Origin: Bacteroidota bacterium
GTDB taxonomy: Bacteria; Bacteroidota; Bacteroidia; B-17B0; Aurantibacillaceae
Assembly: GCA_013697245.1 (NCBI GenBank)
Contig: JACCXH010000038.1
Span: 1-64,000 of the forward strand
Direction: 5' to 3'
Length of the DNA: 64,000 nt
Shown piece by piece: positions 1 to 64,000 of the stretch (positions are counted from its first letter, which is position 1; each line of letters opens with the position of its first letter). The translations under genes and the position numbers were made by a program. The notes beneath the pieces are model-generated. The model had not been told where the DNA came from. It did not search any database and was given only the letters and a program-made list of their open reading frames with translations.

Positions 1-1389
1 GGTAATATTTTGTGTTAACGGGCTGACAGTTGAAGTTGGTACTGTTACATTTTGCGAAACAACAAAGGTTTGTGATGCAGTACAACCGGATGTAGGATTA
101 ACGCCGGTTACCGACCAGGTGCCTAAATTTAAACTTGTAAAACTAGCAATGGTTCCGGTTTGTGGAGCAGAGATCCCATTAGTCCATGTATAATTATTAC
201 TTGCAGGATTAACGGTAATATTTACTGTTGGCTGCGAACAGGTAACAGTATAACTACTTCCTCCGGGAATTAAATTAAAAGTAATTGGTGGTGGAATTGG
301 ATTCAAAATAAAACTTGCGGTAGTTGAACAGCCTCCTGCTGTTGTTATAGTTGCATTATACACCCCGGGAGCATTACTGCCACTACCCGATGTTTGCGTT
401 GGACTTAGAACACTATTTGGTAGAGGCGCCCAAGTGACCGTATAGTTTGGCACGGGAAGAGTTGGCGAAAACGTTAATCCTAAATTAAATGCGTTAACAC
501 TATTTGTACAGGTTGATTGCGTAGTTGTTGGTACGGAGCTTGGCTGTGGGTTTACACTTACTGTTGAAACACCCGTTGTTGTTTGCACAGCATTTGAACT
601 GTTTAAACCGGTAATATAAGTTGTGTAGGTTGTTGTAACCAAAGGAGAAACAACAAAACTACCTGTTGTATTTGATAAAGCTCCGGGGTTAAGAGAAAAA
701 GTTGGATTACTTAATGCGGCAAAATTAACCGGCACTATAGTAGCTGTAGCGCCTGCACAAATTAAATAATTTGGATTACAGTTTGGATTACATGATAAAG
801 AAGCTGTGCCTAAAGATTGAAAGGATACTAAAGTACTAACACCACTATAATTTGAGATACAAATAATAAATTGTTGACAAGCATTTACCGCAAGCGGCGG
901 CTCAAAATTGCCGGCGTTTCCACCAACCGCTGTAATGTTTGCGGCAGACGCAATACCTGTTCCGCCGGAGGAGCTGGCATTCCAATTACATCGTATGGGT
1001 GGCAAAGTATTATTCATGATATTATTACAAGCACTTGGCGAATATGGCCACATAGCCCAATCGTAATAACCGGCCTGTGGATTAGCGCTGGTTCCTGCAC
1101 CAAAAACAAATTCTAAACTTCCTGCATTTCCGATAGTAATTAATAACCATTGGGGTACGTTCTCTCCGGCCAATAAACATCCCGAGTTGGTAGAAGCGGG
1201 ATTAGTTGTTGGATTACTAATATTTGCTGTAGTTGGAATATCATTTACTGCACCGTTACCTGATGTAGGAAAAAATGTAAAGTTAGGTGTTGTACAAAGC
1301 GGTATGGCATTTATACAATCGGCATTGGTTTGTGAATTTATTTTTTGATTAATAAAAATAATCACGAATAATAAAATAATTTTTTTCAT
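1..1389 (-). CDS. Large secreted repeat protein, N-terminal part (cut by window edge)
   Basis: The open frame starts at the ATG at 1389 and runs without a stop to base 1, so at least 463 residues are present and the C-terminus lies outside the window. Residues 1-20 form a signal peptide (MKKIILLFVIIFINQKINSQ). After it comes a Cys-containing region of about 200 residues, then Ser/Thr/Asn/Pro-rich Ig- or PKD-like repeats with recurring Cys, YTVT- and TYTTYI-type strands. This is the usual build of Bacteroidota adhesin-like proteins exported by T9SS; the sorting domain itself would be beyond the left edge, so T9SS export is inference. The gene lies 10 bp downstream of the small thioredoxin-like gene on the same strand. 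Confidence 0.75.
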   Translation of the reverse strand, partial: MKKIILLFVIIFINQKINSQTNADCINAIPLCTTPNFTFFPTSGNGAVNDIPTTANISNPTTNPASTNSGCLLAGENVPQWLLITIGNAGSLEFVFGAGTSANPQAGYYDWAMWPYSPSACNNIMNNTLPPIRCNWNASSSGGTGIASAANITAVGGNAGNFEPPLAVNACQQFIICISNYSGVSTLVSFQSLGTASLSCNPNCNPNYLICAGATATIVPVNFAALSNPTFSLNPGALSNTTGSFVVSPLVTTTYTTYITGLNSSNAVQTTTGVSTVSVNPQPSSVPTTTQSTCTNSVNAFNLGLTFSPTLPVPNYTVTWAPLPNSVLSPTQTSGSGSNAPGVYNATITTAGGCSTTASFILNPIPPPITFNLIPGGSSYTVTCSQPTVNITVNPASNNYTWTNGISAPQTGTIASFTSLNLGTWSVTGVNPTSGCTASQTFVVSQNVTVPTSTVSPLTQNIT

Positions 1390-1399
1390 GTTTGCGTGA

Positions 1400-1852
1400 T
1401 TATCGGGTTATTAATTTATTGATCGATTCAAATATTTTCTCTGAAGGAATATTTTTATAAACTTCCTGCCCCTGGTCATCAAAAACAAAATTAGAAGGTG
1501 TATTTGTTACCTCAACAGAATTTAATTGAATTAATTTTGTAGCTCCGTCTTTATTTAATATAAAAGTTGCCGACTCTCCTTCTTTATTTATCGATACACA
1601 AATAAGTCCTTTTAAGCCGCCTTTTAATTTCGCGAATTCATAAATACTATAATTTTTATTGAATTGCTTGTTAGCCTCTCTCGATTCCTGATTATTGGCC
1701 GACCAAATATTGACCGCAATTAAATGTTTATCTAAACTTATCTCGGGATGATCTTCGCGCAAAGCTTTTTTAACTTTAATATAAAGATCTGATTGTGCAT
1801 TTATAAATGTAGTAGATGCAACAAATAAAAATAAAAGTGTAAATTTTCTCAT
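1400..1852 (-). CDS. Small exported thioredoxin-like protein without Cys pair
   Basis: 150 residues with a signal peptide (MRKFTLLFLFVASTTFINAQ). The central part, LIAVNIWSANNQESREANKQF, resembles the beta-strand/helix start of TlpA/thioredoxin proteins (as in VNFWASWCxxC), but the active-site cysteines are absent: the place where WCxxC would be reads WSANNQ. The C-terminal part (NTPSNFVFDDQGQEVYKN) matches the cis-Pro and 'PTxFVID.xG' strand pattern of the fold. A redox role is therefore unlikely; it may be a structural or binding relative. The fold assignment is by eye only. It sits between two giant secreted-protein genes on the same strand, with a terminator separating it from the upstream one. 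Confidence 0.6.
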   Translation of the reverse strand: MRKFTLLFLFVASTTFINAQSDLYIKVKKALREDHPEISLDKHLIAVNIWSANNQESREANKQFNKNYSIYEFAKLKGGLKGLICVSINKEGESATFILNKDGATKLIQLNSVEVTNTPSNFVFDDQGQEVYKNIPSEKIFESINKLITR

Positions 1853-1884
1853 ACCTCTAATTTAATTAAAATAATGAATAAATA

Positions 1885-1918
1885 AAAAAGCCTCGTCTAA
1901 TATTTAGACAAGGCTTTT
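1885..1918 (-). terminator. Intrinsic terminator after the 1241-residue secreted protein
   Basis: Inverted repeat AAAGCCTCGTCTAA / TTAGACAAGGCTTT, 14 bp with one mismatch and a short AT loop. On the minus strand it is followed by a run of T. It lies 20 bp past the stop of the gene at 1938-5663, which it should terminate. Confidence 0.85.
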
Positions 1919-1937
1919 AATTAAATAGATTAAATTA

Positions 1938-4900
1938 TTATCTGTATAAACTTACGTTACCTTTTTGATCGTATTCTTTACCATCTTTTCCAGTAGCTTT
2001 GATGATATAGAAATAAGTTCCAACAGGTAATTCTTTTCCTGAAGAGTTTTTACCATCCCAGGCAATATTTCCGGTTGAGCTGTTAGATTCAAAAATCTTA
2101 TTTCCCCAACGGTCAAATATTAACGCATGAATATCTGATACATTAGCAACTTTTAAGAAGAATACATCGTTACTTCCGTCACCATTAGGCGTAAATACGT
2201 TAGGTACCTCTAATTTAGATGGAATTTCAACAGTAATTACTTTTACCACAGTATCCATACAAGTTCCTTTAACAACATACATTGTTACAGAATATGTACC
2301 GGGGTTAGAATAAGTTGTTACCGGAGAAATACTTACCGAGTTAGTTACCTGGCTTGAGCCGTTACCAAAACTCCATACAGAAGTTATACTTGCTGAAGGC
2401 GTTGATGTAGATGATGAAGCCGATAAGTTTTGGAATGTTACAGTTAATGGGGCATAACCGGTAATTGAGCTTGGAGCAAAATCACCATTTAAAGTTCCGT
2501 TAATAACATCAACATCACCTTCGGTTACACAACCGTTAGCAGGGTTAGTTACAAAGATCTTGTACTCGCCAATTTTATTAACAACAGTTGTTTGCAAAGT
2601 ATAAGTACTAAATGATGCTGTTGGTACAGCTACCCATTGATAAGTAAAGCCTGTAGTTGTTCCTGTAATGATTGGAGCTATAGTAGCGCCAGTAGTTCCA
2701 AGAGGGCCACAATCTAAAATAAACGGCTGTGGAGCAACCGGGTTATTTACTATAGGGTAGATCCTATTATCGGCAATTGTTTTAGTAGCAACCGAAGTAC
2801 AACCATTGTTAAGGTCTTTAGCAACCAAAGTATATTGATTTGCAACACCCGCAGGCGTGAAAGCTATATAAGTTGATGTGTTAGAGAACGTGGGTTGAGG
2901 CGATGGCCCTGACCATATATAACCAACTACCGGCAATGTTGGGAAGAATGTTGCCGGAACATTACTGATACTTGAGTTAGTTAAGTTAATAGACGGCGTT
3001 GTACAGGTTAATGCATTACCACCCGTAATTGATGCTGTAGGCCTTGCCGTATTTTGATAAATAGTTAAGGTTTGCGTGCTCTTACACTTATTAATATTAT
3101 CAGTAATAGTTAACGTGTAAGTTGCTATAACGGTATTGTTTGGTGAAGCAGAATTAGTAAATACAGTTAATGTATCGTTAGGTACATTGCCCGGAGGGCC
3201 TGGGAAACCCCAATTGAAACTTACGTTTGTATTAGTACTTGTACCTTGTAATAAAGTACTTGGTACATAACAAGTCAACGTTTGCTGATTAGCAGCAGCA
3301 GATATTTGAGGCCCAACTGTGTTTTGAATAATTGAAACAGGGATCTTTGTTTCACAATTGTTTGTATTATCATGTACAATTACGGTATACTGGCCCGGTA
3401 TGTTAGCAGTATAGGTAGCAGAACCACCAACAGTATATGTAGGACCAACATAAGTTGGAGGTAATACAGTATAAGATACAGGACCACCCGGTACCGGATT
3501 TGTAGTAACGCTCGAAATATTGATCGTTGCTAGACTTGTAGTACCACAACCAATAGTAAATTGTTGAGGGCTTGTAATATTAAACGATGGGAAACCTGAT
3601 GATGAAGTAATAGTAACAGTTTTACAAGTACTACAACCATTAATGTTATTAGTTACACAATAAGTATAAGTACCGGGGGCACTTGAGTTATAAATAGAAA
3701 CAGTACCGCCGTTAGTAGCAGCGCCAGGTGAGAATGGAGAAAACCATGAGTGCGTTACGTTGGTCATAGTACTGGTGGTAACACCGGTAAATGTTGCAGG
3801 TACACCAACCGGGCAAGTGATATTTTGCGCAATTGGTGTTACAGTAGAGGTTGGGATAGTAGTATTAATACCAATTGAAAACACAGAGAATGAACCACAA
3901 GCTGTAGCAGGGTCTAATACAGATACAGTATATTGCGCGGGAGCACTAAAAGTAACATTAGTTCCGGTTGCTGTACCACTTAAACTCACCCACGTATAGG
4001 TTACGGGTCCGTTGGTATAGTTAGTTGCAGAAATATAATTGATAGTTGGATTCGCACAAGTTATACTTTGTGAGCCCGTAACATTTGTAATTGTTAAAGT
4101 TGGAATTGGGGGTGCGCCGTTAATGTTAACAGTAGCACTTGTAGTACAACCGATAGCGTCAGCAACGGTTACTGTTACAGGACCTGTACCAACAGTATAG
4201 GTTGCCTGTGTTGTTGATGCGTTTATGGCAATGGGGTTAGGTGACCATACAATAGTAGAGGAGACCGAAGCAGAACCGGCAGCTGTACAAGACGCTATAG
4301 CGACTGTGCCACCACAAGGGGCCTGTGCGACCGAAGCAAATACCTGCGGCGCCGGCGTAATAGTAACCGTAATAACACGAATAATAGGGAAACAAGCACC
4401 GGCAGGATTCATTGTTAAGGTATATTGTCCCGAAATATTAGTTGTATAGGTTTGATTAGTAAATGCAGGTGTTGTGAAAGGTGGATTAACACCCGGCCCG
4501 GCCCATGAATATGGCCCTAGTCCGCCCGGTGCAATAATAGTGGCACCAGCAGCACCACACGTTGGTAAGGTAATAGATGGTGAACCAGCTGCAAATGGGT
4601 TACCATTACCAATAATGGTCATGGGTCCGCATTGTGCATCAAAATAAACATATCCGTAGTGACCGCCTGCGTCACAATCTGTTGAGATAACATCAATTGT
4701 AATATTTTGTCCAATATAAGCAGTTAAGTCAATTGAGCTAACTTTCCATTTATTAAAAATGATTGAACCGCTACCTGTATAAGGAGTACCTGATGGTGCA
4801 TTAAAATAGGTAGGAGCATCAGTACCTGAAGGACAAGAAATACTTGGAGCTGAAACTGAGAAACTAGGGCAAGTAATAACTGTATTAGCAGTTGCATTAG

Positions 4901-5663
4901 TTAATTTAATTTGAAAAGCACCGGCATCGCAACAAGCGTGACCTGTAGAAAAAACCGATAAGAAAGCGAATTGGAATAACGCGTTACTTGAAGTAACCAA
5001 AAAAGTTTTAGATAATTTCTCGATACTATAATCGTTAATGTTATTGTTAATTCTTATTACATTGGTACCATACATATTTGGTATTGTTGGATTTACCGAG
5101 TTGCCCGAATTTGGTGTGGTACCAAATACAGAGTAGATAGGGTAAGTTCCACCAATGGTTGGATCGATAAATCCTCCGGCTGTACAGTTAATTAAAGCTG
5201 ATTCAGATGGTGGATTTGGGCAACAACCAAGTAAGTTACAACTATTTCCAGTTGAATTAGATCCACCAACAACTGTCCAACCGTTAATTTGGTTTGAAGT
5301 TGTAATGTTTGCGGCAGTTGACCCTTCAAAATCTTCGTTAACGCAAGCAGGAACCGCCGATGGACGATTTGCATAGTTAAACGGGTTTTTAAGGTATTTT
5401 TGAGGTGTTAAATTGAACTTAGAATTTACATAAGCTCTTTTTAATTGATACATTCGTATTTTAAACTCCTGTCCCAAAAAACCTTCAGAAATTGCAGAAT
5501 TTCTTGCAGCTTCTTCTTCAAAACCGGCTAAAGAGTCGGCTGTAAATACATAGGTAAACGGGGGAGCGTTTTGAGCCGTTCTGTTAATTTGCGCATAACC
5601 TGCCTGGCAAGCTATAATCAAGGCAAACACAAACAGTTTCATCATTTTTTGCATTTTTTTCAT
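1938..5663 (-). CDS. Giant T9SS type B-sorted secreted protein (gliding-motility C-terminal domain)
   Basis: 1241 residues. Residues about 1-24 are a signal peptide (ending CQAGYAQ). Residues 110-350 form a Cys-rich module. From about 380 to 1060 there are many Ig/PKD-like repeats of 70-90 residues, each with a Cys pair and a YTVTVxDxxxxC pattern. A canonical PKD domain (GxYAPLTVTFQNxS ... WSFGNGS) follows at about 1070-1150. The last 90 residues are the type B sorting domain: VPNVFTPNGDGSNDVF, then FDRWGNKIFES, AWDGKNSSGKELPVGTYFY. That domain is known to direct export through the T9SS and, in gliding relatives such as SprB, to the cell surface. The role is probably adhesin-like. The unusually Thr/Ser/Asn/Pro-rich composition creates several long antisense frames that are not genes. 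Confidence 0.9.
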   Translation of the reverse strand: MKKMQKMMKLFVFALIIACQAGYAQINRTAQNAPPFTYVFTADSLAGFEEEAARNSAISEGFLGQEFKIRMYQLKRAYVNSKFNLTPQKYLKNPFNYANRPSAVPACVNEDFEGSTAANITTSNQINGWTVVGGSNSTGNSCNLLGCCPNPPSESALINCTAGGFIDPTIGGTYPIYSVFGTTPNSGNSVNPTIPNMYGTNVIRINNNINDYSIEKLSKTFLVTSSNALFQFAFLSVFSTGHACCDAGAFQIKLTNATANTVITCPSFSVSAPSISCPSGTDAPTYFNAPSGTPYTGSGSIIFNKWKVSSIDLTAYIGQNITIDVISTDCDAGGHYGYVYFDAQCGPMTIIGNGNPFAAGSPSITLPTCGAAGATIIAPGGLGPYSWAGPGVNPPFTTPAFTNQTYTTNISGQYTLTMNPAGACFPIIRVITVTITPAPQVFASVAQAPCGGTVAIASCTAAGSASVSSTIVWSPNPIAINASTTQATYTVGTGPVTVTVADAIGCTTSATVNINGAPPIPTLTITNVTGSQSITCANPTINYISATNYTNGPVTYTWVSLSGTATGTNVTFSAPAQYTVSVLDPATACGSFSVFSIGINTTIPTSTVTPIAQNITCPVGVPATFTGVTTSTMTNVTHSWFSPFSPGAATNGGTVSIYNSSAPGTYTYCVTNNINGCSTCKTVTITSSSGFPSFNITSPQQFTIGCGTTSLATINISSVTTNPVPGGPVSYTVLPPTYVGPTYTVGGSATYTANIPGQYTVIVHDNTNNCETKIPVSIIQNTVGPQISAAANQQTLTCYVPSTLLQGTSTNTNVSFNWGFPGPPGNVPNDTLTVFTNSASPNNTVIATYTLTITDNINKCKSTQTLTIYQNTARPTASITGGNALTCTTPSINLTNSSISNVPATFFPTLPVVGYIWSGPSPQPTFSNTSTYIAFTPAGVANQYTLVAKDLNNGCTSVATKTIADNRIYPIVNNPVAPQPFILDCGPLGTTGATIAPIITGTTTGFTYQWVAVPTASFSTYTLQTTVVNKIGEYKIFVTNPANGCVTEGDVDVINGTLNGDFAPSSITGYAPLTVTFQNLSASSSTSTPSASITSVWSFGNGSSQVTNSVSISPVTTYSNPGTYSVTMYVVKGTCMDTVVKVITVEIPSKLEVPNVFTPNGDGSNDVFFLKVANVSDIHALIFDRWGNKIFESNSSTGNIAWDGKNSSGKELPVGTYFYIIKATGKDGKEYDQKGNVSLYR

Positions 5664-5799
5664 GTTTTAAATTCTAATTAAAGTTTGTAAATATAACTCT
5701 TTAGTTTATTTTAACAAATAACATCAAGATTCGTGCCAAACTTAAAAATTTGTTAAAATCCAGGCGCTTTTTTGCTTTTTTTTCGTGTTAAAATAAACT

Positions 5800-5807
5800 T
5801 ACCTTTG
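5800..5807 (+). promoter_or_regulatory. Candidate -7 element of the fabG promoter
   Basis: TACCTTTG matches the Bacteroidota -7 consensus TAnnTTTG exactly and stands 18 bp before the fabG ATG, giving a leader of about 12 nt. I see no good -33 TTTG at 18-20 bp spacing, so only the -7 box supports this. Confidence 0.45.
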
Positions 5808-5825
5808 AACTTTATACTATAATAT

Positions 5826-6572
5826 ATGCAATTATTACAAAATAAGGTAGCCCTAATTACGGGTGCAACCAGGGGAATAGGCCGCGGAATTGCCCTTAAT
5901 TTCGCTAAAAATGGCGCAAACATTGCTTTTACCTACGTCAGTTCTGAAGAAAAGGCAAAAGCTTTTGAAACTGAGCTCCAAAATTTAGGAATAAAGGCCA
6001 TAGGTTATAAAAGTGATGCGGGAGATTTTAAAGCTGCAGACGAATTGGTTAATAATGTAGTAAGTGAATTTGGTACTATAGATATACTTGTAAATAATGC
6101 CGGCATAACCCGCGATACATTATTAATGCGAATGAGCGAACAACAATGGGACGAGGTAATGAATGCCAACCTAAAGTCTGTTTTTAATTTAACCAAAGCG
6201 GTTCAACGCCCCATGTTAAAAGCCAAAAAAGGCTCTATCATTAATATGAGCTCAGTAGTTGGTGTTAAAGGCAACGCTGGGCAAAGCAATTATGCGGCTT
6301 CAAAAGCAGGAATTATTGGCTTTACAAAATCAATTGCTCTTGAACTTGGCTCCCGCAACATCCGTTCAAATGCGATAGCACCGGGCTTTATTGAAACCGA
6401 AATGACCGCCGCGCTCGACGAAAAGGTTGTTCAGCAATGGCGCGATGGTATTCCATTAAAACGTGGCGGAACCACAGAAGATGTTGCCAATGTAACGTTA
6501 TTCCTGGCAAGCGACATGAGCGCTTATGTTACCGGCCAATGCATTAACGTTTGTGGCGGTATGCTTACCTAA
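5826..6572 (+). CDS. fabG: 3-oxoacyl-[acyl-carrier-protein] reductase
   Basis: 248 residues, the usual FabG length. This short-chain dehydrogenase carries out the NADPH-dependent reduction of 3-oxoacyl-ACP in type II fatty-acid synthesis in the cytoplasm. The N-terminal nucleotide motif TGATRGIG is at residues 12-19, NNAG at about residue 90, and the catalytic Ser (NMSSVVG), Tyr and Lys (YAASK) follow in order. The C-terminal IAPGFIETEMT stretch is typical of FabG rather than other SDR enzymes. The start ATG has a -7 promoter box just upstream. A TTG-started membrane protein gene follows 24 bp later and is probably co-transcribed. Confidence 0.93.
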   Translation: MQLLQNKVALITGATRGIGRGIALNFAKNGANIAFTYVSSEEKAKAFETELQNLGIKAIGYKSDAGDFKAADELVNNVVSEFGTIDILVNNAGITRDTLLMRMSEQQWDEVMNANLKSVFNLTKAVQRPMLKAKKGSIINMSSVVGVKGNAGQSNYAASKAGIIGFTKSIALELGSRNIRSNAIAPGFIETEMTAALDEKVVQQWRDGIPLKRGGTTEDVANVTLFLASDMSAYVTGQCINVCGGMLT

Positions 6573-6596
6573 CTTAAAATTAATCTTTTAAAAAAA

Positions 6597-8663
6597 TTGC
6601 TTTCAAAAGTAATAGTTAATAGTCCCTGGTATTTTTTTTTATTAAGCCTTTTGTTTGGCTTGGTGGCTTCGCTTCTTTTATATTATAAAAATAAAAAAAA
6701 CACCGATGTTCCAAAAAACGTAACCAAATTTTTATTTGTTTTAAGATTTCTAAGTGTTACTTTAATTTCGCTTTTTTTACTTTCTATTTTCTTAAAACAA
6801 TTAAAGAACGAAACGCAAAATCCAATTATTTTAGTTGCTTTGGATAACTCATCCTCCATGGTGATGCAGAAAGATAGCCTGGAAATTAAAAAAGAGTTCT
6901 TGTTAAAACTGGAAGACCTTAAAAAAAACATCTCTAAGAATTTTGAAGTGAGAACACTTTTATTTGGCAATAAAACTACCTCGACAAAAGATGCGGCAAC
7001 TTTTACCGAAAAAGAAACAGACATATCTAATTTAATATCTGAAGTAGAAAATAATTTTTCGAACCAAAATATTGGTGCGTTGGTAATTATAAGTGACGGT
7101 ATTTATAATAAAGGTTCTAATCCAATTTACGCGTCCGAAAAATTAAATTTTCCAGTTTACCCTGTTGCCATAGGCGATACAAGCGAAATAAAAGATCTTG
7201 CCATACAAAAAATAAATCATAATCAGGTAGCGTATTTAGGTAATATTTTTCCGGCTGAAGTTGTTGTAACCGCGAAGAATTTTGCGGGAAAAGAAGTTAC
7301 AGTAAGTTTATTTCAAAATCAAATTGAAAAAGCAAAACAAACATTAAAAATAAATACTGATAATTTTTTAGCTACCTGCAATTTTACATTTAATGCAAAT
7401 ACGGTTGGCGTTTCAAAATACAATGTAAGGGTTACGGTTTTAGAAGACGAGAAAAATATTTTAAATAATCAACAATCTTTTCTTGTAGATGTGATAGATA
7501 ATAAAGAGAAGATCTTATTATTGGCAACTGCCCCCCACCCCGATATTGCAGCTATTAAAGATGCCATTACCAATAGCACGAGTTATGAAGTAGAATACGC
7601 TTTAGCTTCGGAGTTTAAAAAGCCTTTAAAGCAATACAGCCTTATTATTTTGCATGGCCCTTTAAGCAATCAAAATCCAATTATAAATGATTGTAAAATA
7701 AACGCTATTCCGTTTTGGATCATTAACCCTTTATCTGCAGAAAATTTACAGGGCATAAAGATCAATTCCGCTATCAATAGGTTTAATGATGCCGAAGCCT
7801 TTATCAATACTTCATTTGGCTTGTTCACCATTAGCGACGAGCTAAAAAAATTCACAAAAGAACTGCCCGCTATTAAAACTTTTTTTGGAAATTATTCGTT
7901 GGGCAACGGCAGTAATTCTTTGATCAATCAGCGCATTGGAATTGTTGAGACCGAAAATCCAATACTTATCTTTTCTGAAATTAATGGCTTAAAGAATAGC
8001 ATTTTTATTGGTGATGGTTTATGGAAATGGAAAATGAGAGACTTCGCAGAACACACCAACCATAACCTTTTCAACGAATTAATAAGCAAATCGGTTCAGT
8101 ATTTATCAGTTAAAAGTGATAAGAGTTTTTTCAGGATCATAGCTCCAAAAACATTTAACGAAAATGAAAATATTGAAATTGGGGCCGAAGTATATAATAA
8201 AAGCTACGAGCTAATTACCGAGCCGGATGTTGTGCTTACATTAACAAATGCAGAAGGAAAAAAATACAATTATACATTTAGTAAAACATCTAATGCCTAC
8301 AAATTAAATATTGGCCTTTTACCTTTTGGAGAATATAAATACGAGGCCAAAGTAAAAGTAAACAACGAATTATTTGTAAAACAAGGCAGCTTGTTGGTAA
8401 AAGAAATTGTATCCGAAAAAATAAATACAGTTGCCAATCACCAGGTTTTAAATGCCATGGCAAAACGCACCGGCGGTAAATTATTTTATAAAGATCAGTT
8501 AGAATTATTAGAAAAAGAGATTTTAAAGAACGAACAGATAAAACCCATCACTTACTCTCAAAATAACACTACTTTATTAATAGATCTTAAATGGTTGTTT
8601 TGGATAATTTTAATTTTTCTTTCTGTAGAATGGTATTTTAGGAAGCGTTACGCATCTATCTAA
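6597..8663 (+). CDS. von Willebrand factor A-domain membrane protein
   Basis: 688 residues from a TTG start; no earlier ATG fits after the fabG stop. Two transmembrane segments lie at about 10-30 and 43-65, then a vWA domain whose MIDAS motif is visible as DNSSSM (DxSxS) near residue 83, with the later VIISDGIY strand. A class I glutamine amidotransferase-like region may lie around 300-400 (LLLATAPHPDIAAIKDAI ... LIILHG). A beta-rich periplasmic part follows, and a last transmembrane segment lies at about 660-682. Membrane vWA proteins of this type are common in Bacteroidota next to fabG, but I know of no established function. It runs directly into the chagasin-like gene. Confidence 0.8.
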   Translation: MLSKVIVNSPWYFFLLSLLFGLVASLLLYYKNKKNTDVPKNVTKFLFVLRFLSVTLISLFLLSIFLKQLKNETQNPIILVALDNSSSMVMQKDSLEIKKEFLLKLEDLKKNISKNFEVRTLLFGNKTTSTKDAATFTEKETDISNLISEVENNFSNQNIGALVIISDGIYNKGSNPIYASEKLNFPVYPVAIGDTSEIKDLAIQKINHNQVAYLGNIFPAEVVVTAKNFAGKEVTVSLFQNQIEKAKQTLKINTDNFLATCNFTFNANTVGVSKYNVRVTVLEDEKNILNNQQSFLVDVIDNKEKILLLATAPHPDIAAIKDAITNSTSYEVEYALASEFKKPLKQYSLIILHGPLSNQNPIINDCKINAIPFWIINPLSAENLQGIKINSAINRFNDAEAFINTSFGLFTISDELKKFTKELPAIKTFFGNYSLGNGSNSLINQRIGIVETENPILIFSEINGLKNSIFIGDGLWKWKMRDFAEHTNHNLFNELISKSVQYLSVKSDKSFFRIIAPKTFNENENIEIGAEVYNKSYELITEPDVVLTLTNAEGKKYNYTFSKTSNAYKLNIGLLPFGEYKYEAKVKVNNELFVKQGSLLVKEIVSEKINTVANHQVLNAMAKRTGGKLFYKDQLELLEKEILKNEQIKPITYSQNNTTLLIDLKWLFWIILIFLSVEWYFRKRYASI

Positions 8664-8672
8664 ACTCAAATA

Positions 8673-9029
8673 ATGTTAAAAACAATTTATAGATATTTTA
8701 TCCTCTTTATTTTTATTTCATGCCTTCAATTTTGCAGTTTAACGCAAATAAAAGATGAATCCCCAAAAATAAATTCTGTAGAAAATGGATCTAAATTTAA
8801 AATTAACCTGCCCGAAGATCATTCGAGCGGCTATATTTGGCAATTAGGCGAAAACTATGATAAAAGCCTTCTAAAAGATCTTGGCGCGGTGTGGCACGGA
8901 AACGAAAAAGGAATTGACTTTAACCTAAAAGCCTTGTCGGTAGGGCAAACTACACTATCGTTTGTTTTAAGAAAATATAATGATACAGCAAATTATAAAA
9001 CATTTATTGTTAATATTTTTAACAAATAA
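8673..9029 (+). CDS. Chagasin-like cysteine-protease inhibitor (I42 family), possible lipoprotein
   Basis: 118 residues. The hydrophobic N-terminus (IYRYFILFIFISCLQFC) is a signal with possible lipobox cysteines at about residues 17 and 21. The mature part shows the chagasin/I42 plan: GSKFKINLPEDHSSGYIWQL (first inhibitory loop, equivalent to NPTTGY), then a GxxxGxDFNLKAxSVGQTTLSFVLR block (the G..G.....G.t.l.l.yr pattern) and a C-terminal strand. Known I42 proteins block papain-like proteases. It is 9 bp downstream of the vWA membrane protein, so both are likely made together. The family call comes from the pattern and is not verified. Confidence 0.65.
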   Translation: MLKTIYRYFILFIFISCLQFCSLTQIKDESPKINSVENGSKFKINLPEDHSSGYIWQLGENYDKSLLKDLGAVWHGNEKGIDFNLKALSVGQTTLSFVLRKYNDTANYKTFIVNIFNK

Positions 9030-9097
9030 TTTTTATAATTTCGATCCAAATACTATCTTTACGTTGCTATAAAAACACACAATTAAATTTAAAAAAA

Positions 9098-10192
9098 ATG
9101 AGTAACCAAAACGTCGTTCGGTTTAATAACTCTAATCGACTATTTTACACCGAACTAAAAAAAAGAGTTGATTCTTATTTTAGGGACAATAAAATAAGCA
9201 AAAGCGGTAATATAAATATGTATCTTAAAACCGCATTTATGTTTGCCGCCTATTTCACGCCTTATTTATTAATTACTACTGGTGTTTTCGACAGTAGACT
9301 AATCTGGTTCTTTCTTGCCGTTACCATGGGTTTTGCAAAAGCCGGCATTGGCCTTTGTGTTATGCACGATGCTAACCATGGCAGTTACAGCAAAAACACC
9401 ACATTTAACCGTATTTTAGGCTATGCTACCCTTAACATTCTTGGCGGCCACTCTTTAAACTGGAGAATTCAGCACAATGTAATTCACCACACTTACACGA
9501 ATGTTCATGAAGTTGACGAAGACATTGCTCCTCCGGGCTTTATGCGCTTTGAGCCGCACGCAAAACACAAATGGATTCACAAATTACAATTTATCTATGC
9601 CTGGTTCTTTTACGGCATGATGACTCTAATGTGGAGTACTACTAAAGATTTTAAACAATTGATCCGTTACAATAAAGCCGGACACTTAAAAACAGCTAAT
9701 ACAACTTTTGCAACTGAGTTAACATTAGTAATTGTCTCCAAGTTTATTTATTACGGGTACATGTTACTTCCTTATTTCCTTGTAAAAGAAATGACCTTTT
9801 TAAACTGGCTTTGTGGCTTTTTAGTGTTGCATTACATTGCAGGTGTACTTCTTGCTATGATCTTTCAACCGGCCCATGTTGTTGCAGAAACTGAGTTTCC
9901 TTTACCAACCGAGGAAGGTAATATCGAGAATCATTGGGCAGTACACCAATTAAACACTACCATGAATTTTGCAACCGGCGATCCTGTATTTTCATGGCTT
10001 GTAGGTGGTTTAAATCACCAGGTAGAACATCACTTATTTCCTACCATTTGCCATGTGCATTATCCAAAGATCTCTAAGATCGTAAAAGATACCGCTAAGG
10101 AATTTAATCTGCCTTATTTAGACAAGAAAACCTTTGCAGGTGCTTTATGGTCGCACGAAAAATTACTTTATAAATTAGGCCGCGCGGCTTAA
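9098..10192 (+). CDS. Membrane fatty-acid desaturase (acyl-lipid, delta-6-like)
   Basis: 364 residues. This is a di-iron integral membrane desaturase that introduces double bonds into lipid acyl chains. All three histidine boxes are visible: HDANH (90-94), HNVIHH (126-131) and HQVEHH (307-312), the last with the QxxHH form typical of front-end/delta-6-like enzymes. Hydrophobic segments surround the boxes (about 45-85 and 200-270). There is no cytochrome b5 domain, so an external electron donor is needed. The ATG has an imperfect -7 box upstream (TATCTTTA, 9054-9061). A strong terminator follows, so it is probably a single-gene unit. The exact regiospecificity cannot be read from sequence. Confidence 0.9.
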   Translation: MSNQNVVRFNNSNRLFYTELKKRVDSYFRDNKISKSGNINMYLKTAFMFAAYFTPYLLITTGVFDSRLIWFFLAVTMGFAKAGIGLCVMHDANHGSYSKNTTFNRILGYATLNILGGHSLNWRIQHNVIHHTYTNVHEVDEDIAPPGFMRFEPHAKHKWIHKLQFIYAWFFYGMMTLMWSTTKDFKQLIRYNKAGHLKTANTTFATELTLVIVSKFIYYGYMLLPYFLVKEMTFLNWLCGFLVLHYIAGVLLAMIFQPAHVVAETEFPLPTEEGNIENHWAVHQLNTTMNFATGDPVFSWLVGGLNHQVEHHLFPTICHVHYPKISKIVKDTAKEFNLPYLDKKTFAGALWSHEKLLYKLGRAA

Positions 10193-10210
10193 TTCAATAA
10201 TATCATCTTT

Positions 10211-10246
10211 AAAAAAGGGCTTTATCTAACAATAAGGCCCTTTTTT
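10211..10246 (+). terminator. Intrinsic terminator after the desaturase gene
   Basis: AAAAAAGGGCTTTAT and ATAAGGCCCTTTTTT form a 15 bp stem with one G-T wobble and a 6-nt loop, ending in T6. It begins 19 bp after the desaturase stop codon. Confidence 0.88.
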
Positions 10247-10322
10247 GTTTCCAAATGTTCCTTCTTCTTTTCCAAAAAAACTGTAACTTCGGGTTTGATT
10301 TTTAATCTTATTATTTATTTGT

Positions 10323-11729
10323 ATGGAAAAATTTGATGTAACCATTATTGGAGCTGGTCCCGGTGGATATGTTGCTGCAATTCGCTGCGCACAATTGGGA
10401 ATGAAAACTGCTTTAATAGAAAAATACCCTTCGTTGGGTGGAACCTGTTTAAATGTAGGTTGTATCCCTTCAAAAGCATTATTGGATTCAAGCGAGCATT
10501 TTCATAATGCCCTTCATAATTTTAAAGAACATGGTATTGATATTCCGGAACCAAAAGTAAATATCAAACAAATGATCGAGCGTAAACGCAACGTTGTAAA
10601 AATGACGGTTGATGGTATTAATTTTTTAATGAAAAAAAATAAGATCACTGTTTTTACCGGCCATGGTTCTTTTGTAACAAAAAATCAGATCGAGATCTTA
10701 AAAGCAGATGGTTCTAAAGAACAAATAGAAACTGCAAAAACAATTATTGCCACAGGCTCAAAACCTTCTTCCCTGCCCGGCATCGACATCGATAAAAAAC
10801 GTGTGATCACTTCTACAGAAGCTTTGGAGTTAACTGAAGTGCCAAAACATTTAATTATTATTGGCGGTGGCGTTATTGGTTTAGAGTTAGGAAGTGTGTA
10901 TGGCCGTTTAGGGTCTAAAGTAACCGTTGTAGAATTTATGGACCGCATCATTGCAGGAATGGATGGCGCTTTAAGCAAAGAGTTACAACGTGTACTTAAA
11001 AAAGAATTAAGTTTTGAATTTTTAATGAAACATAAAGTTACCGGTACAAAAGCAAGCGCCAAAGAGGTAACCGTTAGTGCCTTAAATAGCAAAGATGAGA
11101 AAGTAGAAATTAAAGGCGATTATTGTTTGGTAGCTGTTGGCAGAAAACCATACACGGATAATTTAGGTCTTGAAAAAATTGGGGTTAAAGTTGATAATCG
11201 CGGAAAAATTGAAACCGACGATCATTTAAAAACAAGCGTAGATGGCATTTATGCTATTGGCGATGTTATTAAAGGCGCCATGTTAGCACACAAAGCAGAA
11301 GAAGAAGGTGTGTTTGTGGCAGAGCAAATGGCCGGGCAAAAGCCACACATTAATTATAATTTAATTCCCGGTGTTGTGTATACATGGCCTGAGGTTGCCG
11401 CTGTTGGCTATACCGAAGAACAATTAAAAGAACAAGGTAAAAAATACAAAGTTGGTTCTTTCCCATTTAAAGCAAGTGGACGCGCAAGAGCAAGTATGGA
11501 TACAGATGGTTTTGTAAAAGTACTAGCCGATGAAACTACTGATGAAATTTTAGGTGTGCATATGATCGGGCCGCGTACCGCTGATATGATTGCCGAAGCA
11601 GTTGTTGCCATGGAATACAAAGCAAGCGCTGAAGATATTTCACGCATGAGCCACGCACATCCAACATTTACAGAAAGCATGAAAGAAGCTTGCCTGGATG
11701 CAACCGGTAAACGTGCATTACATATTTAA
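10323..11729 (+). CDS. lpdA: Dihydrolipoyl dehydrogenase (E3)
   Basis: 468 residues, full length. This flavoenzyme reoxidises dihydrolipoamide with NAD+ in the 2-oxoacid dehydrogenase and glycine cleavage complexes. The FAD motif GAGPGG is at 10-15, the redox disulfide GGTCLNVGCIPSK has Cys42 and Cys47, the NAD motif GGGVIGLELG lies mid-protein, the second FAD motif is YAIGDV, and the C-terminal catalytic pair is in HAHPTFTE (His446, Glu451). No E1/E2 genes are adjacent, so it probably serves several complexes. purE follows after 10 bp, and the series down to the M28 peptidase looks like one transcript. Confidence 0.95.
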   Translation: MEKFDVTIIGAGPGGYVAAIRCAQLGMKTALIEKYPSLGGTCLNVGCIPSKALLDSSEHFHNALHNFKEHGIDIPEPKVNIKQMIERKRNVVKMTVDGINFLMKKNKITVFTGHGSFVTKNQIEILKADGSKEQIETAKTIIATGSKPSSLPGIDIDKKRVITSTEALELTEVPKHLIIIGGGVIGLELGSVYGRLGSKVTVVEFMDRIIAGMDGALSKELQRVLKKELSFEFLMKHKVTGTKASAKEVTVSALNSKDEKVEIKGDYCLVAVGRKPYTDNLGLEKIGVKVDNRGKIETDDHLKTSVDGIYAIGDVIKGAMLAHKAEEEGVFVAEQMAGQKPHINYNLIPGVVYTWPEVAAVGYTEEQLKEQGKKYKVGSFPFKASGRARASMDTDGFVKVLADETTDEILGVHMIGPRTADMIAEAVVAMEYKASAEDISRMSHAHPTFTESMKEACLDATGKRALHI

Positions 11730-11739
11730 TTTATAAAAC

Positions 11740-12252
11740 ATGAGCTCACCAAAAGTAGGAATTATAATGGGCAGCAAAAGTGATCTGCCAACGATGCAGG
11801 CCGCAGCAGATATATTAAAAGAATTTGACATTGAATTTGAAATCGATATTGTATCAGCACATCGTACTCCCGAAAAAATGGTCGACTATGCAAAAAATGC
11901 TCATATAAGAGGTATACAGGTAATTATTGCAGGTGCCGGTGGTGCTGCACATTTGCCGGGCATGGTTGCTTCTTTAACTCCACTACCCGTAATTGGTGTG
12001 CCGGTAAAAAGCAGTAACAGCATTGATGGCTGGGATAGTTTATTAAGCATTGTACAAATGCCAAATGGTGTTCCGGTTGCAACCGTTGCCGTTAATGCTT
12101 CACAAAACGCAGGTATTTTGGCCGCGCAAATTTTAGGCGCATCAGATAAAGCTATTCTTCAAAAAATAATTGCATTTAAAACTTCTTTAAAAGAAAAAGT
12201 TATTGAAGCAAGTGAGGCTTTAAAAAGTTCGAGTCCTAAAAAATATTTATAG
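11740..12252 (+). CDS. purE: N5-carboxyaminoimidazole ribonucleotide mutase
   Basis: 170 residues. This class I PurE enzyme of de novo purine synthesis converts N5-CAIR to CAIR in the cytoplasm. The diagnostic parts are [13 protein letters not shown] at the N-terminus, SAHRTPEKM (the catalytic His loop), and [11 protein letters not shown] followed by the GVPV and Q-M-P[10 protein letters not shown] strands. The purK partner that usually sits beside it is not in this window. It lies 10 bp after lpdA and 13 bp before the DUF721 gene. Confidence 0.95.
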
Positions 12253-12265
12253 TTCCAAATAAAAA

Positions 12266-12559
12266 ATGGCAAAAAGAAATAATCTCATAAAACTGGGCGA
12301 TGCCATTGACCAATTATTTAAACAGGAAAAGCTCGATGTAAAGATCTCTCAATTCACTGTAAAAAATGGTTGGAAAGATATTGTTGGAGAAGTAATAGCC
12401 AAAAGCACAACAGAGATCTTCTTTAATGACAAAACTATTTTTGTAGCATTAAATTCCGCAGCACTTAAACACGAGCTCTCATTTAGAAAAGAAGAAATTG
12501 TTACAAGCGTCAATAAATTTTGCGGCTATAAATTAATCGAACACATTGTTATAAAATGA
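12266..12559 (+). CDS. DUF721 / DciA-like protein
   Basis: 97 residues. The layout is that of short DUF721 proteins: an N-terminal helix (IKLGDAIDQLFKQEKLDVKI), VKNGWKDIVGEVIAKST, then a strand-helix pair NDKTIFVALNSAALKHELSFRKEEI. The family includes DciA, the ancestral loader of the DnaB replicative helicase; whether this short form does that is inference. Its stop overlaps the start of the M28 peptidase gene by four bases (ATGA), indicating translational coupling. Confidence 0.8.
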   Translation: MAKRNNLIKLGDAIDQLFKQEKLDVKISQFTVKNGWKDIVGEVIAKSTTEIFFNDKTIFVALNSAALKHELSFRKEEIVTSVNKFCGYKLIEHIVIK

Positions 12560-13929
12560 AATTATTTAAACTTATCCCCATTTTCTTTTGTTTTGTATCT
12601 TTTTCCCAAAACAAAACTGATTCTATCGCTTTAAAAAGTATCTACAATTATTACCTGACCAAAAGTAAATGTTACTCTAATTTAGAATACCTGTCAACAA
12701 AAATTGGCGGACGCTTAAGTGGTAGTCCACAAGCGGCGCAAGCTGTTATATGGGCAAAAAAAGCAATGTATGAAGCCGGGGCCGATACCGTAATTTTACA
12801 ACCTTGCATGGTGCCACATTGGGTACGCGGTAAAAAAGAAAAATGTAATTTAACTTCTGCCAAATTAAAAATAAATAAGCCCTTAAATTGCGTTGCTCTT
12901 GGAAACTGCGTTGGCACAGGCCCTAAAGGAATTAGTGCATCAATAATAGAAGTAAAAAGTTTTGAAGAATTAGAAAAATTAGGCGCAGAAAAAATAAAAG
13001 GAAAAATAGTTTTTTATAATGTATTCTTCGATCAAACACATGTTAGAACTGGTTCTGCCTATGGCGAAACTGTTAAGTACCGTGGTAAAGGAGCAAGTTA
13101 CGCCGCAAAATATGGTGCCGTTGGTTCTATTGTTAGAAGCATGACCTCTGTTGCCGATGACGAAGCTCACACAGGCAATATGAATTATGATACAACCATA
13201 AGTAAAATAAAAGTTCCAACATTAGCCATAAGTTACAAGGCGGCAGATCTTTTGAGCGAATCGTTAAAAAAAGATGCCGACCTAAAAGTATATATTGAAA
13301 CAGATTGCAAGACTTTACCCGATGAACTTTCTTATAATGTAGTTGGACAAATTACAGGCTCAGAAAAACCAAACGAATTTATTATTGCCGGTGGACATTT
13401 AGATAGTTGGGATAACGGGCAAGGCGCGCATGATGATGGTACGGGTGTCGTTCAAAGTATTGAGATCTTAACCGTTTATAAAACACTTGGCGTAAAACCT
13501 AAACACAGCATTAGGGCCGTTGCATTTATGAACGAAGAAAATGGATTGGCCGGCGGCGATGCTTATGCCAAATTCGCAAAAGAAAAAAATGAAAAACACA
13601 TTTCTGCTTTGGAAACTGATGCAGGAGGTTTTACGCCAAGAGGCTTTGGTGTGGATACCACTTTTGGTTTATATAATTTAGTTTCAAAATGGAAAAGCCT
13701 TTTTGCACCTTATTTTGTGGAGCGTATTGAAAAAGGCGGCGGTGGTGCCGATCTTATTGCGCTCGAAAAACTGAATGTTCCCTGCATAGGTTTTGAGCCG
13801 GATACACAACGTTATTTCGACATTCATCACACTGCGCAGGATACTTTTGATAAAGTTCACAAACGTGAGCTGGAATTGGGCTCTGCGGCCATAGGTGCAC
13901 TTATTTATTTGTTGGATAAATACCAATAA
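12556..13929 (+). CDS. Exported M28-family zinc peptidase (PGCP-like)
   Basis: 457 residues with a short signal peptide (KLIPIFFCFVSFSQ). An inserted PA-like domain occupies about 110-240, then the M28 catalytic core. The zinc ligands are readable: His and Asp in GGHLDSWDNGQGAHDDGTG, the catalytic Glu pair in NEENG, Asp in ETDAGGF, and His in DIHHTAQDT. The order and spacing resemble the plasma glutamate carboxypeptidase/carboxypeptidase Q group. It should hydrolyse dipeptides in the periplasm or outside. The start overlaps the previous stop by 4 bp. Confidence 0.9.
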   Translation: MKLFKLIPIFFCFVSFSQNKTDSIALKSIYNYYLTKSKCYSNLEYLSTKIGGRLSGSPQAAQAVIWAKKAMYEAGADTVILQPCMVPHWVRGKKEKCNLTSAKLKINKPLNCVALGNCVGTGPKGISASIIEVKSFEELEKLGAEKIKGKIVFYNVFFDQTHVRTGSAYGETVKYRGKGASYAAKYGAVGSIVRSMTSVADDEAHTGNMNYDTTISKIKVPTLAISYKAADLLSESLKKDADLKVYIETDCKTLPDELSYNVVGQITGSEKPNEFIIAGGHLDSWDNGQGAHDDGTGVVQSIEILTVYKTLGVKPKHSIRAVAFMNEENGLAGGDAYAKFAKEKNEKHISALETDAGGFTPRGFGVDTTFGLYNLVSKWKSLFAPYFVERIEKGGGGADLIALEKLNVPCIGFEPDTQRYFDIHHTAQDTFDKVHKRELELGSAAIGALIYLLDKYQ

Positions 13930-13967
13930 AACACCGTTTTCTCTTCTAAAAATTGTGCCTTTTTTCT

Positions 13968-13975
13968 TATATTTG
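13968..13975 (+). promoter_or_regulatory. Candidate -7 element of the rocD promoter
   Basis: TATATTTG is an exact TAnnTTTG match 17 bp before the rocD ATG. No clear -33 TTTG is seen at the expected distance. Confidence 0.45.
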
Positions 13976-13992
13976 TATATAAATTTATTATC

Positions 13993-15222
13993 ATGATCGA
14001 GACTATGACAAAAAGCGCCGAGTTAATTGAGTTGGAAGAAAATTTTGGGGCTCATAATTATCATCCTATTCCTGTCGTTCTTGAAAGAGGCGAAGGCGTT
14101 TTTGTGTGGGATGTGGATGGGAAAAAATATTTCGATTTTTTAGCTGCTTACGGTGCGGTTAACCAGGGCCATTGTCACCCTCGTATTGTAAAAGCATTAA
14201 CAACACAAGCCCAGAAATTAACTTTAAGTTCGCGTGCATTTTATAATTCGCTTTTAGGCGAATACGAAAAATTTATTACCAATTATTTTGGTTACGATAA
14301 AGTATTACCCATGAACACGGGTGTTGAAGGTGGAGAGACAGCTATTAAATTGGCACGCCGTTGGGCTTACGATGTTAAAGGTGTAAAAGAAAACGAAGCG
14401 AAAATTGTTTTTGCTAAAGGTAATTTTTGGGGAAGAACATTAGCAGCAATTTCTGCAAGTAACGATCCAAGCAGCTACAAAGGGTTTGGTCCTTACATGA
14501 CCGGTTATGAATTAATAGACTATAATGATCTTATGGCGCTAGAAAGCGCGATTAAAGACCCAAACACCGCAGCATTTATGGTAGAGCCTATTCAGGGCGA
14601 AGCTGGCGTTATTGTACCTTATGAAGGTTACTTAAAAGGTGTAAGAGAGCTTTGTACAAAATATAACGTTTTGTTCATTGCCGACGAAGTACAAACAGGT
14701 TTAGCGCGAACAGGAAAAATGTTAGCATGCGATCATGAAAATGTAAAACCCGATATTTTAGTTTTAGGAAAAGCATTAAGCGGTGGTATTTTACCCGTAA
14801 GTGCTGTTCTGGCATCTAACGAAATTATGTTAACCATTAAACCCGGTGAACACGGAAGTACTTATGGCGGCAATCCTCTTGCCTGCGCAGTAGCAATGGA
14901 AGCATTAAAAGTTTTAAAAGACGAAAAGCTTGCAGAGAATGCAGAAAAGCTTGGAATTATTTTTCGTGAAGAAATGAATAAACTAAAAGCAGAAACTGAT
15001 CTTATTACCACAGTAAGAGGGAAGGGTTTATTTAATGCCATAGTTATAAAAGAAAAAGATGGTAAAACCGCCTGGGAAGTTTGTTTACAATTTGCAGAAC
15101 ACGGCTTATTGGCAAAACCTACACATGGCGATATCATTCGTTTTGCGCCGCCATTGGTTATTACAAAAGAGCAACTAATGGAATGTGTTGCCATTATCCG
15201 TAAAGTGATCTTAAATTTTTAA
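13993..15222 (+). CDS. rocD: Ornithine--oxo-acid transaminase
   Basis: 409 residues. This PLP-dependent class III aminotransferase converts ornithine plus 2-oxoglutarate to glutamate semialdehyde and glutamate. The PLP lysine is K260 in [10 protein letters not shown], preceded by [16 protein letters not shown] with the conserved Asp. [19 protein letters not shown] is the hallmark of ornithine aminotransferase as opposed to acetylornithine aminotransferase. The N-terminus reads [29 protein letters not shown]; an internal ATG five codons in could also be used. The bestrophin gene follows after 13 bp. Confidence 0.93.
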
Positions 15223-15235
15223 GCCCACTAATTAA

Positions 15236-16111
15236 ATGGTAACTTATAATCCCAAAGACTGGCTTAAACTCATTCTTTATTTTCACAAGTCAGATACTTT
15301 TAGAATCCTTCTTCCTGCAATATTAATTTTAGGTTGTATAACAGGTGTTATCAGTTATATTGAGCAAAACCATTTTAATGAATTCTTGCCGAGTAACTTA
15401 ACCATCTTTCATCAGATCTCAGGTTTTATTATTTCTTTAGTACTTGTCTTTCGCATCAATTCTGCTTACGATCGTTGGTGGGAAGGCCGCAAATTATGGG
15501 GTTCACTCTTAAACAACTCAAGAAATTTAAGCATCAAGCTTCACGCTTTAATTCCTGTAAGCGATCTTGAAACACGAAGACAAATTCATACATTGTTAAG
15601 CAATTATGCTTTTGCGGTTAAAGATCATTTACGTGGCAATACGGGTTATTTTGAAATTGAATTTAGTGAAGGACTTAAAAAAGAGGATTTTGATAATGCT
15701 GCGCATAAACCAAATTATATTATTAAACAATTAACCGGTTATATCCTTAACATTTGTAAAAAAAATCCGCAAACACAAAATGATTATCTTATTGTAAGTG
15801 AAAACTTAGATGACATGACCGAGATCTGCGGCTCCTGCGAACGTATTAAAAGCACACCTATTCCATACTCTTATAGTATCTTCATTAAAAAGATCGTTTT
15901 TATTTACATCATCACTATGCCAATTTCATTTGGCCTAACAACAGGGTACTGGTCTATACCAATTGTAATGATAATGTTCTACGCTTTTGCTTCTTTAGAA
16001 TTAATAAGTGAAGAAATTGAAGATCCTTTTGGAATAGATGATAATGATCTACCATTGGATGACATCTCTGAAAAAATAAAAGCTAACACTAAAGAAATAC
16101 TACTACATTGA
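15236..16111 (+). CDS. Bestrophin-family anion channel protein
   Basis: 291 residues. Four hydrophobic segments are visible (about 22-40, 55-72, 215-235, 238-256), with the family signature FRINSAYDRWWEGRKLWGSLLNNSRN after the second and IxxPFGxDxNDLPLD near the C-terminus. Bacterial bestrophins (YneE/UPF0187) are pentameric inner-membrane channels. Its stop codon overlaps the TTG start of the downstream methyltransferase. Confidence 0.88.
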   Translation: MVTYNPKDWLKLILYFHKSDTFRILLPAILILGCITGVISYIEQNHFNEFLPSNLTIFHQISGFIISLVLVFRINSAYDRWWEGRKLWGSLLNNSRNLSIKLHALIPVSDLETRRQIHTLLSNYAFAVKDHLRGNTGYFEIEFSEGLKKEDFDNAAHKPNYIIKQLTGYILNICKKNPQTQNDYLIVSENLDDMTEICGSCERIKSTPIPYSYSIFIKKIVFIYIITMPISFGLTTGYWSIPIVMIMFYAFASLELISEEIEDPFGIDDNDLPLDDISEKIKANTKEILLH

Positions 16112-17310
16112 ACAAATTAAAATACGATTTTTCGCACAGCGGTGATTTTGAAATGAAAGTCACTACCTTTTTTGGTCTTGAAGAAGTTCTTGCTAAAGAA
16201 TTATTACATCTTGGCGGTAAAGAGATAACCGAGTTTAAACGCGGTGTATCGGTTGTAGGCGATATTGGTTTTTTATACAAAGCCAATTTATGTTTGCACA
16301 CAGCTTTAAAAATTGTGATCCCTATCACAAAATTTGAAGCCAATGATGAAAATGAATTTTATGACAACATCAAAAAAATAGAATGGGAAAATTTTATTTC
16401 TGTCACAGATAGTATTATGATTGAAAGTGTTTTAAATTCTGAACTCTTTACCCACTCTTTATTCGCTTGCCAAAAAGCAAAAGATGCTATTGTTGATAGG
16501 TTTCGCGACCGGACCGGTAGCAGACCTGATGTAGATCTTATAAAACCTGCCTTTAAATTATACATACACATTTATAATAATGAAGTTACTTTAAATCTTG
16601 ATAGTAGCGGCGATCCTTTATATAAACGTGGTTATAGGTCTGACATTAATGAAGCGCCAATGAAAGAGGTTTTAGCTGCCGGCCTTGTAAGGTTAAGCGG
16701 CTGGGAAAGCCATTTGGAATTAATTGATGGCATGTGCGGTGCCGGAACAATTGCGATTGAAGCAGCGCTTTGGGCAAATAATATTCCACCGGGATATTAC
16801 CGTTCGGATTTTACTTTCATGAAATGGCGCAATTACGATGAGAAATTATACGAAACAATTTATGATAGCAGCATCAATAAAATTAAAAATACTGATGTAA
16901 ACATTATTGCGAATGATATTGATGAGCCAACCGTAAAAAAAGCAATTACCAATACTAAAAATGCAAAAGTAGATGATGTGATCACCTGCGTTAACCAATC
17001 ATTTTTCGACCTTATGCCTACGCGCGGTGGCGGTGTTGTTATTTTAAACCCTCCTTATGGCGAAAGAATGGAAGTGCCGGAGATAGAAAAATTGTATAAG
17101 GAAATTGGCAATAAATTAAAAAAAGATTTTCAAAATTATAATGCCTGGGTCATTACAAGTAGTCCGGAAGCTATAAAGAGCATAGGCTTGAGACCATCAA
17201 GAAAAATTCATATCTATAACGGATCGTTAGAATGCCGTTTCTTAAAATTTGAATTATACGGCGGAAGCAAAAAAGCGGTGAAGAATCCCGAGACAATGAC
17301 GAAACGATAG
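16108..17310 (+). CDS. THUMP-domain class I rRNA (guanine-N2)-methyltransferase, RlmL-like
   Basis: About 400 residues from a TTG at 16108 that overlaps the bestrophin stop; an ATG at 16153 (MKVTTFFGLEEVLAKEL) would also keep the full conserved core, so the exact start is open. The N-terminal ferredoxin-like/THUMP part spans about 16-165 (HSLFACQKAKDAIVDRFR, RPDVD), then DSSGDPLYKRGYR, the SAM motif DGMCGAGTIAIEAAL at about 210, and the catalytic NPPYGER near 315. This is the YpsC/RlmL-N family that methylates 23S rRNA. The E. coli-type fused RlmK part is absent, as is normal outside gammaproteobacteria. Confidence 0.88.
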   Translation: MNKLKYDFSHSGDFEMKVTTFFGLEEVLAKELLHLGGKEITEFKRGVSVVGDIGFLYKANLCLHTALKIVIPITKFEANDENEFYDNIKKIEWENFISVTDSIMIESVLNSELFTHSLFACQKAKDAIVDRFRDRTGSRPDVDLIKPAFKLYIHIYNNEVTLNLDSSGDPLYKRGYRSDINEAPMKEVLAAGLVRLSGWESHLELIDGMCGAGTIAIEAALWANNIPPGYYRSDFTFMKWRNYDEKLYETIYDSSINKIKNTDVNIIANDIDEPTVKKAITNTKNAKVDDVITCVNQSFFDLMPTRGGGVVILNPPYGERMEVPEIEKLYKEIGNKLKKDFQNYNAWVITSSPEAIKSIGLRPSRKIHIYNGSLECRFLKFELYGGSKKAVKNPETMTKR

Positions 17311-17336
17311 TGTGCAAAATTAGGTTTATTTTTTTT

Positions 17337-17412
17337 GCCACGAATTTCACTAATAGCACAAAACAATTTAATTTTTACATATCTAATTAGTGAAATTGTT
17401 GTAATTAGTGGC
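17337..17412. repeat. Palindromic intergenic element (GCCAC/AATTTCACTAAT type)
   Basis: Inner arms AATTTCACTAAT (17343-17354) and ATTAGTGAAATT (17386-17397) pair perfectly over 12 bp; outer ends GCCAC (17337) and GTGGC (17412) pair as well, with a 10-nt bulge on the right side. It fills the space between the convergent methyltransferase and comB genes and could fold in RNA from either strand. It resembles dispersed repeats I associate with Bacteroidota intergenic DNA, but only one copy is in the window. Confidence 0.6.
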
Positions 17413-17427
17413 TAAAATTTTTCGGAA

Positions 17428-18135
17428 CTACGCTTTCACCAAAAATTTACCCTGCATCACCGGCACAACCGGACATTGATTAGGAGTTAAACAATATTTA
17501 ATATCCCTTTCCAGGTTTAAATTAGCTAAACGATTTCTGTGAGACGAGTTTGCTAAATACTTTACAAGATCATGCTTTGCTATCTTATAAAGATCGATAG
17601 CCGCTAGTGTAGAATCGCAATGTGTATCAAAACCATGTTTAAAGATCAGTTTATCTGCAACGGCACCTGCTAATAAAGTATCTTCCAAATTAAATTTATT
17701 TTTCCATCCGGCACAAACAAAAAGAACTTCCTTTTTTTCTGCATTTAAATAATCAATAATTGCATCTAAATTTAAAAAGCTTCCAATAATTATTTTGCTT
17801 GCTTTTTTGGCGGCTTCAATAGCCTGGGTACCATTTGTGGTTGTTATAGCAATTGTTTTACCTTTTACCTTTGAGTTCATATAACCAAAAGGACTGTTGC
17901 CAAGATCAAAGCCTTCAACGATCTCACCATTTCTTTCTGCTGCTACCATAAACCCGTTGTTTTTGTATTCAAGTGCTTCTTCAACAGTAGCAACAGGTAT
18001 CATTTTAAGTACACCATTATAAAATGCCGTAGTAATGGCCGAGGTTGCTCTTAAAACATCTATAACCACTACAACTGCATCCGGATTATGAAAAAGGGGG
18101 TAAGCCTGGGGGGTATAACAAACTTCGATCTTCAT
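17428..18135 (-). CDS. comB: 2-phosphosulfolactate phosphatase
   Basis: 235 residues, matching ComB from methanogens and its bacterial homologues. It is a Mg-dependent phosphatase producing (R)-sulfolactate. Conserved blocks: VVVVIDVLRATSAITTA near the N-terminus, AAERNGE, GFDLGNSPFGY, the ITTTNGTQAI loop, and FVCAGWKNKFNLEDTLLAGA. None of the other coenzyme M or sulfolactate genes (comA, comC) is in the window, so the source and use of the substrate here are unknown. It is divergent from the gmhA operon and has its own -7 box. Confidence 0.88.
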   Translation of the reverse strand: MKIEVCYTPQAYPLFHNPDAVVVVIDVLRATSAITTAFYNGVLKMIPVATVEEALEYKNNGFMVAAERNGEIVEGFDLGNSPFGYMNSKVKGKTIAITTTNGTQAIEAAKKASKIIIGSFLNLDAIIDYLNAEKKEVLFVCAGWKNKFNLEDTLLAGAVADKLIFKHGFDTHCDSTLAAIDLYKIAKHDLVKYLANSSHRNRLANLNLERDIKYCLTPNQCPVVPVMQGKFLVKA

Positions 18136-18155
18136 CTTTCAAACAATTTCTATAA

Positions 18156-18163
18156 CAAACTTA
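18156..18163 (-). promoter_or_regulatory. Candidate -7 element of the comB promoter
   Basis: On the minus strand the bases read TAAGTTTG, an exact TAnnTTTG, 20 bp before the comB start. The nearest TTG upstream is at about 14 bp spacing, shorter than usual. Confidence 0.4.
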
Positions 18164-18236
18164 ATACTTTAAACTCACAATTAAAAAATTACCTTCAATT
18201 AACGCAAATAGCCATAAAAAAACATAAATTTAGGGC

Positions 18237-18818
18237 ATGGTAAATTTTATAAAATCTAAAATTGAGGATTCGATCAAACTAAAAACCTCGTTATTATCTA
18301 ACACCGAGATCTTAAACTCTGTAAACAATATTGTTACTGATATTGTTAGCTCTTATAAAAATGATGGAAAGGTATTGTGGTGCGGCAATGGCGGCAGCGC
18401 TGCAGATGCACAACATTTAGCGGCCGAATTAAGCGGAAGGTTTTATTATGACCGCCCACCTTTATTTTCTGAAGCCTTACACGTTAATACCAGCTACATT
18501 ACAGCGGTAGCAAACGATTACAGCTATGATATCATTTACAGCCGTTTGGTTGAAGCCATGGGCAAAAAAGGAGATATTTTGATAGGCCTTAGCACCAGTG
18601 GAAATAGCGGGAACGTAATTAAAGCGCTTGAAAAGGCAAATGCCATGGGTATGATAACCATTGCTTTTACCGGCCAAACCGGCGGAAAGATAAACGGCCT
18701 GAGTAAATATTTAATCAATATTCCAAGTACCGATACGCCAAGGATACAGGAGTGCCACATGCTTTTGGGCCATACGATCTGTGAGTTGGTTGAAATGAAT
18801 CTTTTCCCGAAAAAATAA
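18237..18818 (+). CDS. gmhA: D-sedoheptulose-7-phosphate isomerase
   Basis: 193 residues. This SIS-domain isomerase makes D-glycero-D-manno-heptose 7-phosphate, the first step of nucleotide-heptose synthesis. Visible motifs are WCGNGGSAADAQHLAAEL, SGRFYYDRPPL, IGLSTSGNSGNV and the C-terminal QECHMLLGHTICELVE with a conserved His and Glu. First gene of a five-gene operon: the next gene starts 1 bp after its stop. Further heptose genes (hddC, gmhB) are in the same operon, which supports this call over other SIS sugar isomerases. Confidence 0.93.
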   Translation: MVNFIKSKIEDSIKLKTSLLSNTEILNSVNNIVTDIVSSYKNDGKVLWCGNGGSAADAQHLAAELSGRFYYDRPPLFSEALHVNTSYITAVANDYSYDIIYSRLVEAMGKKGDILIGLSTSGNSGNVIKALEKANAMGMITIAFTGQTGGKINGLSKYLINIPSTDTPRIQECHMLLGHTICELVEMNLFPKK

Positions 18819-18819
18819 A

Positions 18820-20808
18820 ATGCCTAAAATTAAAGTCTATATACTACTTTTATTTTTTACTACACTTGTTTTAAAGATAGACGCTCAAAATAGAAAACGT
18901 GACAGTCTTTCTCATCTTATTCGCACATCACACGATACCACAAAAGTTAAAATCTTAGTCAGCCTTTCAAGAATGCTTGAAGCAAATAATCCTGACAGCG
19001 CCTTAATAATTGGCGATAGTGCTTTAAAAATTGCTAAAAAAAATAACTTTCAAATAGGAATAGGAATGGCTTACAATAGTGTTGGTAGTTCTTTAACAAC
19101 AGCGGGCAAATACGATCTTGCCATTAATAATTTAATAAAGGGGTTGCAGGTTTTTGAAAAGTTAAAACTAAAAGGCGCTATTACTAATAACTATAACTCA
19201 TTGGCAAATGCATATATGGGCTTAAAAGACAATGTAAAAGCAAAAGATTATTTTTTAAAAGCTTACAACATTTCAAGCGAAGAGCCCAGAAACGAAAGTA
19301 TGATTGCAGTTACAAGCGTGGGTGTTGGAAATATGCTGCTGGAGGAATTAAAATTTAAAGAAGCCATTAAATATTATCAGCAAGCTGAAAAATATTTTAA
19401 AGAAAAAAATATTAAAAATTACGAAGCCATGGCAACCACTATGATCGGCGAGACCTTTTTACGCGATTCTAACTTTGTAGAAGCTGAAAAATATTTCTTA
19501 AAAGTAATTCCGATCTTTAGAGAAATTAACGATGAGTATGGATTAGCCACCGCCTTGCTAAATATTGGCAATGTTGAAATGGAAAAAAAAGATTATAACA
19601 AGGCTGGAATCTATCTACTTGAATCTTTGGAGCTTAATAAAAAAAGAAAAGCTAATGATAATATTCAAAGTGTTGCGCTCATACTAAGTCAATTAATGGA
19701 GAAAAAAAATAAACCGGTAGAAGCTTTGAATTATTATAAAATTTACATGCAGTATAAAGATTCTGTAATAAATATCGAACGAAACAGGTCGATTGCCGAA
19801 TCAGAATCAAAATACGAATCGGAAAAAAAAGAACAACAACTAAAAGTAAAAAATTTAGAATTAGAAAAATCTCAAATCCAATCTTCTCAAAGAGGGATGA
19901 TGGTTTACATATTTGCCGGCGCCTTATTGATATTTATTATTTTATTGTTTTTTGTATTTAAACAATTTAGCGAGAAGAAAAAAGCAAATGTTCTTTTAAC
20001 AAATAAAAATATTGAGATCGAAAAACAAAAATCTATCATAGAAGAAAAAAACAAGGATATTACCGATAGTATAAATTATTCAAAACACATTCAACAGGCA
20101 ATTATTCCGTCTACTATAAAAGTAAAATCAACATTGAACGAATCACTTATCGTATTTAAACCAAAAGATATTGTGAGCGGTGATTTTTATTTTGTTGAGA
20201 AAATAGACGACTCTATTTATGTGGCTGTGATAGATTGTACCGGACATGGTGTACCGGGAGCCTTATTAAGCGTTTTTGCCTATTCGAACATAAAAAATAT
20301 TATTTCATCCGGAACTTATCGCAGCAATCCTGCAGGTATTTTAACGGAACTATGCAAACAATTTAAATCTAATTTACAATCGCATACTATTAAAATAAAC
20401 GATGGTGTAGATATGTCTATTTGCATCTTAAATACAGAAACAAAAAAAATATATTATTCCGGCGCAAAAAACAACATGCTGCAGGTTAACGATGCGGGCT
20501 TAAAAGAATACCTTGCCGATCGCTGGGGAGTGAGCGGCGCCAATGAGGAGAAACAAACCGTATTTACCAACTACGAAATTGAAGCCAAAGAAGGTGAAAA
20601 ATATTTTTTATTTACCGACGGATTTGCCGACCAGTTTGGCGGACCGAAAGGAAAAAAATTCAAATTAAAACAATTGGAAGAACTATTATTAAGAACACAT
20701 AATATGCCTTTTGAGCAACAAAGTTTTACGCTGAGTCAAACATTTGTTGACTGGAAAGGAAATTTAGAACAGATAGATGATGTTACAATAATAGGTTTTG
20801 GAATATAA
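18820..20808 (+). CDS. TPR / transmembrane / SpoIIE-type serine phosphatase
   Basis: 662 residues. A signal peptide (to KIDAQ) is followed by tetratricopeptide repeats at about 60-330 (NSVGSSLTTAGKYDLAINNLIKGL and similar), a transmembrane segment at about 362-382, and a coiled-coil linker with the DSINYSKHIQQAIIP signalling helix. The PP2C-like SpoIIE domain spans about 440-660 with all metal-site motifs: VSGDFY, DCTGHGVPGALLS, DGVDMSICIL, FTDGFADQFGG, IDDVTIIGF. The layout suggests a periplasmic TPR sensor controlling a cytoplasmic Ser/Thr phosphatase. It lies inside the heptose operon (1 bp after gmhA; its TAA overlaps the hddC ATG), which is unusual. Targets are unknown. Confidence 0.88.
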   Translation: MPKIKVYILLLFFTTLVLKIDAQNRKRDSLSHLIRTSHDTTKVKILVSLSRMLEANNPDSALIIGDSALKIAKKNNFQIGIGMAYNSVGSSLTTAGKYDLAINNLIKGLQVFEKLKLKGAITNNYNSLANAYMGLKDNVKAKDYFLKAYNISSEEPRNESMIAVTSVGVGNMLLEELKFKEAIKYYQQAEKYFKEKNIKNYEAMATTMIGETFLRDSNFVEAEKYFLKVIPIFREINDEYGLATALLNIGNVEMEKKDYNKAGIYLLESLELNKKRKANDNIQSVALILSQLMEKKNKPVEALNYYKIYMQYKDSVINIERNRSIAESESKYESEKKEQQLKVKNLELEKSQIQSSQRGMMVYIFAGALLIFIILLFFVFKQFSEKKKANVLLTNKNIEIEKQKSIIEEKNKDITDSINYSKHIQQAIIPSTIKVKSTLNESLIVFKPKDIVSGDFYFVEKIDDSIYVAVIDCTGHGVPGALLSVFAYSNIKNIISSGTYRSNPAGILTELCKQFKSNLQSHTIKINDGVDMSICILNTETKKIYYSGAKNNMLQVNDAGLKEYLADRWGVSGANEEKQTVFTNYEIEAKEGEKYFLFTDGFADQFGGPKGKKFKLKQLEELLLRTHNMPFEQQSFTLSQTFVDWKGNLEQIDDVTIIGFGI

Positions 20809-21521
20809 TGATAACAACAGCCGTCATATTAGCCGGAGGCTTTGGAACGCGTTTACAGGCGGTGGTAACAGACCTGCCAAAACCCATGGCCCCTGTTAAT
20901 GGACAACCTTTTTTAAATTACCAGTTAAATTATTTAAAACATTATGGCATAAAAAAAGTTATTCTATCGGTTGGTTATTTATCTGAAAAAATTAAAAACT
21001 ATTACGGTTCCGTTTTTAACGGAATTGAAATTGAATATATTGTAGAAGAAAAACCTTTAGGCACCGGTGGTGGCATTCGTTTGGCATTAGAAAAATGCAA
21101 AGATGATCTTGCATTTGTGTTAAACGGCGATTCTTTTTTTGATCTTGATTTGGAAAAATTTTACGCATTGCACAACAAACAAAACGGAGAGGTGTCTTTG
21201 GCGCTCCGCAAAGTAGTAGATGCAGGACGTTACGGTACCATCGAAAAAAATGAACAGAACAAAATAATTTCTTTTAAAGAGAAATCAGGAAATATTAAAG
21301 AGGGTATGATAAACGGAGGCGTTTATATTATTGATAAAAACATATATTTAAACTCAACTCCTACCAACGCAAATTTTTCAATTGAAAAAGATTTTTTTGA
21401 AAAACAATTAAATGCCCTTAATATTTATGGATTTGAATTTGACGGTTATTTTATAGATATTGGTATACCCGAAGATTACAACAAAGCGCAAAATGACTTT
21501 AAAGGATCTAAATATAAATAA
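20808..21521 (+). CDS. hddC: D-glycero-D-manno-heptose 1-phosphate guanylyltransferase
   Basis: 237 residues. The sugar-nucleotidyltransferase signature is at the N-terminus (ILAGGFGTRLQAVVTDLPKP), followed by VNGQPFLNYQLNYL, EEKPLGTGGGIRLAL, FVLNGDSFFD (the metal-binding Asp) and a C-terminal IDIGIPEDY. This pattern fits HddC, which makes GDP-D-glycero-alpha-D-manno-heptose; a general mannose/glucose-1-phosphate nucleotidyltransferase is the alternative. The heptose context with gmhA and gmhB decides it. Start ATG overlaps the upstream TAA, and its end overlaps gmhB by 29 bp. Confidence 0.8.
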   Translation: MITTAVILAGGFGTRLQAVVTDLPKPMAPVNGQPFLNYQLNYLKHYGIKKVILSVGYLSEKIKNYYGSVFNGIEIEYIVEEKPLGTGGGIRLALEKCKDDLAFVLNGDSFFDLDLEKFYALHNKQNGEVSLALRKVVDAGRYGTIEKNEQNKIISFKEKSGNIKEGMINGGVYIIDKNIYLNSTPTNANFSIEKDFFEKQLNALNIYGFEFDGYFIDIGIPEDYNKAQNDFKGSKYK

Positions 21522-22035
21522 AAACTGGACCTTGTTCCTTGACAGGGATGGCGTTATCAATAAAAAATTAGATAACGACTATGTAAAACATTGGGTAGAA
21601 TTTGAATTTATTGATGGAGTGTTTGACGCATTAAAAAAACTAGATGCGATATTTGGAAGAATTGTAGTAGTAACCAACCAACAAGGCATTGGCAAACATT
21701 TATACCGGGTTGAAGATCTTGAACTCATTCACCAGAACATGATCTACGAAATAAATTATTTAGGTGGTAGAATTGATAAAGTATATTTTTCTCCTTATTT
21801 AGATTCGGAGAATCATCCAACGCGCAAACCCAATACCGGTATGGCCTTACAGGCACAAAAAGATTTTCCTGAAATTAATTTTGCTAAAAGCATTATTGTT
21901 GGCGATAGTTTAAGCGATATGGAATTTGGAAGAAGAGCGGGTATGCCAACTGTTTTTATTTCAACGGAAAAAAAGAAAGATGACAGAATTGATCTCCAAT
22001 TCTCTTCATTGATTGAGTTTGCACATAATTTATAA
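21493..22035 (+). CDS. gmhB: D-glycero-D-manno-heptose 1,7-bisphosphate 7-phosphatase
   Basis: 180 residues from the ATG at 21493 (MTLKDLNINKNW); an in-frame ATG at 21460 lies deeper inside hddC and gives a non-homologous tail, so I prefer the later one. HAD-superfamily phosphatase: motif I FLDRDGVINK, motif II VVTNQQGIG, motif III lysine in TRKPNTGM, motif IV GDSLSDMEFGRRAG. The zinc-binding cysteine loop of E. coli GmhB (CxH...CxC) is missing; the segment reads YFSPYLDSENHPTRKP. That suggests a variant without structural zinc, still consistent with GmhB in this operon. Confidence 0.82.
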   Translation: MTLKDLNINKNWTLFLDRDGVINKKLDNDYVKHWVEFEFIDGVFDALKKLDAIFGRIVVVTNQQGIGKHLYRVEDLELIHQNMIYEINYLGGRIDKVYFSPYLDSENHPTRKPNTGMALQAQKDFPEINFAKSIIVGDSLSDMEFGRRAGMPTVFISTEKKKDDRIDLQFSSLIEFAHNL

Positions 22036-22041
22036 TTAACC

Positions 22042-22785
22042 TTGAAGATCTCCATCATAACCATCACTTATAATTCTGCCGCAACTATTGAGCAGACGAT
22101 CAATTCGGTATTGGATCAAACTTATCACGACATTGAATACATTATTGTAGATGGTGGATCAACCGATGCCACTTTACAAATTATTGAAAAATATAAGAAC
22201 AGGATCTCAAAATTTGTTTCCGGAAAAGATAATGGTCTATACGATGCTTTGAATAAAGGCATTGATCTTGCTTCCGGTAACGTAGTAGGTATTTTACATT
22301 CAGATGATTTTTATATTGATAAATCCGTTATTGAAAAATATGCTCACACTTTTATAAAAAATCATTCCGATGCTGTTTATAGCGATCTGTTTTACGTAGA
22401 TAAAGAAAACACCAATAAAATTATCCGTAAATGGAAGACCGGGAATCACAAACCAAATTCATTTCTTCACGGTTGGATGCCCCCCCACCCTACTTTTTTT
22501 GTAAAGCGGGAGATCTATCAAAAATATGGCAAGTTTAATTTAGAGTTTAAACACTCTGCAGATTATGAATTAATGCTGCGTTTCATTCACAAACATAAGA
22601 TCCGTGTCAATTACCTTCACGAATTTACTATAAAAATGAGGGTTGGCGGACAAAGTAACGTTTCTGTTCAAAACAGAGTAAATGCTAATATTGAAGATAG
22701 AAAAGCCTGGAAGATCAATGGTTTAACACCACACTTCTATACTTCTTACTTAAAGCCCCTTCGTAAAATACTGCAATTCCTTTAA
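22042..22785 (+). CDS. GT2-family glycosyltransferase
   Basis: 247 residues from a TTG start 6 bp after the gmhB stop (MKISIITITYNSAATIEQTI). The GT-A fold motifs are IIVDGGSTDAT, the metal DxD-like LHSDDFY, and the acceptor-side HGWMPPHPTFFVKREIY. It resembles colanic-acid/LPS-type family 2 transferases that add one sugar to a lipid-linked acceptor at the inner membrane. As last gene of the heptose operon it may transfer the heptose made by its neighbours, but that is inference. Confidence 0.85.
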   Translation: MKISIITITYNSAATIEQTINSVLDQTYHDIEYIIVDGGSTDATLQIIEKYKNRISKFVSGKDNGLYDALNKGIDLASGNVVGILHSDDFYIDKSVIEKYAHTFIKNHSDAVYSDLFYVDKENTNKIIRKWKTGNHKPNSFLHGWMPPHPTFFVKREIYQKYGKFNLEFKHSADYELMLRFIHKHKIRVNYLHEFTIKMRVGGQSNVSVQNRVNANIEDRKAWKINGLTPHFYTSYLKPLRKILQFL

Positions 22786-22806
22786 AATTTACTAAAAAAA
22801 AGTCCG

Positions 22807-22837
22807 TTTGATTTATAGATTAAATTTTATATATTAG
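22807..22837 (+). promoter_or_regulatory. Candidate promoter of the metzincin-like gene
   Basis: TTTG (22807-22810), a 19-bp spacer and TATATTAG (22830-22837), one mismatch to TAnnTTTG. The start codon is 23 bp further on. Confidence 0.5.
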
Positions 22838-22859
22838 TATAATCTTAAAATTTAATTAA

Positions 22860-25532
22860 ATGAAAAAAGTATACCCTGTAGTTGCAGTATTGATTATTTT
22901 ATTGTCGAATAATTTTTACAGTCAGTGTTCTATTTACCCGGTTTCAACGCAATCAAAAGTAAACAATAGTTCTTTGATCATTGAAGGAAAGGTAATTTCT
23001 CAAACTTCTTTCTGGAATGCGGAAAGAAATTATATTTTTACTTCTAACCTTATTAGTGTTAACCAGGTTTTAAAAGGCGCTGTTTATACTTCCAACATCG
23101 AGATCGTTACAGAGGGTGGACAAATTGACCTTGACAGACAAGTTGTTGACCCATCCTTACAATTAAATATTAACGACGAAGGGATCTTTATATTAAATTC
23201 TTTCAATCAACAACCTGCTCAATATGGCAATCCTGTATTCCAGGCCTATTCTGATCAACAGGGCTTTATTAAATTTGATCTTAATGAGAACACAGCAATT
23301 GTTCCATTTAAAAAATACAACGACATTGATAATGTTTACACCGAATTTGAAACATTATTGGGAATTGATCTTCCTGATTTTATAAATGCCAACGCTAACA
23401 AATTTACTTCTTCAAGTTCTGTAGCATCTATTGGTTCTATTTCTCCAACTACTATTACCGCGGGTACATTTAGTGTATTAACAATTACCGGTTCAGGTTT
23501 TGGTGCAACACAAGGAGCATCGATCGTAGAATTTTTAAATGCCGATGATGGCGGTGCCACTTATATTCAGCCGCATTCCTCACAATATATTTCGTGGAAC
23601 AACACACAGATCCAAGTAATGGTACCAACCAAAAGCAGTACTGTTGGCACTGCCGGAACAGGCCCAATAAGAGTTACCGTTGGCACTTCAACTGTAAGTG
23701 GTCAAACACTAACAGTAACTTATGGCGAGTTGAATGCGTTATTTACGAATACCATTACTACACAATCTATTTTTAATACACGTCACGTTGACCTAAACAC
23801 AATGGGTGGCATTAACTGGCAAATGTTTACCAGCTTTAATGCAAATGGCCCTGCTAAAACCGCTTTTTTAAATGCCTTTCAAACCTGGCGTTGTAACACC
23901 AATATTAATTGGTTATTAGGTACCACCGTTGCAACAAATACAATTGCCGCAGATGGTGTAAATGTTATTCGTTTTGATATTGGCGCTGAATTACCGGCTG
24001 GTGTGCTTGGCCGTTGTACCAGTTATTTTGGTGCCTGTAGCCAGGGACCAAATGTATATTTTTATGTTTCAGAACTGGATATTTGTTTTGATGACCCTGC
24101 AACCAGCGCTATTGTCTGGAATTTTGGACCCGCTGCACCACCTGCCGGCCAGTATGATTTTGAATCTGTGGCAGTTCATGAATTGGGCCATGGCCATCAA
24201 CTTTCGCACGTGATCAATAACGCGGATGTCATGCATTTTTCAATTGCCAGCGCTGTTATGAAGCGTACATTAATTGCGGCAGATATTAATGCCGGTAATG
24301 ATGTTATGAGCCGCGATGTTTCGCCTGGAGTTTGTGGAAAAAACCCGCTTGTAGCAATAACGCCAAGTCTTTGCGCTGTTGGATCTCCAACGACTGCATT
24401 TACTTTAGCAACGCCCGTTTGTGTAGGACAAAATGTAGCTTTAACAAGCAGTTCAACCGGCGGACCAACAAATTTTAGCTGGACGGCAACAGGCGGAAGC
24501 ACATCTACTTCTACCTTACAAAATACAACAACCAGTTATGCAGCGCCCGGAATTTATTCTGTAACATTAATGACAACCAACGGTATTGGCTCTTCCACAT
24601 TAACAAAAACAATTTCAATAATTGCTATTCCGGCTATTGTTGTTTCATCCGCAAGTATTTGTTCGGGTAATACAGGCACATTAACTGCAAGCGGCGCTGC
24701 ATCTTATACCTGGAACCCCGGTGGTTTAGCCGGACCAACACAAACTTTTAACCTGGTTAATACGCAAGTATTTACTGTGCTTGGAAGTAACGGAACATGT
24801 ACCAATAGTTCTAACGGTACATTAAGTGTAACCGCCACGCCAACTGTAACTGGAATATCTAACTCAACCATTTGTGCAGGAAACTCTGTTAATATGAATG
24901 CAAACGGCGCGGGTACTTATACATGGAATCCGGGAGCATTAAGCGGGCCATCGCAAACATATAGCCCTGCTGCTACAAGTTTTTATACTGTAACAGGCGC
25001 TAACAGTAATTGCCTTAATACAAAAACCTTTACAGTAACTGTTACATCAAACCCAACGGTTTCGGCAGTTGCGGTGTTTTCATTAATTTGTACCGGGCAA
25101 ACAAACACTTTAACTGCCGGCGGTGCTACTAATTATACTATTAATCCGGGCGCTATTGTTGCAAGTAGTGCTACGGTTAGTCCTACAACAAATACAACCT
25201 ATACGATTACAGGCGAAACCAACAATTGCACGAATACATCTATGATAACTGTTTCAGTTTCGCTTTGCACCGGCCTAGCTAAAACATCTGCGGTATCAGA
25301 TCTTAAAGTGTATCCAAATCCAACACAGGGGCAGGTAACTTTAAATTTTGGAGAAACATTCAGCGGACAGATCCTGGTATATAATTCATTAGGTCAGTTA
25401 TTGATCACGCAAAAAATGAACGCTGTTGATAAATCAGAGCTTGATCTTTCTATTTATCCAAAAGGTGTATACTTAATAAAAGTGGCTCCAATTACAGGAA
25501 AAGGAAATTACATTAGAGTTGTAAGGGATTAA
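22860..25532 (+). CDS. T9SS-exported metzincin-like protease with IPT/TIG domain
   Basis: 890 residues. Signal peptide to about residue 22; N-terminal domain 25-170; IPT/TIG domain about 180-275 (ISPTTITAGTFSVLTITGSGFG). The catalytic domain, about 290-490, carries the zinc site HELGHGHQLSH (His440, Glu441, His444, His450), the HExxHxxxxxH form of metzincins, followed by ADVMHF as a likely Met-turn, as in matrixins. Then a PKD-like domain and three Cys-containing Ig-like repeats (about 580-800, YTWNPG.L.GP pattern). The last 75 residues are the type A sorting domain, starting at LKVYPNPTQG and ending YPKGVYLIKV. The product should be a secreted or surface zinc protease; its substrate is unknown. 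It stands alone between a promoter and a terminator. Confidence 0.87.
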   Translation: MKKVYPVVAVLIILLSNNFYSQCSIYPVSTQSKVNNSSLIIEGKVISQTSFWNAERNYIFTSNLISVNQVLKGAVYTSNIEIVTEGGQIDLDRQVVDPSLQLNINDEGIFILNSFNQQPAQYGNPVFQAYSDQQGFIKFDLNENTAIVPFKKYNDIDNVYTEFETLLGIDLPDFINANANKFTSSSSVASIGSISPTTITAGTFSVLTITGSGFGATQGASIVEFLNADDGGATYIQPHSSQYISWNNTQIQVMVPTKSSTVGTAGTGPIRVTVGTSTVSGQTLTVTYGELNALFTNTITTQSIFNTRHVDLNTMGGINWQMFTSFNANGPAKTAFLNAFQTWRCNTNINWLLGTTVATNTIAADGVNVIRFDIGAELPAGVLGRCTSYFGACSQGPNVYFYVSELDICFDDPATSAIVWNFGPAAPPAGQYDFESVAVHELGHGHQLSHVINNADVMHFSIASAVMKRTLIAADINAGNDVMSRDVSPGVCGKNPLVAITPSLCAVGSPTTAFTLATPVCVGQNVALTSSSTGGPTNFSWTATGGSTSTSTLQNTTTSYAAPGIYSVTLMTTNGIGSSTLTKTISIIAIPAIVVSSASICSGNTGTLTASGAASYTWNPGGLAGPTQTFNLVNTQVFTVLGSNGTCTNSSNGTLSVTATPTVTGISNSTICAGNSVNMNANGAGTYTWNPGALSGPSQTYSPAATSFYTVTGANSNCLNTKTFTVTVTSNPTVSAVAVFSLICTGQTNTLTAGGATNYTINPGAIVASSATVSPTTNTTYTITGETNNCTNTSMITVSVSLCTGLAKTSAVSDLKVYPNPTQGQVTLNFGETFSGQILVYNSLGQLLITQKMNAVDKSELDLSIYPKGVYLIKVAPITGKGNYIRVVRD

Positions 25533-25551
25533 GGTCCTTAAAATAAAAACA

Positions 25552-25584
25552 AAAAAGAGCGATATATTCTATCGCTCTTTTTTT
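25552..25584. terminator. Bidirectional intrinsic terminator
   Basis: AAAAAAGAGCGATA and TATCGCTCTTTTTT form a perfect 14 bp stem with a 5-nt loop, with T-runs on both strands. It lies between the convergent metzincin and GNAT genes. Confidence 0.92.
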
Positions 25585-25587
25585 ATG

Positions 25588-26097
25588 CTATTGCATGATC
25601 ATATCGTACCTGTCAAGGCCTTTTCCATAGGCGTCTTTACTGATCTTGGTGACAGAGAAGCCCTGCTTTTCGAAAAAACTAAAGGTATGTTGGGAGGTAT
25701 CTAAGGAAATAATATAGCCGGGATAATTATATTTTATTTCATCCACACGGTATTTTAAAAAATGTTTACCTATCCCTTTTTTATGAAAGCTTCTTTCGAT
25801 CATGCCCCAGGTCATGTTAGCCCTTTTTTCGTCTGTAATATAAAAACCTCCACAGGCAACTACATTTGAGTTGTGTTCTACCACATAAAAATTCTCATCT
25901 AAATTATTATTATAAGCTAGTTGTTCATTGTCCTTCGCGTCCAACCAGTTCTCTAATAATTTTAATTCTGAAGGCGCAAAATATAAAGGTTCGTTCGATT
26001 TAAATACGCGAATGCAGGCACTTCTATCAGTAGGCTTATATTCCCTTATGGTTATTACACCATTGGCAAGAACTAATATTTTTACGCGTGAGTTCAA
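25588..26097 (-). CDS. GNAT-family N-acetyltransferase
   Basis: 169 residues. The acetyl-CoA binding strand-turn-helix is seen as GMIERSFHKKGIGKHFLKYRV (R/Q-x-x-G-x-G/A form: HKKGIGKH), preceded by the VVACGGFYI strand and followed by the ISLDTSQHTFSFFEKQGF motif typical of motif B. The N-terminus IREYKPTDRSACIRVFKSN is the usual first helix of the fold. The substrate is not identifiable. It lies 8 bp downstream of the HEASH protein gene. Confidence 0.85.
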   Translation of the reverse strand: MNSRVKILVLANGVITIREYKPTDRSACIRVFKSNEPLYFAPSELKLLENWLDAKDNEQLAYNNNLDENFYVVEHNSNVVACGGFYITDEKRANMTWGMIERSFHKKGIGKHFLKYRVDEIKYNYPGYIISLDTSQHTFSFFEKQGFSVTKISKDAYGKGLDRYDMIMQ

Positions 26098-26105
26098 ATT
26101 CTTAT

Positions 26106-27116
26106 TTATCCTTTTTCTAATTGATATTCTACCAGTTTTTTTACTGCGGCATTAAAGGTCAATTTTCCTTCAATATAATCATTCCAATATAATTTACAAC
26201 CATCCACACTTACTTTAAAGTCTGGAAATTTTTCTTCGAATTTCATTTGCACATAATATGGCTCAAAGGTTTTCCACTTTACTTTGTATTGTTTTATCAT
26301 TTCATAACCGGTGGTATAAAAAATAATATTGTGCCATAAATTGGTACTTTTCTTAACTTCTTTTCCATTTAAGGCAATTTGAATTTGTTCGGCCAATTTA
26401 TCCACCAAAAAATGTGAAGCTTCATGAAAAATAACTTCTGCAGCAAGATCGCCCTGGTTAGCTTTGCTATAAGAAGAAAATATAATATGACAATAGGAGT
26501 TCTTATAACTGTAGGCCCCGGTCCAGGTTGCATAACAGCTAAGGTCTACTTTGATCTTAGTATCCGGTAATTTTGTTTGGTAAATTTTTTCTAATGCCGG
26601 AATAAACGAAATTTCCATTTCTTTGATCTGTTGCTTATAAGTATTTAGCCATGCTTTGTTTGTAGAATCAATAGCAAACCAATACAACTTTGTAAAATAG
26701 GGTTCGAACAATTTAAGTGTGTTCATGGTTTCCAATTGCCACTTTAACTTCCATTTTATTTTTGGAAGATTTGCTTCACTTAACAGGTCAGAAAATTCTG
26801 TCATAGTGCTGTCAAATAAAAGGTCTTTGCTTAGTAAAGAATCTTTATAATATCGGATAATGTTATTTAATTCGCTTATCTCTTTTTGATCAAGGGTACC
26901 GAACTTATCTTTAAAGGAATAATAAGCAAGCGAATCATTTGGCTTCTTGCCAAACTTACATCCAATTGCTTTATTATATAAGAACAAATGGGCATTCAAA
27001 TATTTATTACTTTGGAAGGTGAAATACTTACTTTCAAATAATTCTGCTTTCTTTCCAAAAGCACTTATACTTGTAAAAAGTATAAGCATGGCTATGGCTG
27101 TGAAATATATTTTCAT
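26106..27116 (-). CDS. Exported HExxH protein, putative metallopeptidase
   Basis: 336 residues with a signal peptide (about 1-21, ending ISAFG). I do not recognise the family. A zinc-like motif FHEASHFLVDKL is present with His231, Glu232 and His235, and a Glu or His-bearing helix further on (GYEMIKQY) could supply a third ligand as in gluzincins. The N-terminal two thirds are helical and rich in Lys and Trp. A region CYATWTGAYSYKNSYCHIIFSS precedes the motif, as the edge strand does in M1/M48-type folds. A peptidase role is plausible but unproven. Confidence 0.6.
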   Translation of the reverse strand: MKIYFTAIAMLILFTSISAFGKKAELFESKYFTFQSNKYLNAHLFLYNKAIGCKFGKKPNDSLAYYSFKDKFGTLDQKEISELNNIIRYYKDSLLSKDLLFDSTMTEFSDLLSEANLPKIKWKLKWQLETMNTLKLFEPYFTKLYWFAIDSTNKAWLNTYKQQIKEMEISFIPALEKIYQTKLPDTKIKVDLSCYATWTGAYSYKNSYCHIIFSSYSKANQGDLAAEVIFHEASHFLVDKLAEQIQIALNGKEVKKSTNLWHNIIFYTTGYEMIKQYKVKWKTFEPYYVQMKFEEKFPDFKVSVDGCKLYWNDYIEGKLTFNAAVKKLVEYQLEKG

Positions 27117-27154
27117 GATGTAGTTTTTTTAATAAAATTTGAACGTTATAAAAA

Positions 27155-27182
27155 ACCCCTTTCGCAATTAAACGAAAGGGGT
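27155..27182 (-). terminator. Intrinsic terminator of the RND efflux operon
   Basis: ACCCCTTTCG and CGAAAGGGGT pair over 10 bp around an 8-nt loop; on the minus strand the stem is followed by T6. It lies 12 bp after the RND permease stop codon. Confidence 0.88.
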
Positions 27183-27193
27183 GGTAAATTTAG

Positions 27194-30100
27194 TTAGTTA
27201 TCTAGATTACCGTAATCGAGCTTTTTCTTTTGGATGGCCAATATCAAAGTACACACCAAAACAAAGAAAGGAACGTACATAATAGCTCTTGGAAGATCGA
27301 AGTGCTGCAAAATGATTACCGCTTTTCTTTTTAATCTTTCTGCAATTAAATACATGGCAGGCACTAACAACAAGGTTAAGAAAGTTGCAAAGGCCAAACC
27401 AAATATCATCGTCCAGCTTAAAGGACCCCAGAACACTACGTTATCTCCACCAAAATGAATATGCGGAGAGGCATGTGCCAATAAACCTTCAAAATCGATA
27501 TTTAAACCCACCGCTAAAGGAATTAATCCTAAAATTGCAGCTGTTGCAGTTAAAACAACCGGTGTCATACGCGTTCTGCCGGCATCAACAATGGCATCAT
27601 AAAGCCCAACACCTTTTGCACGTTCTTCTTCTGCAAACTCAACTAACAAGATACCATTCCGAACAACAATACCAGCAAGAGCAACAATACCTATCCCGGT
27701 CATAACTATACTCATATCCATTTTAAATATAGCAGTGCCTAATAATACACCAATAACACTTAAAATAATTTCAGATAAAATAATAATTGGTTTGCCTATT
27801 GAGTTAAACTGAATAACCAACACCAATAAAATAATACCAATTGCGCTTACCATAGCGCCTCCTAAGAATGCACCTGTCTCTGCCTGCTCTTCTTGTTGTC
27901 CTGTAAATTTAACTACCACCGCGCCGGTTGGTTTATAGTCTTTTGCAACTGCTTCTAATTTTGCTACAACATTATTGGCATTAAATCCTTCCAACACATC
28001 AGAAGATAAAGTAATAACACGTTTATTTTGTTTACGTTTAATACCACCATACGTGTTTTCATAACGAATATCACAAAACGCTGAAAGCGGTACTGAGCGT
28101 AACATACCGCCAGCATTCATATCTCTGAACGTTATTTTTAAATTCTTAATTTGCTCAACATTTGTACGCTGATCATAATTATACCGTAATTGAATTGGAT
28201 ACTCATCATTTGCATCGCGAAATTTACTTGGGTTATCAATACCAAATACAGCTTTTCTTATTTCCATAGCTAATTGTACAGTAGAGATTCCTTCTCTGTT
28301 AGCGCGCTCACGATTAATATCAAAAATAATTTCAGGTTTATTATCCACAAAATCTGTTTTAAGATCAGCTACTCCGGGTACATCAGATTCTTGTAAAAAA
28401 CGTTTTAAATTCCTGGCGTTCTCAACTAACTCTTCAAATTTATCTCCTTTAATTTCTATGTTAATAGGTTTACCAACCGGTGGGCCAGCCTGCTCCTTGT
28501 TAGTTGTAATTTCGGCGCCGGCAATATTCCATTTTGTAGCTTGCAGCTCTTTTAAATATTTCATGCTACTTTGCCCATTACGTTTAGCGAATTCAACAAA
28601 ATTAATGGCAATTTTTCCTCGATTGGCATAAGAACTCTGATCTTCATCCTGCGGATCGGTAACACCAATAGTTACATTAGTAATGATGGAAGATACAATT
28701 GGATTATTTTCTCCAATAATAGCATTCACTTTTTTCTCCACCAACTTCATTACTTGATTGGTCTTTGAAGGATCAGTTCCTTCCGGCAACTTCACATACA
28801 CAAAAGCATTATTAGGATCGCCTTGCGGAAAGAACACAACATTGGGCGAGCGTACTTTCATTAAAAAGATAGAAAAAGCAAATAATCCTATTGTATAAAC
28901 CAATAACATATACGGACGTTTTAATCCCCATACTAATAAATTGGTATAACCGCGTTGAAATGAAGGCCAGGCTTTAGTTTGAAATTTCGCGATCACCTTA
29001 TACAAGTATAAACGGTGAACGATCATGAATAAAGCAAAGAAGATCATTAAATTACCATAAGCAACACTTCCGGTTAAATAAAATACAATTGCTACAACAC
29101 CATAAAGCAATAACCTTAACCAGGCTTTACGATTAATCTTACCATAATTTTTAAATTCTTCATCGTGCGATTTCATAAAATCTACAGCAAAAACCGGATT
29201 GATAATGTAAGCAACAAATAAAGAAGCAAGGAGTGTTATAATTAATGTAACCGGTAAAAAGAACATGAATTTACCAATTAAGCCCGGCCAGAATGCAAGG
29301 GGGATGAAGGGAGCAAGTGTAGTGATAGTACCACTTAATACAGGAAGAAATACTTCACCGGCCGCTTGTTTAGCCGCTATTTTTATATCTTTTTTTCCAT
29401 TATCAAAGATCCGATGCGTATTCTCAATAACCACAATGGCATCATCTACTACAATACCAAGGGCCAATAAAAACGCAAAGAGTACAATCATGTTTAAACT
29501 AAAACCAATACTTGGCATGAACATAAAGGCAATGAACATGGAAAGTGGTACAGATAAGGCAACGAACAAAGCGTTGGTTACACCCATAAAAAACATTAAG
29601 ATCAACGTTACTAAAATAAAACCAATAATAATTGTATTGATCAGATCGTGTAAGGTCAATTTTGTTTTGTCAGACTGATCGGCTGTAATTTTTATATCAA
29701 TATTAGACGGAAACTGTGTCTTCTTTAGATCTTCGATATTCTCTTTTATTTTATCTGATGCGGAAATTAAGTTCTCACCGGCGCGTTTAATAACGTTTAA
29801 GGTAATAACGTTCTTTCCTGCAAGACGCGCGTAACTTTGTGTTTCGGCAACAGTATCCAAAACATTTGCAAAATCTTTTAAATATAAACGCGCACCTGAC
29901 TGAGAAGAAATAACTAAATTCTTTAATTCTTCTATTGATTTAAATTCGTTCTTAATGCTTATTGTACGCTTGGTTCCATCCATTGGAATTTGTCCGCCGC
30001 TAATGGTTACGTTCTCGCTACCAATTGCGCGTTCAAGATCGCCCATGGTTAATTGCATGGATTGCATTTTGTACATATCCAAATTAACCTGAATCTCCCT

Positions 30101-30655
30101 GTCAGGGGCGCCAACCATTTTCACTTCAGTAATCTCTTTTAATCCTTCGATCCTATCTTTAAGATCATCGGCATACTCTTTTAATTTTTGAAGATCCATA
30201 TCACCCGCAATGTTGATGTACATGATAGGCAATTCAGAAAATGCTAACTCTTTTACAAAAGGCTGACGTGTAAGGCCACTTGGCAGATCGGATTTTGATT
30301 CGTCTACCTTATCTTTAATTTGCTGTCGTGCTTTATCAACTGTAACACTTGTATTAAATTCAACCGTAATTAACGATACATCCTGCATAGAGTTACTCGT
30401 TAATTTTTTTACACCCGGTATTGATTTTAATTTTTTCTCTAAGGGTTTGGTAATTGTATTTTCGATATTACTGGGCGAGTTACCCGCGTAAACCGTGCTA
30501 ATAAAGAATTTAGGCACAACAATATCAGGAAAACTTTCCTTTGGTAATTTATTATACGAGCTAATGCCTAATAAGGTAATAATAATCACACCAATATAAA
30601 TAGCAGTCTTATTATCGATGGCCCAACTACTGGGTTTAAATTGTTTAAAATCCAT
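27194..30655 (-). CDS. RND efflux transporter, inner-membrane permease (HAE1-like)
   Basis: 1153 residues, slightly longer than AcrB (about 1050). Transmembrane helix 1 is at about 15-35 (WAIDNKTAIYIGVIIITLLGI), and there are two large periplasmic loops, about 36-340 and 590-900. The proton-relay aspartates are visible in LGIVVDDAIVVIENTHR (Asp404, Asp405). An extra pair of hydrophobic stretches at about 515-560, between the two halves, accounts for the additional length. The C-terminal half repeats the ALAGIVVRNGILLVEF motif. It is the pump of a tripartite system with the adaptor and TolC-like proteins upstream in the operon, and uses proton motive force. Substrate class (drugs, detergents or lipids) cannot be read out. 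Confidence 0.93.
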   Translation of the reverse strand: MDFKQFKPSSWAIDNKTAIYIGVIIITLLGISSYNKLPKESFPDIVVPKFFISTVYAGNSPSNIENTITKPLEKKLKSIPGVKKLTSNSMQDVSLITVEFNTSVTVDKARQQIKDKVDESKSDLPSGLTRQPFVKELAFSELPIMYINIAGDMDLQKLKEYADDLKDRIEGLKEITEVKMVGAPDREIQVNLDMYKMQSMQLTMGDLERAIGSENVTISGGQIPMDGTKRTISIKNEFKSIEELKNLVISSQSGARLYLKDFANVLDTVAETQSYARLAGKNVITLNVIKRAGENLISASDKIKENIEDLKKTQFPSNIDIKITADQSDKTKLTLHDLINTIIIGFILVTLILMFFMGVTNALFVALSVPLSMFIAFMFMPSIGFSLNMIVLFAFLLALGIVVDDAIVVIENTHRIFDNGKKDIKIAAKQAAGEVFLPVLSGTITTLAPFIPLAFWPGLIGKFMFFLPVTLIITLLASLFVAYIINPVFAVDFMKSHDEEFKNYGKINRKAWLRLLLYGVVAIVFYLTGSVAYGNLMIFFALFMIVHRLYLYKVIAKFQTKAWPSFQRGYTNLLVWGLKRPYMLLVYTIGLFAFSIFLMKVRSPNVVFFPQGDPNNAFVYVKLPEGTDPSKTNQVMKLVEKKVNAIIGENNPIVSSIITNVTIGVTDPQDEDQSSYANRGKIAINFVEFAKRNGQSSMKYLKELQATKWNIAGAEITTNKEQAGPPVGKPINIEIKGDKFEELVENARNLKRFLQESDVPGVADLKTDFVDNKPEIIFDINRERANREGISTVQLAMEIRKAVFGIDNPSKFRDANDEYPIQLRYNYDQRTNVEQIKNLKITFRDMNAGGMLRSVPLSAFCDIRYENTYGGIKRKQNKRVITLSSDVLEGFNANNVVAKLEAVAKDYKPTGAVVVKFTGQQEEQAETGAFLGGAMVSAIGIILLVLVIQFNSIGKPIIILSEIILSVIGVLLGTAIFKMDMSIVMTGIGIVALAGIVVRNGILLVEFAEEERAKGVGLYDAIVDAGRTRMTPVVLTATAAILGLIPLAVGLNIDFEGLLAHASPHIHFGGDNVVFWGPLSWTMIFGLAFATFLTLLLVPAMYLIAERLKRKAVIILQHFDLPRAIMYVPFFVLVCTLILAIQKKKLDYGNLDN

Positions 30656-30726
30656 ATTTTTCAGTTTTATAGTTTACAGAAAATAGTACGCAGTACAAAC
30701 CGCTTACTTTAACTGCAAAAATTTAT

Positions 30727-31833
30727 TTATTTCTTAATTTGAACAGCATCTCCTTCATTTAATCCATCGTAACCCGAAGTGATCAAGAGGTCCTCGCTGG
30801 TCAACCCACTCGTAATTTCTACCTGACCATTATATTCACGCCCAAGAGTTACATTGTGTTTTGCAGCTTTATTATTTTCAGCAACTAAAACAAAATGTTG
30901 TCCTTTAAGATCTTTTTGAACGTAATTAAGTGGAATTGCGATAACAGGTTTAGGCGACATGTAATCATTTATCTTTATGATCGCAATTTGGTTTGGGTGA
31001 AATTCTTTTTTATTATCTAATAAGATCTCAACGCCAAATGTTCTGTTCAAAGCACTAATAGCGCGTGAAGAATAATATACTTTTTCTATTAGCGTATCGT
31101 TTGTATCGGGAAAACGGATAATTACCTCGTCACCCTTGTGAACTTTAGAGGCATAACTTTCTGCAAGATCTGCCTTAACTTTTAAATTAGAGAAATTAAT
31201 TACGCGAATTGCCGGCATGCCAGGAGCAGTTAATTGTCCTAGTTTAATATCTACCGCATCAATTGTTCCATCAATTGGAGAAATGATCTTTGTCATACGC
31301 ACTTGTTCTCTCAACGTATTGATTTTTTTCTCCATACTTTCTTTTTGTGATTTCGCTTGTAGGAATTGAACTTCTGTTCCGATTTTTTGATCCCACAGCG
31401 CTTTTTGTTTTTCGTATAATTGATTTACTAACTCCGAAGAAGTTTGTAAATCTGAAATACTTTGTTGTAATGCGCGCGCATCTGTTTCAGCTAATTCCTG
31501 ACCCCTGCGTACTTCATCGCCAACTTTTACGTTTATTTTTGTAATTGTTCCGGGCATTTCAGAAGCAATAGAAACACTTTCTTCAGCATCTACCCTACCC
31601 TGAACATTGATGTAAGTTTTAAAAATAACCGGTGCTATGGCTGAAGCTTCAACCAAAACAAATTTTTTGTTCGAGTCGCCCTCCAGTTTTGAGATCTTGC
31701 CAGTGATCTCGGCCAGCTGGGTCTTTAACTCAGCTTGTTTTGCCTTTAATTCTACAAGACCTTCTTCTTTAGCGCCTCCGCAAGAAGATAAGATAAATAC
31801 ACTTGCCAAAATTGGAATAATGTAATTACGCAT
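30727..31833 (-). CDS. RND efflux periplasmic adaptor lipoprotein
   Basis: I take the ATG at 31833 (MRNYIIPILASVFILSSCGG), because that gives a clean lipoprotein signal with lipobox LSSC; the frame is open to an ATG at 31869. The mature protein has a Lys/Glu coiled coil at about 25-55, a first lipoyl half (INVKVGDEVRRGQELAETDA), an alpha hairpin, and a second lipoyl half (IISPIDGTIDAVDIKLGQLTAPG). It ends with the beta-barrel and membrane-proximal domains. It belongs to the HlyD/AcrA membrane-fusion class and links the permease to the TolC-like channel. Confidence 0.92.
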   Translation of the reverse strand: MRNYIIPILASVFILSSCGGAKEEGLVELKAKQAELKTQLAEITGKISKLEGDSNKKFVLVEASAIAPVIFKTYINVQGRVDAEESVSIASEMPGTITKINVKVGDEVRRGQELAETDARALQQSISDLQTSSELVNQLYEKQKALWDQKIGTEVQFLQAKSQKESMEKKINTLREQVRMTKIISPIDGTIDAVDIKLGQLTAPGMPAIRVINFSNLKVKADLAESYASKVHKGDEVIIRFPDTNDTLIEKVYYSSRAISALNRTFGVEILLDNKKEFHPNQIAIIKINDYMSPKPVIAIPLNYVQKDLKGQHFVLVAENNKAAKHNVTLGREYNGQVEITSGLTSEDLLITSGYDGLNEGDAVQIKK

Positions 31834-31898
31834 TTTTAGTTTTTGGATTTGAGTTGTAAATTGTAACATAACTTATTTTTTAATGTTTGATTTTTAAT

Positions 31899-33263
31899 TT
31901 ATTTAACCAGTGTGCCAATTGCTTTTTGATAATCTATTTTAAATACAAGCATATCGTAAACAGCATTGTAATAATTAGTTTGAGCTTCTTTTAAAGAAGT
32001 TTCGGCATTAATTATTTCTATGTTTGAACCTACACCTTGTTTAAATTTTTCCTGAACCACATCGTACACATGGTTAGCCATTTCCATGTTTTTCTTTTGG
32101 ATCAATAAACTTGAGTAGGCATTATTATAAGATATCGCTGCAACCGTTGCCTCTAATTCACCCGCCTGCTCTATCATTTTTACAGTATTTTCGTTTTTTC
32201 GGGAGCTTATCTTTGCCTGCTGAATTTTATTATGTCGTTGAAGGCCGTCAAAAATATTCAGGTTTAATGTTACTCCAACTAGTCCAATCGGATACCATTG
32301 TTTCATAGCATTGGTTTTATCGGTCTCAAAAATATTAGTTGTAGCCCTTTGTGTATTATATTGATAGCTTCCATAAGCAGCAAGCGTTGGCAAATAACCC
32401 CACTTTAAACGTTTCACATCCAGGTCTAATAAATTTTGTTGCGCTTGTAACAATAAATAATCAGGACGTTTTGAAACATCAATTTTAGAAATATTCAATT
32501 CTTCAAAATTGGTTACCACATTTAAGCTGTCGGTAAGAACGATGGGATCATTTACTTTGTAGCCCATTTGAAATTTAAGCATGGTTTCAGAAAGGCTAAT
32601 TAATTTTGTGGTTTTATCTTTTTCAGTGAGCAAATTATTGTATTGCACTTCTAGTCTTTCTACATCTATCAACTCCGCAAATCCTTGTTTATTAAAAGCC
32701 TTTGTATCATCATATATTTTTTTCAGCTTAACAACATTAGCATCCAGTAATTTAATTCTATCACGATTAATGATCACATTATAATAAGCTTTAGATACCT
32801 GTGCAACAAGGTCTGCTTTGCTGCGCGTTACGCTAATGTGAGAAAGATTAATAAATTCTTTAGCCGCTTTTAAACCAAAAATATAATCGCTGCTAAATAA
32901 TAATTGTGAAGCGCTAAAACCTGCGGTAGCATTATATTTTAAACCAAATCTAAGCGCCATGTATGTATTCGGAGGAGCTGCGGGATTAAATGCATTTGCT
33001 GAAACTATTTGAGTTGGAAGAGCAATGTAATCCTTAAAATCTATGCTACCGTTTATCTGCGGCAAGCCCAAACCTGCAATTTCTTTTCTTTTATACTCTG
33101 CGTTTTCCATGTCGAGCTCTGCATTTAAATAGCTCGGGCTATTCTTTATTGCAAACTCAATAGATTGTTGTAAACTAAAGTTACTGTTGGTGGCTTCCTG
33201 GGCCTTTGCTGATGCGCATACAATTACGACAAAAAGTAACGCGTATTTCTTAAACTGTATCAT
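31899..33263 (-). CDS. TolC-family outer-membrane efflux channel
   Basis: 454 residues with a signal peptide (to SAKAQ). Two internally related halves each contain a long coiled-coil hairpin; the repeat hallmark is seen in ALEFAIKNSPSYLNAELDMENAEY-like and INAETSLKEAQTNYYNAVYDMLVFKIDYQKAIG segments. This is the outer-membrane factor of the efflux pump. It starts 10 bp downstream of the tetR stop and precedes the adaptor gene, so the order is regulator - channel - adaptor - pump, which is common in Bacteroidota. Confidence 0.92.
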   Translation of the reverse strand: MIQFKKYALLFVVIVCASAKAQEATNSNFSLQQSIEFAIKNSPSYLNAELDMENAEYKRKEIAGLGLPQINGSIDFKDYIALPTQIVSANAFNPAAPPNTYMALRFGLKYNATAGFSASQLLFSSDYIFGLKAAKEFINLSHISVTRSKADLVAQVSKAYYNVIINRDRIKLLDANVVKLKKIYDDTKAFNKQGFAELIDVERLEVQYNNLLTEKDKTTKLISLSETMLKFQMGYKVNDPIVLTDSLNVVTNFEELNISKIDVSKRPDYLLLQAQQNLLDLDVKRLKWGYLPTLAAYGSYQYNTQRATTNIFETDKTNAMKQWYPIGLVGVTLNLNIFDGLQRHNKIQQAKISSRKNENTVKMIEQAGELEATVAAISYNNAYSSLLIQKKNMEMANHVYDVVQEKFKQGVGSNIEIINAETSLKEAQTNYYNAVYDMLVFKIDYQKAIGTLVK

Positions 33264-33273
33264 ATATATTGTT

Positions 33274-33888
33274 TTATTCTTCTTCTTTAATTTTTTTATA
33301 ATTATTAATGAGCTTGTGACCTTTTACAGTACAAATGCCATAAGCGAACATATCCAGTATTAATTCTGATGTTTTTGTAAAACTTATTTTTTCGAACGAA
33401 AAATAACTGCCAAACATTACCATATCAATTTGGGCCATTCTATATCTTGCGGTAAATTCAACGTCAATATCTGAGCGGTAAACTCCCATTTCTTTTCCCC
33501 TTTTAATATTGGCAAGCACATTTTTATACGCGCACTCTTCTTTAAATTTTTGAAAACGTTTAAAAGCCGTAGGGTAAAATTTTTGAAGGTCCAGAAAAAA
33601 AATAGGATTGATGTTTTGCATCATTTCCTTCATTTTAATAGAAATTAACATAATTTCATGAATAGGGTCTTTGGCATTTTGATTCATTTCGTCAAATTGA
33701 CGTTCATGATCCAACAGTTCATTTTCGCATAATTGGTTAACCAAATCATCCTTTTCTTTATAGAACTGGTAGATGGTTTTTTTTGACATACCCAGTTCCT
33801 TCGCAATATCATCCATAGTTACACGCTTAATACCGTACCTAAAAAATAAGATTAAAGCTGCTTTCAATATCTTTTCTTGTGTTTCCAT
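33274..33888 (-). CDS. TetR-family repressor of the RND operon
   Basis: 204 residues. The N-terminal helix-turn-helix spans about 20-48 (VTMDDIAKELGMSKKTIYQFYKEKDDLVNQ), as in TetR/AcrR; the ligand-binding C-terminal domain is helical and family-specific. It is first gene of the efflux operon. A 32 bp palindrome covers its own promoter (33905-33943), so autorepression and repression of the pump genes are expected. The inducing ligand is unknown. Confidence 0.92.
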   Translation of the reverse strand: METQEKILKAALILFFRYGIKRVTMDDIAKELGMSKKTIYQFYKEKDDLVNQLCENELLDHERQFDEMNQNAKDPIHEIMLISIKMKEMMQNINPIFFLDLQKFYPTAFKRFQKFKEECAYKNVLANIKRGKEMGVYRSDIDVEFTARYRMAQIDMVMFGSYFSFEKISFTKTSELILDMFAYGICTVKGHKLINNYKKIKEEE

Positions 33889-33904
33889 TTTTCTTATTCG
33901 GGTA

Positions 33905-33936
33905 CAAAACTATGGAAACTTTTTTTGTCTTGCAAG
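33905..33936 (-). promoter_or_regulatory. tetR-efflux operon promoter
   Basis: Reading the minus strand, CTTG (33933-33936) serves as the -33 box and TAGTTTTG (33905-33912) as an exact TAnnTTTG -7 box, with a 20-bp spacer. The tetR ATG follows 16 bp after the -7 box, giving a leader of about 10 nt. Confidence 0.72.
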
Positions 33937-33943
33937 TTTCCAT
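33912..33943. promoter_or_regulatory. Palindromic operator, likely TetR binding site
   Basis: Half-sites ATGGAAACTT (33912-33921) and AAGTTTCCAT (33934-33943) are perfect inverted copies, 10 bp each, separated by 12 bp. The palindrome overlaps the -33 box fully and the last base of the -7 box of the tetR promoter, exactly where an autorepressor should bind. It also lies 34 bp before the start of the divergent M23 peptidase gene, so that gene might respond too. Confidence 0.78.
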
Positions 33944-33976
33944 TAAAAAATATTTTTTTGCATCTTTACACTTTAA

Positions 33977-34843
33977 ATGGTAGAAACAAAAAATAGCCGC
34001 TGGAAGAGATTTGGTGCCTTTTTGAGGAGCAAGTACCGCCTGGTTATCTTAAACGACAATACTTTTGGCGAGAAGATATCCCTACGACTCTCGCCATTAG
34101 GCCTAATTACAGGAATTTTTGCTATAACCATAGTAATGACAACGCTTGTAATAAGCCTTGTAGCCTTTACGCCTTTAAGAGAATACATTCCGGGCTATGG
34201 TACTGTTGCAGAACGCAAGCAGATATTGGACCTTAGCCAAAAAGCCGACTCAATGGAACAAACATTGCAGGCAAGAGCTGCTTATATGAACAGTATTTTA
34301 AATGTTTTGAACGAAAAGTTTGAGACCAAGACCGAAAAACCAAAAAAAGACACTACCGGCAAATACAATAATATAAATACAAAGGCCAGTAACAGCGATC
34401 TTGAATTTAGAAACGATTTTGAGCAAAATAAAAATAACTCAATTGCTACTAAAACAAAATATAAAGGTTTAAGCGATCTTGTATTTTTTACACCCGTAAA
34501 AGGATTGATAAGCGAATCGTTTAATTTATCTGAAAATCATTACGGTTTGGATATTGTTACAAAACCGGATGAGACCATAAAATCTACTTTAGATGGCACC
34601 ATTGTTTTTACAGGCTTTTCCGCCGAGGATGGAAACATTATTGAAGTGCAACATAGCAATAACCTTACCAGTATATATAAACACAATGCAGCGCTATTAA
34701 AAAAAACCGGCGATAGAATAAAAGCCGGCGAGGCAATTTCTGTTGTAGGAAATACCGGCGAAAGAAGTAAGGGACCACATTTGCATTTTGAGTTGTGGTT
34801 TGATGGTCAACCGATCAACCCGCAGGATTTTGTTGCTTTTTAA
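33977..34843 (+). CDS. Membrane-anchored M23 (LytM-type) peptidase
   Basis: 288 residues. A short basic cytoplasmic N-terminus is followed by one transmembrane segment (about 42-65, LITGIFAITIVMTTLVISLVAF), a coiled coil to about 115 and a linker. The LytM domain occupies about 160-285, with zinc ligands in ENHYGLDI (HxxxD) and GPHLHFELW (His268, His270). The intact metal motifs fit either an active peptidoglycan endopeptidase or an activator of amidases. Its last 29 bp overlap the convergent O-antigen ligase gene. It is divergent from tetR and shares that control region. Confidence 0.88.
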   Translation: MVETKNSRWKRFGAFLRSKYRLVILNDNTFGEKISLRLSPLGLITGIFAITIVMTTLVISLVAFTPLREYIPGYGTVAERKQILDLSQKADSMEQTLQARAAYMNSILNVLNEKFETKTEKPKKDTTGKYNNINTKASNSDLEFRNDFEQNKNNSIATKTKYKGLSDLVFFTPVKGLISESFNLSENHYGLDIVTKPDETIKSTLDGTIVFTGFSAEDGNIIEVQHSNNLTSIYKHNAALLKKTGDRIKAGEAISVVGNTGERSKGPHLHFELWFDGQPINPQDFVAF

Positions 34844-36386
34844 AAAAAGCGTTGGCAATAAATAATGTATAAAAGAAAGCGTAAAAACTCAAGCCTGCTT
34901 GCGTTTCAAGCGTGTCTTCCAAAACAAACGAAAGAATTAATATTAAAAAGTATGGCCAGAATAATGGATGCAGGTATTTTTTTAAATTAATTAAAGGATA
35001 TAAAAAACTAAATAAAAATACCAATAAGCCTATTACACCTAAAGCCACCGTCATAGTTATATATTGATTATGTGGTCGTTTATACCATTCTTTTGCTAAA
35101 GGAGATCGCGTTTCTACATAAGTTTTATTTAATTCAATTTGAACATCGCCGGTGCCAACACCAAACAGTATGTTTTTTTTGATCAATGCCCTTGCCGCTT
35201 TCCAAAAATACAAACGCATGGTTAATGAATGACCATTGATACTGCGTTCATGCACATACTCATCATACTCCCAAATAAATTCGTTAACACGTTTCTGTAA
35301 AAAACTCCAGGTTGGATATTTATAATTGGTAATGTTCTTTTGAATGTTCTTAAAGTCCTCTGCATTTAATTTTGTGAGGCCGGCAGAATCTTTGTTCAGG
35401 CCTTTACTAGCCATATACCTCAACAACACCTGATAACGGCGAATATTGTGCAGGTTAGGCATATAACTAAAACTATCTTCAGGAAAACGAAGCTGCCATT
35501 CTTTTTTTAATTCGTTTGGCTGAATATTAATAAAAACAAAATTCCCATTCTCTTTTTGAGTAGATGATTCATAGTTTAAATAAGACTTACCTGTTGCATT
35601 TGATTTATGTGGCGTGTTATTTTCAGAAACTTGCGTGATAAGCTGCGCGTTAAAAATAGAAAGTAAAAAATTAGTGGCATAAAAAACACTTATAAATACT
35701 ATTACCAAAGAAGTGATCTTAATAATTAATTTTTGTTTGAAATAAAACATTATGGCCGCAAAGGCACACAGTATAAATAAGTTTACGAGTCCGGAAGCCA
35801 AGCCTAATGCATAAAGCACAAAAATAAAATATGCCATTAATACCCCAAACAATAATTTGTTCACCATTTTCGCATTCACACAAATAAAATAAAAACAGCA
35901 GCTAATTGCCACATTTAAATATAGGCCAAGACGAATATGGCTCATAAAACGCGAAGCATTCCGCGCAGCTTCGGTCGAATGTAAAATATAATTATAAATA
36001 AGGCACCACGCCGTATTTGCAAAAGAGCCAAGTAAAAAACAATAAAGCAAAGCTTTAAATTCTTTTTCATTTAAAGGTTTGGTACTAAAAAAAAGCATGG
36101 GAAGAAATAGTAAAGGCAATTTGATACGAATATCCGTTAACCCGGAATCAATATCCTGTGTATATAACATACCAACCAGGTGCAGTAAAAAAAGTGAGCT
36201 TATGATCCAGAAAAATTTGTTCTTTCTTAACAGCGAAAATTTATTTTTAAATCCCCCTTCAATTATCCAATTTCCCAATAAAATAAATTGAGGCAGGCTT
36301 GTTGGCACTGTGCCCATCATAATACCAAATGCAAGCGAACAAACTCCAAACAAAAATAAATATCTATGGGTCTTTTCTGAAAACAT
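34815..36386 (-). CDS. O-antigen ligase/polymerase-like membrane protein
   Basis: 523 residues with about ten transmembrane segments spread over the length and a long hydrophilic loop at about 255-430. The Wzy/WaaL-type motif near the C-terminal membrane part reads KRPHNQYITMTVALGVIGLL, with the conserved His, preceded by GVGTGDVQ. The family joins O-antigen or polymerises polysaccharide at the periplasmic face of the inner membrane. Its 3' end overlaps the M23 gene on the opposite strand. No transcript partner is obvious upstream; recQ is 150 bp away across a palindromic repeat. Confidence 0.85.
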   Translation of the reverse strand: MFSEKTHRYLFLFGVCSLAFGIMMGTVPTSLPQFILLGNWIIEGGFKNKFSLLRKNKFFWIISSLFLLHLVGMLYTQDIDSGLTDIRIKLPLLFLPMLFFSTKPLNEKEFKALLYCFLLGSFANTAWCLIYNYILHSTEAARNASRFMSHIRLGLYLNVAISCCFYFICVNAKMVNKLLFGVLMAYFIFVLYALGLASGLVNLFILCAFAAIMFYFKQKLIIKITSLVIVFISVFYATNFLLSIFNAQLITQVSENNTPHKSNATGKSYLNYESSTQKENGNFVFINIQPNELKKEWQLRFPEDSFSYMPNLHNIRRYQVLLRYMASKGLNKDSAGLTKLNAEDFKNIQKNITNYKYPTWSFLQKRVNEFIWEYDEYVHERSINGHSLTMRLYFWKAARALIKKNILFGVGTGDVQIELNKTYVETRSPLAKEWYKRPHNQYITMTVALGVIGLLVFLFSFLYPLINLKKYLHPLFWPYFLILILSFVLEDTLETQAGLSFYAFFYTLFIANAFFKKQQNPAG

Positions 36387-36437
36387 GCGGGCTTATCAAA
36401 GAAACGAAAAAAAAGGAAATAAATTGTAAGGAAAAGC

Positions 36438-36523
36438 CACAGATTACGCTGATTTATTTAAAATAAAAAATAGTGATTTGTTATTATACACAAAGTAAAT
36501 TTGTGCCATCAGCGAAATCTGTG
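36438..36523. repeat. Palindromic intergenic element (CACAGATT/CGCTGAT type)
   Basis: Left arm CACAGATTACGCTGAT (36438-36453) and right arm ATCAGCGAAATCTGTG (36508-36523) pair at 15 of 16 positions around an AT-rich spacer of 54 bp. It sits between recQ and the O-antigen ligase gene. It resembles a dispersed non-coding repeat common in Bacteroidota intergenic DNA, and is similar in style to, but different in sequence from, the element at 17337. Confidence 0.65.
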
Positions 36524-36539
36524 ACCAAAAAAAATAGTT

Positions 36540-38762
36540 TTAGTTTCCGAAATCAGACAGGAATTTAATTCTCATTACCCTTATCTCTTCTTCCGAATAA
36601 TCATTCTCGCCAAGCTCTTTCAGCGCTTCAGCAACACTGTCGGTCTTACTTTCCTTAAAATATTCCATTACCTCATCTTGCTTCTCTTCATCAACAACAT
36701 CTTCGATATAATAATTAATATTTACTTTGGTACCTGATTCAACAATTGTTTCAATTTCGGTCAATAAAGCCGGCAAGGTTAAATTCTTGCTCTTGGCCAT
36801 ATCACGTAAGCTTATCTTTCTATCAATATTCTGAATGATATATACTTTTAGTAATGATTTTTTTGCCACCGATTTAATTACCATATCACTCGGGCGCTCT
36901 ATTTCATTTTCATCAACATATTTTTTAATAAGATCGATAAAAGGTTTACCAAATTTTGCTGCCTTACCTGAACCAACTCCGCTTATTTTGGTCATTTCAT
37001 CCATGGTAATAGGATATTGAATAGCCATTTCTTCCAAAGATGATTCCTGAAAAATTACATACGGTGGTAAATTTTTTAACTTGGCCGTTTTTTTAACCAT
37101 GTCTTTTAATAACGCGTATAAAGTTTCGTCAGCCGCGCCGCTTCCACCTTTTCCGCCTGTCATTATATCATCGTCGTGATCTTTATCTGTATTATTAAAA
37201 TCGTGATCGCGCGTAAATTTAATGCTGTGCGGTTTTTTTAAGAACGCATGTCCCTTTTCGGTTACGCTTAATAAACCATAATTCTCAATATTCTTAACAA
37301 AGTAACCATTAACCACAGCCTGGCGTAAAATTGCTTGCCAGAATTTTTCATCTTTATCGTGATCAACTCCTTTACCCCAACTTTCTAAATTATTATGCTT
37401 GTATGTTTTTGCTGTAGCAGTTAATGTGCCCATTAACACATTTATAACATCTTTTAATTTATGTTTTTCTTTAATTTCAAGAACAGCTTCAATAGCAAGT
37501 TCAAGATCTTCTTTAGCCTCAAATTTTTGTTTTGGATGACGACAGTTATCACACATGCCTGAACAATCGGGCTCATGAAATTCTTCTCCAAAATAATGCA
37601 AAATAAATTTACGGCGGCAACTACTCGTTTCTGCAAACGAGGCAGTTTCTGAAAGCATTTGTTTACCAATTTCCTGTTCGGCAACCGGTTTATCTTTCAT
37701 GAATTTTTCCAGCTTCAAAATATCATCATGGCTATAAAAAGTCACGCAATTTCCTTCTCCACCATCGCGACCCGCACGACCGGTTTCCTGGTAATATCCT
37801 TCCAATGATTTTGGAATATCGTGATGAATCACAAAACGCACATCCGGTTTATCTATTCCCATTCCAAAAGCAATTGTTGCAACAATTACTTTAACATCTT
37901 CCATTAAAAAATCATCCTGCGTTTTCGCGCGCTCTTTTGCGTCTAATCCGGCATGGTAGGGCTTCGCTTTTATTCCATTTACTTTTAAAGCTTCGGCTAT
38001 TTCCTCTACCTTTTTACGACTTAAGCAATAAATAATCCCGCTCTTATCGTTATTTTGTTTTACGTATTTAATGATCTCTTTATTTACGTTTTGTTTTGCG
38101 CGTACCTCGTAATATAAATTAGGACGGTTAAACGATGACTTAAATAAATTTGCGGCCATCATACCAAGATTCTTTTGAATATCCTGCTGTACTTTTGGAG
38201 TTGCAGTGGCAGTTAAAGCCATTACGGGCACGTTACCTACTGCATCTATTATAGGGCGCAGTCTTCTGTATTCAGGGCGAAAATCGTGACCCCATTCAGA
38301 GATACAATGTGCTTCATCTATTGCGAAAAAAGAAATTTTAAATTCTTTGAAGAAGGCAATATTATCTTCTTTGGTTAAAGTTTCGGGGGCAACGTATAAT
38401 AATTTTGTTTTTCCTGAGAGAACATCTTTTTTAACCGTAGCAATTTCTGCTTTATTAAGAGATGAATTTAAAAAATGTGCAATGCCATTTTCGTTGCTAA
38501 ATCCACGAATGGCATCTACCTGGTTCTTCATTAATGCAATTAAAGGCGAAACAACAATTGCTGTTCCCTCCGAAATAATTGCCGGCAATTGATAACATAA
38601 ACTTTTTCCACCACCGGTAGGCATGATCACAAACGTATCGTTACCCGCCAATAGGTTTTTTATAATTTTTTCCTGAGTCCCTTTAAAACCGTCAAATCCA
38701 AAAAAACTCTTAAGAGTGTCTAGAACCTCCGTTGTTTCAACTTCGCCAACCATGCTTTTCAT
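36540..38762 (-). CDS. recQ: ATP-dependent DNA helicase RecQ
   Basis: 740 residues. This superfamily 2 3'-5' helicase works in recombination and fork repair. Motif I is [15 protein letters not shown] (Lys53), motif [24 protein letters not shown], motif [11 protein letters not shown]. The zinc-binding region CRRKFIL...CSGMCDNC and the winged-helix RQC domain follow, then an HRDC domain at about 540-620 ([32 protein letters not shown]). A C-terminal extension of about 100 residues with a helix-turn-helix flavour ([23 protein letters not shown]) is typical of Bacteroidota RecQ. Either of two in-frame ATGs, three codons apart, may be the start. Confidence 0.95.
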
Positions 38763-38908
38763 TGATTAAAATGTGTCTTCTACTGAGTAAATAATTTAAT
38801 ATCTACTTTAAAGATATACAATTTTTTTTCTATTAAACAAAACTTTTATCTCTAAAAGGCAATTTTATAGATGATATTGCCAATTTTTTAGATGTAATTT
38901 TTAGAGAT

Positions 38909-39244
38909 CTACAAATTTTGGTTCATTTTTGGATAAAACCGTAGCAAAATAAGTATGAAAATAAAAGACAGGATAATATTGAAATAAAAACCAAAACCCA
39001 TTTGATTAGAGAGTATATAAAAAAGTAGTTTGGCAAAAATGGAAATAACATATAATTGCACGCCCCATTGCTTAAAATACCAAAGGCCTACACAGGCAAT
39101 AAAGTTAGCTGCTACCAATATGCCATAAATTGCCGGCACAAACACGCCCAATTTTTTTATTTGAGGAGAGAACACCTGCGGAAAAGTAAATACTACCGAT
39201 AAATAACCGATAACGCATATAAATGTGATGATCTTTGGCCTCAT
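38909..39244 (-). CDS. Small membrane protein with about four transmembrane segments
   Basis: 111 residues, almost entirely hydrophobic, with segments at about 5-22, 36-55, 60-80 and 83-103, and a short basic C-terminus (RFYPKMNQNL). I recognise no family. It begins 3 bp after the end of the ABC permease gene, so it is probably the last gene of that transcript. Confidence 0.65.
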   Translation of the reverse strand: MRPKIITFICVIGYLSVVFTFPQVFSPQIKKLGVFVPAIYGILVAANFIACVGLWYFKQWGVQLYVISIFAKLLFYILSNQMGFGFYFNIILSFIFILILLRFYPKMNQNL

Positions 39245-39247
39245 GGT

Positions 39248-40489
39248 TTAATTACTTCTTATTGCTTCTACAGGATCTAATTGCGAGGCACTATACGCCG
39301 GTATAAAGCCGCTTATAATGCCAATTAAAATAGATATGGTAAAGCCTAAAATTATATTGGTGCTGGTTAGGCTTATATCCATATCAATAACATCTTTGCC
39401 CAGTGCCGTGATTATATAGGTGATGAGTAAACCAAAAAAACCACCAATGGTGCTTAGCATAACGCTTTCGCCTAAGAATTGAACTAAAATAAAAAAATTC
39501 TTGGCCCCCAAACTTTTTTGAATGCCAATTAAATTCGTTCGCTCTCTAACAGATACAAACATGATGTTAGCTATACCAAAACCACCTACTAAAATTGAGA
39601 AGCCGCCAATAATCCAACCGGCGGTACCAATAATATCAAATAAACCATCAAATCCTTTGCTAATTAAGCTGGTTTCATTTAAGGCAAAATTCGGTTCACC
39701 CAATGGTTTTAATTTTCTTATGGCGCGCATAATGCCGGTTAATTCGCCCATCATTTCGGCGTTAGAAACATTTGGGCGTGCCTTTGCATAAATAATAGGA
39801 TCGGCATTTTCTGAGTTTGGATCTAAAAAATACCGTGCAAAATTAAATGGTGTTATTACCTGGTAGTCGAAACTTATTCCTAATAAACTCTCGCCTTCTT
39901 TTTTAATAACACCAATTACAACTGCTTTATGTCCCGAAATTTTAATTTCTTTTCCAATCGGATCTTCATTCGGAAAAAGTCCATCTGCAATACTTGCACC
40001 TATTAATGCTAAATGATAACCGGCATCGGTTTCGTTCTGCGTAAAATATCTTCCGGAGGTAAGATCAAAGTTTTTTATTTTATAAAAATCGTGTGAGATA
40101 CCAGCAACCACCGCATTTTGTATGCTGTTGGATTTGTATTTGAGGGTTCGCCTTTTTCCCATCCGATAAGCAATGGCCTCGGTGCTTTTGCATCTTTTTT
40201 GAAGTTCATCTAACTCATAATATTTTGGCACCGGGCGGTTAATGTATTTCCACCAGGGATAATCGGGACCAAAATCCCATGGCCATTTTTGAATGTACAC
40301 CACGTTATTGCCAAGCGACTGAATGCTTCCGCGAATATTACTTTCCAATCCATCTACGATCGTAAATACAAGAATAATGGCAAAGATACCAATGGTGATA
40401 CCAAGCAGGCTTAAAAAAGACCGCAGCTTATTTGAATTAAGCGATTGCCAGGCGAAAAACAAACTCTCTTTAAATAATACCCATAGCAT
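39248..40489 (-). CDS. MacB/FtsX-type ABC transporter permease
   Basis: About 413 residues from the ATG at 40489 (MLWVLFKESLFFAWQSL); the open frame extends to 40567 but that N-terminus is not typical. The first transmembrane segment follows LRSFLSLLGITIGIFAI, then the periplasmic MacB core domain (about 60-270) and three C-terminal segments with the FtsX signature VSVRERTNLIGIQKSLGAKN. The end, GFIPAYSASQLDPVEAIRSN, is diagnostic. These permeases power periplasmic mechanical or lipoprotein export with a separate ATPase. No ATPase gene is beside it here. Confidence 0.9.
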   Translation of the reverse strand: MLWVLFKESLFFAWQSLNSNKLRSFLSLLGITIGIFAIILVFTIVDGLESNIRGSIQSLGNNVVYIQKWPWDFGPDYPWWKYINRPVPKYYELDELQKRCKSTEAIAYRMGKRRTLKYKSNSIQNAVVAGISHDFYKIKNFDLTSGRYFTQNETDAGYHLALIGASIADGLFPNEDPIGKEIKISGHKAVVIGVIKKEGESLLGISFDYQVITPFNFARYFLDPNSENADPIIYAKARPNVSNAEMMGELTGIMRAIRKLKPLGEPNFALNETSLISKGFDGLFDIIGTAGWIIGGFSILVGGFGIANIMFVSVRERTNLIGIQKSLGAKNFFILVQFLGESVMLSTIGGFFGLLITYIITALGKDVIDMDISLTSTNIILGFTISILIGIISGFIPAYSASQLDPVEAIRSN

Positions 40490-40581
40490 TAGATTAAAGG
40501 TACGATTAAAACTTTTGTTGTTTGAATTTATTGGATAAGTGGTTATGACAAAGGATGCAACACACAAGATTTATGATAGAT

Positions 40582-40644
40582 CTGTTTACTAACGACTAAA
40601 TCCTGCCAACTGTTGACTGATAAATGCCCACTGCTGACTACTTT
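40582..40644. repeat. Degenerate tandem heptamer array, nine units
   Basis: The bases fall into consecutive 7-mers: CTGTTTA, CTAACGA, CTAAATC, CTGCCAA, CTGTTGA, CTGATAA, ATGCCCA, CTGCTGA, CTACTTT. The consensus is about CTGnnRA. The array fills the space between the small membrane gene (40638-40874) and the ABC permease and runs into the last codons of the former. Confidence 0.6.
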
Positions 40645-40874
40645 TTTTTCTGTTCTTCTTCCTTATGCTTAAGATACGCTTCGTGTTTTTTACGTTGGCG
40701 TTTGCGCATTAAATAAATGATAGATGATAAAATAAAAAATCCGAAAAAGAAAACTGCACTATCGTTATCTTTCATGATCAGAAAGTAGATGACCAATAAA
40801 ATGCCAAGAACTACACCAACTAACCAAAGGCGTTCTAAAAAAATAAAAGTTTTGTTTTGAAAATTAGAGTTCAT
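40638..40874 (-). CDS. Small two-pass membrane protein
   Basis: 78 residues. Two hydrophobic segments (about 15-34 and 40-57) are followed by a very basic Lys/Arg/Glu-rich tail (RKRQRKKHEAYLKHKEEEQKKK). No family is recognised. Its start overlaps the end of lptC by 11 bp, so it is translated with LptC. Its last codons lie in the heptamer repeat array. Confidence 0.65.
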   Translation of the reverse strand: MNSNFQNKTFIFLERLWLVGVVLGILLVIYFLIMKDNDSAVFFFGFFILSSIIYLMRKRQRKKHEAYLKHKEEEQKKK

Positions 40875-41421
40875 TATTCTTTAGTTTTATTGTTCCGGTA
40901 ACTTCTTTAATTTCATATTTACTAAAATCCTGATTACTTTTTAATCCTTTACCCATTATAACCTGGTCGGCCGTTGTAATTTTTATGAAAGCGTCGGTAT
41001 AAATGGTTTTATTTGCTTCATCCCAGGTTAGTTTTTCTGTTTCCAGTTTCTCGCCTTTTTTATTTACCACTTCCACGGCGTATTTTGCTTCCATTTTTTT
41101 TGAAAGATCGTAACGAATGCCATAGTTGGCTTTTAAGGTACTCGATATCTTTTCTTCGTTATCAAAAAAAGTAACGAACACACCTTTTGGTAAAATGGTA
41201 AATGGCTCAATTACATTCTTTGTAAAAATAAGCATCCGGTTTGCCTTTAAAACAATTTTAAGTTGGGCACTATCGGTAAATAATAAAGTAACGCTATCGC
41301 CAACCTGCGAAGGGCTTTTTTTATTACCCGGCAAAGCCATTACATCTTTTAGATCGTTTGTGCAGGAGCCAAAAACAAAACCTATGGCTACAATAAAAAC
41401 TATCAATTTTATTTTTAACAC
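40864..41421 (-). CDS. lptC: LPS-export periplasmic protein LptC (lipoprotein form)
   Basis: 185 residues from a GTG start 3 bp after the upstream stop. The signal has a lipobox-like FVFGSC at Cys20, so the protein may be lipidated. The body has the repetitive beta-jellyroll pattern of LptC (LTFDSAQLKIVLKAN..., LKANYGIRYDLSKKMEAKYAVEVVNKKGEKLETEKLTWDE...IYTDAFIKI). LptC passes LPS from the LptBFG pump to LptA. Its place after coaX and the outer-membrane barrel gene is a recurrent Bacteroidota order, as I recall. Confidence 0.85.
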   Translation of the reverse strand: MLKIKLIVFIVAIGFVFGSCTNDLKDVMALPGNKKSPSQVGDSVTLLFTDSAQLKIVLKANRMLIFTKNVIEPFTILPKGVFVTFFDNEEKISSTLKANYGIRYDLSKKMEAKYAVEVVNKKGEKLETEKLTWDEANKTIYTDAFIKITTADQVIMGKGLKSNQDFSKYEIKEVTGTIKLKNNEL

Positions 41422-41424
41422 GTT

Positions 41425-42972
41425 TTAATCGTATCTGAATTTTTGAAACCAGCGGTCAGAAAAAGTAAAGCCAAAATTTATTTTCCAGTAATTTTCTTTC
41501 ATTAAATTGTTTGAGGTGGTGCCCATTTGGCCATATTGTGCGCTCACATTTACCATAGACGAAAGGCGGCCAAAACCAACCGGGAAGCCTACACCCGCAG
41601 TAACAGCGTAATTTGAGATAACAGTGTTCTTCACATAAATATAACCGGTTTGATAGGTAACGCCCAAACGGTAATTTAATTTCTTAAAAAATGCGCCACT
41701 ACCTGCAGCATATTTTTCGGGAACAAAATTACAGCCTACAGCAATACGGTAATTATCTTTTAAAGTATTAATATCGTTTAAAAATTTAAACTGGGACCAG
41801 TTAGTGATCGCAAAGTCGGCTACCAAATTAATGCGCTCGCCTTTTTTAAAACCAATGCCAAAGCCTTGTTCCAATGGCAAATGAATATCCCCTTTTTGAT
41901 TTATATTAAATAATACAGTATCTCTAATAGTTTCGGCGCCGGTGCCGCTTAAAACGTAATTATAAACCTTGGCGTCGTAATTTGCCCTTAACGTATTGTT
42001 CAATGCCATAAAATAACCAAAAGTGAATTTTACTTTGTGGATAAGATGCCTTTTATGCAATGGTGTTACCGCTCTTAAACTATCTTTTTTAATACTTAAA
42101 ATTGAGTCAGTGAAAACTCCAAGCGCCCTAAAAACAGCAATTTGTTTTTCTATTCTATCTTTCCTCCCTTGCCTATCCGTTACGCTATCAATTGTTATGG
42201 CAGTTTGAAATCCAAAATTCCCGGTAAAATCACCAAGGTTTAAAGCATAATCCCTATAAGTATTATTATATAAAATAGAGCTCGGATAAACTACACGCGA
42301 AGTTTGTTCCATACTGCCAAATATATAATTGACATTAAAGCCCATCGAAAAATCGCTTAATATCTTAGATCCAAACTCTCTTCTTTTATACTTGTTCTTG
42401 TTTAAATACTTCATTGTATCCGGAACATACAAATGTTTTTTTCTGAACTTAGCCAACCTGTTTTGAAATGGCATAACGCCATAACCCGCAAAAACTTTAT
42501 TTAAACCGCCTGTGCCGCTGTAAAGATAATTTACGGAACCAATTCCCGTTGCATCCTCTGTATTTCTGAGATCGTAGCCCACATTACTATAGGGCATAAT
42601 GCCAAAACAGGCCCCACCATTAGCTCTTATCGGAAAACCAAGTGCGCCATAAGCAAAGTTTGCCGACCATTTATTTAAAGAAGAATTGTTGCCGGTAAAT
42701 TTTGAATTAATATAAGCACCACCCACCTCTAAACAGGTTAATTTAATTAAGGAATAAGCGGCAGGATTACCCGCGTTTATAAAAATAGGCATTAGCGAAT
42801 CGGGCTTTAAAGCGATGTAAGCACCGCCCATACCGGCATTGTGCGCAAAAGTAGTAGGAGCTATATCTCCTAATCCATAACGTGAATAAGGGCTAAATGT
42901 ATTATTTTGAGCCTTTAAAAAAGAAGACTGTATGAACAGGATGAAAAAAATTAAAATAAGTCTATTTTTCAA
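41425..42972 (-). CDS. Outer-membrane beta-barrel protein
   Basis: 515 residues with a signal peptide (to FLKAQ). The mature N-terminus (NNTFSPYSRYGLGDIAPTTFAHNAGMGGAYIAL) is the start motif of FadL/PorV-like barrel proteins of Bacteroidota. Alternating aromatic/glycine strands run to a C-terminal sequence ending in an aromatic strand (FSDRWFQKFRYD). The substrate is unknown. It overlaps the coaX 3' end by 11 bp and is followed by lptC after 3 bp, which points to an envelope role. Confidence 0.8.
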   Translation of the reverse strand: MKNRLILIFFILFIQSSFLKAQNNTFSPYSRYGLGDIAPTTFAHNAGMGGAYIALKPDSLMPIFINAGNPAAYSLIKLTCLEVGGAYINSKFTGNNSSLNKWSANFAYGALGFPIRANGGACFGIMPYSNVGYDLRNTEDATGIGSVNYLYSGTGGLNKVFAGYGVMPFQNRLAKFRKKHLYVPDTMKYLNKNKYKRREFGSKILSDFSMGFNVNYIFGSMEQTSRVVYPSSILYNNTYRDYALNLGDFTGNFGFQTAITIDSVTDRQGRKDRIEKQIAVFRALGVFTDSILSIKKDSLRAVTPLHKRHLIHKVKFTFGYFMALNNTLRANYDAKVYNYVLSGTGAETIRDTVLFNINQKGDIHLPLEQGFGIGFKKGERINLVADFAITNWSQFKFLNDINTLKDNYRIAVGCNFVPEKYAAGSGAFFKKLNYRLGVTYQTGYIYVKNTVISNYAVTAGVGFPVGFGRLSSMVNVSAQYGQMGTTSNNLMKENYWKINFGFTFSDRWFQKFRYD

Positions 42973-43687
42973 GGTTATAATTTAAAATGGTGTTTAGGCC
43001 GTAAAGCAATATATTTTGGTTGGCAAATAAACGGTTTTTAAGTTGCTTGCCCAAATAATCGGCATCGCCACCGGTTAATACTACCTGTAAATTAGCATAA
43101 TTTAAGAGGTACCTTTCAATTATGCCATCCACTTCGGCAACGGCACCCATCAATGCCCCACTTAGCATCGAATCTTTGGTATTTGTGCCTATCAACTCTG
43201 CAAATGTTTTGTCAATTTCTATTACCGGTAAGGCATGGGTAAACTCTTTCATGGCCTTTAAACGCATGGCCAGACCAGGTGATATGGCCCCGCCAAGGTA
43301 TTCGTTATTGGCATTTACAAAATTGTATTTTATACAAGTGCCGGCATCTATGGTTAAAACATTGGCGTTGGGGTAAAAACTATAAGCGCCAACAGAAGCT
43401 GCGATTCTGTCGGATCCAAGGGTTAGCGCGCTTTTGTATAAATTTTTAAGCGGTATTGGTGTATTGGCCTCAAATAAAATTACCTGTTGCCCTTTGGGGA
43501 GGGCCTTTATAAATTGGGTATGCATGCCTGTTACAGAGCCAATTAGGCATTGGTTAAAGGCGGAGATCTGTTTTAAACCTTCGATTAAGCCCATAACCGA
43601 ATTAAAAACGTAAGAATGCTGTAATTCTGTACCATTAAATATGGCAGCTTTTATGCGCGTATTCCCAAAATCTACAACAAAATTCAT
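42962..43687 (-). CDS. coaX: Type III pantothenate kinase
   Basis: 241 residues. It phosphorylates pantothenate in the first step of coenzyme A synthesis. Motifs: phosphate-1 loop VVDFGNTRIKAAIF (residues 4-17), the LGSDRIAASVGAY substrate segment, phosphate-2 loop TIDAGTCIKYNFV, the GGAISPGLAMRLKAM dimer helix, and the adenosine-site LTGGDADYLGKQL. First gene of the coaX-OMP-lptC operon. Confidence 0.93.
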   Translation of the reverse strand: MNFVVDFGNTRIKAAIFNGTELQHSYVFNSVMGLIEGLKQISAFNQCLIGSVTGMHTQFIKALPKGQQVILFEANTPIPLKNLYKSALTLGSDRIAASVGAYSFYPNANVLTIDAGTCIKYNFVNANNEYLGGAISPGLAMRLKAMKEFTHALPVIEIDKTFAELIGTNTKDSMLSGALMGAVAEVDGIIERYLLNYANLQVVLTGGDADYLGKQLKNRLFANQNILLYGLNTILNYNLEK

Positions 43688-43748
43688 TCATGTAAAGATA
43701 TATTTTATATGGGAAGGCTAATTTTAATTAAGATTTTTTTAGAAATAT

Positions 43749-43778
43749 TTTGTGAGCTAAATAATTTATGTATTTTTG
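43749..43778 (+). promoter_or_regulatory. Promoter of tRNA-Phe
   Basis: TTTG (43749-43752), an 18-bp spacer and TATTTTTG (43771-43778), an exact TAnnTTTG. It ends 14 bp before the mature tRNA, which sets the start of transcription about 8 bp before the tRNA. Confidence 0.78.
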
Positions 43779-43792
43779 CAACCTCAAATGCT

Positions 43793-43865
43793 GGTACCTT
43801 AGCTCAGTCGGTAGAGCAAAGGACTGAAAATCCTTGTGTCCCTGGTTCGATTCCTGGAGGTACCA
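43793..43865 (+). tRNA. tRNA-Phe (GAA)
   Basis: A 73-nt cloverleaf: acceptor GGTACCT/AGGTACC, D-arm GCTC-AGTCGGTA-GAGC, anticodon arm AAGGA-CTGAAAA-TCCTT with anticodon GAA, variable GTGTC, and T-arm CCTGG-TTCGATT-CCTGG. The discriminator is A. The 3' CCA is not encoded (next bases are CAA), so it is added after transcription. Confidence 0.96.
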
Positions 43866-43867
43866 CA

Positions 43868-43897
43868 AAAAAAACCTCGCAATAGCGGGGTTTTTTT
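43868..43897 (+). terminator. Intrinsic terminator of tRNA-Phe
   Basis: AAAAAACCTCGC and GCGGGGTTTTTT form a 12 bp stem (one T-G wobble) with loop AATA and a T7 end, directly after the tRNA. Confidence 0.88.
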
Positions 43898-43904
43898 ATT
43901 TACC

Positions 43905-44094
43905 ATGAAAAGACTTCTCATTTTTTTTAATAATTAGCTTGCCGCAGATAATTGGTCAAACGTACGTGTTGATTTCTGATTTGAACTTTGCGCGTGGTTT
44001 GAAAAATATTTTACCTGCTGCCATGCAAAATAATTTTCTAAACATAAATAGTCCTTTAGTCACAATACTAATTAAAATAAAAATAATACTTTAA
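43905..44094 (+). pseudogene. Frameshifted, truncated fossil of a secreted LRR-type protein
   Basis: From ATG 43905 the frame reads MKRLLIFF then stops after a run of eight T (43921-43928). If one T is removed, it reads a clean signal peptide (MKRLLIFLIISLPQIIGQ) followed by TYVLISDLNFARGLKNIL and AAMQNNFLNINSPLVT. That is the N-terminal module of Bacteroidota leucine-rich-repeat secreted proteins, which typically begins TYVTIPDxNF..L and has MNGNQMDxTxPLVT. The frame ends with an AT-rich tail at TAA 44092-44094, only about 62 residues in, so even the corrected frame lacks the repeats and the sorting domain. Confidence 0.7.
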
Positions 44095-44130
44095 AGAAAG
44101 GTTTAATTTATTTGTATCTATTTTCTAGAA

Positions 44131-45048
44131 TTATTTTACAGCCGTTTTTTCTTCATTTATCATTTCAATTTCGATCTCAACTCTCCTGTTTTGTAATTTT
44201 CCTTCTTCAGTTTCGTTCGTTGCTATTGGCCTGGATTTTCCATAGCCCTCAAACGTAATTCTGTTTTCTTTAACACCCTTTGCTATTAATAAATTATATA
44301 TTTCTTTTGCCCTAAGGTAAGACAAACGCATATTAAAATCGTCGGCCCCTGTATTATCTGTATGCCCCTGAATATTTACATGCAATATTTCTTTTTTATT
44401 TAACAAGGCATATATCCGTTCAATTTCGGCTGTAGCCGTATTACCAATGATCTTATGACTATTGCTCTCGAAATTTATTTCAGATAATCTTATTTTATAG
44501 CCGCTAAATTTTTTCTTCTTCTTAATGATCGTTTCAACATCTAAAAAATTTGAATACGCGTACACCGGGGTTGCATTCATATTAATTGGCTTAGGGCTTT
44601 TATAGACCAATATGCTTCCCGGTTTGCATTTTTCCATATCCGAATTCCATTTTCCGGAAAGGGAGTTATCAGAAGGGTCAAATATTAATTCCCCTTTAAT
44701 TAAACACCAATATGCTTCCGGACGTGGATTGTCTTTTATTATTTTATCCTGTGTAAAGGAAATAATACTGTTATTCACTTTTCCCCTGATATTTGCTATT
44801 GCGTAATAAGGTGTGTTGGCATCTTCTGTTCGTATAACTCCAAAAACCGAATCTCCTTTCATGTTTAATGAAAGCCAATACGCATAATTATCTGTGTACT
44901 TGTTGCCAGCTTGTATTAAAATACCTTGCCAGTTTCCATTTATTAATTCCGGTGTAATGCTTTGGCTACTGCAAATAAAAGGCGAAGCAAAAAATAAAGC
45001 AACTATTGTTTTTTTTATCACAGAAAAACCATTTGATATCATTTTCAT
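44131..45048 (-). CDS. OmpA-domain outer-membrane protein
   Basis: 305 residues with a signal peptide at about 1-28 (TIVALFFASPFICSSQ). The first 170 residues are a beta-rich domain of unknown kind (WQGILIQAGNKYTDNYAYWLSL). The C-terminal 120 residues are an OmpA/MotB peptidoglycan-binding domain: INFESNSHKI, VNIQGHTDNTGADDFNMRLSYLRAKEI, ITFEGYGKSRPIATN, QNRRVEIEI. It ties the outer membrane to peptidoglycan. It lies downstream of the SpoIIE/partner pair on the same strand but 445 bp away, so it is probably a separate unit. Confidence 0.88.
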   Translation of the reverse strand: MKMISNGFSVIKKTIVALFFASPFICSSQSITPELINGNWQGILIQAGNKYTDNYAYWLSLNMKGDSVFGVIRTEDANTPYYAIANIRGKVNNSIISFTQDKIIKDNPRPEAYWCLIKGELIFDPSDNSLSGKWNSDMEKCKPGSILVYKSPKPINMNATPVYAYSNFLDVETIIKKKKKFSGYKIRLSEINFESNSHKIIGNTATAEIERIYALLNKKEILHVNIQGHTDNTGADDFNMRLSYLRAKEIYNLLIAKGVKENRITFEGYGKSRPIATNETEEGKLQNRRVEIEIEMINEEKTAVK

Positions 45049-45493
45049 TTTTTTATTTATTGATTAATAATTAGTATTGGACTTATTTTTTTGGAGATAG
45101 ATAAGTAAGATTAAAAATTCTTACATGAACATCTATGCTATTTGATACAAAGCCAATGCCAATGAATTTATCTGTAAGGAGGTTGCCTTACTATTATTCT
45201 TAAGCTTTAAAGGCTTTCAAACTAAATACCTAATTGAATTCTTTAGATTTGATGGAATACAGCTATGGGATAAAAAATATCCCAAATTGCCCATTATGGG
45301 AATTTATTGAAAACATAAGCGTAAATTTAAATTACGCCTATCAGTTCGATTCGATTTAAATTATTTAATTATATTTCGGAATCACTTCAGCAAAAGATTT
45401 ATATTTTATTGATGAGGCCAATTTAAAATTGAATAATCTTTTGTTTCGGTTATTCTGCTATTCCAAGATCAAGATGATGACTTAACATATGAA
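45049..45493. other. 445 bp gap without a supported gene
   Basis: AT-rich DNA between two minus-strand genes. It holds two small palindromes in tandem: GGGATA-AAAAA-TATCCC (45267-45283) and CCCAT-T-ATGGG (45290-45300), which could act in RNA. Only open stretches under 36 codons occur. Promoter sequences of the OmpA gene are presumably near 45050-45100, but I cannot point to boxes. Confidence 0.5.
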
Positions 45494-45937
45494 TTAAGCA
45501 ATCATATCAATTACATTTTCAATTGATTTTACGTAATTAATACTTATACCGTGTAAGATATCATTACTGTATTTCTTTAATATCTCATGCCTGCCTGCTT
45601 CTACAGATTTTACAAACCAATCTATTTCTGGTAAAATTTTATAATGATTTATTAAACCTTTATTTTTAACTATTGGTTTCCAAATAGCAAAGTACCATTC
45701 CATACTAGGTTGATGAAATGTTCGCAATTTCCTTTTGTCAAAAACCAGATGTTGTAAAGGAGAATCATCTATCAATGTGGAAATAGATAAAAAGATAGTC
45801 TTAAAGCTATCAATTGGTATATAGTCTCTTTCAGCAATACAGAGCGCCAGTTTCAAATGTTTGTTGTAATATACATTTGAAAATTCACAATTGTGAACTA
45901 AGCTAAAATCATAGCCATTATATTTTATCTTATCCAT
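45494..45937 (-). CDS. Small soluble protein, possible SpoIIAA/STAS-like partner of the upstream phosphatase
   Basis: 147 residues, no signal or membrane segment. I recognise no certain family. The pattern of a beta-rich start (FSLVHNCEFSNVYYN), LALCIAERDYIPIDSFKTIFLSIS, then the strand HLVFDKRKLRTF and helix-rich end (PEIDWFVKSVEAGRHEILKKYS) is like STAS/SEC14-type alpha-beta proteins that serve as substrates of SpoIIE phosphatases. It starts 2 bp downstream of a SpoIIE phosphatase gene, so the two are translated together. The partner idea rests on context. Confidence 0.6.
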   Translation of the reverse strand: MDKIKYNGYDFSLVHNCEFSNVYYNKHLKLALCIAERDYIPIDSFKTIFLSISTLIDDSPLQHLVFDKRKLRTFHQPSMEWYFAIWKPIVKNKGLINHYKILPEIDWFVKSVEAGRHEILKKYSNDILHGISINYVKSIENVIDMIA

Positions 45938-45939
45938 AA

Positions 45940-46893
45940 TTAAAATTCTACAAGTTTAAAAGAAATATCATCGGTTTGTGCATTAGAACCCTTCCACATG
46001 TTACTCTCATTTTCAATAATTACCGCCATCTCTTTTACATTTTTATCTCTATTTTCAATCAATAATTTCCGAAGCCTTTCTCGCGAGAATTTTTTATTTG
46101 ATTCTCCACCAAATTGATCTACTAAGCCATCAGAATAAAGTACTATTTTATCTCCTTTGTTTATATTTATTTCGAAATTTTCGAACTCCTCTGCAGAATT
46201 ATCGCCGATTGCGTTTTTCGTATTCGATAATGGATTTATATTTCCAATAAAAGGTATATGAAATCCTTTTCCTTTTGCCGAACAATAAATTAGTTTGTTA
46301 GACATTGGCGAAAAATAGCATATCGTTCCTTCCATATGGCCAATAGAATAACTATCTCTGTTAAATGTATTGTAAAGTTGATAATTAAACAACTTCGTCA
46401 GTATTTTGGGGTTATCAATCTCCATAGATGATGTAAGCTCATTCAACATCAACGAACCGGCTATGCTTAACATGGCTCCCGGAATGCCATGCCCCGTGGC
46501 GTCTAATAATCCAAACATAACGCCTTTATTAGTATTTTTAATAAAAACAGTATCTCCTCCAATTGAAATTTGTTGTATAACTCTAAAAACAACATCTTTT
46601 AAAAAAACTTTCAATACGTTAACATCCGGCAAAAGAGATTTTTGAATAAGTCCGGCAAACTTTACACTATCAAAAATTTCTTTATGAGTTTCGGATAATT
46701 CCTTATTTCTTTCTTCCAAAGACTGTTGCATATCAACTAAAAATTTAGTTGTCATAGCCAGCATATCTTCTTTCGCCTCTAATTGCTCTTTATAGAAATT
46801 TACATTCAATTGTATTTGTCTTACATTGTATGCAAATTTAGCAATTTTGTTTAACAAATTTGAATATTTATTAAACAAAAAAACCAGATACAT
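45940..46893 (-). CDS. SpoIIE-type (PP2C) serine/threonine phosphatase with coiled coil
   Basis: 317 residues. The N-terminal 90 residues form a long coiled coil (FYKEQLEAKEDMLAMTTKFLVDMQQSLEERNKEL) with the signalling helix IFDSVKFAGLIQKSLLP. The phosphatase domain is about 95-317: SIGGDTVFI, DATGHGIPGAMLS, YSDGLVDQFGG, QTDDISFKL give the metal-binding aspartates. There is no transmembrane sensor or TPR part, unlike the phosphatase at 18820. It probably receives its signal through the coiled coil. Its likely substrate is the small protein immediately downstream. ATG 46893 is the first possible start; ATGs further in would still keep the catalytic domain. Confidence 0.87.
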   Translation of the reverse strand: MYLVFLFNKYSNLLNKIAKFAYNVRQIQLNVNFYKEQLEAKEDMLAMTTKFLVDMQQSLEERNKELSETHKEIFDSVKFAGLIQKSLLPDVNVLKVFLKDVVFRVIQQISIGGDTVFIKNTNKGVMFGLLDATGHGIPGAMLSIAGSLMLNELTSSMEIDNPKILTKLFNYQLYNTFNRDSYSIGHMEGTICYFSPMSNKLIYCSAKGKGFHIPFIGNINPLSNTKNAIGDNSAEEFENFEININKGDKIVLYSDGLVDQFGGESNKKFSRERLRKLLIENRDKNVKEMAVIIENESNMWKGSNAQTDDISFKLVEF

Positions 46894-47002
46894 TGTATTA
46901 ATGAAAACTTAGGTAATTTTTCCACACATTTAAAAACTCATAAGACTTTAAATGCTTGGTATTTAACCTTATGGTATGATAAATTCAGGCAATCTTCGCG
47001 TT

Positions 47003-48217
47003 TTATTTAACAAATACAAACTCCACTCTTCTGTTAAGTGCTTTATTATCGCTTATGGGTTTTGTATCGCCGTAGCCGCTAAAAGTTATTCTTCCGTCTT
47101 TAATGCCTTTTGATATTAAATAGTCTGCCACATTTTTTGCGCGATCTAAAGAAAGGATCCTATTTTGTTCTTTTGCACCATTATTATCTGTATGTCCGTT
47201 TATCTCTACCTGCATTTTCGCATCTTTCTTTAAGAGATTTATTACTTTATTTAATAAGGTAAACGATTCAGCTCCTTCGATCTTGGAAGATCCTATTTCA
47301 AAATTAATATTTAAGTTAATAGAAAGAGAGTTGCCAAGATCCTTCATTACTTTTTCGCCAAATTCTTCTTTCGCGTATTTTTCAAATGAAATATTTTTTG
47401 ACGACATGCTTTTAAAAGATCCTGCTTCTAAAAATATGGCTGAATCGTAAAGTCGATCGCCCACATCGGCAATGGCTATTTTAATATGGTATTTTTTACC
47501 GGGCACTACTTTAGCCCCTGCATGCAGCACCACCGTAAAGCCATCAAACTGAAAAGTGGAAGCCATTTCGCTACCCTGTTTATTATTTTCCCATTTCTGA
47601 CTATTTTCCGGATCCCACATATAATTCCTAATAAAATATTTTTTATTTACAATTGAATTAATATTATCTACTGTTATAGGAATGTGACCATCCAGTATGG
47701 CTAAATTTTTCCGGGCACGTGGTTCTTCGCTGCTAAGAAAAAACCCAAATATATCGTTGACGTTTTTATTAGCATATTCAGGGTATTCTTCAGAGGCGAA
47801 GAAAAAATTAAACGCAATGCTATCATCCGACGGAATAAAATCAAATTCTAAAACTGCCGCATCAAAGGCGGGGCCTTTAGCAATAGCACTTAGCGATGCA
47901 TCGGTATTATTAAGCGATTTCGAACTTTTATCGGGTGTATTATTTGGGCCTACGGCATCAAATACATTGCCGGTAGATAAGATGATACCTTTTGGAATAA
48001 CCTTTGTGTACTTCATTGAACAACTAAAAATGCCCAGCGATCTTTTGTAACCTTTGTATTTTACATTTTCAATTTTAGAATCGTTCGCTTTATCTACAAA
48101 AATAGTCTTCACCATTTCTTCTGCAGAAAGTGTTGTGTCAATACTTAATTGTGCTTGAGTCAATTTTGTAAAACACATTAATAAAACAACAAAAACCCGG
48201 GTAATATTTTTTGCCAT
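47003..48217 (-). CDS. OmpA-domain protein with choice-of-anchor-L domain
   Basis: 404 residues with a signal peptide (to KLTQAQ). Residues about 30-280 are a choice-of-anchor L domain: PKGIILSTGNVFDAVGPNN, AAVLEFDFIPSDDSIAFNFFFASEEYPEY, VNDIFGFFLS, ending with a beta-sandwich (YHIKIAIADVGDRLYDSAIFLEAGSF). The last 120 residues form an OmpA-like peptidoglycan-binding domain (NINFEIGSSKI, VEINGHTDNNGAKEQN, RITFSGYGDTKPIS). The anchor-L domain normally appears on T9SS or LPXTG proteins, so this fusion with OmpA is a variant that holds it at the outer membrane. It is 109 bp upstream of the SpoIIE gene. Confidence 0.88.
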   Translation of the reverse strand: MAKNITRVFVVLLMCFTKLTQAQLSIDTTLSAEEMVKTIFVDKANDSKIENVKYKGYKRSLGIFSCSMKYTKVIPKGIILSTGNVFDAVGPNNTPDKSSKSLNNTDASLSAIAKGPAFDAAVLEFDFIPSDDSIAFNFFFASEEYPEYANKNVNDIFGFFLSSEEPRARKNLAILDGHIPITVDNINSIVNKKYFIRNYMWDPENSQKWENNKQGSEMASTFQFDGFTVVLHAGAKVVPGKKYHIKIAIADVGDRLYDSAIFLEAGSFKSMSSKNISFEKYAKEEFGEKVMKDLGNSLSINLNINFEIGSSKIEGAESFTLLNKVINLLKKDAKMQVEINGHTDNNGAKEQNRILSLDRAKNVADYLISKGIKDGRITFSGYGDTKPISDNKALNRRVEFVFVK

Positions 48218-48288
48218 ATATCTAAATTATCAAGCACTATAATGCATAAACAAGCAAAAGATACGATAGGAAAGAAAAAAAAGAACGA

Positions 48289-49692
48289 TCATTCATGCGT
48301 AACGATCAATCGCTTATTTACAACTCCCTCTCTATTTTTAATACTTACATTATAAACACCTTCGCTTAAATTACTTGTATTTATAATTGTTTTGCCAATC
48401 ATTTCGTGGCTCATTAACAACTTACCGCTAATGTCGTATACATTTACATTTGCTTGTCCGTTAATACCCGAATAATCAATATGAAATTCTGTTGAAGCAG
48501 GATTTGGGTAAACATTAAAACTATTATTTAATCTTGCCTGTTCCATGTTACCTGTTGTTATACATCCCATAAAATTATTAAACGCAGCAGCATTACCATT
48601 AAACACATTTACATCCATAGCACCTGATATGCCCGGAACTGTTGCTGTCCAAGAGTATTGATTAAACGTCCAGGTATTCCAAACACCAATATTTGGCGGT
48701 GCTGTTGTTGAACTACCACTTAAATAATCTGTCCACAAGCTGTAAGTATTTACAGAACTATTTAAATAATTTGCCGTTGAAGCACCAATGTATAAAACAG
48801 GTTTAATACCTGTAGCTGTTTGTACAGTGTTCATCCATGTTTGAACCCAAGCTGTTAATTGCGCACTGGTAAAATTACTTTGCAAATAAGAGCCCTCTAA
48901 ATCGAGCGATGGAGGTAATTGACAAGTGGTGATATAAGGTTGCGCGACACTTAAAAAATAATTCGCCTCAGAAACTGCTCCGGCAAGAGATGGATTAAGA
49001 TCAGGACGTGCAAAATGATAAGCGCCCATTTTTAATCCGGCTAGCGGGCCGTTTACAGCATAATTTAAATACCAACTATCGGTATAACCAACTCCTTCGG
49101 TAGCTTTAGCGTAAGCAAATGTATAACCGGCACCCGCTACCTGCGACCAGTTGATGGAGCCGTAACCGCTGTAAACATCCACACCTAATATTTGTATTAA
49201 AGGGGTTCCGCTGGTGTCTCTCCAAACTAAAGTTGAATAAGGTGATCCGGTATTAATGTTACAACCCGAAAGTGTAGTGAGTAATTTAACGGTACCTGTA
49301 AATGTGGCTGTCCACCTAATGTAAGGCGCCGAAGCGCAATTTGGCCTACCACAATTATTTTGATAACACAAAGTAGCGCCGGTGGAATTATTAAATAAAG
49401 TCAGCTCGGCATCCCATCCCTGGCTACCGCCAAAATCGCTACAGTAAGACCATTCGTAGGTATTGCCATTTACTACATGGAACAAAGTATAATTACCTGC
49501 ATTCATATATGCGCTGATAGTTGACCAGGACGAATAGCTTGTTGAAAATGTTGTGCTTGGGTATTGCCCGGTTGAATTGGTTGCTGTAGCGGCACATCCA
49601 CCGGGGCTACAAACCTGCGCGTAACACTTATTGTTTGTTAAAGAAAAATTAAGAGTTATTAGTATAGTTAAAACTGTAAGCGTTTTTTTCAT
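48289..49692 (-). CDS. T9SS-exported GH25 lysozyme-like muramidase
   Basis: About 467 residues from ATG 49692 (MKKTLTVLTILITLNFS); an ATG five codons earlier is also in frame. Signal peptide to CYAQ; Cys-rich beta domain at about 30-165 (pre-peptidase-like). The GH25 catalytic domain is at about 170-360: ILGVDVYSGYGSINW, FAYAKATEGVGYTD, GAYHFARP, and the catalytic pair in SLDLEGSY (Asp264, Glu266). The type A sorting domain is NVYPNPASTEFHIDYSG ... LSEGVYNVSIKNREG. It should cleave peptidoglycan outside the cell, most likely of other bacteria. Confidence 0.9.
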   Translation of the reverse strand: MKKTLTVLTILITLNFSLTNNKCYAQVCSPGGCAATATNSTGQYPSTTFSTSYSSWSTISAYMNAGNYTLFHVVNGNTYEWSYCSDFGGSQGWDAELTLFNNSTGATLCYQNNCGRPNCASAPYIRWTATFTGTVKLLTTLSGCNINTGSPYSTLVWRDTSGTPLIQILGVDVYSGYGSINWSQVAGAGYTFAYAKATEGVGYTDSWYLNYAVNGPLAGLKMGAYHFARPDLNPSLAGAVSEANYFLSVAQPYITTCQLPPSLDLEGSYLQSNFTSAQLTAWVQTWMNTVQTATGIKPVLYIGASTANYLNSSVNTYSLWTDYLSGSSTTAPPNIGVWNTWTFNQYSWTATVPGISGAMDVNVFNGNAAAFNNFMGCITTGNMEQARLNNSFNVYPNPASTEFHIDYSGINGQANVNVYDISGKLLMSHEMIGKTIINTSNLSEGVYNVSIKNREGVVNKRLIVTHE

Positions 49693-49827
49693 GATCGTGG
49701 TTTGCAATGGCTGTTGCTAAAGTTAATCATTTTTAGAAATCGCAAAATGTATTTCAGTCTCGTAAAAATTAAAATCCATTTAGATTATGATTGAAAAATA
49801 TGATGGTCAAACCTTATTGTATCGGTT

Positions 49828-50304
49828 TTAATGACTACTTATTTTATTTGTACCAACAGGTTTAGTAGCAGAGTAGTTTCCATCTTTATCAAACCAAAGC
49901 ATATTGCCCGAACTGCGCTTAGAAAAGTAAGATATGTTTCCTGCATCATCTTCGCAAGACCAAACTGTGTATTGCTCTTTGGGGTAAGTGGTAGCAAAAT
50001 AATCGGTAATTGGTTTTAAATATGATTCATAATCCAACTCATCATCTGAATGTATTAAATTTCCATATTGGTTATAAACAATTATATGATCAAGGTTAGT
50101 TGCCTGATCTCTGTACTTAGCACAATAATTATCTCCGTCCATTTGCCAGGCGGGACTAACGTTCGCGTACTTCTTTTTAAAATTCGCCAATACGGTTGCC
50201 GGCGTGTTAACCTGTTCGGAAGAGTTTTGATTGGAACTTGTGGTTGTTTGCGCTACTAACGCATTTATTGCGAATAGCGCTAATAATAAGATGACTCTTT
50301 TCAT
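49828..50304 (-). CDS. Exported PepSY-like (BLIP-type) small protein
   Basis: 158 residues with a signal peptide (to LVAQ). The mature part reads ATVLANFKKKYANVSPAWQMDGDNYCAKYRD, the start of the PepSY-like fold of small Bacteroidota periplasmic proteins (VxxxFxxKYP...W...ngxyxAxF), followed by YNQYGNLI and a second half-repeat (ITDYFATTYPKEQYTVWSCEDDAGNISYF). Function unknown; such proteins are often induced under stress. It is divergent from the GNAT gene at 50453. Confidence 0.7.
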   Translation of the reverse strand: MKRVILLLALFAINALVAQTTTSSNQNSSEQVNTPATVLANFKKKYANVSPAWQMDGDNYCAKYRDQATNLDHIIVYNQYGNLIHSDDELDYESYLKPITDYFATTYPKEQYTVWSCEDDAGNISYFSKRSSGNMLWFDKDGNYSATKPVGTNKISSH

Positions 50305-50347
50305 TTAATTTCTGTTTAGTTTACTAGCAAAAGGTAAAGAGATTTTT

Positions 50348-50443
50348 ATGCCAAAGAATATATCTGCTTTGGCTGCTGTTTTAACTTTAAATGAGGAATT
50401 ATTTAACCAGTTGGGACTGTTTAAGGCATATAAAAAATGCTAA
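50348..50443 (+). CDS. Possible short peptide upstream of the GNAT gene
   Basis: 31 residues, ATG 50348 to TAA 50441. The sequence is well balanced (ISALAAVLTLNEELFNQLGLF in part), with a helical, amphipathic look, and ends 9 bp before the start of the GNAT gene. It could be a leader peptide or a chance frame; I give it low weight. Confidence 0.25.
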   Translation: MPKNISALAAVLTLNEELFNQLGLFKAYKKC

Positions 50444-50452
50444 CTTTAGATT

Positions 50453-50968
50453 ATGATTAAAATTATAAGAGCAACGACTAATGATACCAACCTGATTTCG
50501 GAGGTTGGGAAGATCTCGTTCCTTGAATCTCATGGCATATCCGGCCCCGACCGCGAAATAAAACAATACGTTGAACAAGCTTTTTCTTTAGAAGCAATTG
50601 CCAAAGAACTGGAAGATAAAAAAAATAATTATTTCATCCTATATTACAATAACCAGATAGCAGGCTATTCAAATATAATTTACAACGCAACTAATCCAAA
50701 AATTGAAAGCAAATTCATTTGCAAGCTTGACAGGTTATATGTTTTAAAAGAATTTCATGGACTTAAATTGGGCACAGCACTTTTTGAATTTAATATTCAG
50801 CAATCGTTAGAAAATTTACAAACAGGTATTTGGCTTTATGTTTGGACAGGAAATAAGCCTGCCCTTGGTTTTTACAAAAAGGCCGGTCTTGAAATAATCG
50901 CATCAACAACATTTAAGATCACCGAAAATCATTCTAATCCAAATTACTGGATGTATAGGCGTTTTTAA
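50453..50968 (+). CDS. GNAT-family N-acetyltransferase
   Basis: 171 residues. The acetyl-CoA site is seen in LDRLYVLKEFHGLKLGTALFEF (strand, then the G-x-x-x-G-x turn), and IWLYVWTGNKPALGFYKKAGLEII is the typical motif B. The N-terminus IKIIRATTNDTNLISEV is the classical GNAT start. It is close to YitI/PaiA-type acetyltransferases; the substrate is unknown. Confidence 0.88.
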   Translation: MIKIIRATTNDTNLISEVGKISFLESHGISGPDREIKQYVEQAFSLEAIAKELEDKKNNYFILYYNNQIAGYSNIIYNATNPKIESKFICKLDRLYVLKEFHGLKLGTALFEFNIQQSLENLQTGIWLYVWTGNKPALGFYKKAGLEIIASTTFKITENHSNPNYWMYRRF

Positions 50969-51037
50969 GTTTAGATTTCTACTTTTTATATCCTATTCGG
51001 AACTGAAGTTTTAAATATTTCTTAAATAAAATAATTT

Positions 51038-51384
51038 ATGAAAAAACTATTTGCTATTCTGGAAAGCTTCGTGCTAAGCGCTGCCAATTCGCAGGTATTT
51101 ACCAATTTTAATTTTGAAAATAGAAACTTAGAAGACTGAACAGTAAACAGGGGTAAATTGTCGGGCTTTAATAATGTTGCTATGACCGGCTGTTGCACAT
51201 TTCTTTAAATCCAAATACAACAAACACAATTTTGATCTCTGATCTTTTAGGAAAAATAGTTTTAACACAAAACGATCTTAAAAAAAATAATACTCTATCA
51301 ATTAAAGACCTTTGGCCAGGTGTATATTTTTATAAAATAGTTAGCGGCTCTAAAGAAATTTCAGGAAAGTTTATTAAAGAATAA
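51038..51384 (+). pseudogene. Decayed T9SS type A secreted protein
   Basis: ATG 51038 opens a signal peptide and mature start (MKKLFAILESFVLSAANSQ then VFTNFNFENRNLED). It is then broken by TGA at 51137-51139, where a Trp (TGG) would fit the usual NFExxxLxxW motif. The same frame continues TVNRGKLSGFNNVAMTGC to a second stop near 51200. The remaining part to 51384 lies in another frame and is a clear type A sorting domain (ISLNPNTTNTILISDLLGK ... LWPGVYFYKIVSGSKEISG). So both ends of a secreted protein are left, joined by a large deletion and a frameshift. Confidence 0.78.
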
Positions 51385-51401
51385 ATTAAAGTGCGATCCA
51401 T

Positions 51402-51434
51402 AAAAAAAGCCTTTCAAATTGAAAGGCTTTTTTT
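51402..51434. terminator. Bidirectional intrinsic terminator
   Basis: AAAAAAAGCCTTTC and GAAAGGCTTTTTTT form a 14 bp stem with an AAATT loop, with T-runs on both sides. It lies between the decayed T9SS gene (plus) and the gene at 51447 (minus). Confidence 0.9.
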
Positions 51435-51446
51435 ATTATAGAAATT

Positions 51447-51878
51447 TTATTTGCTATAAAAAGAAATGTAAGCGTCTTTTTCTGATCTATTTTTTTCAAA
51501 TATCACCTGCATTTTTGCACCTAACCATTCGTAGTTTTTCTTTGCTAAATTTGATCTATTTGGTTCGCCATAACTTTCTTTCAATATCTTTAAAAAATTA
51601 GAACCTGTTTGGTTTTTTGTTTGAACCGAAATGGTAGACAATTTATTTTTAAAAAATGTAACTCTTATGTATTCAAATTCCACTCCTTTTATTTTAATAT
51701 TATCCTCGGGTAAAGAATACAATTTAGTATTGTCCTCCTCAATTTCTAAGGTTAAATCTTTAATTTCGGCAGGCGAAACACCAAACACATAATTACTAAA
51801 TCCATTTTTTCCTTCTAACGAGTTGTTTTGTGTCATTCCTAAAAAAGGAAATAGCAAGAGTAAAATTATCTTTTTCAT
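51447..51878 (-). CDS. Small exported protein of unknown function
   Basis: 143 residues with a signal peptide (MKKIILLLLFPFLGMTQ). The mature part is a small alpha/beta domain with features GFSNYVFGVSPAEIKDLTLEIEEDN and FEYIRVTFFKNKLSTISVQTK, ending in a basic C-terminus. The pattern of a short helix, then VTFFKNKLSxISVQ and FLKILKESYGEP, recurs in hypothetical periplasmic proteins of this phylum. I cannot assign a function. Confidence 0.6.
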   Translation of the reverse strand: MKKIILLLLFPFLGMTQNNSLEGKNGFSNYVFGVSPAEIKDLTLEIEEDNTKLYSLPEDNIKIKGVEFEYIRVTFFKNKLSTISVQTKNQTGSNFLKILKESYGEPNRSNLAKKNYEWLGAKMQVIFEKNRSEKDAYISFYSK

Positions 51879-51985
51879 ACACTAAATTTTATTGATCGTG
51901 AGTTAAAGATAATCTCGACAAAAAAATATTATTGCACTAAAAACGATACTTTCTTACATATGTTAGGTGGTTGTTAAAGTAAAAC

Positions 51986-53161
51986 TTAATTTTTTAAGAT
52001 CTTGTAATGTTGGCCGGCCCTGCCTGCAATTTGAAAAACATAAATACCTGCCGGAAGATCTTTAATATCAAGAGTGGTGATTGTTTCATCAAGATCTCCA
52101 ATAAGCATAAGATTTCCCATTTGATCGGTTATGGTATACCTTAAGTTTTGCAAATCGGCATTTATTTTTATGTGTATAATGTCACTAGACGGATTTGGGA
52201 ATAAAGAAAAGGTTTTTGATACTTTATTTTCTACTAATTCGGTAACAGCTGAAGTATAAACCGAAATACCATCCATCGTGCCGATCCATAAATTGCCATT
52301 GCTATCGGTAACAGAAGTGTTTACCTGATCGCCAATTAAACCATTGCTTGTATTGTAATTTATAAAAGCGCTGCCGTTATATTTTGAAATGCCTGCTGCA
52401 TTTGTACCAAACCATTTATTATTTGCCTGATCTATTGTAATTGCAAAAACATTATTTGCAGCTAAACCATTTGTGGTAGTATAATTTGTCCAAACTGCGC
52501 CATCATATTTTTTTAAGCCTGTTGCTGTGCCAAACCATATGTTTCCATTGGCATCGGGTTTTATAACATGCACATAATTTGCCTGTGAATAATTTGTCCA
52601 GTTTACGCCATCAAATTTAGATACACCTCCACCCCAGGTACCAAACCAAAAATTATTTGCCTGGTCAATTACCACGCTTGTAACAATATTATTTGTTAAG
52701 CCGGTTGCAGTTGTAAAACTTGTCCAATTAGTGCCGTCAAATTTTGAAACACCCATATTGGTTGCAAACCATTTGTTTCCATTCACATCAATTTCTATAG
52801 CATAAACTAGGTTGTTGGATAAGCCTTCAAAAGTTGTATAATTGATCCATGTTACACCATTAAATTTGGATACGCCGCCATCAGTTCCTACCCAAATATT
52901 TCCAGAGGCGTCAATTTTAAGCGCTCGCACATAATCATTTACCAACCCATCATTAAATGTATAGTTTGTCCAATTGGTGCCATCAAATTTAGAAATACCT
53001 CCGCCATAGGTGCCAAACCATTTATTGCCAAAGGCATCTATTACAATTGCCTGCACATTGTTGTTTGCTAATCCGTTTGTTTGATCATAAGAGGTCCATG
53101 TTTGCGCTTTGCTAAATAAGCCTGCGACCATTAATACTAATACCAGTAATTTTGTTTTCAT
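51986..53161 (-). CDS. T9SS-exported seven-bladed propeller protein (Reg_prop repeats)
   Basis: 391 residues with a signal peptide (to FSKAQ). Seven repeats of about 40 residues follow at about 22-300, each with the core NxWxGTxxG (NKWFGTYGG, NIWVGTDGG, NKWFATNMG, NFWFGTWGG, NIWFGTATG, NKWFGTNAAG, NLWIGTMDG) and an ISKFDG...WTNYT linker. These are the two-component-regulator propeller repeats, and the count makes one complete propeller. The last 75 residues are a type A sorting domain (LFPNPSSDIIHIKINADL ... LPAGIYVFQIAG). There is no kinase or transmembrane segment, so it is a freestanding propeller, secreted or surface-bound. It is monocistronic. Confidence 0.9.
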   Translation of the reverse strand: MKTKLLVLVLMVAGLFSKAQTWTSYDQTNGLANNNVQAIVIDAFGNKWFGTYGGGISKFDGTNWTNYTFNDGLVNDYVRALKIDASGNIWVGTDGGVSKFNGVTWINYTTFEGLSNNLVYAIEIDVNGNKWFATNMGVSKFDGTNWTSFTTATGLTNNIVTSVVIDQANNFWFGTWGGGVSKFDGVNWTNYSQANYVHVIKPDANGNIWFGTATGLKKYDGAVWTNYTTTNGLAANNVFAITIDQANNKWFGTNAAGISKYNGSAFINYNTSNGLIGDQVNTSVTDSNGNLWIGTMDGISVYTSAVTELVENKVSKTFSLFPNPSSDIIHIKINADLQNLRYTITDQMGNLMLIGDLDETITTLDIKDLPAGIYVFQIAGRAGQHYKILKN

Positions 53162-53510
53162 TTGTGTTTTGTTTTTAGTTATTATTTTGATTAATTAATA
53201 ATTATAAAACAAAAGTCAGTTAATGCTACAATGAAAACTTACGGAAAAATAGATGTAGAAATGGAAAATCTTTAATTTTTATAAAAGTCCGTTTCGAAGA
53301 TGAAGGAAAAAGAGATTTTTTGCATTTTTCGCAAATACTTGCCTTTCAATTGAATTTTTTGCAAAATAAAACAGGATAAATAACTGGATCTTGCCAAAAA
53401 AAGAAGTTGATCATAGGTTAAAACTTATATAAAGAGAATCGCGTTTGTTTAATGTGAAGATCCAATAAATAAACAAAAGAAAAATATAAATACTAGCTGT
53501 ATTCTAATTA
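53162..53510. other. 349 bp gap without a supported gene
   Basis: AT-rich DNA between two minus-strand genes. I see no palindrome, tRNA or long frame; the longest open stretches are under 20 codons with ATG. The upstream region of the propeller gene, including its promoter, should lie at the left end (53162-53220), but no exact TAnnTTTG box is visible. Confidence 0.5.
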
Positions 53511-53969
53511 TTAATGAGATTTTTTTTGGATGGTTTCATGTATCTTATTTACCTCCATTAAAGCTGCCGAACAATACCAAGGGTATAGATCCACTACAAA
53601 TAAATTAGACTTAATAGCAGGATCACTCTCGCATAATTTTCTGGCTTCCTCAACAGTTTTTACGTCCAAAATAAAAATGCCACGGTAAGCATTATCGTTT
53701 TTACCTAACGGACCTGCAACCGTGAGCTTACCTTCGCTTGCCAGTTTACCAATGTTATTCATGTGACCACGAAAAAGAGAATCTGACTCTTTTTTGTCCT
53801 TAGCGGTATAAGTACCTGTTTTTAATATAGCCAAAATATAGCTTTTCATTCCATAATCATCGGCACCTAATTTTTTGGCGAGCAACGAATCGTACTGAAT
53901 TTTATTAGACTGGGCTTTTACAAATTGAAAGCCAAAAAATATAAGCGAAAGAAATAAAAATTGTTTCAT
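53511..53969 (-). CDS. Secreted YciI-like protein
   Basis: 152 residues with a signal peptide (to QFVKAQ). The body has the YCII fold pattern: YILAILKTG, HMNNIGKLASEGKLTVAGPLGKNDNAYRGIFIL, VEEARKLCESDPAIKSNLFVVDLYPWY, where the conserved His and the GPL stretch are the usual family landmarks. Cytoplasmic YciI-like proteins bind small ligands; export is common in Bacteroidota members. Function unknown. Confidence 0.8.
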   Translation of the reverse strand: MKQFLFLSLIFFGFQFVKAQSNKIQYDSLLAKKLGADDYGMKSYILAILKTGTYTAKDKKESDSLFRGHMNNIGKLASEGKLTVAGPLGKNDNAYRGIFILDVKTVEEARKLCESDPAIKSNLFVVDLYPWYCSAALMEVNKIHETIQKKSH

Positions 53970-54056
53970 TTTTTTACGTTCAAAATATTAATTAAATGCG
54001 CATAATCGGTAAAAAATTATCGGGAAGAGAAGCATTAAGTTATAAATAATTATTAC

Positions 54057-54293
54057 TTAAAGTAATCCTGCTTCCTTTTTGATCCTCTCAAACAAAAATT
54101 CTAAACCGTTTAACTTTATCTCGTAAAGTGTTTGCAATAATATACCCAATTTACCTTCAGGAAAACCCTTGCGGTTAAACCATTCTAAATAAGAAACCGG
54201 TAATTTGTAAAGAATAACGCCTTTGTACCTTCCAAAAGGCATTGGCATTTTTACCAGGTCTAATAATAATTGTGGATTTGGTTGATCTAACAT
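54057..54293 (-). CDS. DUF3820-family protein
   Basis: 78 residues. The family motif MPFGRYKGVILYKLPVSYLEWFNRKGFPEGKLGILLQTLYEIKLNGL is nearly complete. DUF3820 proteins are small and have been linked to virulence-factor regulation in some proteobacteria; no role is established here. It starts 3 bp after the end of the preceding gene, so the two are co-transcribed. Confidence 0.85.
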   Translation of the reverse strand: MLDQPNPQLLLDLVKMPMPFGRYKGVILYKLPVSYLEWFNRKGFPEGKLGILLQTLYEIKLNGLEFLFERIKKEAGLL

Positions 54294-54296
54294 GGT

Positions 54297-54776
54297 TTAA
54301 TGGATGATCTTTTCGAGATCCAATAAAAAATCATTTTGAAGATCAGGGTGCAGGGTTGTAATTAAAGAGTTAATCTTTTTTAATTGCCCGTCCATTAAAT
54401 TTACAAGCATTTGGCTTTTATGATAAGGAATACCCGAGTTTTTTAATTTGCCGCAGAAATAAATATACATTTCAGCAGCAAGGCCTTTATCATCGGCAAA
54501 TTTGGTGTATTTGCCCATTATTCTTAAAAGTTTGCGAAGACTTTTTTTGACGTAATATAAATTCGCTTGACCTCTTAATTGTTCAAAATGCGCATCGATC
54601 TCTTCTTTTACTTCTTTAATAAATTGAACTTTATCATGCGCATCAAATAATAAAAAACCTAAATACTCTTTATTTTCTTTTTTGTATTTAGCAAGCGAGA
54701 TACAAAGATCTAACAGCTCTTTAGCCTGTAAATGTTCTAATTCTTTTTTTATGTCGCTTAGCGCTGCTGCTTTCAC
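54297..54776 (-). CDS. Small helical protein of unknown function (Bacteroidota-specific)
   Basis: 159 residues from a GTG start (KAAALSDIKKELEHLQAKELLDLCISLAKYKKENKEYLGFLLFDAHD). I recognise the N-terminal KKEL...LxxLCLxLAKxKKENKE(L)LxxLLFEAHD type of a common Bacteroidota hypothetical family, but no function. The rest is helical with many Lys and Leu. It sits 68 bp downstream of the DoxX-like gene, across a palindromic repeat. Confidence 0.7.
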   Translation of the reverse strand: MKAAALSDIKKELEHLQAKELLDLCISLAKYKKENKEYLGFLLFDAHDKVQFIKEVKEEIDAHFEQLRGQANLYYVKKSLRKLLRIMGKYTKFADDKGLAAEMYIYFCGKLKNSGIPYHKSQMLVNLMDGQLKKINSLITTLHPDLQNDFLLDLEKIIH

Positions 54777-54819
54777 TTCAGTAAACCTATTAATTATTGT
54801 GTAGCTTCAACAAACTCAG

Positions 54820-54848
54820 CCACCGGTGATTGAGCCTGTCGAAATCAC
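54820..54848. repeat. REP-like palindromic element at the DoxX-like gene stop
   Basis: GTGATT (54826-54831) and AATCAC (54843-54848) flank a GAGCCTGTCGA core, and the left side has a CCACCGGTG palindrome. The core resembles a dispersed sequence I know from Bacteroidota genomes (TCGACAGGCTCAATCACC form). The TGA stop of the DoxX-like gene, at 54845-54847, lies inside the right arm. Confidence 0.65.
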
Positions 54849-56164
54849 TTCATGTATTTTTGTTTTACATCGCTAAAGCCCGGAAAGTTATTATAGTGCC
54901 AGTTGGCTATAACAGTTCCATTCTTAACCAGCATTAAGCCGGGATTACTGCGTATCATGGTTTTTAAAACAATACCATCTACCAAACCAAAATCATATAA
55001 AGCATTGTGCTCATGCTTAAATTTATCAATGTCGCCGGGGCCACTTGCGGTAAATGCCATAAATTTATATTTTTCAAGCTCTGCTAATTTGTAAAAATCG
55101 TTGATCTTTGCCATTAAAGTTGGATCGTTCTTAGTTTCTTTAAGATCATAAATAATTAACCAAAAGCTATAATTCTTATCATTTAAAACCGAATCGGTAA
55201 TAGCAACCCCCTCTAGACTGTTTACGGTAAAATCGGTTATTTTTGGCGGGTTAACAGCATCCTGAATAACTGCATTTTCAGTTGCCACCCATTTCCAGGT
55301 AACCGTATCCTGCCAGGGGTAATTCTTTAGATCAAATTCTTTTACGGTATGATCTTTTAAATTCTCATACTTAAATCTTGTCTCATATTTTGCAGGTTGA
55401 TATCCCTCGCCGGCTTTCATATTTTCTTTAATATTCATGCCGGGTGCATAGGCCCTAAAATCCAATGGCGGTAAATTTCTGTAAGCGTATATTGGGAAAC
55501 CGAAAGAAAAAAGAATGCCCAATAAAAGTACGCTGCTTACTATCATTGGCGAAAACAGTTCGCGGATATTATCTTTCCCCGCAAATAAAATAGTAATTAA
55601 GATCATGAGCGCAATATCTTTCCAAAAACTTTCCCATGGTTTTAATTTTAAGAAATCGCCAAAGCAACCGCAATGCGTTACTTTATTAAAGCAGGCCGAA
55701 TAAAAAGTTAAAAAGGTGAAGAAAGCAATTTGCGCAAATAATAACCAAAGCGTGAGCTTGTTCTTATAACCTATTAATAACATAACACCTAAAATAATTT
55801 CGCTGGCACAAATAATAATAGCAAGTAGTAAAGCAATATGTGCGAACCATTCAAAAAACGCCATACCCGTATCGTTTTGAAATACCTCAAAATATTCTTT
55901 TAGCTTGTATGAAAAACCTAAAGGATCATTTGCTTTAATAAAACCCGAAAAAATAAATAAACCGCCAACCAAAAACCTGGCCACATGTGTAATCATTGGA
56001 ATACGGGCAATGTAGCCGGCGCCATTAATTAAAATTAATTCAATGGCAATTAAAATAGCTAATGTTGTTCTGCTAAAACAGGGTGGTGTGATCATATAAA
56101 TGATAACAGCTAAACCTGCCGACCAGATAAAACGGAAAACATTGGAGGATAAGAATTTTTTCAT
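54845..56164 (-). CDS. DoxX-like membrane protein (BT_3928 family)
   Basis: 439 residues. About six to eight transmembrane segments in the first 240 residues include the DoxX-like FLVGGLFIFSGFIKANDPLGFSYKL and a MauE-like part (HCGCFGDFLKLKPWESFWKDIALM). The C-terminal 200 residues are soluble and end in a thioredoxin-like stretch without a CxxC (WLIIYDLKETKNDP ... MIRSNPGLMLVKNGTVIANWHY). This architecture is the BT_3928 family of Bacteroidota. Function unknown; a role in periplasmic redox or respiration is a guess from the domains. Its stop codon lies in a REP-like repeat. Confidence 0.85.
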   Translation of the reverse strand: MKKFLSSNVFRFIWSAGLAVIIYMITPPCFSRTTLAILIAIELILINGAGYIARIPMITHVARFLVGGLFIFSGFIKANDPLGFSYKLKEYFEVFQNDTGMAFFEWFAHIALLLAIIICASEIILGVMLLIGYKNKLTLWLLFAQIAFFTFLTFYSACFNKVTHCGCFGDFLKLKPWESFWKDIALMILITILFAGKDNIRELFSPMIVSSVLLLGILFSFGFPIYAYRNLPPLDFRAYAPGMNIKENMKAGEGYQPAKYETRFKYENLKDHTVKEFDLKNYPWQDTVTWKWVATENAVIQDAVNPPKITDFTVNSLEGVAITDSVLNDKNYSFWLIIYDLKETKNDPTLMAKINDFYKLAELEKYKFMAFTASGPGDIDKFKHEHNALYDFGLVDGIVLKTMIRSNPGLMLVKNGTVIANWHYNNFPGFSDVKQKYMK

Positions 56165-56318
56165 ATGTAGATTTTATTTTTTTAATTGTCATATGGAATA
56201 CGTTATGCGATCTTTATCTACTGCGCTTTTTGGAGCATAACTTAGTTCATATAAGGGCTTTATTTTTTTAAAGATATTGAGTTCTGTTTTTTATAAAAGT
56301 TAAATTAATTTTTTTTAA

Positions 56319-56855
56319 CTATTTAGCCAGTTTAATTAAAGCAAATACCGAATAGTTGATCATATCCATATAATTGGCATCCACTCCTTCGCTAATAATT
56401 GTTTTGCCCTTATTATCCTCTATTTGCTTTACCCTAAACACCTTCATTAATATCAGGTCGGTTAAAGAACTCATCCTCATATCGCGCCATGCTTCGCCGT
56501 AATCGTGGTTCTTATCTTCCATTAATTGCTTGGTTTGTCCGGCATATTTAATGTATAAATTGGCTACCTCATCGTAGGGCAGGTCTACACGCGTATCATT
56601 CACCAGCTCAAGCTGAATAAGGGCAATAATGCAATAGTTAATAATACCAATGTACTCGCCGTTAATATCGTCTACTATCTTTTGAGTTCCTTTTTCCTCT
56701 ATACTTTTTACCCTTTGCGCCTTAATAAAGATCTGGTCGGTTAAAGAAGTAGGCCTTAAATTGCGCCAGGCAGTACCATAGTCTTTCATCTTCTTTAAAA
56801 AGATATCTTTGCATTGAGAAATTGCTGCGTCGTATTGTTTAGATGTAGTTTGCAT
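56319..56855 (-). CDS. DUF1599 protein with two tandem repeats
   Basis: 178 residues from the ATG at 56855 (MQTTSKQYDAAISQCKDIF); a longer in-frame start at 56915 would add a hydrophobic stretch and run into folP. Two copies of one module are plain: MKDYGTAWRNLRPTSLTDQI and NHDYGEAWRDMRMSSLTDLI, each followed by KxxRVKxIE and a helix ending INYCIIALIQL / INYSVFALIKL. DUF1599 is described as a nucleotide-modification-associated domain. It is back to back with folP with only 7 bp between the ATGs. Confidence 0.88.
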   Translation of the reverse strand: MQTTSKQYDAAISQCKDIFLKKMKDYGTAWRNLRPTSLTDQIFIKAQRVKSIEEKGTQKIVDDINGEYIGIINYCIIALIQLELVNDTRVDLPYDEVANLYIKYAGQTKQLMEDKNHDYGEAWRDMRMSSLTDLILMKVFRVKQIEDNKGKTIISEGVDANYMDMINYSVFALIKLAK

Positions 56856-56862
56856 ATAGAAT

Positions 56863-57714
56863 ATGAGCACTAAAAATAGCGAAATTAACCCAATAGAATA
56901 CACTTGCAATAGCAAAACATTAACATTTATTAAGCCTTTAATAATGGCTATTGTGAATATTACGCCCGACAGCTTTTATGATGGTGGCAAATACAGCAAT
57001 GTGAACGATGTTTTGCAGGATATAGAGGAGAAATTAAGCCAGGGGGCCGATATTATTGACATTGGCGCTGCTTCTTCCCGCCCAGGAGCAAAGCAAATAA
57101 CCGAACCGGAAGAATGGGAAAGACTGGAAGCTTATTTACCCGCTATTCGAAAAAAATTTCCGGATACATTTATTAGTATTGATACGTTTAACGCTACAAT
57201 TGCTAAAAAAAGTGCCGAACATGGCGCCGATATTATAAATGATATTAGCGGTGGCGATATGGACCCAAATATGTTTGTTACCATTGCTAATTTAGATCTT
57301 CCCTATGTTTTAATGCACATGCAAGGCATACCGCAAACCATGCAGCAAAACCCTGTTTATAACAACGTTGTGGAAGAGGTGCGAGAGGAACTTTCAAAAA
57401 AAATAGAAAAATTACAAGGCCTGAATTTTAGAAAAATAATTGTAGATGTAGGTTTTGGTTTTGGAAAAACACAGGAGCACAATTACCGGCTACTTAAAAA
57501 TTTACAACAGTTTAACCAATATCCGATACTGACAGGCTTCTCAAGAAAAAGTATGATAAATAAGGTAATTGGTACCAATCCGGTAACTTCTATGAACGGC
57601 ACAACCGTTTTAAATACAATAGCTTTGTTAAATGGTGCTTCCATCCTGCGTGTACACGATGTAACCGAGGCCAAACAAGCAATTAATTTAGTGCAATTCT
57701 ATAAAAATGTTTAA
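56863..57714 (+). CDS. folP: Dihydropteroate synthase
   Basis: 283 residues. It condenses p-aminobenzoate with hydroxymethyl-dihydropterin diphosphate in folate synthesis. Motifs in order: IMAIVNITPDSFYDGG (start of the TIM barrel), DIGAASSRPGAKQ (the PABA loop), ISIDTFNATIAKKS, DINDISGG-type strand, VDVGFGFGKTQEHN, TGFSRKSM. The usual loop GGESTRPG reads GAASSRPG here. It diverges from the DUF1599 gene with 7 bp between start codons, so the promoter of each gene must lie in the other. Confidence 0.94.
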   Translation: MSTKNSEINPIEYTCNSKTLTFIKPLIMAIVNITPDSFYDGGKYSNVNDVLQDIEEKLSQGADIIDIGAASSRPGAKQITEPEEWERLEAYLPAIRKKFPDTFISIDTFNATIAKKSAEHGADIINDISGGDMDPNMFVTIANLDLPYVLMHMQGIPQTMQQNPVYNNVVEEVREELSKKIEKLQGLNFRKIIVDVGFGFGKTQEHNYRLLKNLQQFNQYPILTGFSRKSMINKVIGTNPVTSMNGTTVLNTIALLNGASILRVHDVTEAKQAINLVQFYKNV

Positions 57715-57740
57715 TTTTAAATACCAATTCTTAATAGCCA

Positions 57741-58454
57741 ATGTCTCATTCGTTTTTTAAAAAAATAGTTTGCCTGTTTTTGATCTTATTTTTTACTGAA
57801 GGAAGATCTGCATTGAAAATTGGCGATTATTATACTATCCCCCCCTACAGTTTTCAAATTGCAGTTTTAAAATATAACGGTGGTGGCGATTGGTACGCCA
57901 ACCTTGAAACTTCGGTGCCTAACTTAATTAAATTCTGTAACGATAATATTAAAACCACCATTAACCCCGAACAGGCAATTGTTGATGCCGGTAGTATTGA
58001 AATTTATAGTTATCCTTTCGTGCACATGACCGGCCATGGCAATGTTATTTTCTCTAACCAGGAAGCAGAAAATTTAAGGAATTATTTAATGGCCGGTGGT
58101 TTTTTACATGTCAGCGATAATTACGGGATGGATAAATTTATTCGTGTGCAATTAAAAAAAGTGTTTCCTGAATTAGATCTTGTTGAATTGCCTTTTAATC
58201 ATCCGATCTATCATCAAAAATTTGAATTTGCAAATGGTTTACCGAAAATTCACGAACACGAAAATGGCGCACCAAAAGGTTACGGTTTAATTTATAAAGG
58301 TCGCCTGGTTTGTTTTTACGATTTTGAATGCGACCTTGGTGACGGCTGGGAAAGCCCGGAAATACACAAAGATAGCGAAGAAACCAGAACCAAAGCTTTA
58401 AAAATGGGTGCCAATTTAATATCTTACGCGTTTATGGGTTTTGATAAAAAATAA
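57741..58454 (+). CDS. DUF4159-family exported protein
   Basis: 237 residues with a signal peptide (MSHSFFKKIVCLFLILFFTEGRS). The family pattern is clear: FQIAVLKYNGGGDWYANLETSVPNLIKFCNDNI, YPFVHMTGHGNVIFSNQEAENLRNYLMAGGFLHVSDNYG, LPFNHPIYHQKFEF, WESPEIHKDSEETRTKALKMGANL. DUF4159 proteins have a glutamine-amidotransferase-like fold and are often clustered with MoxR/vWA membrane proteins. Here it follows folP and precedes the DUF5686 barrel protein. Function unknown. Confidence 0.87.
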   Translation: MSHSFFKKIVCLFLILFFTEGRSALKIGDYYTIPPYSFQIAVLKYNGGGDWYANLETSVPNLIKFCNDNIKTTINPEQAIVDAGSIEIYSYPFVHMTGHGNVIFSNQEAENLRNYLMAGGFLHVSDNYGMDKFIRVQLKKVFPELDLVELPFNHPIYHQKFEFANGLPKIHEHENGAPKGYGLIYKGRLVCFYDFECDLGDGWESPEIHKDSEETRTKALKMGANLISYAFMGFDKK

Positions 58455-58512
58455 ATTGCACTGTAACATTACTATATTGTTAAGCGTCATTCAATAAAGC
58501 TGCCGGCAAATT

Positions 58513-60972
58513 ATGCGTAATATATTATTGATCTTACACTTTTTTGTTTGCAGCAATCTTTTAATTTCCCAACAATTCATTCTCTCAGGAAAAATTACAG
58601 GCAATAACGAAAGCTTGCCATTTGCCACTATTTATTTAAAAGGCACTACCAAAGGTGTTAATAGTAACGATAACGGAAATTATTCTTTAAAGTTAGATGC
58701 AGGAAAACACATTGTGGTATTTCAATACGTTGGTTATTCAAAACAAGAGATTGAAGTTGATCTCACGCAAAATAAAACCCTGGATGTAAATTTAAAACTA
58801 GATGGCATTGCTTTGAAGGAAATTGTTGTAAAGGCCGGCGAAGACCCCGCCTATCCTATCATGCGCAAGGCCATTAAAAAAAGGAAGCTATTTTCAAATC
58901 AGGTAACAGAATACTCTTGTCAATCTTACATAAAAGGCTTACAACGTTTAACCAACCTGCCTGATAAGTTTAAAAAATTAATTAAAATAACCAGTGGCGA
59001 AAAAATAGATTCTACTTTATATGGTGTTATTTATTTAAGTGAAAGCGAAAGCAACTATTATTTTAAAAAGCCAAATAAACAAAAAGAAATTATGTTTAGT
59101 AGTCGAGTTAGTGGCGAAAGTAAAAGTTTTAGCTTTAACCAGCTTAGCCAAATGAAATTTAATTTTTATGAGAATTTAATTCCAATAAGAGGCATTAGCG
59201 ACAGGCCTTTTGTATCGCCCTTGAACGGAAATGCTTTTATTTATTACAAGTTTAAATTATTGGGCACCATAAATGAGGACGGCAAGATCTTTAATAAGAT
59301 CGAAGTAAAACCAAAGCGCAAAACAGATCCGTGTTTTACAGGGATAATTTATATCCAGGAAAATTCGTGGCGCATTACGGGTATTGACCTTGAGTTATAT
59401 AAGGATAATAAAATAAAATTTGTTGATACACTTTCTATTAAACAATTGTACGCGCCAATTTCCGGCGATAGTATTTGGATGCCTGTAAACCACAATTTTG
59501 GATTTCATTTTACTTTTTTTGGAATTTCCGGCGACGGATATTTTAATGCTACGGTAAAAAATTACAATTTAACGCCTGACATTAAAGATGATTTTTTTAG
59601 TAATGAAGTTTTTGTGGTGGAAGATGGCGCCAACAAAAAAGATTCTAATTACTGGAATATTAACCGACCTGCACCATTAACGCGAGAGGAAAATAAAGAT
59701 TATCGCAAAAAAGACAGTACAGAAAAAATACAGGAAACCGACAGGTACAAAGATTCAGTTGATAGAAAAAAAAATAAGCCAAGGGTAAACGATCTTTTTT
59801 TCGGGTATACTTATAACAAAACAAAAGAAAGGATCTCCGTCTCTATACCCGGCATTGTTACTAATGGTATACAATACAATACCGTTGAAGGTCTTAATTT
59901 GAGTTATATTTTTTCGGTAAACAAAGAATATGAGAATTTAAAGGCGCATCGCTTTAGCGGGAAATTACGCTACGGTTTTAGTAATTATTTGTGGGGAGGA
60001 GAAATGGGTTACAATTATTTTTTTAATCCGAAAAAGTTTTCGAGAATTGGTATTAAAGTAAAATCAATTGCTGAGCAATACAATCAAATGGATCCAATTT
60101 CGCCATTAGTTAATTCGCTTTATTCTTTATTTTTAAATGAGAACTTTATGAAAGTATTTAAAGAGACGGGCGTTGAAAGTAGCTATTTTACAGAGCTTAC
60201 AAACGGCATTTTCTTTTCTTCCTTAGTAAAGTATGTAGAGCGCGATCCCTTAAAAAATACAAGTAACCTTTTAATTGTTGACGATAAAACAAAACTATTT
60301 ACCAGTAACGATCCTCGTAATGCATTTACACACGATTCTTTATTCAATACAAATAATGCCTTTACCGGCGAAATCACTTTTTCGTTTAGGTTCAAGCAAA
60401 AATATATTACCCTCCCAAATCAAAAGATCATTACGGGCAGCAAATACCCGCGTCTAAGCGTCAGCTATAAAAAGGCTATTCCTGTTTTAAATACAAAAGC
60501 AGATTATGATCTTGCAAGCGCCATGATATATGACGAATTAAATCTTGGTTTATTTGGGCGTTTAGGTTTTCGTTTAAAAGGCGGCGGTTTTTTAAATACT
60601 AAAAAATTATTCTTTATGGATTTTAAATATTTTTTAGGCAACCAAACCTTATTTAATACCAATGATTATTTAAGTAGCTTCAGGCTATTGCCCTATTATA
60701 CTTTTAGTGCCGACAGATGGTTTACTGAAGCGCATGCCGAACATCACTTTAACGGGTTTATCATAAATAAGATCCCACTCTTAAAAAAATTAAATATACA
60801 GGAGGTTGTTGGCGGCCATTTATTAATGAGCAATAGATTGAAGCAGTATTACGAGATAAATTTTGGCATTGAAAATATTTTTAATGTGCTAAGGTTCGAT
60901 TATGTTTTAGGTTACGGTATCAACAATAAAGTAAATTCCGGTTTTACTATTGGTATCAATACACGTTTATAA
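58513..60972 (+). CDS. DUF5686 outer-membrane protein with carboxypeptidase-like regulatory domain
   Basis: 819 residues with a signal peptide (to LLISQQ). Residues about 22-108 are a carboxypeptidase D regulatory-like Ig domain (LSGKITGNNESLPFATIYLKGTTKGVNSNDNGNYSL). The rest is the DUF5686 domain with an N-terminal plug-like part and a beta-barrel. The C-terminal residues GYGINNKVNSGFTIGINTRL are typical of barrel ends. This build is known for large Bacteroidota outer-membrane proteins; the function is undefined. It may be co-transcribed with the TonB-domain gene. Confidence 0.85.
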   Translation: MRNILLILHFFVCSNLLISQQFILSGKITGNNESLPFATIYLKGTTKGVNSNDNGNYSLKLDAGKHIVVFQYVGYSKQEIEVDLTQNKTLDVNLKLDGIALKEIVVKAGEDPAYPIMRKAIKKRKLFSNQVTEYSCQSYIKGLQRLTNLPDKFKKLIKITSGEKIDSTLYGVIYLSESESNYYFKKPNKQKEIMFSSRVSGESKSFSFNQLSQMKFNFYENLIPIRGISDRPFVSPLNGNAFIYYKFKLLGTINEDGKIFNKIEVKPKRKTDPCFTGIIYIQENSWRITGIDLELYKDNKIKFVDTLSIKQLYAPISGDSIWMPVNHNFGFHFTFFGISGDGYFNATVKNYNLTPDIKDDFFSNEVFVVEDGANKKDSNYWNINRPAPLTREENKDYRKKDSTEKIQETDRYKDSVDRKKNKPRVNDLFFGYTYNKTKERISVSIPGIVTNGIQYNTVEGLNLSYIFSVNKEYENLKAHRFSGKLRYGFSNYLWGGEMGYNYFFNPKKFSRIGIKVKSIAEQYNQMDPISPLVNSLYSLFLNENFMKVFKETGVESSYFTELTNGIFFSSLVKYVERDPLKNTSNLLIVDDKTKLFTSNDPRNAFTHDSLFNTNNAFTGEITFSFRFKQKYITLPNQKIITGSKYPRLSVSYKKAIPVLNTKADYDLASAMIYDELNLGLFGRLGFRLKGGGFLNTKKLFFMDFKYFLGNQTLFNTNDYLSSFRLLPYYTFSADRWFTEAHAEHHFNGFIINKIPLLKKLNIQEVVGGHLLMSNRLKQYYEINFGIENIFNVLRFDYVLGYGINNKVNSGFTIGINTRL

Positions 60973-61032
60973 GTGGTAGCCTTTTATTGTTTTATGGTTT
61001 TTACTTTTATTTTTTTTAAAGTATATTTACAT

Positions 61033-61833
61033 ATGCTTAAACGATACATACTTCCTTTTTTTATATTGTGTGTTTCATCTATAACAGGTCAAACATCAAG
61101 TACCAGCCCTGAATTCGAAGCACAGGCAATTGGCGGCAAGGCGCAGATCGAGCAGGTGTTGCAAACACAATTAACCTTACCGAAAATCTTATTAACCGGC
61201 AATTTTGATTTAGAAGTAACTACATATTTTGATCTAGATTCTGCCGGTAAAGCAGTAAATATTAAGTTTGAAGGATTAAAGAATAACAATAATAATGTAT
61301 TAAAAAGTGAACTGACACGTATGTTCAGTTTTTTGAAGTTCAGCAAAACATTACACCTTCCTAACGAGAGCCGGCCTTATTTTTTGATCTTTAAATTATC
61401 TACCGAAAAATATAACCGTTACTTTAAACAAAAGAACAAATTAAATCTCAAAAAACCTTTGCCTGCAGATAGCAGTTATGTTATTTATACAAAGGCCGAT
61501 AAATCGCCGGAGTATTTTAAAAATGGTGATGATGGCTTGGCAGAATTTATTCTTTCCAATATTGAATACCCAAAATTGGCAGTAGAAAAGTCAGTAGAAG
61601 GTACTGTTGTTATAGAATTTGTTGTTGAAACAAATGGTTACTTAACCGGCATAATAGTTAAACAACCTCTTGGCGCCGGCTGCACCGAAGAAGCATTAAA
61701 ATTAATTAAAGAAACAAAATGGCAACCCGCTGTATCAAATAATAAATTTGTAAGATACAGAACTACTTATCCTATTACCTTTAGCCTACGTAATGTAAGT
61801 AAAGATAATTCCAGTTCGCAGCTGGGGCAATAA
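61033..61833 (+). CDS. TonB C-terminal-domain protein
   Basis: About 266 residues from the ATG at 61033 (MLKRYILPFFILCVSSITGQ), which gives a normal signal peptide; the open frame reaches back to a GTG at 60973. Two related halves each resemble a TonB C-terminal domain. The second ends in IEYPKLAVEKSVEGTVVIEFVVETNGYLTGIIVKQPLGAGCTEEALKLIKETKWQPAV, the YPxxAxxxgxeGtVxvxF pattern. It is exported and lacks the transmembrane/proline linker of classical TonB, so it is not a standard energy transducer. It converges on the DUF3592 gene with only 7 bp between. Confidence 0.8.
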   Translation: MLKRYILPFFILCVSSITGQTSSTSPEFEAQAIGGKAQIEQVLQTQLTLPKILLTGNFDLEVTTYFDLDSAGKAVNIKFEGLKNNNNNVLKSELTRMFSFLKFSKTLHLPNESRPYFLIFKLSTEKYNRYFKQKNKLNLKKPLPADSSYVIYTKADKSPEYFKNGDDGLAEFILSNIEYPKLAVEKSVEGTVVIEFVVETNGYLTGIIVKQPLGAGCTEEALKLIKETKWQPAVSNNKFVRYRTTYPITFSLRNVSKDNSSSQLGQ

Positions 61834-61840
61834 ACAATTT

Positions 61841-62284
61841 TTATTGGTAGTAACTAAAGCTTATTAATAAGCTTATTATTCCAAAGAAAAAGATCACAAC
61901 GTATAAACCCACGCCATTACAAAACAACACAGACTCTTGCGGATCTTTTTGGTTGACATAAACAACAACTTGGTTCTCGATCTTGTTTATGGCTTTTGCA
62001 GCGGCCGATTCCATGTGATTAACTTGGCCACCAATGAGCTCAACTAAATAAACTTTATTATTTGTATAGTCTTTACCATGATAATTGTACTTATACTCTA
62101 TTCTTACACCATATGGCGAATTTCGCGAAGAAACTTTTTTATGCAATTCTACTTTTTTCGAAATAACTAAAGCTTGCACTTTTTCCCAGGCCTTAACCTT
62201 AAAGTAAAGTAAGATCAGTTTAATGCCCGACCAAAAACATACAGCAGCAATAACAATTGAAAAAATAAGTGTAAAAGTTCTCAT
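61841..62284 (-). CDS. DUF3592-family membrane protein
   Basis: 147 residues. Transmembrane segments at about 5-28 and 125-144 frame a beta-rich region (VQALVISKKVELHKKVSSRNSPYGVRIEYKYNYHGKDYTNNKVYL, then VVVYVNQKDPQESVL). That pattern is typical of DUF3592. The start overlaps the last base of ybeY. Function unknown. Confidence 0.82.
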   Translation of the reverse strand: MRTFTLIFSIVIAAVCFWSGIKLILLYFKVKAWEKVQALVISKKVELHKKVSSRNSPYGVRIEYKYNYHGKDYTNNKVYLVELIGGQVNHMESAAAKAINKIENQVVVYVNQKDPQESVLFCNGVGLYVVIFFFGIISLLISFSYYQ

Positions 62285-62700
62285 TAGCGGTATTTTTTTA
62301 AAGCGGCGTTCTCTTTGCTTCTCATGATCTTAATATCATTGGCGGTTTTATCTTTATAGCCGCATAAATGTAAAACCCCGTGAATGATCACACGTTTAAT
62401 TTCGGTCTCAAAGTCTTGCCAAAATTTATTTGCATTCTCCTTTACCCTTTCAACACTAATAATAATATCGCCGTTAATTGTTTTTCCTTCGCAAGAATCA
62501 AAGGTGATAATATCGGTGTAAGTTTTGTGTCTTAAGAACTGAATATTTGTTTTTAGAATTTCTTCGTCTGAAGTAAAAACAAAATTAATTTCACCTAACT
62601 TCTTTTTTTCAGACTCAACAATAGTTTTGATCCAGTTTTTAATTTTTACCTTTTCAGATAATTTAAAATTACTATTTTGGTTTTGAAATGAAACAGCCAT
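62284..62700 (-). CDS. ybeY: rRNA maturation endoribonuclease YbeY
   Basis: 138 residues. The zinc site is HGVLHLCGYKDKT, then MRSKENAAL at the C-terminus. The first two His ligands are canonical. The third, His in the usual HGxLHLxGYDH, is replaced: the residues read KD, so an Asp or a shifted residue would serve. I recall this as common in Bacteroidota YbeY. It is upstream of DUF3592 and downstream of a lipoprotein gene, all joined by 1 bp overlaps or contacts. Confidence 0.9.
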   Translation of the reverse strand: MAVSFQNQNSNFKLSEKVKIKNWIKTIVESEKKKLGEINFVFTSDEEILKTNIQFLRHKTYTDIITFDSCEGKTINGDIIISVERVKENANKFWQDFETEIKRVIIHGVLHLCGYKDKTANDIKIMRSKENAALKKYR

Positions 62701-63290
62701 TATAGCGAAAGAGTGTCTTTTATAACTGTTGGTAATTGCCCGTTGTTCCTCACTTTTATAAGGTCTTCAATTCCTTTTAAAGCAGTTTTAAACTCCTGTA
62801 GACTTGTATAAAAAATTTGCAGTTGGTCGTGCCCGGTATTAATTAAATGATCGACCTCTTTTTTTTCCTGATTGGTATATTCAATTAATTTTTCTTCTGA
62901 AACAGACTTGTTCTTTACGTCCAATTTTAATTTTTCCAATTGCGAATTAATTAAGCTTGTTCTCGCTTTAATGGAGCTGCGATTGAGCGAAAAACTCTCT
63001 AAATTGTTGCCGCTAGTATAAAATTGTTGTAAAAAATCAGCTTCCGTTTTAGTAACTGTATCTTTTACATTTTGTTGTATAAATTGTTTGTATTGACCAA
63101 AGCGTGAAATAGCTTTTTCTAAAATAACAGTATCTGTTTTATCAACTTCGTTCACCAAAAAATTCATAGCGCCCGAAAGACTATCCAGCGAGCGGCTTTT
63201 AGTTTCATATACATCGTGCCCGTTACATGATTGAAAAAATAATCCTGCAAAAAATAAAAGCAATATTATATTTTTAGCAGTTGCAATCAT
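62700..63290 (-). CDS. Lipoprotein with coiled coil, function unknown
   Basis: 196 residues. The N-terminus LLLFFAGLFFQSCNGHD is a lipoprotein signal with lipobox FQSC at Cys22. The rest is helical with long Lys/Glu/Gln stretches (IEYTNQEKKEVDHLINTGHDQLQIFYTSLQEFKTALKGIEDL), a likely coiled coil. I do not recognise the family. Its ATG touches the serS stop and its stop overlaps ybeY by one base. Confidence 0.7.
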   Translation of the reverse strand: MIATAKNIILLLFFAGLFFQSCNGHDVYETKSRSLDSLSGAMNFLVNEVDKTDTVILEKAISRFGQYKQFIQQNVKDTVTKTEADFLQQFYTSGNNLESFSLNRSSIKARTSLINSQLEKLKLDVKNKSVSEEKLIEYTNQEKKEVDHLINTGHDQLQIFYTSLQEFKTALKGIEDLIKVRNNGQLPTVIKDTLSL

Positions 63291-64000
63291 TTAGTTGATC
63301 ATATCAAAACCACAATATGGTACCAATACTTTTGGAATTTTAATCCCTTCAGGCGTTTGATTATTTTCTAATAAAGCTGCAACAATGCGTGGCAATGCTA
63401 AAGCACTGCCATTTAAACTATGTGCTAATTGGGTCTTGCCATTTGCATCTTTAAAACGGCATTTTAAACGGTTGGTTTGGAATGTTTCAAAATTACTAAC
63501 ACTGCTTACTTCTAACCAACGTTCCTGTGCGGCACTCCATACTTCCATATCGTAAGTTAAGGCGCTTGCAAAGCTCATATCGCCGCCACATAATTTTAAA
63601 GTACGGAAAGGCAATTCTAATTCTTTTAAAAGACCTGCAACGTATTCGCGCATTTCTTCAAGTGTTTCATAACTTTTATCGGGATGTGTGATCTGTACGA
63701 TCTCTACTTTATCAAATTGGTGCAAACGATTCAAGCCACGCACATCTTTTCCGTAACTTCCGGCTTCTCTTCTAAAACAAGGCGTGTAAGCCGTATTTTT
63801 TACAGGCAGATCTGTTTCTTTTAAAATAACATCTCGGTAAATATTTGTAACCGGCACCTCAGCCGTGGGAATTAAATATAAATTATCAATTGTGCAATGG
63901 TACATCTGTCCTTCCTTATCCGGTAACTGGCCTGTACCATAACCGCTATCCTCGTTCACTACAATTGGTGGTTGAATTTCGAGATATCCTTTTGCAGTAG
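63291..64000 (-). CDS. serS: Seryl-tRNA synthetase, C-terminal half (cut by window edge)
   Basis: The stop is at 63291 and the frame is open to the right edge, about 236 residues of an enzyme of about 420. It charges tRNA-Ser. The class II catalytic motifs are present: GYLEIQPPIVVNEDS, GTGQLPDKEGQMY, LYLIPTAEVPVTNIYRD, FRREAGSYGKDVRGLNRLHQF (motif 2), and NGSALALPRIVAALLENNQ (motif 3). The N-terminal tRNA-binding coiled coil is outside the window. It is first of a coupled set with the lipoprotein, ybeY and DUF3592. Confidence 0.95.
   Translation of the reverse strand, partial: TAKGYLEIQPPIVVNEDSGYGTGQLPDKEGQMYHCTIDNLYLIPTAEVPVTNIYRDVILKETDLPVKNTAYTPCFRREAGSYGKDVRGLNRLHQFDKVEIVQITHPDKSYETLEEMREYVAGLLKELELPFRTLKLCGGDMSFASALTYDMEVWSAAQERWLEVSSVSNFETFQTNRLKCRFKDANGKTQLAHSLNGSALALPRIVAALLENNQTPEGIKIPKVLVPYCGFDMIN

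Follow-up and report, generated by a model that had tools for sequence, protein, structure and literature searches.

A conserved probable operator at the tetR-RND efflux promoter of Bacteroidota, with a probable second target before a TonB receptor/DUF4249 operon

Here, we describe a palindrome that is very probably the autorepressor operator of a TetR-family gene in Bacteroidota, a prediction from sequence, and that lies over the promoter of the tetR-OEP-MFP-RND efflux operon. What we observe directly are the sites, where they lie on promoters, how well they are conserved, and the gene links in cis and in trans. We consider it likely that the regulator represses its own pump operon and, in the genus of the source genome (the own genus below), also acts in trans on an operon for a TonB-dependent receptor (TBDT) and a DUF4249 protein, via a second operator. 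This conserved second target is the new element: the kind of switch is known, the operator is new, and the regulon is unusual.

Promoter, regulator and pump genes

The following features are found in the window, that is, the whole 64-kb stretch of DNA analysed.

27194..30655, minus strand: RND pump, 1153 aa (Pfam ACR_tran)
30727..31869, minus strand: periplasmic adaptor, MFP (Pfam HlyD_D23; TIGR01730 above cut-off)
31899..33263, minus strand: outer-membrane efflux protein, OEP, TolC-like (Pfam OEP)
33274..33888, minus strand: tetR, TetR/AcrR-family regulator of 204 aa, the presumed operator binder (Pfam TetR_N)
33905..33912, minus strand: -7 box TAGTTTTG of the tetR operon, matching the consensus TAnnTTTG
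33912..33943, no strand: operator palindrome, with conserved core GGAAACTT-N12-AAGTTTCC at 33914-33941
33933..33935, minus strand: TTG resembling a -33 box, within the operator and 20 nt from the -7 box
33960..33969, plus strand: GCATCTTTAC, a promoter-like element belonging to the M23 gene and lying apart from the operator (pattern GCAT[CA]TTT)
33977..34843, plus strand: divergent neighbour, M23 peptidase gene (Pfam Peptidase_M23)

The tetR, OEP, MFP and RND genes share one strand, downstream of the operator-covered promoter. TetR matches PF00440 (TetR_N) with an E-value of 1.7e-13 (50.5 bits against a cut-off of 24), and it is the only TetR match that the own genome holds. Its AlphaFold model (pLDDT 93.6) has an all-helical fold with an HTH and a ligand-binding domain, and aligns with TetR-family structures at Z up to 17.7 over 181-185 residues (rmsd 2.6-2.8), a comparison that names no ligand. 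ACR_tran, HlyD_D23 and OEP together identify an RND tripartite efflux system. As to whether the pump is of HAE-1 or HME type, its best NCBIfam models are multidrug ones, all below cut-off, and MexK and MdtB are among its closest relatives of solved structure.

The first-pass annotation had placed a perfect palindrome over the -33 region, touching the -7 box, and we find this to be correct: positions 33912-33943 form a perfect 10+12+10 bp palindrome, ATGGAAACTT-N12-AAGTTTCCAT, which overlaps the -7 box of the minus-strand promoter by one base. In the available parts of earlier studies, the Bacteroidota promoter consensus is given as TAnnTTTG at -7 and TTTG at -33 (PMC9723704, PMC7366714), with the -7 box occupying -12 to -5 (PMC9723704). 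By its sequence, the -7 box of the window is of this TAnnTTTG, primary-sigma type. The -33 position, which depends on a start site that is predicted only, reads CTTG in the window and the consensus TTTG in many relatives. With the -7 box set at -12 to -5, the predicted start of tetR transcription falls near 33900, which would put the operator at about -43 to -12.

When the palindrome pattern is searched for with up to 3 mismatches, the 64-kb window yields 1 match, versus 0.01 from shuffles. Perfect 10-bp inverted repeats of any sequence (spacer 0-30) give 28 overlapping matches. Since such repeats are common in this AT-rich window, the case is made by position and conservation and not by the palindrome alone. 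We set aside ATGGAAAC (33881-33888, at the start codon of tetR), a third half-site that is apparently due to chance: orthologues such as L014, L015, L017, L020, L022 and L027 are without it. Also left unused was a weak GGAAAC-like spacer element at offset 10, whose mean of 3.66 of 6 was the best among 24 tries. Elsewhere in the window, perfect hairpins are present at 25551-25583, 27155-27182 and 51400-51436, perhaps transcription terminators; that at 27155-27182 is just behind the RND gene.

Conservation at tetR and apparent exchange of the regulator

Our set of relatives comprises 60 genomes, own included, 56 of which have a TetR match. In 54 of these 56, the operator precedes tetR with no more than 3 mismatches in the 16 arm positions: 37/37 in the own genus (own genome included) and 17/19 outside it. 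Only G044 (6 mismatches) and G047 (7) lack it; in the same scan, nine unrelated promoter regions gave best scores of 6-7 mismatches. Summed over the 60 genomes, 72 sites match the core GGAAACTT-N12-AAGTTTCC when no more than 1 mismatch is allowed, versus 8 for a reversed control, whose rate at 1 mismatch is about one match per seven genomes. Exact core sites occur in 26 of 247 genomes of the class versus 1 for the control. Given the conservation and the reversed-control pattern, we reject a chance palindrome.

Among the best 80 of 568 tetR loci from named Bacteroidota (Chitinophagaceae, Sphingobacteriaceae, Hymenobacter, Dyadobacter, Cyclobacteriaceae and others), 79 keep the operator at tetR; at the 80th, L245, a contig end cuts the site and the right arm is present. 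This conservation across relatives supports the earlier proposal that the tetR-OEP-MFP-RND promoter has the palindrome as its operator. The scan of these 80 loci allowed spacers of 8-16 bp, and all 79 sites have 12 bp. A first pass had returned 77 sites; the other two, in the Pedobacter loci L216 and L249, are perfect and lie further upstream, at -154 and -156. By eye, the sequences on the two sides of each Pedobacter site look alike, as they would after a duplication. The box TAGTTTTG lies one base past the right arm in 34/35 located genus loci and in 58 of the 79 named promoters (again from the best 80 of 568); the 21 with a differing -7 box include Hymenobacter and Dyadobacter loci. Wherever named loci reach far enough, the gene order tetR-OEP-MFP-RND is seen, with an insertion before MFP in L194. 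In one genome (G013:C188:79852-80438; L029, L125), the assembly has the tetR match in two pieces with stop codons, and the operator remains, with 1 mismatch.

Across the 77 first-pass named sites, SKRT stands in place of SKKT in the HTH recognition region in only four loci, all Dyadobacter (L208, L221, L224, L240). All four have a left arm changed from GGAAACTT to GAAAACTT, three of them on both sides, versus 4/73 SKKT loci with a changed second base in one arm. The association between SKRT and arm change over these 77 sites has a Fisher p of 5e-5 with SKRT confined to one lineage, and because of that single lineage the covariation of HTH and operator is only suggestive. Within the own genus, two divergent TetR clades, apart in the tree, occupy the one slot. 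In G022 (L193), TetR is 41% identical to that of the window and the RND pump 85%; in G035 (L184) the figures are 67% and 62%. Both clades come with the same operator, promoter and M23 neighbour. These comparisons suggest that, in the own genus, one regulator has replaced another in the same slot while the operator stayed.

A second site before a TonB receptor/DUF4249 operon

The first-pass annotation, made without the genome, had proposed a genome search for the half-site. Searching for the core pattern returns just one further site with at most 1 mismatch in the own genome, which that annotation had therefore missed. It has 1 mismatch in the 9+9 pattern and lies elsewhere in the genome.

C37:105238-105267: second operator, followed by TAGTTTTG, a TBDT gene (785 aa) and a DUF4249 gene (L005 5239-8576)

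The receptor carries PF07715 (E 9e-10) and PF13715 (E 6.7e-19), including the plug domain expected of a TBDT, and the adjacent protein carries PF14054 (DUF4249; E 6.6e-22). Searches against solved structures gave no match for the TBDT and one meaningless match for the DUF4249 protein (E 0.59).

The own genus comprises 37 genomes with the own one, and 35 TBDT orthologues are testable. The count leaves out G021, which has no match above 43%, and G013, where only residues 376-785 are matched, so that there is no start from which to look upstream. The operator precedes the TBDT orthologue in 26 of the 35: 23 sites have at most 1 mismatch, that of G028 has 2, and those of G007 and G026 have perfect arms with a 13-bp spacer. 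In the other 9, a good site is missing, with remnants in G003, G024, G027 and G030 and none in G004, G005, G025, G032 and G035. Judged by sequence, this recurrence before one orthologue exceeds what chance gives, and it is probable that one TetR co-controls efflux and a TonB importer in the own genus. The G008 assembly has its TBDT gene broken up into two reading frames (L086 1444-3932).

Outside the genus, a TBDT/DUF4249 pair with the operator and an in-phase -7 box is found in G042, G056 and G060, and with a poor box in G065 (receptor identities of 54, 42, 60 and 41%, respectively). The pair is also linked to the pump in cis. In genus g6, which belongs to another family, TBDT and DUF4249 genes lie directly behind RND on the same strand, with gaps of 207 bp in G041, 62 bp in G116 and 23 bp in G152; in the last of these, the RND-TBDT junction is on one contig and tetR on another.

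A genome-wide search of 29 named relatives found one site in 24 and two in 5. The 5 second sites, versus 6 control matches, consist of 2 at TBDT/DUF4249 (one with a poor box), 1 at OEP-MFP/CDF, 1 doubtful site in Solitalea and 1 probable chance match. In 23 non-genus relatives, 4 second sites compare with 3 control matches. Because these figures match the control rate, the number of second sites outside the own genus is not above chance, and what speaks for some of them, as predicted sites, is only their place at TBDT/DUF4249 and their in-phase -7 box. Since most of the named relatives (24 of 29) carry a single site, the TBDT link is not a general one.

Several individual sites may be recorded. 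In G051 (L095 3977), a site has an OEP-MFP operon on one side and a cation-efflux (CDF) gene on the other; G051 and G064 are apparently one genome. In G031, a perfect core site precedes an AraC-type regulator gene (L070 4016), and a second match with 1 mismatch (L071) has a -7 box directed away from the nearest gene. Solitalea longa (G062, L290 3762) has a 1-mismatch site that precedes an OEP-MFP efflux operon and a further TetR gene pair; it is doubtful because neither side has an in-phase -7 box. In G056 (L097 4025), a site with a -7 box precedes the gene of a calcineurin-like phosphoesterase; the bile-induced operons of B. thetaiotaomicron given in the available part of PMC10994844 include a calcineurin-type gene. 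We dropped a GC-rich match inside overlapping ORFs (G068:C68) and a 1-mismatch match that overlaps an ORF start and has no -7 box (G010:C350, L082). Matches with 3 mismatches in the own genome, at C28, C33 and C37:139953, are probably chance: the reversed control gives 10 versus 5, and the ORFs are unrelated.

Proposed switch, its alternatives and its relatives

From this arrangement we infer binding, repression, induction and function as follows. One or more TetR dimers on the operator would cover the promoter from -33 to -7 and keep RNA polymerase off tetR-OEP-MFP-RND; with the operator over -43 to -12, the polymerase would be excluded. The arm centres are 22 bp apart, or about two helical turns, a geometry that fits two dimers, as in QacR, or one wide dimer. 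A small molecule in the C-terminal domain of TetR would release the repressor from the operator. In the own genus, TetR would also hold down TBDT and DUF4249 in trans, via a copied operator-promoter module, and with a shared repressor the efflux pump and the outer-membrane importer would rise together. TetR-family activators exist as well. Bile or membrane stress was considered as the inducer, an idea taken from the available parts of papers on B. thetaiotaomicron; it finds no support in the results here, and we set it aside.

It could be argued that autorepression is purely local, and that the site before the TBDT gene is a promoter look-alike or belongs to another regulator. The single site in 24/29 named relatives, the second sites there that are no commoner than control matches, and the absence of the TBDT site from 9/35 testable genus members all fit such a reading. 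Nevertheless, we regard it as unlikely: chance would scatter the sites, whereas in the own genus the arms, the 12-bp spacer (13 bp in G007 and G026) and the -7 box are all kept before the same orthologue. The second target is likewise favoured by three genomes from another family, in which TBDT/DUF4249 lies in cis behind the pump, and by the single TetR match of the own genome. Still less credible is that the inverted repeat acts as a transcript hairpin, or is a chance repeat, and not a protein site. Frequent perfect 10-bp inverted repeats in this AT-rich window speak for that idea, but it is very hard to reconcile with a palindrome upstream of the predicted transcription start, with the conservation across families of base sequence and not just of pairing, and with the fixed spacer and promoter phase.

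The first-pass annotation also suggested that the operator may give cell-wall and efflux genes shared control, through the divergent M23 peptidase gene. This part of its proposal does not hold up well, and joint control of M23 is, in our judgement, improbable, more so than purely local autorepression. In its favour, M23 adjoins tetR divergently in 35/35 own-genus members that have M23, and in the window its start is 33 bp from the operator, a distance at which steric effects are possible. However, M23 (one match per genome, in 53/60 genomes) is beside tetR in 0/18 genomes outside the genus, where the nearest M23 on a tetR contig, in G047, is about 22 kb away. In those 18 genomes, the 9 upstream regions of M23 examined contain no operator (best 6-7 mismatches). 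Moreover, the distance between operator and GCAT[CA]TTT element is not fixed: it varies over 18-29 bp among the 25 of 29 genus loci with the element, which is absent from four (L024, L030, L031, L034), and in G011 the M23 start is about 340 bp from the operator. On this sequence evidence, M23 is probably not part of the regulon; nearness makes some shared control possible, but no selection for it is evident.

The predicted repressor of pump and receptor operons has several known relatives. In AcrR-acrAB and MtrR-mtrCDE, a TetR repressor is encoded beside an RND efflux operon, with a palindromic operator on the pump promoter. The window TetR resembles AcrR and MtrR in lying next to an RND operon, and aligns with the MtrR structure 7jnp at Z 16.4 (rmsd 3.7, 188 residues); but it scores far below the curated cut-offs of both models, which it does not reach in an orthology test (PRK10668, 33.3 versus 271 bits; NF051852, 47.9 versus 280 bits). 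It further differs in that its gene opens the pump operon and in having a TonB receptor operon as predicted second target, and the AcrR and MtrR operators differ in sequence from that of the window. QacR binds IR1, a long inverted repeat at a promoter, as two dimers. The window TetR shares its fold (1jt0, Z 15.6, rmsd 3.5, 182 residues), whereas the operator sequences are unrelated. Within the Bacteroidota, the F. johnsoniae operon FJOH_RS06575-tolC-MFP-permease has the same tetR-tolC-adaptor-pump order; this likeness is one of gene order, and the available part of the report contains no operator analysis that we could find (PMC10197871). BT2172-BT2173 is the same TBDT plus DUF4249 gene pair as that on C37, and the DUF4249 protein has been proposed, in the available part of the paper, to work with the TonB transporter (PMC11003636). 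TetR and efflux are mentioned 0 times in the main text of that paper (PMC11003636). In the literature that we searched, from which subscription papers were mostly absent, we found no description of this operator or of a link between TetR/RND and TBDT/DUF4249.

TetR operators are generally hard to predict from sequence. Here, one module with fixed spacer and phase recurs across many Bacteroidota families, so that sites can be called in genomes with this TetR. Through the conserved second target, an efflux pump becomes linked with an outer-membrane import pair, and the function of the DUF4249 receptor thus becomes testable via one regulator mutant. More tentatively, and with the odds against it, one TetR switch may run an export-and-recapture (or counter-flow) circuit for a single compound. 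The RND pump would expel this compound, for example a metallophore or an amphipathic metabolite, and TBDT and DUF4249 would take a loaded or modified form back, with the compound as shared inducer. If this were true, TBDT/DUF4249 pairs would gain a physiological handle from their tie to the pump, which is in cis in one family and by operator in another, and the repressor would be a reporter for the substrate.
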